DNA of 35,959 bases, taken from positions 1 to 35,959 of the forward strand of contig JAFXPL010000175.1 of the NCBI GenBank assembly GCA_017527945.1. Direction: 5' to 3'. Below the pieces are notes generated by a model. The model was given only the letters and a program-made list of their open reading frames with translations. It had not been told where the DNA came from and ran no database searches. Every line of letters starts with the position of its first letter. Within the stretch, counting starts at the first letter, position 1. This document shows positions 1 to 35,959 of the stretch, one piece after another. This DNA is from Bacteroidales bacterium (GTDB lineage: Bacteria > Bacteroidota > Bacteroidia > Bacteroidales > WCHB1-69). A program made the position numbers and the translations under genes.

Positions 1-47
1 GACATTTCGCTGAATTTCGCCGTCAGATTCTGTATGATTAAATAAGA

Positions 48-118
48 TTTTATTTTTGCCCCCGACTGTCACCTTTTCACTTTTTCACGTTATGATATTA
101 GTGATTAGTGATCAGTGA
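48..118 (+). repeat. 71-bp direct repeat with promoter and leader, copy 1
   Basis: This stretch matches 1060-1130 base for base except at one position (A at 65, G at 1077). It contains a Bacteroidota -7 box, TATTTTTG at 51-58, and a common leader, and it runs into a heptanucleotide array (TAGTGAT-type units) at 99-126. It lies directly upstream of the outer-membrane protein gene, and copy 2 lies directly upstream of the ECF sigma gene. The two genes therefore appear to carry the same promoter and 5' untranslated sequence. Confidence 0.9.
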
Positions 119-126
119 GCAGTGAA
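99..126. repeat. Heptanucleotide tandem array, TAGTGAT type
   Basis: Four 7-bp units follow each other: TAGTGAT, TAGTGAT, CAGTGAG, CAGTGAA. A fifth begins with CAG before the array decays. It sits between the -7 box at 51-58 and the start codon of the following gene, so it is probably transcribed as leader. Confidence 0.85.
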
Positions 127-147
127 CAGCGCTAAACCGATATGGCT

Positions 148-238
148 ATGTATATTAGAAACTACTTCCTTAAGCAGTCCCGGAGGGACAAGACGCGCGA
201 AGCGCTAATAACCCCATACAAGCGCAGCGCAGTGTGGG
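148..238 (+). repeat. Three-hairpin dispersed element, copy 1 (coding)
   Basis: The sequence from the ATG at 148 to 238 matches 12694-12784. Three hairpins are visible: 177-189 (GTCCC, loop GGA, GGGAC), 195-205 (GCGC, loop GAA, GCGC) and 213-238 (CCCATAC paired with GTGTGGG, enclosing GCG-CAG-CGC). In the other copy the same stems have different bases but still pair. The element is translated as the N-terminus of the barrel protein. Confidence 0.85.
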
Positions 239-1038
239 ACTTGGCACCAGAGACAAGTTCGGACTGCGGAGACAGCGATACGGGTGAGCGCAGCGCAATA
301 CGTGCGTGTCTGGCCCTCCTCGTCCTCGTCCTCCTTGCCTCTCCCCTCTTCGCCCAGCACCGCGACACCCTGTACGTGGTGGAGGAAGAGCCTGTCTATG
401 ACACCCTCTTCGTGCACGACACGCTCCGAGTGCACGACACGTTGGTCCCGATGCAGACGGACAAAAACCAACCCGAAAAACGGAAATCAAAAGTCAGCTA
501 TTATCATGCTCTTGGGGTGGATTATGTCCTTCAGCCCTTTGCGATGGAGTATGACAATCAGAAATATTACGAAATGGGGGTTCGTTTGCATGTACTGAAC
601 GGTATCCAATTTAACCCTTGGCTGATACTTTCGCTGGATTTTCAATTTGCATACACGCATGGCTACGACGAAGATTTGACATTCGTTATGCCTATGAAAG
701 GTATCTCCAACGGTTCCAAAAACGGCCTCAGGTCTTTTGAAAACGTCGGTTTCAAATTGGGTTTGGACTTCCGATACCGTTGGTTCAACAGGTTCAAATG
801 GAGTCCTGTCATAGGCATTGCAGGTGGTCCGTCCATAGAATTGACTTCCTACCCGTTACAAGATGGAGAATTCAAGAGTTATTGGGGATGGGGTGGCTAT
901 ATATCCAATTATCTTGGTTGCAGCTACCGATACCGGAACAACAAACAATTGTGGTTCGGGGCAAGCTGGACTGTCGATTTTGGATATGTTTTCATTGCGA
1001 TACCATTACTTGGCTTCAGGTTTGAAATACAGTTGTAG
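148..1038 (+). CDS. Exported outer-membrane beta-barrel protein, unknown function
   Basis: The protein has about 296 residues. It begins with some 50 hydrophilic residues that come from a repeat shared with the gene at 12694. A hydrophobic signal segment ending LASPLFAQ (a signal peptidase I-like site) follows. Next is a short stretch repeating a V-x-D-T pattern (VYDTLFVHDTLRVHDTLV), which looks like a periplasmic linker. The remainder, rich in alternating aromatic and polar residues, ends in GFRFEIQL like a barrel strand. I place it in the outer membrane by inference. An ATG at 142 is also in frame; 148 is preferred because the shared repeat starts exactly there. No specific family was recognised. 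Confidence 0.75.
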   Translation: MYIRNYFLKQSRRDKTREALITPYKRSAVWDLAPETSSDCGDSDTGERSAIRACLALLVLVLLASPLFAQHRDTLYVVEEEPVYDTLFVHDTLRVHDTLVPMQTDKNQPEKRKSKVSYYHALGVDYVLQPFAMEYDNQKYYEMGVRLHVLNGIQFNPWLILSLDFQFAYTHGYDEDLTFVMPMKGISNGSKNGLRSFENVGFKLGLDFRYRWFNRFKWSPVIGIAGGPSIELTSYPLQDGEFKSYWGWGGYISNYLGCSYRYRNNKQLWFGASWTVDFGYVFIAIPLLGFRFEIQL

Positions 1039-1059
1039 TGAACGTAAACGGACCAACAT

Positions 1060-1130
1060 TTTTATTTTTGCCCCCGGCTGTCACCTTTTCACTTTTTCAC
1101 GTTATGATATTAGTGATTAGTGATCAGTGA
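1060..1130 (+). repeat. 71-bp direct repeat with promoter and leader, copy 2
   Basis: Second copy of 48-118, with the TATTTTTG -7 box at 1063-1070. It lies between the barrel-protein gene and the ECF sigma gene and provides the likely promoter of the latter. Its end runs into a heptad array. Confidence 0.9.
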
Positions 1131-1145
1131 TTAGTGAGTGGTGGG
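1111..1145. repeat. Heptanucleotide tandem array, TAGTGAT type, copy 2
   Basis: Units in register are TAGTGAT, TAGTGAT, CAGTGAT, TAGTGAG and the degenerate TGGTGGG. The in-frame upstream ATG of the sigma gene (1127) lies inside this array. That is a reason to prefer the later ATG at 1169. Confidence 0.8.
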
Positions 1146-1168
1146 CAGGCAGTCGGCAACAGTATCGA

Positions 1169-2302
1169 ATGGACAAGGCGAAATTTTGGGAGAAGCAGTA
1201 CCGGAGGGGTCACGGCAGGATTGTCGGGATCTGCTACCGCTATGTCAACGACTGGACGGTGGCGCAGGATCTGGCGCAGGACGTGTTCCTGAAGGCAATG
1301 GAAACCTTCAAGGCCTACCGCGCCTTCGGCCGCTTCGATGCCTGGCTGACCCGCATCGCCGTGAACCACTGCATCGACTACCTGCGACAAAAGCCCGATT
1401 TCATCGCCTTGGAGTCGGAACCCGCCGCCGAACGCCCAGACGAAGACACCGAACCGATTTGGACCGCCGACTTCACAGAGAAGGAGCTGTTGGAAACCGT
1501 CCAGCAGCTGCCGGAACAACAACGGACGGTCTTCAACCTCTACGCCATCGAGGGCTACTCGCACCGGCGCATCGCGGGACTGCTCGACATCTCGGTGGCC
1601 TGCTCCAAGCAGCTGCACCACCGCGCCCGCGTGCGCCTGGGCCAAATGCTCACCGACAAATACAAACAAAAAGAGAACAAGAGGAAAGGATTGCTTATGA
1701 TACCCCTGCTTTTTATCCTGAAACGAACCAACGCCGATTCCCGCCGGTTGGACCGGTTGTACCGTTCCAAATTGTCGGGATTGCGGATGGAATCCGCCGC
1801 CGGAGTCGTCCAAACGGCGGCCACCTCCCCGGGCAAATTCGTCACCGCCATCGCGGCGCACAAGGCCACCCTACTCCTTGTCACGGCCGCGGGCGTCACG
1901 GGCGGCGCCGTCGGTTGGCAGGCGGGTCGTCACCACCCCGTCGCCCCGAACCCGGCCAATGATCCGTCCCCGATGGTAGAGACGGTGCGCGCAATGTCTC
2001 CTGATACGGTTGCGTCTCCGGACACGAATACCTTGACGGAACCCATTGTGGCGACAGATTCCGTTGTAGGAACAAATTCCGTTGTAGGGACGAATCATTA
2101 TTTGCCCTTACGGACCCACACCGAAACGTCACCCGCGACCGTTGTCGTGACACAATCCGACACCTTACTGAAAATGGAAGAAACAACGAATCCCGCCCCC
2201 GTCATCATCACCCAAAAGGTGCCCGTCCGCCGGACCGTCGTGATCCGCGACACCACCATTGTGTCGGACACGGTGTATCAAGTGGATGGGAGCAATAATT
2301 GA
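1169..2302 (+). CDS. ECF sigma factor fused to a membrane-anchored periplasmic tail
   Basis: This 377-residue protein begins with an ECF sigma-70 domain. Region 2 spans about residues 15-80 (AQDLAQDVFLKAMETF, then RAFGRFDAWLTRIAVN), and region 4 spans about 105-160 (LPEQQRTVFNLYAIEGYSHR, a helix-turn-helix). Usual ECF factors are about 170-190 residues and stop here. This one continues with a basic stretch, a predicted membrane helix at about 229-252 (ATLLLVTAAGVTGGAVGW) and a Thr/Val-rich tail. The tail contains an 18-bp duplication (DSVVGTNSVVGTN) and V-x-D-T motifs like those of the barrel protein upstream. By inference, the tail could sense or tether the sigma domain at the inner membrane. 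The start at 1169 excludes the heptad array. Confidence 0.85.
   Translation: MDKAKFWEKQYRRGHGRIVGICYRYVNDWTVAQDLAQDVFLKAMETFKAYRAFGRFDAWLTRIAVNHCIDYLRQKPDFIALESEPAAERPDEDTEPIWTADFTEKELLETVQQLPEQQRTVFNLYAIEGYSHRRIAGLLDISVACSKQLHHRARVRLGQMLTDKYKQKENKRKGLLMIPLLFILKRTNADSRRLDRLYRSKLSGLRMESAAGVVQTAATSPGKFVTAIAAHKATLLLVTAAGVTGGAVGWQAGRHHPVAPNPANDPSPMVETVRAMSPDTVASPDTNTLTEPIVATDSVVGTNSVVGTNHYLPLRTHTETSPATVVVTQSDTLLKMEETTNPAPVIITQKVPVRRTVVIRDTTIVSDTVYQVDGSNN
2058..2093 (+). repeat. 18-bp tandem duplication inside the ECF gene
   Basis: ATTCCGTTGTAGGAACAA at 2058-2075 is followed by a near-identical unit at 2076-2093 (two changes). The period is 18, so the frame is kept. The second unit runs into GTAGGGAC (2084-2091), which loosely pairs with GCCCTTAC (2104-2111). 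It may be a decayed copy of the GTAGAGACG palindrome seen at 2379 and 14290. Confidence 0.6.
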
Positions 2303-2328
2303 CCCGCCGTAAGCAACCGAAAATTTTG

Positions 2329-2336
2329 TACTTTTG
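2329..2336 (+). promoter_or_regulatory. Promoter -7 box (TACTTTTG) of parE
   Basis: TACTTTTG fits TAnnTTTG and lies 110 bp upstream of the parE ATG, after the ECF stop at 2302. The transcript would start near a small hairpin (CCGCATT 2339-2345 with AATGCGG 2352-2358) and then carry the palindrome at 2379-2406, so parE has a structured leader. Confidence 0.6.
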
Positions 2337-2378
2337 CACCGCATTTTCAAGAATGCGGGAAAACCATTATGTAACCTC

Positions 2379-2410
2379 GTAGAGACGCAATGCATGGTGT
2401 CTCTGCAGAC
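2379..2410. repeat. GTAGAGACG palindromic element in the parE leader
   Basis: GTAGAGACGC (2379-2388) pairs with GTGTCTCTGC (2397-2406) through ten pairs including two G-T wobbles, around the loop AATGCATG. The 32 nt from 2379 to 2410 match 14290-14321 at 24 positions, with the 12-nt 3' end identical. From memory, palindromes beginning GTAGAGACG are common in Bacteroidota and cyanobacterial intergenic DNA. Confidence 0.7.
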
Positions 2411-2446
2411 CGGAAAAAACTGATTTGACAATTGTAAGACAGTGAT

Positions 2447-4282
2447 ATGGCAGAATATCAAGATGATAACATTATAACCCTGAATTGGTACGAGCACATC
2501 CGGACGAGACCCGGCATGTACATCGGCAAGAAGGGCGACGGCTCGTCGCACGACGACGGCATCTACGTGCTCCTGAAGGAGGTGATGGACAATGCCATCG
2601 ATGAGTTCATGAACGGCTACGGCAAGGTCATCGACGTCACCATCAAGGAAAACCGCGTGACCGTGCGCGACTACGGGCGCGGCATCCCCTTGAACAAGGT
2701 AGTCGATTGCTACTCCAAGATGAACACGGGGCGCAACTTCAAGGGCGATTTCGCTTCCATCGGCATGAATGGCGTGGGCGTGAAGGCGGTGAACGCGCTC
2801 TCCACACACCTGCTCGTGCAAAGCGTGCGCGACGGTCAGATGAAACGGGCCGAGTTCTCCGCCGGACTGCTGACCAAAGAATATCCCATCGAGGCGACCG
2901 ACGAGAAGAACGGGACGATGGCCTCCTTCCTTCCCGACAACACCATCTTCGAAAACTACGAATGGTACACCGAATACATCGAGGATCTGCTCTGGAACTA
3001 CGTCTATCTGAATCGCGGCCTCACCATCAACTTCAACGGCAAGCGATTCTACTCCAAAAACGGACTGTTGGATTTGCTTAACAAAAAAGTGGGCGACAAC
3101 GCCTTGTATGAGCCCATCTATCTGAAAGACGACAACTTCGAGTTCGCCATGGTCCACACCAACCGGAAATACGGCGAGGAGTACTACACGTTCGTCAACA
3201 GCCAGTACACGGAGCACGGCGGCACCCACCAGCAGGCCATGCGCGAGGCCATTGTCAAAACCTTCCGCGACTTCTTCAAGAAGAACTTCGAGCCCGCGGA
3301 TGTCCGCAATTCCGTCGTTGCCAACATGTCCATCAAGGTCAAAGACCCCATTTTCGACTCCCAGACCAAAACCAAGTTGGGCTCTGAGCATATTGAGCCG
3401 GGCGGGCAGACTATCCGCAACTACGTGAACGACATGATCGGCCGCTTGTTGGACAACTACCTGCACAAGCATCCCGATGTGGCCGATGTGATTCTGAAAA
3501 AGATACAAGAAGCTGAAAAAGAGCGTATTGCCATCTCCAATCTGAAAAAGCAGACCAAGGAAATCCAGAAGAAGGTGAGCTTGCACAACAAGAAGCTGCG
3601 CGATTGCAAGTACCACTTCAACACCAACGACTCGCGCGGGCTGGAGACGATGATTTTCATCACCGAGGGTGACTCGGCATCCGGCTCCATCACGCAGTCG
3701 CGCGACGCGAACACGCAGGCCGTGTTCAGTCTGAAGGGTAAGCCGGCGAACATTATCAAGTCGAAGAGCGCCATTTACTCCAACGAGGAACTGAGTCTGC
3801 TGCAGGCCGCGCTCAATATCGAGGATGGCGTTGACGGGCTGCGCTATAACAACATCATCATCGCCACCGATGCCGATGTCGATGGCATGCACATCCGGTT
3901 GCTGCTGCTGGCTTTCTTTCTGAAATACTTCCCCGATGTGGTGCGCACAGGGCATGTGTATGTTCTGCAGACACCGCTTTTCCGCGTCCGCAACAAGCAG
4001 AAGACCGTCTATTGTTATTCCGAGGAGGAAAAGATGCAGGCTATCAAGACGTTGGGAAAGAAACCGGAGATTACACGATTCAAAGGTCTGGGTGAGATTT
4101 CCCCGAAGGAGTTCAAGGGTTTCATCGGGAAGAGCATCCGCTTGGAGCCGGTGGTGTTGGACGCGAAGAGCAACATCGACGCGGTGATCGAGTACTACAT
4201 GGGCAAGAATACGCCGCAGCGGCAGAACTTCATTATGGAGAACCTGAGGGAGGAAATCGACAATTTCTCGGAAGAGTCGTAG
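2447..4282 (+). CDS. parE: DNA topoisomerase IV subunit B
   Basis: This is the 611-residue ATPase/TOPRIM subunit of topoisomerase IV, which decatenates chromosomes together with ParC. The GHKL ATPase domain is intact: KEVMDNAIDEF (about 44-54), YGRGIP, and the ATP lid GMNGVGVKAVNALS. The TOPRIM motifs are EGDSASGS near residue 407 and DADVDGMH near 475. The SASGSITQSRD context matches Bacteroidota ParE rather than GyrB, which has SAGGSAKQGRD. The length is normal and the C-terminus complete. The parC gene, often adjacent in the phylum, is not here; tRNA-Gly and atpD follow. Confidence 0.93.
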   Translation: MAEYQDDNIITLNWYEHIRTRPGMYIGKKGDGSSHDDGIYVLLKEVMDNAIDEFMNGYGKVIDVTIKENRVTVRDYGRGIPLNKVVDCYSKMNTGRNFKGDFASIGMNGVGVKAVNALSTHLLVQSVRDGQMKRAEFSAGLLTKEYPIEATDEKNGTMASFLPDNTIFENYEWYTEYIEDLLWNYVYLNRGLTINFNGKRFYSKNGLLDLLNKKVGDNALYEPIYLKDDNFEFAMVHTNRKYGEEYYTFVNSQYTEHGGTHQQAMREAIVKTFRDFFKKNFEPADVRNSVVANMSIKVKDPIFDSQTKTKLGSEHIEPGGQTIRNYVNDMIGRLLDNYLHKHPDVADVILKKIQEAEKERIAISNLKKQTKEIQKKVSLHNKKLRDCKYHFNTNDSRGLETMIFITEGDSASGSITQSRDANTQAVFSLKGKPANIIKSKSAIYSNEELSLLQAALNIEDGVDGLRYNNIIIATDADVDGMHIRLLLLAFFLKYFPDVVRTGHVYVLQTPLFRVRNKQKTVYCYSEEEKMQAIKTLGKKPEITRFKGLGEISPKEFKGFIGKSIRLEPVVLDAKSNIDAVIEYYMGKNTPQRQNFIMENLREEIDNFSEES

Positions 4283-4358
4283 GGTTTACGACGTTGACAG
4301 CGCTGTAGCCAACGTCGTTCATTGCCGAATTTCCCCGATGAAGGTGAAAATACAAAAA

Positions 4359-4387
4359 AGGCGCAAAAACATTTGCGCCTCTTTTTT
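4359..4387 (+). terminator. Bidirectional intrinsic terminator, parE / tRNA-Gly
   Basis: AGGCGCAAA (4359-4367), loop AACA, and TTTGCGCCT (4372-4380) form a perfect 9-bp stem. A T-run follows at 4382-4388 on the plus strand, and an A-run precedes the stem, giving a T-run on the minus strand. It can stop parE from the left and tRNA-Gly from the right. Confidence 0.88.
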
Positions 4388-4389
4388 TG

Positions 4390-4462
<73 letters not shown>

Positions 4463-4469
4463 TTGCTGA

Positions 4470-6110
<1,641 letters not shown>

Positions 6111-6116
6111 CAAATT

Positions 6117-6353
6117 ATGAAGTTAGAAATCATCACTCCCAGCAGTACCCTGTTCACCGGTGATGTTACGCTGGTGCAGCTTCCTGGAATCGACGGATTG
6201 TTTGAGATTCTGAAATCGCATGCCCCTTTGGTTTCCGCACTGAAAGAAGGGCGTGTGAAGGTCGAGACAACGCAGGGTGAGACGCAGTATTTCGATATTC
6301 GCGGTGGCGTGGCGGAAGTCAGCCACGACAAGATTCTGCTGCTGGCAGAATAG
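6117..6353 (+). CDS. atpC: F1Fo ATP synthase subunit epsilon, short form
   Basis: This 78-residue protein matches only the N-terminal beta-sandwich of epsilon (MKLEIITPSSTLFTGDVTLVQLPGIDG, then FDIRGGVAEV). It lacks the two-helix C-terminal domain that inhibits ATP hydrolysis in the 130-140 residue form. Short epsilons are, as far as I recall, normal in Bacteroidales, so this is probably not a truncation. It is cotranscribed with atpD, and an intrinsic terminator follows about 40 bp after the stop. Confidence 0.93.
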   Translation: MKLEIITPSSTLFTGDVTLVQLPGIDGLFEILKSHAPLVSALKEGRVKVETTQGETQYFDIRGGVAEVSHDKILLLAE

Positions 6354-6394
6354 AAGGGTTGGCATCCCTGCCGACCATTGAAGAGACGAACGAT

Positions 6395-6434
6395 GTGAGA
6401 CATTGAACGAACCGTTTGGTGTCTCACTTTTTTT
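6395..6434 (+). terminator. Intrinsic terminator after atpC
   Basis: GTGAGACA (6395-6402) pairs with TGTCTCAC (6420-6427), followed by seven Ts (6428-6434). It closes the atpD-atpC unit and lies about 60 bp before the end of the convergent truB gene. Confidence 0.85.
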
Positions 6435-6491
6435 GTCGGAATTAAATGAAGTTGTCTTGTCCGGGTAAAGGATGCGCCACACGGCACGCCT

Positions 6492-7223
6492 CTATGATGC
6501 TGGGGTGTCCCGATGTCGGATTTCCGGCTTTATCGCGTCTTCCACGCTTAGACTGCCGATGCGTGTGCGGCGCAGGGCGGTGAGGTGTGCGCCGCTGTCC
6601 AATGCCGCCCCGAAGTCGCGGGCGATGGCGCGGATGTAGGTGCCTTTGGAGCAGCGGATGCGGAAGTCGATCTCCGGTAGCTCGAAGCGGGTGATCTCGA
6701 ACTCGTAAATGGTGATGTTCTTGGCGGCGAGTTGCGCCTCCTCGCCTCGGCGGGCAATCTCGTAGGAGCGTTCACCCTGGTGTTTCACAGCGGAAAACAT
6801 CGGTGGAACCTGCTGTATGTTGCCGGTGAGCGATCGTGCGGCCTCCTCTGCCATCGAGCGGGTGATGTGCTCGTAGGGAAATGTTGCGTCAACGGGCTTC
6901 TCCAGGTCGAAACTCGGGGTGGTGGCCCCCATCAAGAAGGTGCCCGTGTAGGTCTTCTCCTGCGCCTGCAGACTGTCCACCTGTTTGGTCATCTTGCCCA
7001 CGCAAATCAGCAGCAGTCCTGAGGCCAAGGGGTCGAGCGTGCCAGCATGACCCACCTTCACCCGATGCCCGACAGCACGTTGCACTTGTTTGCGTACCTT
7101 GCCCACCACATCGAAGGAGGTGCATTTGTAGGGCTTGTCGAACAGCAGCAAATCCCCTTCCGGGTTGATTTCCAAATCCGGAGGCAACTCGAAGGTGACA
7201 TCGTGGATCATCTTCTTGAGCAT
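6492..7223 (-). CDS. truB: tRNA pseudouridine(55) synthase
   Basis: TruB converts U55 of the tRNA T-loop to pseudouridine. The catalytic motif GHAGTLDPLASG is at residues 58-69, with Asp64 as the nucleophile. The later motif CSKGTYIRAIARDFG is also typical. The length (243 residues) corresponds to the core synthase domain with a short tail; the longer C-terminal PUA domain of E. coli TruB is absent, as in many Bacteroidota. It is the last gene of a minus-strand run after uppP, with a 3-bp gap. MIHDVTF, four codons in, is an alternative start. Confidence 0.95.
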   Translation of the reverse strand: MLKKMIHDVTFELPPDLEINPEGDLLLFDKPYKCTSFDVVGKVRKQVQRAVGHRVKVGHAGTLDPLASGLLLICVGKMTKQVDSLQAQEKTYTGTFLMGATTPSFDLEKPVDATFPYEHITRSMAEEAARSLTGNIQQVPPMFSAVKHQGERSYEIARRGEEAQLAAKNITIYEFEITRFELPEIDFRIRCSKGTYIRAIARDFGAALDSGAHLTALRRTRIGSLSVEDAIKPEIRHRDTPAS

Positions 7224-7226
7224 AGG

Positions 7227-8051
7227 CTACGAAAGACTGAAAATAATCGCTAAAGCTCCGACTATCAAGCAATAGACGGCGAACCAAATCAGTTTTCCTC
7301 TTTTCACGATGTTAATCATCCATTTGCAGGCTAAGCAGCCAGTGATGAAGGCCGCGATGAAGCCAATGGCGAGGGAGCCGAAGGAGATGCCGTTCATGGC
7401 GTTGCCGAAGCCCTCCTTGGCGATGTCAAGCACATCGAGCAGCGCCTCGCCCAGCACGGGCGGGATGACCATCAGGAACGAGAATTGCGCCATCCGCTCC
7501 TTTTTGTTTCCCAAGAGCAGACCCGTGGCGATGGTGGTTCCCGAGCGAGAGAGGCCGGGTAGTACGGCCACCGCTTGCCCGATGCCGATGATGAAGGCAT
7601 GCAGCGGGGAAATCTCCTCACGCTGGCGCGGTTTGGCATAGTAGGAAAAGGCAAGTAGCGATGCCGTGACTAAAAGCATGATGCCGACAATCAACAGGCC
7701 GGAGCCGAAAATGGCCTCTACTTTGTCTTTGAAAAAGACCCCTACGATGCCGATGGGAATCATCGAAATGAGGATGTTGATGGCGAAACGGGTGCCCTCG
7801 TTCAGTCCGGAGTAACTTTTCCACGACTGGTGGGTGAAGAGGTCCTTGAAAATCCAGACGATTTCTTTCCACAGCACTACGAGCGTGCTAAGTACCGTGG
7901 CCACATGAAGTGCCACAATCATCGTGAGGTTCGAGTCGCCTTGCAGTTCAAAAAAGTGCGACAGAATCGTCAGGTGACCGCTGCTGCTGACGGGCAGAAA
8001 TTCGGTCAAACCTTGTACGATGCCCAGGATCAGGGCTTCCAACCAGCTCAT
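7227..8051 (-). CDS. uppP: Undecaprenyl-diphosphate phosphatase
   Basis: This 274-residue multi-pass inner-membrane enzyme (UppP/BacA) dephosphorylates undecaprenyl diphosphate, recycling the lipid carrier for peptidoglycan and surface glycans. Both family motifs are present: [14 protein letters not shown] at residues 13-26 and PGLSRSGTT at 165-173. About eight hydrophobic helices are visible. It lies between the DUF3098 gene (6 bp upstream) and truB (3 bp downstream), so it is very likely in one operon with them. Confidence 0.96.
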
Positions 8052-8057
8052 AGAGGA

Positions 8058-8345
8058 TTACAGTTCGGTTTCTTGTTTCGGAGTCCTGGGATGCCACATG
8101 ATGGCCACGATTTCGGTCAACAAACCGAGGAAAATCAAGATCGGAGCCACCACGATGCGGCGGGTGTTGTAGATTTCGCCGTCGAAGGTGTTGCTGGGCA
8201 CGTCGCCGCCGCTCAGGCAGATATAGCCGATGAGGAGCAGCAATGCACCGACACCCATCAGGATGTAATTCATTTTGCGGAAAAGAGGCGGACGATTGCC
8301 TCTCTCAGTGGTTTCAGTTTCAATATTCGAGCTCATAATATTCAA
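8058..8345 (-). CDS. DUF3098 small membrane protein
   Basis: This 95-residue protein has two predicted membrane helices (YILMGVGALLLLIGYICLSGG and IVVAPILIFLGLLTEIVAIMW) separated by a short loop containing FDGEIYNTRRI. This is the DUF3098 pattern found in Bacteroidota between ftsX and uppP. Its function is unknown; the conserved neighbours suggest a role in cell envelope or division. It lies 12 bp after ftsX and 6 bp before uppP. A second Met three codons in (MSSNIE) is an alternative start. Confidence 0.88.
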   Translation of the reverse strand: MNIMSSNIETETTERGNRPPLFRKMNYILMGVGALLLLIGYICLSGGDVPSNTFDGEIYNTRRIVVAPILIFLGLLTEIVAIMWHPRTPKQETEL

Positions 8346-8357
8346 ATTGTTAATGTT

Positions 8358-9242
8358 TTACATATAAAGACGTTCGTCGTCGATGCGGATATAGCGGTTC
8401 ACGGAAAAAGCGGAGATGATCATGGTGAACAACATGCTGAGGATGAACACGGCGGCGAGGATGATGACGATGTGGAGCATGGCGGAGAAGTCAACGAAAT
8501 CGGGTGCCATGCTATTGCCGTAGAGCAGTAGCAACGCCAGCAGCACCACAGCAATCAGTCCGCCCCAGATGCCTTGCAGCATCCCTTTGGTTACAAAGGG
8601 CTTGCGGACAAACCGCGGGGTGGCACCGACCAGCAGCATGCTTTTGATGTTGAACCGTTTGGCATAAATGTTCAGCCGGATGCAGTTGGCCACCAGCAAC
8701 ATGGAGATGATGATGAACACCGCACAGATGGCCAAGATAATCCATTGAATCCGGTGAAAGTTGTTGCTGATGGATTTGACGATCACATCCGGGTAGTCCA
8801 CATCTTGCACGATGGGGTAGCGTTTCAGTTCTTTCGTGATTTTGTTGAGGGAGTCGGTGTTGGCATACTGAGGCTTCACATTGATGATGATGGAGGCGTT
8901 GATGGGGTTGGAAATCACTTCCGTGAAGTTGCTCCCGATGATTTCTTGTGCGGTGCGGGTGTTCTCCTCACGTGACGACACACGGGAGTTTTCGATGTAG
9001 GGCTTCAGCTTGATTTGCTTTTCTAAAGCGTCGATGTCGGCCTCTTTGATGTCAGAATAGAAAAGCACTTCCATCTCGATTTTCTGCGAGAGATTTTGGA
9101 GATAGCGCATGGAGAAAAATGCGAAAAGAGCCAGTGCGCCGATGAAAAACATGGTCAAGGCAATGCTGAAGATGGAGCCGAAAGCGGAAAGCCTGAGACG
9201 GGCTTTCGTTATTCTGTCAATGGAATCCGGATAATTCGCCAT
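8358..9242 (-). CDS. ftsX: Cell division protein FtsX (permease-like)
   Basis: This is the 294-residue FtsX membrane protein, which with FtsE regulates peptidoglycan hydrolases at the septum. An N-terminal membrane helix (IFSIALTMFFIGALALFAFF) is followed by an extracytoplasmic domain and then three helices with the family segment IKSMLLVGATPRFVRKPF. The start MANYPDS (9242) is chosen over an in-frame ATG at 9263, because 9263 coincides with the -7 box TACTTTTG (minus strand, 9261-9268). ftsE is not adjacent, as is common in this phylum. It begins the ftsX-DUF3098-uppP-truB operon. Confidence 0.93.
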   Translation of the reverse strand: MANYPDSIDRITKARLRLSAFGSIFSIALTMFFIGALALFAFFSMRYLQNLSQKIEMEVLFYSDIKEADIDALEKQIKLKPYIENSRVSSREENTRTAQEIIGSNFTEVISNPINASIIINVKPQYANTDSLNKITKELKRYPIVQDVDYPDVIVKSISNNFHRIQWIILAICAVFIIISMLLVANCIRLNIYAKRFNIKSMLLVGATPRFVRKPFVTKGMLQGIWGGLIAVVLLALLLLYGNSMAPDFVDFSAMLHIVIILAAVFILSMLFTMIISAFSVNRYIRIDDERLYM

Positions 9243-9260
9243 AGTAAACTTTTTGCGCCG

Positions 9261-9268
9261 CAAAAGTA
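9261..9268 (-). promoter_or_regulatory. Promoter -7 box of ftsX operon
   Basis: TACTTTTG on the minus strand, about 19 bp before the FtsX start. It is divergent from the plus-strand box TACCTTTG at 9294-9301, leaving only 25 bp between the two boxes, so their upstream elements must overlap. Confidence 0.65.
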
Positions 9269-9293
9269 CAAAAAATTAGGAAACAAAAAATCG

Positions 9294-9301
9294 TACCTTT
9301 G
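9294..9301 (+). promoter_or_regulatory. Promoter -7 box (TACCTTTG) of the MsbA-like gene
   Basis: TACCTTTG lies 19 bp before the ATG at 9321, giving a leader of only about 15 nt. It decides the start: longer in-frame readings beginning at 9096 would overlap ftsX and precede the promoter. Confidence 0.65.
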
Positions 9302-9320
9302 CCGCCGGTTTGAAAATGTC

Positions 9321-11162
9321 ATGGAATATCTTGGAAGAATACTCAAGTATTTGAAAAACTACAAGTTACAGATTGTACTCATTTTTTTTGTGCAATTTCT
9401 GTATGCTTTTTTCTCCATTTTCACGCTTACACTCATTGTGCCGTTTCTCCAGGTACTGTTCCAACAAGTGGAGCCCGTGACGGCTCGCCCTGAGTTCTCT
9501 TTTTCTGCACAATATCTTATCAACACTTTTTATTATGGCATGACGGTCGTGATTGCGCGATATGGCCAGGCTTCAGCTTTGATATTCATAGCGTTAACTA
9601 TGGTCTGCCTCTCTTTCCTCTCAAATTCCTGTCGTTACGCTGGCATGTACTGGCTGTCGCACATAAGGTCCGGCATTCTTTCCAATATCCGCGATGACTT
9701 CTACCGGAAGCTGATTCGCCTTCCGCTTTCATTCTACTCTAAACAAAGGTCTGGAGATATCGTGAGCCGCATGGGTGCGGATGTGTTGGAAGTGGAGTGG
9801 TCGATCATCTCTTCATTGTTGGCAATTTGCCGTGACCCGTTTTTGTTGGTCGCCTATTTAGTGACATTGTTCAGCATCAGTGCGAGACTCAGTCTGGTGA
9901 CCCTGCTTATTCTGCCGCTGATGGCACTCGTCTTGTCGGTTATCGGCAAGAACATTCGCAACTATTCGCTCAGGTCGCAAGGGCTGATGGGCAGGATGAC
10001 CGCCTATTTTGAGGAGGCCGTCGATGGGCTTCGCGTCATTAAGGGCTATAATGCGCAGGATTACGTCTCCGAACAGTTTCGGAAAGAGAATTTCCAGTTT
10101 TATCGGCTTAACAAGAAAATATTCAGAATCAAGGAGTTGGGTTCCCCTTTGATAGAGTTCCTCTGCATTTTCACAGCTTTGGCCATTTCGTTGATCGGGT
10201 TGGTGGCTTTCCCGGAAAGCTTCGCGTCGAAAGGTCCGCTTTTCATGCTCTATTTTGTTGTTTTCGCCCGCATGATTCCGCCGGCAAAGTCGTTGGCTAC
10301 CACTTATTATCAGATGCGGAAAGGACTCAGTGCAGCGGCCAGGATTTATGAGGTGATGGATGCAGACGATGAAATTAAGGAAGCGGATAATCCGAAACAA
10401 ATTACAGACTTTCAACGCAGTATAGATGTCAAAGATGTAAGTTTTTCTTATAATCCCCAGGTGGCAAATGCGGAGGATTGTGAAGTGTTGAGGCATGTCA
10501 GCTTTTCGTTGAAAAAGGGTGAGACCGTGGCGATTGTGGGGCCGTCGGGCAGCGGGAAATCGACCTTGGTGGATTTGTTGTCGCGATTTTATGATATTCG
10601 CTTCGGGGAAATCTTGGTGGATGGAATACCCCATGATCAATATGTTTTGCAAGATTTAAGGGGGTTGTTTGGAATTGTGAATCAGGATGTCATCCTTTTC
10701 GATGATACAATATATAATAATATAGTCTTCGGGTTGGCGGGGGTTACAGCGGAACAGGTGGAAGCAGCTGCGCGCATTGCGCAGGCGCACGACTTTATCA
10801 TGCATCTGGAAGATGGATACCAGACGCGTATTGGCAATCGCGGTATGCGTCTTTCCGGTGGTCAGCGGCAGCGGATCAGCATTGCGCGCGCCATCTTGCG
10901 CAGCCCGCAGATCTTCATCCTTGATGAGGCCACCTCGGCATTGGATAACGAGTCCGAGCGTCTTTTCCAAGAGGCACTCCTGCCGTATGTCAGACAACAT
11001 ACAGGGATTATCATCGCGCATAGGCTCAATACAATCAGGTTTGCGGATAAAATCGTCTTTCTCAAAGAAGGGCGCGTCGTGGAGATCGGCACCCATGAAG
11101 ATTTGATGAGTAGGCAAGGGGAGTATTTCCAGTTCTATTCTGCGCAACAGTCAACGGAATAG
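9321..11162 (+). CDS. ABC exporter, MsbA-like (fused permease and ATPase)
   Basis: This 613-residue half-transporter has a six-helix permease domain (about 1-330) and a nucleotide-binding domain (about 370-613). The ATPase motifs are intact: GPSGSGKST (Walker A), RLSGGQRQR (signature), IFILDEATSALD (Walker B) and IIAHRLNTI (H-loop). The best family match is the lipid A flippase MsbA group, but lipid and drug exporters look alike here, so the substrate is inferred. The start MEYLGRILKYLKNYK follows the -7 box at 9294. No partner gene is adjacent. Confidence 0.88.
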   Translation: MEYLGRILKYLKNYKLQIVLIFFVQFLYAFFSIFTLTLIVPFLQVLFQQVEPVTARPEFSFSAQYLINTFYYGMTVVIARYGQASALIFIALTMVCLSFLSNSCRYAGMYWLSHIRSGILSNIRDDFYRKLIRLPLSFYSKQRSGDIVSRMGADVLEVEWSIISSLLAICRDPFLLVAYLVTLFSISARLSLVTLLILPLMALVLSVIGKNIRNYSLRSQGLMGRMTAYFEEAVDGLRVIKGYNAQDYVSEQFRKENFQFYRLNKKIFRIKELGSPLIEFLCIFTALAISLIGLVAFPESFASKGPLFMLYFVVFARMIPPAKSLATTYYQMRKGLSAAARIYEVMDADDEIKEADNPKQITDFQRSIDVKDVSFSYNPQVANAEDCEVLRHVSFSLKKGETVAIVGPSGSGKSTLVDLLSRFYDIRFGEILVDGIPHDQYVLQDLRGLFGIVNQDVILFDDTIYNNIVFGLAGVTAEQVEAAARIAQAHDFIMHLEDGYQTRIGNRGMRLSGGQRQRISIARAILRSPQIFILDEATSALDNESERLFQEALLPYVRQHTGIIIAHRLNTIRFADKIVFLKEGRVVEIGTHEDLMSRQGEYFQFYSAQQSTE

Positions 11163-11190
11163 TCCTATGTTCGGGCTTCGATTATTTTAT

Positions 11191-11198
11191 TAATTTTG
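11191..11198 (+). promoter_or_regulatory. Promoter -7 box (TAATTTTG) of the fucosidase gene
   Basis: TAATTTTG lies 43 bp before the fucosidase ATG, in the gap after the ABC exporter stop. No clear -33 TTTG is seen at the expected spacing. Confidence 0.5.
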
Positions 11199-11241
11199 CA
11201 CCCAAAAAAGAATACAAGTGTTCTATTAGAAAAAAAACAAT

Positions 11242-12660
11242 ATGGTACAGTTAAGAAGGTTTGCACTCTTTTTGTCGCATGTTATCGCTTTAATATGTTT
11301 TCTATCACCTGTTTACGCCCAAAGCGAACAGCAATTTGAAACCGATCCGGTCATCTTAAACCGAATCAGTCAATGGCAGGACCTGAAGTTCGGGCTGATG
11401 ATGCACTGGGGTGTCTATTCACAGTGGGGCGTGGTGGAATCATGGTCGATATGCAATGAACCCTGGATTGATCGGAAAGGGGAGCCATACACTGAGTATA
11501 AGGCTAATTACCAGGCTCTTAACAAGACTTTCAATCCGACAAAATTTGATCCAGATGCGTGGGCGCAATTAGCCCGGGAGAGTGGTATGAAGTATTTCGT
11601 GTTCACCACCAAGCACCACGACGGATTCTGCATGTACGACACGAAAGAGACCGACTACTCCGTCACCGGCAAGGATTGCCCGTTCTCGAAAAACCCAAAA
11701 GCAGACATCACTGGCGAACTGGTGAAGGCTTTCCGCAGTCAAGGGCTCTGGACTGGGCTCTATTTCTCGAAACCTGATTGGCACTGCCCCGACTATTGGG
11801 CACCAGAATGGGCCACGCCCGACCGCAATGTGAACTACGATCCGGTCAAGCATCCCGACCGATGGGAAAAATACTGTGACTTCACCCGCAAACAGCTGCA
11901 CGAACTGGCCAACAACTACGGTGACATCGATATCCTTTGGCTCGACGGCGGCTGGATACGTCCCGAGTGGAGCGTCAATGACGAATGCCGCGACTGGCTC
12001 GGCTGTCAGGGTTGGATTCAGGATATCGACATGCCGCGTGTGGCCAAGGATGTGCGCGCCAACAATCCCGACCTCATTATTGTTGACCGTAGTGTGCATG
12101 GCCGGTACGAAAACTACCGTACGCCCGAGCAAGAAGTCCCCGACACGCTTTTGCCCTACCCGTGGGAAACCTGCATGTCGATGGGCGACTCTTGGTCCTA
12201 CGTGGCCACGGACAATTACAAGTCCACCAACCGCCTCATCCACCTGCTGATCGATATCGTGGCCAAGGGTGGCAACTTCCTGCTCAATGTGGGTCCGTCG
12301 CCAGAGGGCACCTTGCCCCCTACCGCTGTGGAACGTCTGCGAGATATGGGTAAATGGTTGAGTGTCAATGGAAAAGCTATATACAACACTCGTCCCTGTC
12401 TGCCTTATTGTTACGGACAAGTGCGCTTCACGCAAGGAAAGGATGGTCAACGGTATGCGCTTTTGCTCATTCCGGAGAACGAGTCCGTCCCTGCCACATA
12501 CACTTTCAAGAACATGGAAAAACCGGTGAAAACCGGGAAAGCTGTCATCCTCGGCACTTCCGAAAAGGCGACCATTACCAAGAAAGGCGATGAATACACC
12601 ATCACCCTCCCTAAAAATGTGCAGCGAAAAGGGAAAGACGCCATTGTGGTGGCATTGTAA
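11242..12660 (+). CDS. Secreted alpha-L-fucosidase, GH29
   Basis: This 472-residue protein begins with a signal peptide (ALFLSHVIALICFLSPVYAQ). It then matches GH29 throughout: FGLMMHWGVYSQWG near the start, KYFVFTTKHHDGFCMYD, and the nucleophile segment DIDILWLDGGW with Asp near residue 235. NFLLNVGPSPEG closes the barrel, and a small beta-sandwich follows. The Glu of TPEQEVP near residue 298 is a candidate acid/base. It would release L-fucose from host or plant glycans in the periplasm or at the cell surface. It is not in a polysaccharide-utilisation locus: no SusC/SusD neighbours are present. The class II aldolase at 35135 could in principle relate to fucose breakdown but is far away. Confidence 0.94.
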   Translation: MVQLRRFALFLSHVIALICFLSPVYAQSEQQFETDPVILNRISQWQDLKFGLMMHWGVYSQWGVVESWSICNEPWIDRKGEPYTEYKANYQALNKTFNPTKFDPDAWAQLARESGMKYFVFTTKHHDGFCMYDTKETDYSVTGKDCPFSKNPKADITGELVKAFRSQGLWTGLYFSKPDWHCPDYWAPEWATPDRNVNYDPVKHPDRWEKYCDFTRKQLHELANNYGDIDILWLDGGWIRPEWSVNDECRDWLGCQGWIQDIDMPRVAKDVRANNPDLIIVDRSVHGRYENYRTPEQEVPDTLLPYPWETCMSMGDSWSYVATDNYKSTNRLIHLLIDIVAKGGNFLLNVGPSPEGTLPPTAVERLRDMGKWLSVNGKAIYNTRPCLPYCYGQVRFTQGKDGQRYALLLIPENESVPATYTFKNMEKPVKTGKAVILGTSEKATITKKGDEYTITLPKNVQRKGKDAIVVAL

Positions 12661-12693
12661 TCAAGAAGCGTAACCATAGTCCGACAGAACCTC

Positions 12694-12785
12694 ATGTCTA
12701 TAAAAAATATCTTCCTTAAGCAGCCTCGAAGAGGCAAGACGCACGCAGTGCAATTAACCCCACACAAGCGCAGCGCAGTGTGGGG
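12694..12785 (+). repeat. Three-hairpin dispersed element, copy 2 (coding)
   Basis: This copy matches 148-238 starting exactly at the ATG. The hairpins are 12723-12735 (GCCTC, loop GAA, GAGGC), 12741-12751 (GCAC, loop GCA, GTGC) and 12758-12785 (CCCCACAC with GTGTGGGG). Relative to copy 1, three base pairs change on both sides (T-A to C-G, C-G to T-A, G-C to A-T) and one wobble pair becomes C-G. Sequence upstream of the ATG is unrelated in the two loci. Confidence 0.87.
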
Positions 12786-13575
12786 TCTGTCGTGCAGGCG
12801 CAGCGCAGTGTGGGGTCTGTCATGCAGGCGCAGCGCAGTGTGGAGCCTGTCAATCCTCTTGGTGCTGATAGTCGCGTCATGCCAGTCCAAGCCAAAAGCT
12901 CCGGATGCACTGCTTGTGGAAGCTGACACTTCAGTGGAACGCGTCGAGACGGAAACGCCGAAATACACGGAGATGGAGCTGCAGCTCCTTGACTTCGGGC
13001 TGCAGGACATCGCGGAAGTTGATTCCACCATCGGAGTGTTCATGGTCTATGCCACGCCCGATAACTTCTTGGGTCACGTTCTTTACCCCGACATCCACCA
13101 CGCCTTTGCGATTCCTGCCATGGCGCAGAAACTTGTGAAAGCGCAGCAACGGTTGAAGTCGCTTCGTCCCGACTTGTCGCTGTTGATTTACGATGCTGCG
13201 CGTCCGGTTAGTGTGCAGCGTGAGATGTGGGAATCGGTGAAAGGCACGCCGAACATTTCGTTTGTGGCCAACCCCGCCAAGGGACGTGGCATGCACAACT
13301 ATGGTGCGGCGGTCGATATCACGATCATGGACAGCACCGGAACACCGTTGCCGATGGGGTCTGCACACGACTATTTCGGTCCGGAAGCCCGTATCGACCA
13401 CGAGCCGGAGTTGGTCGCCAAAGGTCTGATCACTTCGGAAGAACTGGAAAACCGCAAGCTGTTGCGTCGCGTGATGACCGAGAGCGGCTTCATCACCTGC
13501 GTGTCGGAATGGTGGCATTTCAACCATATTCCTTCCATTCGGGCGAAATCAGAGCTGAAAATCATCGATCTGTAG
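12694..13575 (+). CDS. D-alanyl-D-alanine dipeptidase lipoprotein (VanX/M15D)
   Basis: This 293-residue zinc peptidase of family M15D would cleave D-Ala-D-Ala or related dipeptides in the periplasm. The zinc motifs are present: GMHNYGAAVDI with His201 and Asp208, and EWWH with Glu272 and His275. YDAARPVSVQ is the usual substrate-binding Arg segment. A lipoprotein signal (LLVLIVASC) lies at about 56-65, unusually deep in the protein. The first ~55 residues come from a dispersed element and three 30-bp tandem units (KRSAVWGLSC-type). No vanH, vanA or vanRS lies nearby, so the likely role is peptidoglycan turnover rather than glycopeptide resistance. Confidence 0.9.
   Translation: MSIKNIFLKQPRRGKTHAVQLTPHKRSAVWGLSCRRSAVWGLSCRRSAVWSLSILLVLIVASCQSKPKAPDALLVEADTSVERVETETPKYTEMELQLLDFGLQDIAEVDSTIGVFMVYATPDNFLGHVLYPDIHHAFAIPAMAQKLVKAQQRLKSLRPDLSLLIYDAARPVSVQREMWESVKGTPNISFVANPAKGRGMHNYGAAVDITIMDSTGTPLPMGSAHDYFGPEARIDHEPELVAKGLITSEELENRKLLRRVMTESGFITCVSEWWHFNHIPSIRAKSELKIIDL
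12766..12855 (+). repeat. 30-bp tandem repeat, three units, in frame
   Basis: Units start at 12766, 12796 and 12826. Each begins A(A/G)GCGCAGCGCAGTGTGG and encodes ten residues (RSAVWGLSCR). The third unit diverges at its end, where the hydrophobic signal segment begins. The repeat extends the last hairpin of the dispersed element. Confidence 0.9.
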
Positions 13576-13623
13576 AGGAATGACGAAATATTCTTTGAGG
13601 TTATGTTCGCCATTTGAAACAAA

Positions 13624-13652
13624 AACACCTGCGACATCGCAGGTGTTTTTTT
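13624..13652. terminator. Bidirectional intrinsic terminator, dipeptidase / tRNA-Ala
   Basis: AACACCTGC (13624-13632) pairs with GCAGGTGTT (13639-13647). Ts follow on the plus strand and As precede it, so it works in both directions. It lies between the dipeptidase stop and the convergent tRNA-Ala, as the terminator at 4359 does for parE and tRNA-Gly. Confidence 0.88.
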
Positions 13653-13653
13653 G

Positions 13654-13727
13654 TGGAGCGTATGAGAATCGAACTCACGACCTCTTGACTGCCAGTCAAA
13701 CGCTCTAGCCAACTGAGCTAACGCCCC
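13654..13727 (-). tRNA. tRNA-Ala (anticodon GGC)
   Basis: On the minus strand the acceptor stem GGGGCGT pairs with ACGCTCC and includes the G3-U70 wobble that identifies alanine tRNAs. The discriminator is A. The anticodon loop CTGGCAG gives anticodon GGC. The T-loop TTCGATT is standard, and CCA is not encoded. The length is 74 nt. Confidence 0.95.
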
Positions 13728-13747
13728 ATCATTGCTGAAAGCGGCGG

Positions 13748-13755
13748 CAAAAATA
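13748..13755 (-). promoter_or_regulatory. Promoter -7 box (TATTTTTG) of tRNA-Ala
   Basis: TATTTTTG is followed by GCCGCCGCTTTCAGCAATGAT, then the tRNA. TTG lies 18 bp upstream (13774-13776 read as its complement). The box and leader nearly match those of tRNA-Gly at 4479. Confidence 0.7.
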
Positions 13756-13847
13756 CATTTTTTTTTGATTCCACAAGCAGTGTCGCGAATTTTTTTTTAC
13801 AGTAAATAGTAAATAAAGCAAGCAAAAAAAAGAATATAAATTTTTTG

Positions 13848-13877
13848 TTGTATTCAATGAAAAAAATCCTATCTTTG
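13848..13877 (+). promoter_or_regulatory. Complete Bacteroidota promoter of the HlyD/ABC exporter operon
   Basis: TTG at 13848-13850, a 19-bp spacer, then TATCTTTG at 13870-13877. This is the best -33/-7 pair in the window. Transcription would start near 13882-13884, so the in-frame GTG at 13882 would be leaderless and the ATG at 13903 is the better start. Confidence 0.8.
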
Positions 13878-13902
13878 CCGTGTGAAACAAAATGGAAAAA
13901 CG

Positions 13903-15246
13903 ATGAAACAAAACATTGTCTCTTTTGAGACACCACATTTGATTCCTGATCTGGACCTTCGCGCCCCTGAAGTTCAAGACATTCTCGGCATGCCTCCGAA
14001 AACCATACTCCGCATGGGTATTTCGGTGATTTCAGCAGTGGTTGTCGCACTTTTTGCGGGCTGCTGGATCATCAAATATCCTGACATCCTGCCAGCACCT
14101 GTCATTGTCACAACGGAGAATCTACCTGCCGGTGTGATGGCTATGACAACGGGTAAGATTGATGCTGTTGCTGTTGAGGAGAAGCAGGTGGTGAAAGAAG
14201 GTGATTTGTTGGCCATTATCAGTAATCCGGCCAATTATGAAGATGTGATGATGTTGAAACGAATGTTGGAAGAGGTGGACACACAGGTTGTAAAGACGCA
14301 CGGCCCTCCGTCTCTGCAGACGAACCGTTCCTCGTCGTTGCAATTGGGAGATCTCCAGTCGGCATACATCGCCTTCGACAATGCCCTGAACGATTATCAC
14401 CATTTTGTGGAGGCGGATTACCATAACCGCAAAATCAAAGTTGTCCAAAAACAGATTTCTACGCAGAAAGAGCTGCTTTATAAAACCGTCAATCAGTTGT
14501 ATATCAGTAAAAACCAGTTGGAAGCAGCGCAAAATCTTTTTGAAATAGACTCAACACTTTATAGTAAGGGTGCAATCTCTTTGGTTGATTACCAATCAGC
14601 GAGAAACATTTTTTTGCAACAGCAGTCCTCTTTCGAGTCGTCCAAAATGAATGTTGACAACCAGCAAATGAGCCTTCTTCAGTCCGAGCAGAGCGTCTTT
14701 GACTTGGAACAGCAGCGTGTTGACGAAGCGCAGCGGCTGATGTCAGCACTGACGAGTGCTATGGAACGGTTGGCTGCCCAAATTCTGCAGTGGGAACAAA
14801 ATTATCTGCTGGTTGCCCCATGCGATGGCAAGGTCACATTCACCAAGTATTGGCAAAAAAACCAGAATGTGAAAGCGGGCGAGGTGTTGGTTACGGTAGT
14901 CCCCGACGACCAAATCCGTGTCATTGGCAAGATTCTGCTTCCTCCGCACGGTGCTGGCAAGGTGCAGGTTGGACAGGCTGTCAATGTGAAGCTCGACAAC
15001 TATCCGTACATGGAATACGGGATGCTGAAGGCGTCAATCCGTAGCATTTCTCTTGTACCCGTGCAGCATCCTGACGGTACTCGTGTCTATTCCCTTGAAG
15101 TCGCATTCCCAGCACCATTGGTCACCACCAGCCGAAAACAGCTCTCTTTCACACATGAGATGACTGGCACGGCGGAAATCATTACGGAGGATTTGAGGTT
15201 GCTGGATCGGTTTTGGAAACCCGTCAAATCCCTATTTGTACGTTGA
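13903..15246 (+). CDS. HlyD-family periplasmic adaptor of a peptide exporter
   Basis: This 447-residue membrane fusion protein has a short cytoplasmic N-terminus, one membrane helix at about 36-58 and a lipoyl-like half-motif (VTTENLPAGVMAMTTGKIDAVAVEEKQVVKEGDLLAII). A long coiled-coil region follows at about 150-290, then the second half-motif with LLVAPCDGKVTFTKYWQKNQNVKAGE and a beta-barrel. It would bridge the C39-type ABC exporter encoded 26 bp downstream to an outer-membrane channel (not in the window). A 32-nt palindromic element lies in frame at 14290-14321 and encodes about residues 130-140 (VKTHGPPSLQT), at the base of the coiled coil. Confidence 0.9.
   Translation: MKQNIVSFETPHLIPDLDLRAPEVQDILGMPPKTILRMGISVISAVVVALFAGCWIIKYPDILPAPVIVTTENLPAGVMAMTTGKIDAVAVEEKQVVKEGDLLAIISNPANYEDVMMLKRMLEEVDTQVVKTHGPPSLQTNRSSSLQLGDLQSAYIAFDNALNDYHHFVEADYHNRKIKVVQKQISTQKELLYKTVNQLYISKNQLEAAQNLFEIDSTLYSKGAISLVDYQSARNIFLQQQSSFESSKMNVDNQQMSLLQSEQSVFDLEQQRVDEAQRLMSALTSAMERLAAQILQWEQNYLLVAPCDGKVTFTKYWQKNQNVKAGEVLVTVVPDDQIRVIGKILLPPHGAGKVQVGQAVNVKLDNYPYMEYGMLKASIRSISLVPVQHPDGTRVYSLEVAFPAPLVTTSRKQLSFTHEMTGTAEIITEDLRLLDRFWKPVKSLFVR
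14290..14321. repeat. GTAGAGACG-type palindromic element inside the HlyD gene
   Basis: GTAAAGACG (14290-14298) pairs with CGTCTCTGC (14309-14317) with one mismatch and one wobble. The 32 nt have the same length as 2379-2410 and share its outer arms: 10 of 11 bases at the 5' end, 12 of 12 at the 3' end. The loop sequences differ. It is in frame and has no stop codon. Confidence 0.72.
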
Positions 15247-15272
15247 TCTTTGAACTATAATTTTAGAACCTA

Positions 15273-17540
15273 ATGAAATATTACCACCAACTTGATGCCA
15301 TGGACTGTGGTCCCACATGCCTTCGGATGGTTGCTGACCATTATGGGCGGTATTATGCTTTGGAAACTTTGCGGCAGCGCTGTCATATCGGGCGCGAAGG
15401 GGTGAGTCTGCTCGGCATCAGCACCGCCGCCGAGAGCATCGGTTTCCGCACCATCGGCGTGCATATCTCGTTTGAACAGCTGGCAGAGGCACCGCTACCC
15501 TGCATCGTGCATTGGAAACAGAACCATTTTGTGGTCGTCTATAAAATCCAATGTACAATGAACAATGTACAATGTACAAAGGGGGATATTCCGAAGGGAA
15601 CCGTTTATGTCGCGGACCCTGCACAAGGTCTCGTCAAGTTCTCCGTGCAGGAATTCCTGTCGGGGTGGCTCAGCACCAAGACGGGAGGGAAGGACGAGGG
15701 GGTGGCTCTGCTGCTGGAAACCACTCCGGATTTCTACAATGCGGAGGGCGAGAAGCAAGACAAGACCAAACTCAGTTTCGTGCTGCAATACCTCAAGCCT
15801 TACAAGATACTCATCGTGCAGCTTTTCCTGGGGATGCTGCTCGGCACGCTGCTCCAGCTCATCTTCCCGTTCCTAACCCAAAGCATTGTTGATTACGGTA
15901 TTGGCAACAACAACCTCAGTTTTGTGGTCGTCATCCTCATTGCCCAGCTCACCCTCTATGTGGCACAGACGGCCGTGGAATTCATCCGCTCGTGGATTTT
16001 GCTCCACATCAGCACCCGCATCAACATCTCCATCATTTCCGACTTCCTCATCAAACTGATGAAGCTGCCCATCGCCTTTTTCGACACCAAAATGATCGGC
16101 GACATCATGCAGCGTATCGGCGACCACAGCCGCATCGAGGCCTTCCTCACCTCCTCCACGCTGAACATGTTGTTCTCCTTCGTCAACTTGATTGTGTTCA
16201 GTATCGTACTTGCACTCTACAGCCTGAAACTCTTTGCGGTGTTCCTCATCGCCTCTACCTTGTACGTACTTTGGATCACCATCTTTCTGAGGAAACGCAA
16301 AGAGCTGGACTACAAGCGTTTTGCACAGGCCTCCGCCGAGCAGAGCAATCTCTACCAACTCATTACGGGAATGCAGGAGATAAAGCTCAACAACTGCGAG
16401 AAACAGAAGCGTTGGGAATGGGAGAACATACAGGCCAAGCTTTTTCGCGTGAGTATTAAGGGGCTTGCACTCAGTCAGTTCCAGCAGTCAGGCGCCTTCT
16501 TCATCAACGAGACCAAGAACATCCTTATCTCGTTTGTCTCCGCCGCCGCCGTCATCAAGGGTGACATGACCTTGGGTATGATGACCGCCGTGCAATACAT
16601 CATTGGTCAGCTCAATGCCCCCATCAACCAGATGATCGGATTCATCCAGTCGGCGCAGGACGCGAAAATCAGCCTGGAGCGTTTGGGGGAAATCCACAAC
16701 CGCGAGGACGAGGGATCTCAATGTACAATGTACAATGAACAATGTACAATGATTGGGGATATGTCGAATCCCGATGTCGTAGGAACGTATCGCATACGTC
16801 CAATGGATTTACGAATGGAAAACATCACATTCCGCTACGATGAATTGTCGGACAATGTGTTGGAAGACATTACGTTGGAGATTCCGGCGGGCAAGGTGAC
16901 GGCCATCGTGGGGATGAGCGGCAGCGGTAAGACCACGATAGTGAAGCTGCTGTTAGGCTTTTATCCGCCGAAAAAAGGGGAGATTCTGACGGGTGGCATG
17001 AATTTGAAAAACATCCGGCCGTCAGACTGGCGGGCGCGGTGCGGGGCGGTGATGCAGGACGGCTTCATTTTTTCAGACACTATCGCCCGCAACATCGCGG
17101 TGGGAGAGGAACGTATTGACGGTCAGCGGTTGCTCAACGCCGTGCGGGTGGCCAACATCGAGGAAATGATAGATGGTTTACCGTTGGGTTACAACTCCAA
17201 AATCGGTCAGGAGGGCAAGGGCATCAGCCAGGGACAACGTCAACGCATCCTCATCGCCCGCGCCGTCTATAAGAATCCTGACTTTCTGTTCTTTGATGAG
17301 GCCACCAACGCCTTGGACGCCAACAACGAGAAAGTGATTATGGAGAACCTCCAGCAGTTCTTCAAGGGACGGACGGTGGTGGTGGTGGCGCACCGCCTGA
17401 GCACGGTGAAGAATGCCGACCAAATTGTGGTGCTCAACCACGGGCGCATCGTTGAGGTGGGCACGCACGAGCAGCTGACCTCCCTGCGCGGGGAGTACTT
17501 TGAATTGGTGAGAAATCAGTTGGAAATGGGAGGTGGATAG
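15273..17540 (+). CDS. C39-peptidase ABC exporter (double-glycine leader type)
   Basis: This 755-residue fusion exporter cleaves and exports leader peptides. The N-terminal C39 protease has Cys12 (DAMDCGPTCLRMV), His85 (HWKQNHFVVVY) and Asp115 (VADPAQG). A six-helix permease domain (about 165-460) and a nucleotide-binding domain follow: GMSGSGKTT, signature GKGISQGQRQR (unusual QGQ), FLFFDEATNALD and VVAHRLSTV. Two heptanucleotide arrays are in frame: residues 93-102 (QCTMNNVQCT), in the loop between the His and Asp strands, and about 483-494 (QCTMYNEQCTM), in the linker before the ATPase. The reading frame is open throughout. No substrate peptide gene is visible nearby. Confidence 0.93.
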   Translation: MKYYHQLDAMDCGPTCLRMVADHYGRYYALETLRQRCHIGREGVSLLGISTAAESIGFRTIGVHISFEQLAEAPLPCIVHWKQNHFVVVYKIQCTMNNVQCTKGDIPKGTVYVADPAQGLVKFSVQEFLSGWLSTKTGGKDEGVALLLETTPDFYNAEGEKQDKTKLSFVLQYLKPYKILIVQLFLGMLLGTLLQLIFPFLTQSIVDYGIGNNNLSFVVVILIAQLTLYVAQTAVEFIRSWILLHISTRINISIISDFLIKLMKLPIAFFDTKMIGDIMQRIGDHSRIEAFLTSSTLNMLFSFVNLIVFSIVLALYSLKLFAVFLIASTLYVLWITIFLRKRKELDYKRFAQASAEQSNLYQLITGMQEIKLNNCEKQKRWEWENIQAKLFRVSIKGLALSQFQQSGAFFINETKNILISFVSAAAVIKGDMTLGMMTAVQYIIGQLNAPINQMIGFIQSAQDAKISLERLGEIHNREDEGSQCTMYNEQCTMIGDMSNPDVVGTYRIRPMDLRMENITFRYDELSDNVLEDITLEIPAGKVTAIVGMSGSGKTTIVKLLLGFYPPKKGEILTGGMNLKNIRPSDWRARCGAVMQDGFIFSDTIARNIAVGEERIDGQRLLNAVRVANIEEMIDGLPLGYNSKIGQEGKGISQGQRQRILIARAVYKNPDFLFFDEATNALDANNEKVIMENLQQFFKGRTVVVVAHRLSTVKNADQIVVLNHGRIVEVGTHEQLTSLRGEYFELVRNQLEMGGG
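15549..15576. repeat. Heptanucleotide array CAATGTA, in the C39 domain
   Basis: Four units: CAATGTA, CAATGAA, CAATGTA, CAATGTA, then CAAAG. Because seven is not a multiple of three, gaining or losing one or two units would shift the frame early in the protein. Confidence 0.92.
16719..16752. repeat. Heptanucleotide array CAATGTA, in the permease-ATPase linker
   Basis: Units CAATGTA, CAATGTA, CAATGAA, CAATGTA and a partial CAATGA. Same unit as 15549-15576, about 1.17 kb away in the same gene and orientation, so recombination between the two arrays is possible. Confidence 0.92.
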
Positions 17541-17572
17541 CGGTGTATTATGAATAGTGGTTTGGAATTGGC

Positions 17573-18313
17573 TCAGCTGGGTGAAATGGTCTTGTTGATG
17601 GTCAAGTAATTTTTCACAAGTTTCAGATAATCAGGTGTGTATTGCGATTTTGCGTCGCGAATGGCGAGTGTCATTTTTGTTTCCATTTGCGGTGAACGGC
17701 CATACTCCCGCACGATACGACTGACGGGTTTGGCAGCTGTCGGCCGAATGAAAACGGATTTTCGGACATGCCATTTGCCCACTGTGAGCGCATGAAATTC
17801 TTCCATTTCCGCTGGCGGCAGAATCAGTGCGAAACGACCATTTTGGGAAAGCAGTTTATCGACACCGTCCACTAAATCGTCAAACGAAAGCTGCCCATCA
17901 CCGTGCCTGCTTTGCAAGCGTCCTTTTTCTTTGGGTTTCAGATTGTTGTGAAAAAACGGAGGATTGCTTACAATTAAATCGAATTTTGTTGCGTCGCATT
18001 GGTTGGCGAACTCTTGCAGACTGATTTTCTCGAAGCGAAAACAATGAAGCGGCAACAGCGGAAATTGTTGTGCATTTTCTTGTGCTTCGATAATGGAGTC
18101 TGAATCCACATCGATGCCGATAATTTTAGGAATTATTTGTCTGTCAACAAGTTGCTGTGCGATGCAAAAAGCTATAACCCCGCATCCGCATCCTATGTCC
18201 AATATGTTGAGTGCTGGTGGTGCTTGCGTGAGCGTAGCCAACAGCACGGCATCCGTCCCGATTTTCAGCGTACACCGTTCATGGGACAAATCAAAACGCT
18301 TGAAATGAAACAT
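17573..18313 (-). CDS. trmN6: tRNA1(Val) adenine-37 N6-methyltransferase family
   Basis: This 246-residue SAM-dependent methyltransferase of the YfiC/TrmN6 family modifies A37 of tRNA1(Val) in E. coli. The SAM loop LDIGCGCG lies at residues 38-45, the acidic strand end GIDVD at about 66-70 and the catalytic NPPF at 117-120. The N-terminal FHFKRFDLSHERCTLKIGTDAVLL is typical of the family. It starts directly after the manA stop (TAAATG), which suggests translational coupling. It converges on the C39 exporter with 32 bp between the stops and no obvious terminator. Confidence 0.9.
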   Translation of the reverse strand: MFHFKRFDLSHERCTLKIGTDAVLLATLTQAPPALNILDIGCGCGVIAFCIAQQLVDRQIIPKIIGIDVDSDSIIEAQENAQQFPLLPLHCFRFEKISLQEFANQCDATKFDLIVSNPPFFHNNLKPKEKGRLQSRHGDGQLSFDDLVDGVDKLLSQNGRFALILPPAEMEEFHALTVGKWHVRKSVFIRPTAAKPVSRIVREYGRSPQMETKMTLAIRDAKSQYTPDYLKLVKNYLTINKTISPS

Positions 18314-19297
18314 TTACGAGCAATAAACCTCCAACAGTTTTGCTTTTCCGTCAGGTACAATCTGCATCTGTTCCACTTCAGCGGGCACCAGTGCCACCTC
18401 GCCTGTCCCTAACCGTTCTTTGAAAGCATCGGACACCATGAACGCATTGCCTTCCAGGCAGATATATATTACAAACGAATCTAAATTGACAAAGGATTTC
18501 TGAACTTGCATATCCATTTCCAACAGGTTGGTGTTGAAGAAGGGGGATTGCACAAGCGTCACGGTTTTATTCATCTCGTGCTTGTAATGTACTTGGAAAT
18601 CATCCAGATTCTTTTCGGCATGAATCGCTTCGAAAGCTTCTTCGGTATGTAATTCGCGGCTGTTGCCGTTGTCATCCACGCGGTTCCAGTCATAGATGCG
18701 GAAGGTGATGTCGGAAGGTTGCTGGATTTCCGCCAAAAGTACCCCTTTGCCGATGGCGTGCACAGTTCCGGCGGGAATCATGAACGTGTCACCGGGCTTT
18801 ACGGGATAGAACTTGAGAAAATCTTCCAACGTGCCCTGTTCAACGGCATCCAGATATTGTTGGGCGGTGGTTTTCTTGTTGAAACCGACATACAGTCCTG
18901 CGCCTTCGTCAGCTTGGATTACGTGCCACATTTCCGTTTTTCCGTTTTGCCCGTAGTGCTCCTGTGCGAAATCATCATCGGGATGCACCTGCACGGAGAG
19001 ATTGTCCTGTGCGTCGATGAATTTGATGAGCAGGGGGAAACCGAGCCCGTATTTTTCATAATTCTTTTCGCCCACCAGGTCTGTGAGGTAAATTTCGAGC
19101 AGCTCGTTGAGATTGTTTTCGGCGAGGAAACCGTTGGCTACCACCGACTCGTCGTCCACGATACCAGAGATCTCCCAGCTTTCGCCGCAGTTTTCCAACG
19201 GGCTGATTTTATGTTTGAGGATGGTTTCGATTTTGTTGCCGCCCCAGATCTTTTCCTTCAGGATGGGCGTGAATTTCAAAGGGTATAGATTTGTCAT
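18314..19297 (-). CDS. manA: Mannose-6-phosphate isomerase, class I
   Basis: This 327-residue cupin enzyme interconverts fructose-6-phosphate and mannose-6-phosphate, feeding GDP-mannose and GDP-fucose synthesis. The zinc ligands are visible: Gln103 and His105 in SVQVHPDDDF, Glu122 in KTEMWHV, and the His of IPAGTVHAIG near 181. An Arg-containing segment ITFRIYDWNR follows. The length is that of the compact bacterial form. It sits in a three-gene minus-strand operon, 3 bp after the unknown exported-protein gene and directly abutting trmN6. Confidence 0.94.
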   Translation of the reverse strand: MTNLYPLKFTPILKEKIWGGNKIETILKHKISPLENCGESWEISGIVDDESVVANGFLAENNLNELLEIYLTDLVGEKNYEKYGLGFPLLIKFIDAQDNLSVQVHPDDDFAQEHYGQNGKTEMWHVIQADEGAGLYVGFNKKTTAQQYLDAVEQGTLEDFLKFYPVKPGDTFMIPAGTVHAIGKGVLLAEIQQPSDITFRIYDWNRVDDNGNSRELHTEEAFEAIHAEKNLDDFQVHYKHEMNKTVTLVQSPFFNTNLLEMDMQVQKSFVNLDSFVIYICLEGNAFMVSDAFKERLGTGEVALVPAEVEQMQIVPDGKAKLLEVYCS

Positions 19298-19300
19298 ATT

Positions 19301-20257
19301 TTATTGTGCAGAATAATAGTTTCGATTCTTGTGCTGGTAGTCGGGCAGCGGCTTGTCGGGATTGGAGCCGCGCACGTTCTTCTGGAACACCCATTTGCCG
19401 TCCTCTTCGATGAAGCCTTGGTTTAGACTGGATTCCGGCACCATGTAGGCGGGCACGTTCTTCATGGATTCATCCATCGGAATCAGCTCCTCGAAGATGA
19501 TCATGTCACAGCGCATCCGCTTGTAGTCGTAATCGTGCGTCTTGGGGTTGTATTTCCCCGTGCTGACCAGATATTCTTGGTTCTCGTAGTTGAGCAACAT
19601 AGAGGCGTTCTTGGAGTATTCGAAGATGACCCGCGCCACTTTTTCGGGATAGTTTTTGAATACACGGCCTCCGAAGATCGGGGTCATTTCTTTGTTAAAA
19701 TGCAGGATTTCAATAATTTTCTGGTTTGTGAAAAGGTCATTCCCATTCCAGCCGAGCAGCGTGTAGTAGGTGGTGTTCTTTTCCTTCACTGGAATCAGTT
19801 TGTAATAGACTGCGCCGTACCAGCGGTTGTGGTTGCCGACGAGCGTCTTGGGATAGTCGATGTTCTGGCGCTTGTCGTACAGCGGATAGAGCACATATTT
19901 TTTCCGGTTGTCGTTATAGACGTGTATGAAACCGAAATTCTCGATGTCGTAGTTGTTTTTCAACACATACCAGGTGAAGACTTTGAAGACATTGTCGGGG
20001 GAGGCCAGCACGCTGAAATTATGGACGGAATCCCAGGTGTGTTTGTAAGCATCTGGCATTTGCAGCACCTCTTCGAGCAACGACATGAAATCCTCGTTCA
20101 GCGCCAATCGGGATGTTTCGTCCGGTTCCGCCATCACTTGGTCACGCAGATGGATGAGGCTGTCTTCCCACATGCGAAAGTCGGGCTTTTTTTGAGAGAA
20201 AGCCGTCATTCCGCACAGTAGGACCAGTGTCAATATACCCGAAATATGTTTCAACAT
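19301..20257 (-). CDS. Exported protein of unknown function
   Basis: The 318-residue product has a clear signal peptide (ISGILTLVLLCGMTAFSQ) and a mixed alpha/beta mature part. Recognisable features are many Tyr/Trp residues and segments such as NVFKVFTWYVLKNN and YTLLGWNGNDLFTNQKIIEIL, followed by a conserved-looking MIFEELIPMDESM. I do not recognise the domain; similar exported proteins occur in other Bacteroidales as uncharacterised. The start at 20257 is chosen because the -7 box at 20272-20279 lies just upstream, and the longer reading from 20305 would precede the promoter. It is the first gene of the operon with manA and trmN6. Confidence 0.8.
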   Translation of the reverse strand: MLKHISGILTLVLLCGMTAFSQKKPDFRMWEDSLIHLRDQVMAEPDETSRLALNEDFMSLLEEVLQMPDAYKHTWDSVHNFSVLASPDNVFKVFTWYVLKNNYDIENFGFIHVYNDNRKKYVLYPLYDKRQNIDYPKTLVGNHNRWYGAVYYKLIPVKEKNTTYYTLLGWNGNDLFTNQKIIEILHFNKEMTPIFGGRVFKNYPEKVARVIFEYSKNASMLLNYENQEYLVSTGKYNPKTHDYDYKRMRCDMIIFEELIPMDESMKNVPAYMVPESSLNQGFIEEDGKWVFQKNVRGSNPDKPLPDYQHKNRNYYSAQ

Positions 20258-20271
20258 CTTAGAATAACTTG

Positions 20272-20279
20272 CAAAAATA
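20272..20279 (-). promoter_or_regulatory. Promoter -7 box (TATTTTTG) of the unknown gene-manA-trmN6 operon
   Basis: TATTTTTG on the minus strand, 14 bp before the chosen ATG, implying a leader of about 10 nt. Confidence 0.65.
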
Positions 20280-20335
20280 CAAAATATTGCACTATGTTTT
20301 GGCAATATGAAGTTTTTTTACGGATACATTACTTG

Positions 20336-20381
20336 AAAAGTTGCAATTACGTCTATTTTATTAGATCTAATTGCAACTTTT
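20336..20381 (-). terminator. Long hairpin after rfbC, probable terminator
   Basis: AAAAGTTGCAATTA (20336-20349) is fully complementary to TAATTGCAACTTTT (20368-20381), with an inner TCTA/TAGA stem. It lies after the rfbC stop and upstream of the next minus-strand promoter. A second hairpin, GAAACTTG/CAAGTTTC at 20403-20424, overlaps the rfbC stop codon. The T-run on the minus strand is short (four Ts). Confidence 0.65.
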
Positions 20382-20422
20382 TCTGTCTTTATTTTGAACA
20401 TAGAAACTTGAAGAAGCAAGTT

Positions 20423-20971
20423 TCAATAGTCGAAAGGGGAGAGGAAGGAAGAAAACGATTCACCGCGAAGATCCTTTTCGGAGGTGATAGGGTTGTCAAC
20501 CTGCCAATTGATGTTTAAATCCTTGTCGTTGAATAAGATACAGCCTTCAGATGCTTTGTTGTAAAAGTTGGAGCATTTGTAGGCGAATACGGTGTTGTCC
20601 TCTAAAGCGGCGAAGCCATGGGCAAAGCCGACAGGAAGGTAGAATTGCCGGAAGTTGTCGGCCGTGAGGAGAACGGACTCATATTGTCCGTATGTGGGGC
20701 TTCCTCTTCGGATGTCAACGGCAAAGTCCAGGACAGCGCCTTGAAGCACTCGCACCAATTTGGCTTGGGCGAAAGGAGGCTTCTGAAAATGCAATCCGCG
20801 GACGACCCCTTTTTGCGAACAGGACTGGTTGTCTTGGACGAACTTGTCGGTGATACCTAACGCCTTGAATGATTGTTCGTTGTAGCTTTCAAAAAAATAT
20901 CCGCGATCATCTTTGAAGATAGTCGGTTCCACAACAAGCAATCCTTCGATTTTGGTTTTAGTCACATGCAT
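20423..20971 (-). CDS. rfbC: dTDP-4-dehydrorhamnose 3,5-epimerase
   Basis: This 182-residue RmlC/RfbC cupin epimerises the dTDP-4-keto-6-deoxyglucose intermediate in dTDP-L-rhamnose synthesis for surface polysaccharide. The catalytic base lies in VVRGLHFQ (His61), and the later FAYKCSNFYN carries the conserved Tyr. GYFFESYNEQSF and FAHGFAAL are family motifs. The other rhamnose genes (rfbA, rfbB, rfbD) are not adjacent, which is unusual. It follows thyA by 33 bp on the minus strand and is the last gene of the mrp-thyA-rfbC run. Confidence 0.95.
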   Translation of the reverse strand: MHVTKTKIEGLLVVEPTIFKDDRGYFFESYNEQSFKALGITDKFVQDNQSCSQKGVVRGLHFQKPPFAQAKLVRVLQGAVLDFAVDIRRGSPTYGQYESVLLTADNFRQFYLPVGFAHGFAALEDNTVFAYKCSNFYNKASEGCILFNDKDLNINWQVDNPITSEKDLRGESFSSFLSPFDY

Positions 20972-21004
20972 GATGATGGTCTTAAGTTGTTGAATAGATT
21001 TGGT

Positions 21005-21799
21005 TTACACCGCCACATCCGCCTTGATGTGCGGGTGAGGGTCGTAGTTTTCCAACGTGAAGTCCTCATACTGGAAGTCGAAGATACTTTTGACATCGGG
21101 TTTGATGCGCATTTGCGGCAGCGGACGCGGCTCGCGGGAGAGCTGTAACTTGGCCTGTTCCACGTGGTTGGAGTAGATGTGCGCATCGCCGAAGGTGTGC
21201 ACGAAGTCCTTGGCCTTCAGCCCGCACACTTGCGCCACCATCATCGTCAGCAGGGCGTAGGAGGCGATGTTGAAGGGCACGCCGAGGAAGACGTCCGCGC
21301 TTCGCTGGTAGAGCTGGCACGAGAGCTGCCCGTCGTTGGCGTAGAACTGGAACATCGTGTGGCATGGAGGTAGCGCCATCTGATCGACATCCGCCGGGTT
21401 CCACGCACTCACGATAAGCCGCCGGGAATCCGGATTGCGTTTGAGCTGCTCGATCAGGTTGGTAATCTGGTCGATGACGCGGCCGTCGGGAGCTTCCCAC
21501 GACCGCCACTGCTTGCCATAGACCGGCCCCAGGTCGCCGCGCTCGTCCGCCCACTCGTCCCAAATCGTCACCTTGTGGTCGTGCAGGTACTGGATGTTCG
21601 TGTCGCCACGCAAGAACCACAACAGCTCGTAGATGATGGAACGCAGATGCAGCTTCTTGGTAGTCAGTAAGGGGAATCCCTTCTGCAAATCAAACCGCAT
21701 CTGGTAACCGAAAATGCTGTAAGTGCCCGTACCTGTTCGGTCGGCCTTGTAGTGACCCTCATCAAGGATCGTGCGCATCAGGTCTAAGTACTGCTTCAT
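21005..21799 (-). CDS. thyA: Thymidylate synthase
   Basis: This 264-residue enzyme methylates dUMP to dTMP using methylene-tetrahydrofolate. The length equals that of E. coli ThyA, and the active-site Cys146 falls in [11 protein letters not shown]. The phosphate-binding Arg pair is in [14 protein letters not shown], and [14 protein letters not shown] is also typical. The final residues KADVAV match the usual C-terminus. The folA gene, often next to thyA, is absent. The 57-bp gap to mrp upstream is filled by a heptanucleotide array. Confidence 0.97.
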
Positions 21800-21811
21800 C
21801 TTTGAGTTTGT

Positions 21812-21860
21812 TAGTGATTAGTGAATAGTGATCAGTGATCAGTCACAAGTCATACGTCAC
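21812..21860. repeat. Heptanucleotide array, TAGTGAT type, between mrp and thyA
   Basis: Seven units in register: TAGTGAT, TAGTGAA, TAGTGAT, CAGTGAT, CAGTCAC, AAGTCAT, ACGTCAC. It starts 13 bp from the thyA ATG and reaches into the mrp stop codon at 21857-21859. Unit type matches the arrays at 99 and 1111. Confidence 0.85.
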
Positions 21861-22684
21861 GCGGGGACTTCCAGACTTTCGAGCACATCGAGCACATTCT
21901 CCAAACGGGTCTCCTTGACTTTTTCAATTTGGCCTTTGTCGCAGAGGGTGGCCATCTCCGGGTTGATGGGCAGGCGATCCAACAGTTTGATGTTGAATTC
22001 CTTGGCTACCTCTTCGGCATTGCTTTGGCCGAACACGGAAATCTTCTCGCCGCAGTGCGGGCAGGTGATGTAGCTGTAGTTTTCGATGAGGCCGAGGATG
22101 GGGATGTTCATCATGCCGGCCATGTTGACGGCCTTGCTCACGATGAGGGAGACCAGCTCTTGCGGGGAGGTGATCATCAAGATGCCGTCGAGGGTGATGG
22201 TCTGGAAGACGGTCAACGGCACGTCGCCGGTGCCGGGAGGCATGTCAATCAGCAGGAAGTCGATGTTTTCCCAGATCACTTCGGTCCAGAACTGCTTCAC
22301 CATACCGGCGACCAGCGGACCGCGCCATAGCACGGGCGACTTCTCGTCGGCAATCAGCAAGTTGCTGGAAATCACCTCAATGCCGGTTTCGGTAACGGCG
22401 GGATAGACGCCTTGCTCGCTGCCGCGCACCATTTCGTGGAGGTTGAACATTTTCGGGATGGAGGGACCGGTGACATCCGCGTCGAGGATGCCCACGCGGT
22501 AACCCTTGCGGCGCAACGCCACGGCCAACAACGAGGTGACGGAGCTCTTGCCCACGCCGCCCTTGCCGCTCACCACACCAATGACTTTCTTGATATTGCT
22601 TAATGCATTCGGTTTCTCGTGCAAATCTCTGCTTCCGCAGTCTTTCTGACTGCATTCCTGACAATTGTGATTACATTCGCTCAT
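21857..22684 (-). CDS. Mrp/NBP35-type Fe-S cluster carrier ATPase
   Basis: This 275-residue ParA-superfamily ATPase (Mrp/ApbC) is thought to carry iron-sulfur clusters. The deviant Walker A VSGKGGVGKSS is at about 38-48, then GILDADVTGPSIP and IDMPPGTGD. CPHCGEK supplies the CxxC that bridges a cluster between two subunits. The N-terminus has a second Cys group (Cys4, Cys8, Cys11, Cys16), reminiscent of NBP35. The N-terminal DUF59 domain of longer Mrp proteins is missing, as usual for this short subtype. The first gene of mrp-thyA-rfbC. Confidence 0.93.
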   Translation of the reverse strand: MSECNHNCQECSQKDCGSRDLHEKPNALSNIKKVIGVVSGKGGVGKSSVTSLLAVALRRKGYRVGILDADVTGPSIPKMFNLHEMVRGSEQGVYPAVTETGIEVISSNLLIADEKSPVLWRGPLVAGMVKQFWTEVIWENIDFLLIDMPPGTGDVPLTVFQTITLDGILMITSPQELVSLIVSKAVNMAGMMNIPILGLIENYSYITCPHCGEKISVFGQSNAEEVAKEFNIKLLDRLPINPEMATLCDKGQIEKVKETRLENVLDVLESLEVPA

Positions 22685-22718
22685 ATTCTCTTACTATATT
22701 TTATATGAATCTGAGCGG

Positions 22719-22726
22719 CAAAGATA
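22719..22726 (-). promoter_or_regulatory. Promoter -7 box (TATCTTTG) of mrp
   Basis: TATCTTTG on the minus strand. The expected -33 position (about 22746) falls inside the ACGTGAG array at 22740-22767, and no TTG is visible there. Confidence 0.7.
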
Positions 22727-22739
22727 CGATTTTTTTTGG

Positions 22740-22767
22740 ACGTGAGACGTAGGACGCGAGACGTGAG
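22740..22767. repeat. Heptanucleotide array, ACGTGAG type
   Basis: Four units: ACGTGAG, ACGTAGG, ACGCGAG, ACGTGAG. It occupies the upstream promoter region of mrp and ends 3 bp before the ATG of the gene remnant at 22771. Confidence 0.88.
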
Positions 22768-22770
22768 AAT

Positions 22771-23101
22771 ATGGGAATCGGAACAAAATCTGCCATGATT
22801 CAAAAATTGAAAGCAAAAGGTTTTACATACGATGCAACACTTGATATGCTAGAAGGAGAGTTCAATGGTCAGCCTGTATTCATATCCGTTGTGACAGAGA
22901 ATAATAAAGTTTATCGAATTTGCATATTTGACAAAAATGAAACCACAGGATCTCAAATAAAGATTCGATTTAATACTTTGTGTCGCCAATTTGAGAAGAA
23001 CGGACAATTTCACATTCTCTTTTGAACCACAATTTGGGTACGAAATCGCTTTTGGCATAACCGCAACAAGTGCAGATGTCTGGTTTGCCTATCGTTTTTA
23101 A
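22771..23101 (+). pseudogene. Mosaic gene remnant (exported-protein fragment plus barrel C-terminus)
   Basis: The first frame reads 84 residues to a stop at 23025. It resembles, from memory, a domain common in gut Bacteroidales exported proteins (GTKSAMIQKLKAKGFTYDA ... IRFNTLCRQFEKNG), but the signal peptide and the C-terminal part are absent. A second frame, open from 22961 to a stop at 23099-23101, ends in ADVWFAYRF, which looks like the last strand of an outer-membrane barrel with a terminal Phe. The stretch is more AT-rich than its neighbours. I read it as fragments of two genes, not one working gene. Heptad arrays lie on both sides. Confidence 0.6.
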
Positions 23102-23187
23102 CGTTGTAGGTTAAGGAGAAGTGTTCTCTTTCCCCGCACACCTGACGGCATGCGATTGGAGACGCTGGAAGTGTCTTCTCCCACCTA

Positions 23188-23222
23188 AGCCAACAGCCAA
23201 TAGCTAAAAGCCAATAGCCGAC
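23188..23222. repeat. Heptanucleotide array, AGCCAAT type, spanning the phosphatase stop
   Basis: Five units: AGCCAAC, AGCCAAT, AGCTAAA, AGCCAAT, AGCCGAC. The stop codon and last residues (SAIGF) of the minus-strand phosphatase are read from this array. Confidence 0.87.
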
Positions 23223-23695
23223 AGAAAACCGTCGCAGCCCTCCTGCACGTCGTCCCAGGTGGCCTGGAAGTCGCCGGTGTACCAAGGGTCGGCCACATCA
23301 CGGGGGTGGTCGGTGTAGTCCATCAACAGCGAAATCTTGCCGTCCACATCTTGTCCGACAATGCGCTGGATGTTCCGCCGGTTGTTCTGGTCCATGATGA
23401 TGATGTAGTCGTAATAGTCGTAGTCGGTGCGGGTCATCTGGCGGGCGGTCTTGCCGTCGCAAGAGATACCATGCGCCGCCAACATCCTGCGGGCCGGCGG
23501 ATAGACAGGGTTGCCGATCTCCTCGCGGCTCGTCGCGGCGGAGGCAATCTCGAACTGCGCGGAGAGTCCCCGCTCCGCCACCTTTTGCTTCATTACGAAC
23601 TCCGCCATGGGACTGCGGCAGATGTTGCCGTGGCACACAAAAAGGACTCTGGTTTTCGTCACTTTTGATTTTGTATGTTCACTTGTACTGGGCAT
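23204..23695 (-). CDS. Low-molecular-weight protein tyrosine phosphatase
   Basis: The 163-residue protein contains the LMW-PTP signature CHGNICRS (Cys21 to Arg27, CX5R) directly after the first strand VLFVCHGN, and the general acid Asp in DVADPWYTGDF. It would dephosphorylate protein tyrosines; in bacteria such enzymes often control polysaccharide export. The start at 23695, 5 bp after the dxs stop, is preferred over 23722, which overlaps dxs. The C-terminus is encoded by a heptad array, so the last few residues are probably not ancestral. Confidence 0.92.
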   Translation of the reverse strand: MPSTSEHTKSKVTKTRVLFVCHGNICRSPMAEFVMKQKVAERGLSAQFEIASAATSREEIGNPVYPPARRMLAAHGISCDGKTARQMTRTDYDYYDYIIIMDQNNRRNIQRIVGQDVDGKISLLMDYTDHPRDVADPWYTGDFQATWDDVQEGCDGFLSAIGF

Positions 23696-23700
23696 AATTT

Positions 23701-25608
23701 TCAGTCGATTTTTATTTCCCAAGCCTCGCGCACCCGTTTCGTTATGGTCTCTTCGTCAAAGCCTACCTCTTTGTATAGGTTCGGAATGTCGCCATGCGAG
23801 ATGAAACGGTCGGGCAGGGCGATGTGCAGCAGGTGGTTACGAAATCCTCTTTTTTCCAGAAATTCTGCTGTTTCGGAGAACAGTCCGCCCTTTTCGGTGC
23901 CGTCCTCCACGGTGATCCAAACGGGATACTGGTCTGCAAATGTTGCCAATGCGCTTTCGTCCAACGGTTTGAGGAACCGCACATCGAAATGTCCTGCGTG
24001 GATGTCCTCCTTCTCCAGTTTCTGCAGCACGTTCTCCACGGCGTTGCCCAATGGCCCGAGAGTGAGGAGCAGGACTTTTTCGCCTTTTCGGAGCAGTTGT
24101 CCTTTGCCGATAGGTAACACTTGCGGTTCGTTGTGCCAGTCGGTGAGGACACCGCGTCCGCGCGGGTAACGGATGACGAACGGAAGTCCGTGATTTTTTG
24201 CGTTTTGGTAGGCGGTGAGCATTAGGTTGCGCAGTTCATGTTCGTTGAGAGGCGACGAGACGATGAGGTCGGGGATGCAGCGCAGGAAGGCCAAGTCGAA
24301 AACGCCCTGGTGTGTTGCACCGTCTTCTCCTACGAGCCCGGCGCGGTCGATGCAGAATACGACAGGCAACTTTTGTAGCGCCACGTCGTGGATTACTTGG
24401 TCGTAGCCGCGTTGCAGGAACGACGAATAGATGTTGCAGAACGGGATGTAGTCTTCGGTGGCCAGTCCTGCCGAGAAGGTGACGGCATGCTGTTCGGCGA
24501 TGCCCACATCGAAGACGCGGTCAGGGAACTCCCTGTCCATGATGGTCAGCGAGCAGCCGGTGGCCATGGCGGGTGTGATGCCCACCACTTTCTCGTCCTT
24601 CCGGGCGAATTCCAGAATCGTGTTTCCGAAAACATCTTGGTATTTAGGTGGTTGCGCATTGTCTTCGGTACGGATGAGGGCACCGGTTTCGGGATCGAAT
24701 TTTCCGGGGGCGTGGTATTGGGTCTGGTTCTGTTCCGCTGCCTCCAGCCCTTTTCCCTTGACCGTCAGCACGTGGAACAGCTTCAGTCCGGGCAGTTTCT
24801 TCAGCCCTTGCAACGTTTTCACGAGGTAGATCACGTCATGGCCGTCGGCGGGACCGAAGTAGCGGTATCCGAGGCTTTGAAACCAGTTGCTACCGCCGAA
24901 GAGCCAGCCTTTCACCGAGTTCCCCATCTTGCTGAAGAAATTGGTGACGTGGTTGGGGTGGTTGGTGCGGAAGGTGAAGAAATTCCAGAGACGGTTTTTC
25001 ATCCGGTTGTAGGCAGGGGAGGCGGTGATGGAGAGCAGGTATTTGCTCATCGCGCCGGTGCTCTTGTCGATGGATATTTTGTTGTCGTTCAAGATTACCA
25101 GCATGTTGACATCGCGGTAAGGGGCCTGGTTCATGGCTTCGAAGGCCATGCCGCCGCCGATGGCGCCGTCGCCGATGACGGCGATGTGGTTGCGTTTCAG
25201 GTTGCCTTCCATCTTTGCGGCCATGGCCATGCCAAGGGCAGCGGAGATGGAAGTGGAGGAGTGTCCCGTGCCGAAGGCGTCGAACTCGCTCTCCTCGCGG
25301 CGCGGGAACCCGCTGATGCCACCGTAGCAGCGGTTGGTGTTGAAAAGGTCCTTGCGGCCGGTCAGGATTTTGTGGCAGTAGGCCTGGTGCCCAACGTCCC
25401 AGATCAGCTTGTCATCCGGAGTGTCGAAGACGTAGTGGATGGCCACGGTCAGCTCCACCACCCCGAGGCTGGAACCGAGGTGACCCGGATGCCTGGCGGT
25501 CTGCTCGATGATGAAGTGGCGCAGCTCTTCGCACAACTGGGGCAGCTTCTCGACAGGCAGCTTCCGCAAATCCTCAACCGATTGTATATTGGATAGCAAC
25601 TCGCTCAT
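23701..25608 (-). CDS. dxs: 1-deoxy-D-xylulose-5-phosphate synthase
   Basis: This 635-residue thiamine-diphosphate enzyme condenses pyruvate and glyceraldehyde-3-phosphate, the first step of the non-mevalonate isoprenoid pathway. HPGHLGSSLG and DVGHQAY open the protein. FDAFGTGHSSTSIS and the cofactor motif GDGAIGGGMAFEAMN follow, and the C-terminal half carries VGIAEQHAVTFSAGLA with the catalytic Glu. Length is normal. Its start overlaps the glycosyltransferase stop by 4 bp (ATGA), showing translational coupling in the tkt-lptG-GT-dxs-phosphatase run. Confidence 0.97.
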   Translation of the reverse strand: MSELLSNIQSVEDLRKLPVEKLPQLCEELRHFIIEQTARHPGHLGSSLGVVELTVAIHYVFDTPDDKLIWDVGHQAYCHKILTGRKDLFNTNRCYGGISGFPRREESEFDAFGTGHSSTSISAALGMAMAAKMEGNLKRNHIAVIGDGAIGGGMAFEAMNQAPYRDVNMLVILNDNKISIDKSTGAMSKYLLSITASPAYNRMKNRLWNFFTFRTNHPNHVTNFFSKMGNSVKGWLFGGSNWFQSLGYRYFGPADGHDVIYLVKTLQGLKKLPGLKLFHVLTVKGKGLEAAEQNQTQYHAPGKFDPETGALIRTEDNAQPPKYQDVFGNTILEFARKDEKVVGITPAMATGCSLTIMDREFPDRVFDVGIAEQHAVTFSAGLATEDYIPFCNIYSSFLQRGYDQVIHDVALQKLPVVFCIDRAGLVGEDGATHQGVFDLAFLRCIPDLIVSSPLNEHELRNLMLTAYQNAKNHGLPFVIRYPRGRGVLTDWHNEPQVLPIGKGQLLRKGEKVLLLTLGPLGNAVENVLQKLEKEDIHAGHFDVRFLKPLDESALATFADQYPVWITVEDGTEKGGLFSETAEFLEKRGFRNHLLHIALPDRFISHGDIPNLYKEVGFDEETITKRVREAWEIKID

Positions 25609-26819
25609 TTTCTTTCCGTTACTTGTTTATAGAAGTCGGTGATTTGCTGTGCGATGACCGCGTTGTTGTGGTGGATGGAAATGTAGTGACGGGCGTTTTC
25701 GCTGATGATGCTGCACAAGTCGGGCATGGCCACGCATTTGTTGACCACGGCCACGAATTCCTCGGGGGTGTTGGCGATGAAAAGGTGCTTTCCGTCTTGC
25801 ACGTCAAGTCCTTCCGCTCCGATGGAGGTGGTGATGACGACGCGCCCCAGGGCCATGGCTTCCACAATCTTGATGCGGATGCCGCTGCCGGAGAGCAGGG
25901 GCACCACCATGATGTCGTGGTCCATCATGAATTCGTTGGCGTTGGGCACGGATCCGACCACGTTCACGTTCGGGTCGTGGCGGTTGCGGATACGGTCAGG
26001 GATGTCGTGGCCGGCCAGCGTGAAAGTGAGATTGGGGTGCACAGATTGAATTTCGGGCCACACCTCGTCCAGAAACCATTCGATGCCTTCCACGTTCGGC
26101 GACCAGTTCATGCTGCCGAGATGGAATAGCTTCGGCTGATCGGTGGCAATGTAGTCGTCATCTTCCATGTCATAATTATCGACATTGATGCCGAACGGGA
26201 TGACGATGCCCGGCACATTGGGCGCGGTGTTGTGGAAATACTGGAAATCGGGCTCGGAAATGGACATGTAGCCGTCCACTTCGTGAAGGATTTTCCGTTC
26301 CACGCGCTTGAGCTGGTACGCATTGACGCGATAGGCAATTTTCAGGACCGGATTGTGCTCGTTCTCCGACAGGCGTTCCCAGATTTGGTGCTCGATGTTG
26401 TGCAGGCGCAGCAGGATTTTCGCTTTCGAGTGCTTCCGGATCAGCGGGATGTAGGGCGCCATGTAGATGGACTCTATGTGGACGATGTCGAAGGGCTCTT
26501 TTTGGAGTACTTCGGTCAACTTGGCGGCCATGTTTTTGTGGTAAAACCGGCTGATATGGTAGGATTTTCCCGTGAAAAGGGTTTTCAGTGCCTCGATTTT
26601 ATGCGGAGTGGTGTCGATATAGACTTGTTCGAAGCGAGTGCTCAGCAGATATTCCCTTGAGTAGGCCGACACCACGAAAGGATGCTTGGGTGTGGCCACG
26701 GCAAGCACTTTCACGTCCATGCCGCTGTCCATCAGGCACTGCGTGATGTTGTGAATGGCGATGCAGCCGCCGTCGATGGCGGGCAAAGGCGTTTTATGAC
26801 AAAGTTGAAGGATTTTCAT
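25605..26819 (-). CDS. GT4-family glycosyltransferase
   Basis: This 404-residue protein has a GT-B fold. The N-terminal half begins MKILQLCHKTPLPAIDGGCIAIHN, typical of GT4 enzymes. The C-terminal nucleotide-sugar domain contains LFHLGSMNWSPNVEGIEWFLDEV and VVPLLSGSGIRIKIVEAMALGRVVITT, with the conserved Glu after RIKI. The donor and acceptor cannot be told from sequence; a role in surface glycan or lipopolysaccharide assembly is inferred from the permease gene next to it. It overlaps that upstream permease gene by 26 bp and dxs by 4 bp. Confidence 0.9.
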   Translation of the reverse strand: MKILQLCHKTPLPAIDGGCIAIHNITQCLMDSGMDVKVLAVATPKHPFVVSAYSREYLLSTRFEQVYIDTTPHKIEALKTLFTGKSYHISRFYHKNMAAKLTEVLQKEPFDIVHIESIYMAPYIPLIRKHSKAKILLRLHNIEHQIWERLSENEHNPVLKIAYRVNAYQLKRVERKILHEVDGYMSISEPDFQYFHNTAPNVPGIVIPFGINVDNYDMEDDDYIATDQPKLFHLGSMNWSPNVEGIEWFLDEVWPEIQSVHPNLTFTLAGHDIPDRIRNRHDPNVNVVGSVPNANEFMMDHDIMVVPLLSGSGIRIKIVEAMALGRVVITTSIGAEGLDVQDGKHLFIANTPEEFVAVVNKCVAMPDLCSIISENARHYISIHHNNAVIAQQITDFYKQVTERK

Positions 26820-28263
26820 CTCTTTTCTTGGAAAACAGTTTTATGTTTTTGAATCTGTCCACAATTTTGGCGTAAGTGTCGGGTGAGAGCACGGCCGTGT
26901 CCATGGTGGCGTGATAGGTCAAGAAGACGCATAGCGGCAATAGGATGAACGATGACATCCAGGTTCCGAACCACACGGGCATCGTGCTTCCCTTGGCTAT
27001 TTTTTCGCCGATGACGGAGAGGGCGAAGTAAATCACGAAAAAGACCACGGTGAAAACCAGCGGGATGGCAATGCCACCCTTCCGGATGATGGACCCTAAC
27101 GGCGCCCCGATGAAGAAAAAGAGCAGGCAGGCGACGGCCAGCCGGTATTTCCGCTGGAGTTCGATTTGGTACGACCACATGTAGGAGGTTCGGTAGGCGG
27201 CATCCGTATAGTTGAACTGCATGGAGTAGATGTATGAGCGGGAGGTGTTTTCGGCATGGTTCAGCACAAGGCTGCGCATTTCGGGGCTGAAAGCGTTGAG
27301 GTCGAATGCCAATGAGGTGTCTTGGGTCTTGAATTTTTCGTCATTACGGACGAAATTGTTGTAATAGTAAAGGTTCCCGAAAAAAACGTTGGCGGTATTC
27401 TCTTCATTGGCGCGAATTTGTTTCTTCATGCTGTCGATTTGGGTACTCAACTGCTTGTTGGTCATGGCGGAGGAATGCCCTTCAAAAAGTTCGGCATCCA
27501 CTTGGCTCATGGAGAAGTCGGACATGTCGAAACGCTTGTACTGTTTGTCGAAGTTGGCCCGCATCAGTGGGAGTTGCGAGGCTTTTCCGCGGCTCACACC
27601 CATGGAGGAGGTCTCGTCCCAGAAGGAGCCGTTGTGCAAGGTGAACAGCAGGTAGTGCTTGTCAGGGGTTACCGTCATGGTGCCTGATTCGGCGTAGGTG
27701 ACGGAGGTGTTGCCCTGTCGCCGCGAGTGGTCGTAAATCAGGATATCCTTCACTGTTTCGCCGTCGGGCATTTTCTTGCCTACGAGGATGGAGTAGTTGT
27801 CGAAGCCGTCGTAGAAAACACCTTCCTCGATGTTCAGGGCGGGTTTCTGTTCTTGGATGTCATAAAGTAACATCCTGAGTTTCAGGGATGCACGTGGGAT
27901 GACTTGGTCGGAGACGAAGAAAGAGACGATGGTGATGACCACGGTCAGCAGGGCCAGTGGGGTCATCATCTTGCGCGTGGAAATACCTGCCGACTTCAGG
28001 GCGACGATTTCGTAGCGTTCACCCATATTGCCGAAGGTCATCAGGGAGGCCAGCATTACCGCCAACGGGAAAGCCATGGAACTGAGCGAGACGGCTGCGT
28101 AGAACAGCAGTTTCAGCATCACGGACACTTCCAGACCTTTACCTACAAGCTCATCCACCCATTTCCAGACGAACTGCATAAGCAGCACGAAGAGTGCCAC
28201 GAAGAAGGTCAGGAAAAAGGGACCTAAGAAATTCTTGCAGAGGTATTTGTTGACGATTTTCAC
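26794..28263 (-). CDS. LptF/LptG-family permease (lipopolysaccharide transport)
   Basis: This 489-residue inner-membrane protein of the LptF/LptG (YjgP/YjgQ) family is the permease of the ABC complex that extracts lipopolysaccharide for delivery to the outer membrane. Three N-terminal helices (NFLGPFFLTFFVALFVLLMQF onward) are followed by a large periplasmic beta-jellyroll and three C-terminal helices (LAVACLLFFFIGAPLGSIIRKGGIAIPLVF). Which of F or G it is cannot be decided here. It follows the transketolase half by 12 bp and overlaps the glycosyltransferase start. Confidence 0.9.
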   Translation of the reverse strand: MKIVNKYLCKNFLGPFFLTFFVALFVLLMQFVWKWVDELVGKGLEVSVMLKLLFYAAVSLSSMAFPLAVMLASLMTFGNMGERYEIVALKSAGISTRKMMTPLALLTVVITIVSFFVSDQVIPRASLKLRMLLYDIQEQKPALNIEEGVFYDGFDNYSILVGKKMPDGETVKDILIYDHSRRQGNTSVTYAESGTMTVTPDKHYLLFTLHNGSFWDETSSMGVSRGKASQLPLMRANFDKQYKRFDMSDFSMSQVDAELFEGHSSAMTNKQLSTQIDSMKKQIRANEENTANVFFGNLYYYNNFVRNDEKFKTQDTSLAFDLNAFSPEMRSLVLNHAENTSRSYIYSMQFNYTDAAYRTSYMWSYQIELQRKYRLAVACLLFFFIGAPLGSIIRKGGIAIPLVFTVVFFVIYFALSVIGEKIAKGSTMPVWFGTWMSSFILLPLCVFLTYHATMDTAVLSPDTYAKIVDRFKNIKLFSKKRDENPSTLS

Positions 28264-28275
28264 GAGAGGGAGCGA

Positions 28276-29118
28276 TTAGTAATCCCCTAAGGTTTCGGGG
28301 AGTTGCGCTAATGCGGCGGCGGCCTGCTCGTCGTTAGGCGGCGTGCCGTGCCACTTGTGAGTGCCCATCATGAAGTCCACACCTTGGCCCATCTCGGTCT
28401 TCATTAGGATGGCGATGGGTTTCTGGTTGCCGGAGAGGGTCTTGGCCAGTTTCAGCGTCTGGATGCAACTCTTCATGTCATTACCGTTCATCTCCAAGAC
28501 CATCCATTGGAAAGCCTCGAACTTGGCACGGAGGTTGCCGAGGTTCATCACGGCATCCGTGCTGCCATCGATCTGTTTCTTGTTGTAGTCAACGGTAACA
28601 ATCAGGTTGTCAACGTGTTTTGAGCCGGCGAACATCAGTGCTTCCCAGTTCTGTCCTTCTTCGAGTTCCCCGTCACCGGTAAGCGTATAGACGAGGTGCT
28701 TGTCCTGGTTGGCTTTTTTGGCCAAAGCCGCGCCGATGGAGACGGAGAGTCCCTGTCCGAGGGAGCCGGAAGCCACACGGATGCCGGGAAGTCCCTCCAC
28801 GGGAGTGGGGTGGCCCTGCAGGCGGGTGCCTAACTTGCGGAAGGTGGCCAGTTCCGAGATCGGGAAATAGCCGCGCCGTGCCATCACGCTGTAGAGTACG
28901 GGGCTGATGTGGCCGTTGGAGGGGAAGAACATGTCTTCGCCGTTGCCCTCGCGGGTGAAATGTTCGGGGTCAATCTCCATCGTGGAGAAATAGAGGGCCG
29001 TCAAAAAGTCGGCGCATCCCAGCGAACCGCCCGGGTGCCCCGATTTTGCGCTGTGAACCATACGGATAATGTCTCTGCGCACCTGCGCTGCAACTTCTTG
29101 TAACTTGTTGATTTCCAT
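28276..29118 (-). CDS. Transketolase, N-terminal subunit only
   Basis: The 280-residue product matches only the thiamine-diphosphate-binding half of transketolase. HSAKSGHPGGSLGCADFL lies near the start, SLGQGLSVSIGAALA in the middle, and the cofactor motif GDGELEEGQNWEALMFAG follows. It ends as two-subunit transketolases do (GTHKWHGTPPNDEQ...). The C-terminal pyrimidine-binding half, normally encoded directly downstream, is not next to it: an LptF/G gene follows after 12 bp. The start at 29118 is chosen because the -7 box at 29179-29186 overlaps the longer reading from 29181. Confidence 0.93.
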   Translation of the reverse strand: MEINKLQEVAAQVRRDIIRMVHSAKSGHPGGSLGCADFLTALYFSTMEIDPEHFTREGNGEDMFFPSNGHISPVLYSVMARRGYFPISELATFRKLGTRLQGHPTPVEGLPGIRVASGSLGQGLSVSIGAALAKKANQDKHLVYTLTGDGELEEGQNWEALMFAGSKHVDNLIVTVDYNKKQIDGSTDAVMNLGNLRAKFEAFQWMVLEMNGNDMKSCIQTLKLAKTLSGNQKPIAILMKTEMGQGVDFMMGTHKWHGTPPNDEQAAAALAQLPETLGDY

Positions 29119-29178
29119 AATTATATATTGTTTACTTTTTGCTATTATTGCGAATCCGCCATCGGATTTAATTTGCGG

Positions 29179-29186
29179 CAAAGATA
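29179..29186 (-). promoter_or_regulatory. Promoter -7 box (TATCTTTG) of the transketolase-lptG-GT-dxs-phosphatase run
   Basis: TATCTTTG on the minus strand, about 60 bp before the transketolase start and just after the stop of the BrxC/BrxD-like ATPase gene. No other -7 box was seen between here and 23695, so the five genes may depend on this one. Confidence 0.7.
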
Positions 29187-29240
29187 CTATTTTTTATGGA
29201 GCGATTGGTCGATATGTGGGGAGGAGAATCTATCAGCTTC

Positions 29241-30572
29241 CTATATCGTGAACTCCACGAACCCATCCGCCGCCTCGTCGCTCACCGCCTCGCTCTTGGC
29301 GTAACTGAACTCTTCGCTTTGGAGTAGGGCTGCGAGTGTCATCGCAGGGTGCTGGTAGAGCAGGTCGAGCAGTTCGATGAAGTCGCGGATGACCTCGCGG
29401 GGCGTGATGTTCTGGTCGGCGCCGATGCGGCCGTACTCGACTTTGATGAAGGTCACGAGGTCGTCGGTGCTGACGCGGCGCGGGTAGCCGTAGAGGTCGG
29501 CGTGCATCTGCGCCAATTTCTCGCAAAGCACCAGCATCTCCTCGGCGGTGAGCGGCTCCAACCGGATGACAGGCGCGAGCAGGTCGCGGGCGCCCGGGCG
29601 CGAGAACTTGCCTTCGGCCAGGCGCGAGCGCAGCGCCTCGTAGCTATAGACCCCCCGCCGCTTGTCTTCCACGGCCTGTGGGGTCGCGCACATGATGATG
29701 CCCAAATACTTTGCTTTGCCCTGCAGCGTGTCGTTGTACATGGTCAGCATCTTCTCGTAGTTGTATTGTCGGGTGATGGTGTTCGGGATTTTGTAGAGAT
29801 TCACCAGTTCGTCAATCATAACCATCATGCCCGCGTAGCCCGCCAGACGGAAGAAGGTGGCGAAAATCTTCAGATAGTCGTACCAGTCGTCGTCGGTGAT
29901 GATCATGTTCACGCCCAACTCTTCCTTGGCTTCTTTCTTCAGGTTGTACTCCCCTCTGAACCATCGGGTCACCTTTGCTTTGGTTTCATCATCGCCTTCC
30001 ACATAGGCGTGGTAGTAGGCGGAAATCAGCTTGGCGAACTCGAAACCGTGCACGAGTTCGCTGACGGAGGCGGTGACAGCGTAAATTTTACGGTCCACCG
30101 TTTGCGTGAGAGCCGGGTCGCCGGGTGCAAGTCCGGTTTCTTGTACGGCCTCCGACTGCACGTTGCTGATCCAGCGGTCGAGCACAAGGGTTAGGGCACC
30201 GCCTTCGGGTTTAGTCTTGGTGGAGAGGTTCCCGATGAGCTCGCGGTAGGTGGCTAATCCCTGCCCGCGCGTGCCTTGTAGCCGTCGCTCGGGGGAAAGG
30301 TCGGCATCTGCGACAATGAATCCTTTGTCCATCACGTAGTTGCGGATGGTCTGCAGCAGGAAACTCTTGCCGGAGCCGTAGCGGCCCACGATGAAACGGA
30401 ACGAGGCCCCCCCTTCGCTGATGATATCGACATCGTGGAGCAGGGCTTCGATTTCGCTCTTGCGCCCGACGGTGATGTAGGGTAGCCCGATTCTCGGCAC
30501 CACTCCGCCTTTCAGCGAGTTGAGCACCGTCTGGGAGATTCTTTTGGGTACTTTTCTGTTCTCTTCGTTCAT
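29241..30572 (-). CDS. BrxC/BrxD-family P-loop ATPase (DUF2791)
   Basis: This 443-residue ATPase belongs to the family formerly called DUF2791, which includes the BREX proteins BrxC and BrxD. VPRIGLPYITVGRKSEIEALL precedes Walker A GRYGSGKS (63-70) and the strand GFIVADADLSPERR. Walker B is MVMIDEL (250-256), in the segment AGYAGMMVMIDELVNLYKI. The length is close to BrxD. No other BREX gene (brxA, brxB, pglX, pglZ, brxL) is present. Its neighbour is a TerB-N/TerB-C protein, a pairing known from predicted stress or anti-phage cassettes that usually add a superfamily II helicase. No helicase is seen here. Confidence 0.88.
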   Translation of the reverse strand: MNEENRKVPKRISQTVLNSLKGGVVPRIGLPYITVGRKSEIEALLHDVDIISEGGASFRFIVGRYGSGKSFLLQTIRNYVMDKGFIVADADLSPERRLQGTRGQGLATYRELIGNLSTKTKPEGGALTLVLDRWISNVQSEAVQETGLAPGDPALTQTVDRKIYAVTASVSELVHGFEFAKLISAYYHAYVEGDDETKAKVTRWFRGEYNLKKEAKEELGVNMIITDDDWYDYLKIFATFFRLAGYAGMMVMIDELVNLYKIPNTITRQYNYEKMLTMYNDTLQGKAKYLGIIMCATPQAVEDKRRGVYSYEALRSRLAEGKFSRPGARDLLAPVIRLEPLTAEEMLVLCEKLAQMHADLYGYPRRVSTDDLVTFIKVEYGRIGADQNITPREVIRDFIELLDLLYQHPAMTLAALLQSEEFSYAKSEAVSDEAADGFVEFTI

Positions 30573-30583
30573 AGTTTTTCGTT

Positions 30584-30646
30584 ATATGTCCCAGGGCTCA
30601 CTTCGTTCACCCTGGGTTGACATAGGTCGGGCTTTCAGCCCTTTTT
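30584..30646. repeat. Two-hairpin element between the TerB and ATPase genes
   Basis: Hairpin 1: CCCAGGG (30590-30596) with CCCTGGG (30610-30616), extended by TATGT (30585-30589) with ACATA (30620-30624) across a small bulge. Hairpin 2: GGGCT (30629-30633), loop TTC, AGCCC (30637-30641), then five Ts on the plus strand. It fills half of the 119-bp gap between two genes that should be cotranscribed. It resembles dispersed intergenic repeats I recall from gut Bacteroidales. Confidence 0.75.
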
Positions 30647-30691
30647 GGAATGTCTGTTTTATCAATAATGTCATTGTCATTTCGTCCGATG

Positions 30692-32338
30692 TCAGGAGGA
30701 CGGAAACTTTGCCTCGCCAGAGGACGCAACACCGACAATTGTCCTCACATCCTCTACATAATCCTCCACGAGTTCTATATGGTCGCCGTCGCAGTCGAGA
30801 ATACTGTCGCCGACCTCTTCGAAGAAAGCTTCGTTGAGGGTGTCGGCGACCACGGAGGGCATGAGATGGTGCGACCGTATCAGTTCGTCGGCGTTGCCGC
30901 CCGCAATCAGTGTTTGCAGGATCTGCGCATGAAGGCTGTCCAATTTTGCCAGTAGGGGGCTGGTTTCCAGATATATCGTTGATTCTGAGATGTTTGCTTG
31001 TTTCTTCGTAGTGGTGTTGATGGACGGTTCCTGCGGTTCGTCAGCCGCCAGGTCTTCATCAGTGAGTAGGCTTTCGCGGGTGACCACGGCCTCTTCGCGG
31101 ATGTGGTCGAGGCGGTCGAGGTGGATGTGCACTTTCGGTTTAGCCGCCTCAAGGCGCGCCTGCCGGTCGGTCTCGATGACTGCGTCCACGTAAGGGGTGG
31201 CCCAGGCGTCATCGGCCCTTTCGCGCAGGGGGCGCTTCAGGTTCAGATAGAGGCGCAGCTTGCGGTCTGCCTCGTGCAGTAGTGCGTTGATTCGCTTCTT
31301 GTCGAAATAGAGCTCTTCGTACTTCTTCACCATCCATTTTCCGCCCTGGTGGAGATAGATACGACATTCGTTCAGCGGGTATTCGAAGTCCTGGAGCTCC
31401 CGTCGTTCCAAATAGACCGCGTTGGCGAGCGGGTACCAGGGGAGAGGCTTCCACGGACCGAAACAGGCGGTCATGAAGTCGATGCCGTTCTCGTGATAGT
31501 GGGCCAGTGTGTGTCGCCAGATTTCGGCGAAGAGGTGCATGCCGACCTCTTTCTTCTGTATGATGACGGGGGAGGCTTCGAGGTTTCCGGTGGCGAAACG
31601 GCTGAGGGCCAGAAACACCTCCTTGTCGGTCCGGTTGTCTGGGGCACGCAGCACGGCAATGTGGTGATCGCGGTCTGTCAGCCTCGGGTTGGCGTAGTCG
31701 TCCACTTTTTTCTGGGGAAGCCGGTGGATGATGGCGAGCTCCAGCATCCAACGTCGCAGGTTCTCTTCCATCCTTATGTCGGCAAAATATTCGTCCAAGT
31801 AGTCCGTCTCGAACTCTTGCATTTTCCATAGGCTCTCTTCCACGGAGGCGGTGCCGATGCCGTTCAGCAGCTTGTAGAGATAAAGGTAGGCGAAAGAGGT
31901 CGGCGTGGGCAGAAAATTCCCTTTCCGTGCTTCGGTGCGCCAAGTGAAATAGCCGCGCAACTGCTTGATATTCAGGTCGTGATAAGTAGGAAAGTAATGC
32001 TTGAAATTCCCTTCCCACGGTTGGTCGTCCGTGTAGTCCTGCATGAACATTCCTTGATTGTAGAAGTTGAGGCATTTCTGCCGGAAAGAGCCGTCGCCGT
32101 AGTCATAAAGCCGCATCATCTCGCGAATCTTCTCCGGCACGTCCTGTCCGGATTGGGAATGAAGTTTCGCGGACTTGTCTAACGGGGTGTCGCCATAGAC
32201 GGACGATGGGTTGTCGCCATTGTTGAGCACGATGGTGGCGGTGTCATCCGACATGGGGATTCCCAAGAAGCGTCCTTTTTTGAGATCTTCCTCAAGATTG
32301 TATTTTCCCTCAGTGTATGTCAGTTCCGATAGTGTCAT
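30692..32338 (-). CDS. TerB-N/TerB-C domain protein
   Basis: The 548-residue protein has the architecture of tellurite-resistance-associated TerB-N/TerB-C proteins. The TerB-N region holds the diagnostic LRGYFTWRTEARKG (127-140) and then FAYLYLYKLLNGIG. A long helical middle follows, with a charged linker at about 400-460. The C-terminal TerB-C-like segment ends DSILDCDGDHIELVEDYVEDV. No central TerB domain is obvious. It is the first gene of the module with the BrxC/BrxD-like ATPase. The start at 32338 is only about 9 bp from the -7 box at 32347-32354, so the mRNA may be leaderless; an in-frame ATG at 32359 would lie upstream of the box. Confidence 0.85.
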   Translation of the reverse strand: MTLSELTYTEGKYNLEEDLKKGRFLGIPMSDDTATIVLNNGDNPSSVYGDTPLDKSAKLHSQSGQDVPEKIREMMRLYDYGDGSFRQKCLNFYNQGMFMQDYTDDQPWEGNFKHYFPTYHDLNIKQLRGYFTWRTEARKGNFLPTPTSFAYLYLYKLLNGIGTASVEESLWKMQEFETDYLDEYFADIRMEENLRRWMLELAIIHRLPQKKVDDYANPRLTDRDHHIAVLRAPDNRTDKEVFLALSRFATGNLEASPVIIQKKEVGMHLFAEIWRHTLAHYHENGIDFMTACFGPWKPLPWYPLANAVYLERRELQDFEYPLNECRIYLHQGGKWMVKKYEELYFDKKRINALLHEADRKLRLYLNLKRPLRERADDAWATPYVDAVIETDRQARLEAAKPKVHIHLDRLDHIREEAVVTRESLLTDEDLAADEPQEPSINTTTKKQANISESTIYLETSPLLAKLDSLHAQILQTLIAGGNADELIRSHHLMPSVVADTLNEAFFEEVGDSILDCDGDHIELVEDYVEDVRTIVGVASSGEAKFPSS

Positions 32339-32346
32339 AAGAAATG

Positions 32347-32354
32347 CAAAGATA
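32347..32354 (-). promoter_or_regulatory. Promoter -7 box (TATCTTTG) of the TerB-ATPase module
   Basis: TATCTTTG on the minus strand, nine bases from the ATG at 32338. If transcription starts at the usual distance, the leader is about 0-5 nt. Confidence 0.65.
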
Positions 32355-32456
32355 CACAAAAAAAGAAATCATGGCGATGCTTTAATTCGTTTTTTTTACC
32401 GATTAATAGTTGAATGGCATAATGGCAAATAAACTTCTCTTTTGTATGCAAATCAC

Positions 32457-32464
32457 TATTTTTG
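32457..32464 (+). promoter_or_regulatory. Promoter -7 box (TATTTTTG) of the DUF5686 gene
   Basis: TATTTTTG lies 64 bp before the ATG at 32529, divergent from the TerB promoter. The 190-bp region between the two start codons is AT-rich and shows no other motif that I can support. Confidence 0.55.
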
Positions 32465-32528
32465 TTTCTTTGCCTCAAAATAAAAACAGCGTATCTGCGT
32501 TAAAGGCAATTTTGATAAATAACATTGA

Positions 32529-35138
32529 ATGAATAAGATAGGAGTATCGGAAAGAAAATTGTCTCGGAACGTTCGGAGACTGTTTGTCGTTAATATACTC
32601 CTTTTCTTCTTTTTTCCGGTCCGGGTCGGAGCCCAAACGCTGTCGGGAAGGATTTTCACTATTGGCGAAAAGGGCGACACGGTGGCCGTCTATATGGCAC
32701 GGCTCCAATGGAAGAACACGACGGTGGGCACCTTCTCGGAAGTGGACGGCAGCTACAAGATTCCATTTATGAACACGGACACGTTGATTGTCCGATATTC
32801 GTTCTTTAAACCCGACACTGTTGTTGTGAATCGGCGCAAAAGGCAGCGCGATTTTATCATCAGCACATCCCAGTCGCTTCAGGAGGTGGTGATTTCCAAG
32901 AGAAAGAAGCCCAAATATGTCCGCAAAGGGAATCCTGCCGTTGAGCTGGTGGAAAAGGTAATCGGCAACAAGGACAAATATCGAATTGAGTCAGCGGAAA
33001 GCTATAAATCAAAGATTTACAAAAAGATGGTCATCTTGTTCGGACGGTTCGACATGGACTTCCAAAAGAACAGTTTCAATCGGCAGCTCGCTTTTCTGGA
33101 GAAGTATATCGACACCCTTTCGAAGGATTCTGTGCCCGTGCTGACCATTTCCCTGAGGGAGTCTCTCTCCGACCACTACTATCAACGGTCGCCCCGTAAA
33201 CATATCAATTATTTGATTGCCAGACGAATGCAAGGGATTGACGAGGTTTTGGACGAGGAAGGAAAAGGTAACAACCTTAACGCTATGTTTACGGAAATCA
33301 ACATCTTTGACAATGACATTGAGCTGATGCTCAACAAGTTTGTAAGCCCCCTCTCTTCCACATTGGCCACGCTGTATTACCACTATTTTATCACCGACAC
33401 GGTGGAGGTGGATGGAGTGTCTTGTATTGAACTCTCCTTTGCGCCGGTGAACAGTCGCACATTCGGCTTTACCGGTCGCTTGTATGTTGTGAACGACAGC
33501 ACCTACACCCTGAAGAGATATGCCATCAACGTGCCTGTCAACATCAACATGAATTTTGTGAAGCAATTGCGCATCGAGCAGGAGTTTTTCAGAACCGAAG
33601 ACGGTCTTTGGGCACCGAAAACGGCGCAGACATTCGCCTCGTTCGCTATTATTAAGCGGAAGAAAGCGCGACAGCTGTTTGTCCGTCAAGACATGCAATG
33701 GTACCAGTATGAACTGGGTGTCGTCATCCCTGACTCCGTGGACGCGCTACTGTCGGGCAACGAGGCTGTCTCTCCCAACGTCTCGAAATACAAGAGCGGG
33801 CGGTGGAAGAAGATGCGGCCTTATCCCCTGACTGCCAAAGAGTCGTTCATCGACAGTCTTTCGACGGAGCTCCGGCGGCTTCCCTCATACAAAGTATTGG
33901 AGAAGACAGCGGAAGTTTTCGCCACCGGGTATATTGCCACGGCCAAAGATCGGAAACTGAGCCGTTTCGACATCGGACCGATCTATAACATGGTCAGCTA
34001 CAACCCGACGGAAGGGTTGCGGTTGCGTGTCGGCGGGATGACCACCGCCAAGCTGCACGACCGCTGGTTCCTGAACGGCTATCTCGCTTTCGGGTGCAAG
34101 GACTTGAAGCTGAAGTACAACGCAAATGTGGTACACAGCTTTGTGAAAAAAGAACGTCATATCAACGAATCCCCCAAACACGCCTTGACGTTCAGTGCTT
34201 GGTACGACATGGAGATGCCGGGGCAGAGTTACGGATACATGGACCGCGACAACCTGCTGATGTCATACGATGCCGGAGATGCGAGGCAGAACGCGCAATA
34301 TGTGCGTCGCTACCGTGTGCGTTACGAGCATGAGTGGCCGAGCCGGTTCAGTGTCGATACTTGGCTGCAATATGAGAACAACGAGGCTACCGGCGCATTG
34401 TCTTATTGGCGGGTCAACCGGGATGGCACGGCGGTGCAGGTGAGGGATTTCAACGACATGGAGTGGCATTTGCAGCTTCGCTGGGCGCCAGGCGAGCGGG
34501 TTTACAACAACCAGTCGGGAAAGGACAACCTCATCCGGATGTCCAAGAATGCGCCGGTACTGCGCCTGACACACACTGCGGGCATCATGGATCGCCGGAT
34601 TTGGTACAACCGGACGGATTTTTCCGTGGAGAAGCGGTTCTGGCTTTCCGCTTTCGGGCACATTGATGCCACGTTGCAGGCTGGCATTGTCTGGGACGCC
34701 GCACCCTTTCCGAAATTGTACGTCCCGCAAAGCAACCAGTCGCTCTTCCTTACCCCCAACACCTTCTGCCTGATGAAGCCCATGGAGTTCATCATGGACA
34801 AATACGTGGGACTGTATGCCACCTATTTCCTGAAAGGATGGATCTTCAACCGGATTCCGCTTTGGAACAGGCTGAATCTTCGCGAGGTGATCTCCTTCAG
34901 TGGGGTTTATGGCGGGCTTTCAGCCAAGAACATTCCCAGTGCCAACACGCCGGGCCTTTTCCTGTTCCCGGATGGGTGCGGACAGTTAGGGAAATTGCCC
35001 TACATGGAGATCACGGCGGGCATTGAAAACATCTTCCACGTTCTCCGTATCGACTACGTGCGTCGTCTCACCTACACGAAAGGGCTTTCCAAGTGGGAGA
35101 AAAACGGCATCCGTTTGTCGCTGCGAATCTCCTTTTAG
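32529..35138 (+). CDS. DUF5686 outer-membrane protein with carboxypeptidase-like domain
   Basis: The 869-residue protein begins with a basic n-region and signal peptide (LFVVNILLFFFFPVRVGAQ). A carboxypeptidase-regulatory-like beta-sandwich (CarboxypepD_reg) follows at about 37-120: LSGRIFTIGEKGDTVAVYMARLQW, then FSEVDGSYKIPF. The DUF5686 region fills the rest, with ISKRKKPKYVRKGNPAVELVEKVI, and the C-terminal third reads as a beta-barrel ending GIRLSLRISF. This architecture is common in Bacteroidota, where the function is unknown. No SusD-like partner is present. Its stop overlaps the stop of the opposing aldolase gene. Confidence 0.92.
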   Translation: MNKIGVSERKLSRNVRRLFVVNILLFFFFPVRVGAQTLSGRIFTIGEKGDTVAVYMARLQWKNTTVGTFSEVDGSYKIPFMNTDTLIVRYSFFKPDTVVVNRRKRQRDFIISTSQSLQEVVISKRKKPKYVRKGNPAVELVEKVIGNKDKYRIESAESYKSKIYKKMVILFGRFDMDFQKNSFNRQLAFLEKYIDTLSKDSVPVLTISLRESLSDHYYQRSPRKHINYLIARRMQGIDEVLDEEGKGNNLNAMFTEINIFDNDIELMLNKFVSPLSSTLATLYYHYFITDTVEVDGVSCIELSFAPVNSRTFGFTGRLYVVNDSTYTLKRYAINVPVNINMNFVKQLRIEQEFFRTEDGLWAPKTAQTFASFAIIKRKKARQLFVRQDMQWYQYELGVVIPDSVDALLSGNEAVSPNVSKYKSGRWKKMRPYPLTAKESFIDSLSTELRRLPSYKVLEKTAEVFATGYIATAKDRKLSRFDIGPIYNMVSYNPTEGLRLRVGGMTTAKLHDRWFLNGYLAFGCKDLKLKYNANVVHSFVKKERHINESPKHALTFSAWYDMEMPGQSYGYMDRDNLLMSYDAGDARQNAQYVRRYRVRYEHEWPSRFSVDTWLQYENNEATGALSYWRVNRDGTAVQVRDFNDMEWHLQLRWAPGERVYNNQSGKDNLIRMSKNAPVLRLTHTAGIMDRRIWYNRTDFSVEKRFWLSAFGHIDATLQAGIVWDAAPFPKLYVPQSNQSLFLTPNTFCLMKPMEFIMDKYVGLYATYFLKGWIFNRIPLWNRLNLREVISFSGVYGGLSAKNIPSANTPGLFLFPDGCGQLGKLPYMEITAGIENIFHVLRIDYVRRLTYTKGLSKWEKNGIRLSLRISF

Positions 35139-35770
35139 GATTTGCGGCCCAGAAAGTGCATTTCCAGTGCATCGACCTCCTCTTCGGAGAGGACGGCGGG
35201 GCGCATGTCGGCGAGGACGCAGATGCGGCAGGCCATCTCGAAGAACATGGCGCGTTGGATAACGTCGTCGAAGTCCTTGCCGCAGACCACTTGTCCGTGC
35301 TGGAGCATCAGGGCCGAGTTCCGGTTCTTCAGCGCGTTGACTACCGCCTCGGCCAATTCCGGACTGCCGGGACGGTAGAAGGGGATTTCGGGGATTACGC
35401 GCCCGACGTGCAGCGGAATCTCCGCCGTGACGTTGTAGCTCTTCGGGCGTACCTCCGAACAGGCCACCTGCGTGGCGTAGGGCGACTGGAAGTGGAGCAC
35501 CACGCCCACGTCAGGGCGCTGGCGCATCACGCTGAGGTGGAAAACGCTCTCCATGGAGGGCTTTACGCCGTTGAGGACTTCGCCGGTGGCCACATCGCAA
35601 ATGGACACCTGATCTTCCCGCAGCGAGGGCACCCACGAACCGGTACCGCTGATGAGGGCTTTGTCGCCAATGCGCCAGCTGAGGTTGCCGCTGGAGCAGA
35701 TTGTGAGCCCAAGCTCGCCGACACGGTGCGCCTGAGCCACGAAAGTCTGGATATGCTTGTCGGTAATCAT
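35135..35770 (-). CDS. Class II aldolase/adducin-family protein
   Basis: This 211-residue protein is related to L-fuculose- and L-ribulose-phosphate enzymes. The phosphate-binding motifs CSSGNLSWR and SGTGS are present, and the catalytic Glu74 is in PSMES. The metal site differs: fuculose aldolases have H-x-H, but here VVLHFQSPYAT has His93 and Gln95; the third ligand His158 is in LMLQHGQVVCG. From memory this Gln is shared by a Bacteroidales subfamily, so it need not mean inactivity. The substrate is unknown. It converges on the DUF5686 gene with a 4-bp overlap. Confidence 0.9.
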   Translation of the reverse strand: MITDKHIQTFVAQAHRVGELGLTICSSGNLSWRIGDKALISGTGSWVPSLREDQVSICDVATGEVLNGVKPSMESVFHLSVMRQRPDVGVVLHFQSPYATQVACSEVRPKSYNVTAEIPLHVGRVIPEIPFYRPGSPELAEAVVNALKNRNSALMLQHGQVVCGKDFDDVIQRAMFFEMACRICVLADMRPAVLSEEEVDALEMHFLGRKS

Positions 35771-35792
35771 CGCTATTCTTTTTTTTCAAGAG

Positions 35793-35800
35793 CAAAGATA
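35793..35800 (-). promoter_or_regulatory. Promoter -7 box (TATCTTTG) of the aldolase gene
   Basis: TATCTTTG on the minus strand, 22 bp before the aldolase ATG. The probable insertion-sequence boundary (about 35821) lies only about 20 bp upstream of it, where a -33 element would be expected. Confidence 0.65.
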
Positions 35801-35820
35801 CACTTTTTGATGGATCACGG

Positions 35821-35959
35821 CACTAGTGTCCCGTTAAAATTGGGACGTGTTATTAATCAAAATTATCAAACAAAGTTGGCTCGTTAAAGCCAAAACGTTC
35901 TTTGTCATTTTTGAATATAGTTTTGTTGAAGAGATCTTTGAGAGGCGTGGTGTCTGTAA
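35821..35959 (-). mobile_element. Probable end of an insertion sequence (runs off the window)
   Basis: On the minus strand a reading frame enters from the window edge and stops at 35853-35855. It encodes 34 residues ending PTLFDNFD. Beyond the stop lie GTCCC (35828-35832) and GGGAC (35842-35846), separated by nine bases, next to the palindrome CACTAGTG (35821-35828). A charged C-terminal tail followed within 30 bp by such a terminus suggests a transposase gene and its terminal repeat. The family cannot be assigned from this fragment. Confidence 0.45.
35853..35959 (-). CDS. C-terminal fragment of a probable transposase
   Basis: Thirty-four codons and a stop are visible; the gene continues past the window. 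The visible residues start TDTTPLKDLFNKTIF and end FNEPTLFDNFD. The transposase call rests on the adjoining inverted-repeat-like terminus and a faint memory of similar tails in Bacteroidota insertion sequences, not on a catalytic motif. Confidence 0.4.
   Translation of the reverse strand, partial: TDTTPLKDLFNKTIFKNDKERFGFNEPTLFDNFD

Follow-up and report, generated by a model that had tools for sequence, protein, structure and literature searches.

Two copies of a structured repeat in the window

The window, that is the whole stretch of 35,959 nucleotides that was analysed, has two full copies of a palindromic element, referred to as copy a and copy b, each located in frame at the 5' end of a gene (host genes a and b; Table 1). 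The homology of positions 148-238 and 12694-12784, which had been suggested from the sequence of the window, was confirmed: 74 of 91 bases are identical in an ungapped alignment, and when each copy was folded alone, an identical set of three hairpins resulted, at -24.2 and -24.7 kcal/mol. The 18-base 3' core, AAGCGCAGCGCAGTGTGG, is present at four sites in the window at no more than three mismatches (220, 12766, 12796 and 12826), compared with 0.02 sites expected in shuffled sequence. Numbering of the core starts at 166 in copy a and at 12712 in copy b. The three compensatory stem-pair differences noted between the copies are also present, at pairs 13-23, 15-21 and 32-38; pair 52-69 differs on one side (T-G and C-G) and pair 47-74 is unpaired in copy a. 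As for the suggestion that the element begins exactly at an ATG, an ATG does head both 91-base matches, but the conserved core starts at TTCC and the ATG is part of an AT-rich arm, comprising the 18 bases 5' of TTCC, that is weakly conserved among copies. The element has no counterpart among the RNA families of Rfam 15, a scan of the window having found two tRNAs above gathering score and nothing on the element.

Table 1. Positions of the element copies, their hairpins and the host genes in the window
Feature	Positions	Strand	Remarks
Host gene a, exported protein, 298 aa	142..1038	+	residues 3-33 are element arm and core
Element copy a	148..239	+	arm 148-165 (ATG at 148), three-hairpin core 166-239; R1 match 166-239, 100.7 bits
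Hairpin 1, copy a	177..189	+	GTCCCGGAGGGAC
Hairpin 2, copy a	195..205	+	GCGCGAAGCGC
Hairpin 3, copy a	212..239	+	translated as the KRSAVW peptide
Hydrophobic segment and likely signal-peptide cleavage region, host gene a	304..354	+	ACLALLVLVLLASPLFA, by inspection of the ORF
Host gene b, VanX-like Peptidase_M15 putative lipoprotein, 293 aa	12694..13575	+	PF01427, 4.4e-22
Element copy b	12694..12785	+	arm with ATG 12694-12711, core 12712-12785; R1 match 103.9 bits
Hairpin 1, copy b	12723..12735	+	GCCTCGAAGAGGC
Hairpin 2, copy b	12741..12751	+	GCACGCAGTGC
Hairpin 3, copy b	12758..12785	+	from the fold of copy b
Two additional in-frame tandem copies (30 bases each) of the hairpin-3 core	12786..12843	+	repeat family D4, spacing 30, 30
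Hydrophobic segment and lipobox cysteine, host gene b	12844..12882	+	SLSILLVLIVASC, by inspection

Regarding the host genes, a second in-frame ATG is located at 142, six bases 5' of the ATG at 148, and either could be the start of host gene a. Its protein has no Pfam and no NCBIfam match, and the term barrel protein, taken from the original prediction, is kept as a name only. The assignment of the second protein as VanX-type agrees with Pfam. In both ORFs a hydrophobic segment begins at about residue 51-55, in line with the signal peptide expected near residue 55, and in host gene b the ATG at 12694 is the only Met codon ahead of this segment. Relatives without the element were detected for both genes, e.g. 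P0100, P0110 and P0116 for host gene a and the orthologs L183, L184, L185 and L189 for host gene b.

Conservation of the fold

In a set of 96 distinct ungapped copies of exactly 74 bases, the four column pairs with the highest corrected mutual information are stem pairs (15-21, 32-38, 13-23 and 54-67), and pair 15-21 is T-A in 56 copies and C-G in 40 with zero mismatches. In an alignment of 24 copies, three measures were higher than in any of 500 shuffles, namely the proportion of paired cells (98.6%), the number of cells with a both-side change (20) and the covariation score. Two others did not exceed the shuffles, namely the pairs with both-side change (3, compared with 2.6) and the further pair types (6, compared with 8.7). 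The stems are thus kept by complementary changes, as in REPs, according to the 96-copy covariation and three of the five measures on 24 copies.

The encoded peptide tracks the pairing, QPRRGK being found with CCCC/GGGG or CCTC/GAGG and QSRRDK with TCCC/GGGA. Copies with each of these three stem variants are present at the barrel-gene site within a constant flank, CGATATGGCTATGTATAT, which may reflect either in-place compensation or the replacement of whole hairpins between copies.

Copy number and host range

A covariance model built on 24 copies (R1) detected the element at E 0.001 in all 12 genomes searched, with at least 22, 31, 34, 41, 52, 55, 58, 92, 110, 119, 124 and 141 matches per genome, these counts, made among 150 candidates scored per genome, including single tandem units of hairpin 3 as well as partial copies. 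The element is therefore, like REPs, a short and dispersed palindrome of high copy number; a 400-kb tile of G001 alone has four copies of at least 84 bits.

In scans run with stricter filters, 71 of 104 genomes of the Bacteroidales family to which G001 belongs had an R1 match at E 0.001, with a best E below 1e-20 in 35 of the 104, and a sample of the order Bacteroidales gave matches in 13 of 295 genomes. Three of these 13 (G001, G025 and G035) belong to the same family, and the best E among the other ten was 7.8e-11. The 12 genomes were those in which a loose-form scan of public genome contigs had found 21 stretches, all with titles naming Bacteroidales or Bacteroidetes and several referring to the rumen, abomasum or omasum of yak or sheep. 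The element can be described as a palindromic repeat dispersed through genomes of one family of uncultured gut Bacteroidales. Seven genomes of the family (G057-G060 and G063-G065) had 29-47 matches with a best E of only 6.5e-18 to 8.6e-22, and perhaps carry a diverged subfamily of the element.

A clade of Y1 transposases flanked by the element

Genes for Y1 transposases (Y1_Tnp, PF01797) are present in all 12 genomes (32 matches, 30 given loci). Element matches (R1, E 0.1 or better) were found at 13 of the 30 loci and not at the other 17; at 11 of the 13 a match of more than 20 bits lies near the gene, while L163 and L173 have matches of only 13-19 bits. A tree was built from the proteins of 21 loci, the nine that do not fit the protein motif, which are also without an element match, being left out. 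All 13 element-flanked proteins form a single clade (support 100/100) and the other eight proteins in the tree have no element matches.

At nine of the 13 clade loci the transposase gene lies between inverted copies, with a '+' copy upstream and a '-' copy downstream (at L163 and L173 by the weak matches); at seven loci the '+' copy is 74-153 bases upstream and the '-' copy 42-157 bases downstream. L160, L161 and L177 have other arrangements, and L172 is truncated on one side by the end of its contig. In each of the nine genomes in which the clade was parsed it is represented by one to three genes, compared with dozens of element matches. In G005, G010 and G012, with at least 52, 58 and 31 element matches, the flanked clade is absent among the parsed Y1 proteins, these assemblies being MAGs in which some Y1 loci were unparsed.

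Regarding the affiliation of the enzyme, three clade transposases scored 23.7-32.9 bits against the NCBIfam RAYT model, which has a cut-off of 80, while two of the three passed the NCBIfam cut-off for IS200/IS605. Neither a GTAG nor a CGTC tag was detected at the hairpin foot, hairpin 1 having the foot AGCAG in the 24-copy consensus (by inspection). The element is therefore called REP-like and kept out of the GTAG and CGTC superfamilies, as its enzyme is nearer to IS200 and fails the RAYT cut-off, and the element has neither tag.

These scores, together with the presence of three clade genes in G004, two in G009 and two nearly identical ones in G011, would also suit a MITE derived from a classical IS200/IS605 insertion sequence. 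The ends of IS200 are not known to be inverted repeats, and no complete insertion sequence was delimited. An IS200/IS605 MITE is judged rather unlikely in view of the inverted arrangement of the flanking copies, which corresponds to that described for RAYTs (PMC2817692), and of the small number of clade genes relative to element copies. Judged from the sequences, the element behaves like a REP with its RAYT, and its mobilization by the flanked Y1 (IS200/RAYT-like) transposase is very likely. The original suggestion of a mobile, REP-like hairpin landing at gene starts is to this extent supported, and the clade provides a candidate cognate transposase.

Position and orientation of the copies

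Genomic context was surveyed for 110 of 191 matches, namely those of at least 71.5 bits minus three duplicates of one genomic place; the 191 matches come from 89 sources, mostly around the best-scoring copies, so that the set is enriched in conserved copies and includes orthologs shared between genomes. A longest-ORF rule was used to call genes in the assemblies, which are MAGs, and the rows are correlated. According to this rule 12 copies overlap an antisense ORF, and 23 of the 110 are in frame with an upstream ATG in an ORF of at least 150 codons, many of these being orthologs of few genes. Of the other 87 copies, nine have the element's frame open for at least 150 codons without an upstream ATG.

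These 87 copies are strongly oriented. The next gene has the same orientation as the element in 75 cases and the opposite one in eight (none in four), and the previous gene is co-oriented in 73 and opposite in 11 (none in three). Where both neighbours are present (80 copies), the element has the orientation of both in 65 cases and is opposite to both in three, with seven in divergent and five in convergent gene pairs; keeping one copy per downstream-ORF length class leaves 49 co-oriented with both and three opposite to both. Location between co-directional genes is itself only mildly special, because 244 of 330 gene pairs in the 400-kb tile of G001 are co-directional (their spacers making up about 61% of the intergenic bases); it is the orientation that is special, and its cause may be either a transcription-linked target or selection. 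In the 66 genes 3' of untranslated copies the first in-frame ATG is 16 to 248 bases after the element. The fused copies L077 and L111 are labelled unfused in the analyses of arm conservation, frame, covariation and downstream genes. A search for more copies, for covariation and for a non-random position has thus found all three.

Alleles with and without the element

Close orthologs differ in the presence of the element. Among 30 lolA loci, eight of the 18 closest (at least 77% identity) have it in frame (L212, L213, L215, L216, L219, L220, L221 and L222), while ten do not, with remnants in the spacer in L223, L226 and L227; the LolA N-terminus of L223 is MNMRKITIILLLMALWFGVEA. All eight element-bearing alleles, including a diverged one, are in frame and stop-free, and in L222 a further repeat is nested inside hairpin 1 with the frame retained. 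Between L212 and L213 the upstream flanks are 93% and the mature parts 95% identical, compared with 68% for the extension, with no indel and no stop; the lolA extension changes quickly and its frame is kept.

Similarly, L186 and L188 among 30 M15 loci have an in-frame element, L182 retains a remnant in which the AVWG junction is the same, and at L189, where the upstream gene appears to be that of the window, the signal peptide is plain. The barrel protein is found with (P0111) and without (P0110) the element, with a common mature start, AQHRDTLYVVEEEP. Among 30 topA loci the element is located in the untranslated spacer in L242, L243, L244, L248, L249, L253 and L256, and L257 has a lone hairpin-3 unit.

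These alleles bear on the possibility that the element is a cis-acting RNA leader with a role in translation, mRNA stability or processing, selected before co-directional genes and only incidentally mobile. The co-orientation with downstream and with both neighbouring genes, measured against the background share of co-directional spacers, and the retention of the stems across 96 distinct copies are what such a leader would lead one to expect; none of topA, lolA and M15 depends on the element, however, as shown by their close orthologs without it, the downstream genes are functionally mixed, the window element is without an Rfam match, and the fold can be accounted for by a cognate transposase. 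A regulatory leader consequently appears improbable. The earlier idea that the fold is selected to control export or translation was likewise not supported: most examined copies are untranslated and the copies are associated with a Y1 transposase, so that mobility would explain the fold more simply than regulation.

In-frame fusions at gene starts

When the first 60 residues of the M15 lipoprotein were used as query, in a protein search with a reach of about 161 to 512 residues in protein length, 84 clusters with an N-terminal element were detected, belonging to about 20 families by Pfam labels and our own grouping. The fusion families include LptE, LolA, M15, TolC-like, substrate-binding, cytochrome peroxidase, ABC permease and barrel proteins, several unnamed lipoproteins and a DNA methylase. 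A 904-residue query found eight proteins, which are ABC permeases and members of a kinase-like family of about 500 residues. Fusions without a signal peptide are present in the DNA methylase (P0042, P0053, P0067 and P0071) and kinase-like (P0123-P0127) families, which rules out that fusions are confined to exported proteins.

According to a crude rule, 77 of the 84 fused clusters have a hydrophobic 10-mer within the first 115 residues, compared with a hydrophobic N-terminus in 30 of the 66 genes downstream of untranslated copies, an unequal comparison in that 115 and 35 residues, respectively, were scanned and the rows are non-independent. Between the element and the hydrophobic segment, Met is absent in 48 of the 77 and present without a basic residue in eight, leaving a usable Met in 21. 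The element therefore probably encodes the n-region, as 56 of the 77 have no downstream Met that would give a basic one.

In four fused arrays, three of them orthologous, the hairpin-3 units follow one another at spacings that are multiples of three in all eight cases, whereas the spacings in 31 intergenic arrays are distributed over the three phases (19, 16 and 14). Together with the lolA alleles, the downstream-Met count and the comparison of L212 with L213, this frame evidence argues for translation of the extension, as had been predicted.

In contrast, the prediction that the repeat provides the start codon as a fixed part did not hold, since the distance from the ATG to the TTCC core varies among genes and the lolA ATG of L212 and L213, which overlaps the upstream stop, looks native. 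Insertion just behind a native start is not general either, as the ATG of the fused ABC permease at L127 sits in the AT-rich arm; a paralog at this locus retains a native-looking start.

In the weakest alternative, every copy of the element would be a 5' leader that is not translated and the extension would be a gene-calling artefact, the true start being further downstream at an ATG or at one of the hairpin-3 GTG codons, which are possible starts in some families. It draws on the largely untranslated state of the examined copies, on the downstream ATGs of the 66 genes, on the usable Met in some fused proteins, on the obvious native-looking Met 3' of the element in P0084 and P0081, and on the published view that REPs at the N-termini of ORFs may in many cases be extragenic (PMC3733652), but is very unlikely given the 48 proteins without Met before the hydrophobic core, the absence of a basic n-region in most of these if a hairpin GTG were the start (by inspection), the frame kept in fused and not in intergenic arrays (with four fused arrays, three of them orthologous) and the eight in-frame, stop-free lolA alleles.

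Proposed origin of the extensions and relation to known repeats

The reading preferred here, with a probability of about 0.83, is that the element is a REP-like palindrome moved by a Y1 transposase and that its fused copies are translated as the n-region of exported proteins. The element would be non-autonomous and mobilized by the transposase whose gene it flanks, and its hairpin pairing may be retained because the transposase recognizes the hairpins. Most examined copies are untranslated and lie in short spacers, pointing the same way as the genes on either side. As the element has a stop-free frame, LKQPRRGKTREAQLTPHKRSAVWG, copies at or just after a start, or joined to a gene by loss of the spacer, could be read as a 5' extension from an upstream ATG. 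Such an extension would be tolerated mainly at genes for exported proteins, where the signal peptide is removed after export and the extension presumably with it, and the Lys and Arg residues encoded by the repeat could act as a basic n-region before an existing hydrophobic core. In the two window genes the element would thus provide the signal peptides of the barrel protein and the M15 lipoprotein with their n-region and possibly with a start codon.

A wider proposal, put forward tentatively as the less probable part of this interpretation, is that a transposase-driven palindrome serves as a standing generator of secretion leaders, in which strand-biased insertion is tied to transcription and the element acts as a 5' leader for co-directional genes and as a portable frame-open module giving initiation context and n-region, so that the N-termini of core envelope proteins such as LolA, LptE and TolC-like proteins would be repeatedly rewritten.

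The element shares with REP/RAYT systems palindromes of high copy number with compensating changes, a Y1 transposase gene flanked by inverted copies and a mainly intergenic location (PMC2817692; PMC3733652). It differs in its length of about 74 bases and three hairpins, compared with the single palindrome of 20-40 bases in a REP, in having neither a GTAG nor a CGTC tag and a transposase under the NCBIfam RAYT cut-off, and in being strongly co-oriented with the downstream gene and recurrently read as a signal-peptide n-region. REPs within ORFs have been reported, those at the NH2 terminus in many cases being judged possibly extragenic and due to start mis-calls (PMC3733652).

With the Rickettsia palindromic elements (RPEs), compared by description, it has in common a palindrome that is read in one fixed frame within genes for unrelated proteins (PMC10969869; PMC3733652), as seen in the 84 clusters, about 20 families and the frame test, and RPE-1 N-terminal proteins of Rickettsia are stated to be expressed in vivo (PMC3733652). 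RPEs are described from many kinds of gene, whereas the fusions described here are at the starts of mainly exported proteins and the element is accompanied by a transposase gene. The palindromic amphipathic repeat coding element (PARCEL) is also a palindromic coding repeat of membrane-targeted proteins but is described as a 25-residue tandem domain (PMC2996958), compared with a start-proximal hairpin with many untranslated copies. With IS200/IS605 the element-associated enzyme shares the Y1_Tnp domain, while the mostly inverted flanking copies and the many solo copies are points of difference. Among the titles and abstracts of the open-access papers searched by term, none was found that treats REPs or RAYTs as sources of signal peptides in Bacteroidales.

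REPs are named as extragenic, and the evidence presented here argues for a repeat that is translated and joins in the export of envelope proteins such as LolA, LptE and TolC-like proteins, because alleles exist with and without it, the frame is kept and another good start is lacking. As signal peptides are cleaved, the front of an exported protein may be, as a general proposal, a safe landing site for mobile DNA, and a translated repeat may influence where gene starts are called in these genomes.

Additional repeats and the barrel-protein locus

Two other repeats were noticed near the element. A second palindromic repeat, with a sequence close to CCCCCCTTTAGGGGGGATGCCCGCAGGGCAGGGGGG, often abuts its 5' side (L220, L061, L053, L059, L123 and P0046), and in some LolA proteins it also falls within the open frame (PPFRGDARRAGG). 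A third, with a sequence close to CCCAGGGTGAACGAAGTGAGCCCTGGG, is located in spacers before lolA and an ABC permease (L214, L223, L225, L226 and L127), and in some cases it is linked with the element at hairpin 1.

Downstream of the element, host gene a is 100% identical in G006, G009, G012 and G022 (L272-L275), the TopA proteins of which are 85% (G006 and G022) or 95-96% (G012 and G009) identical to one query. The 5' part, comprising the element, the signal peptide and the AQHRDTLYVVEEEP linker, is joined to differing downstream proteins in P0028, P0044 and P0120. This may be a recombining or transferred surface-protein locus, or the result of MAG contamination. In the window, host gene a is bracketed by a 78-base direct repeat (48-125 and 1060-1137, 96% identical), and in L001 another element, with an ORF of 95 codons, lies 943 bases further on, so that the locus resembles a tandem array. 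Seven-base tandem repeats of the TTAGTGA/TCAGTGA type are present in the window in intergenic positions at 98-141, 1110-1155 and 21811-21856.
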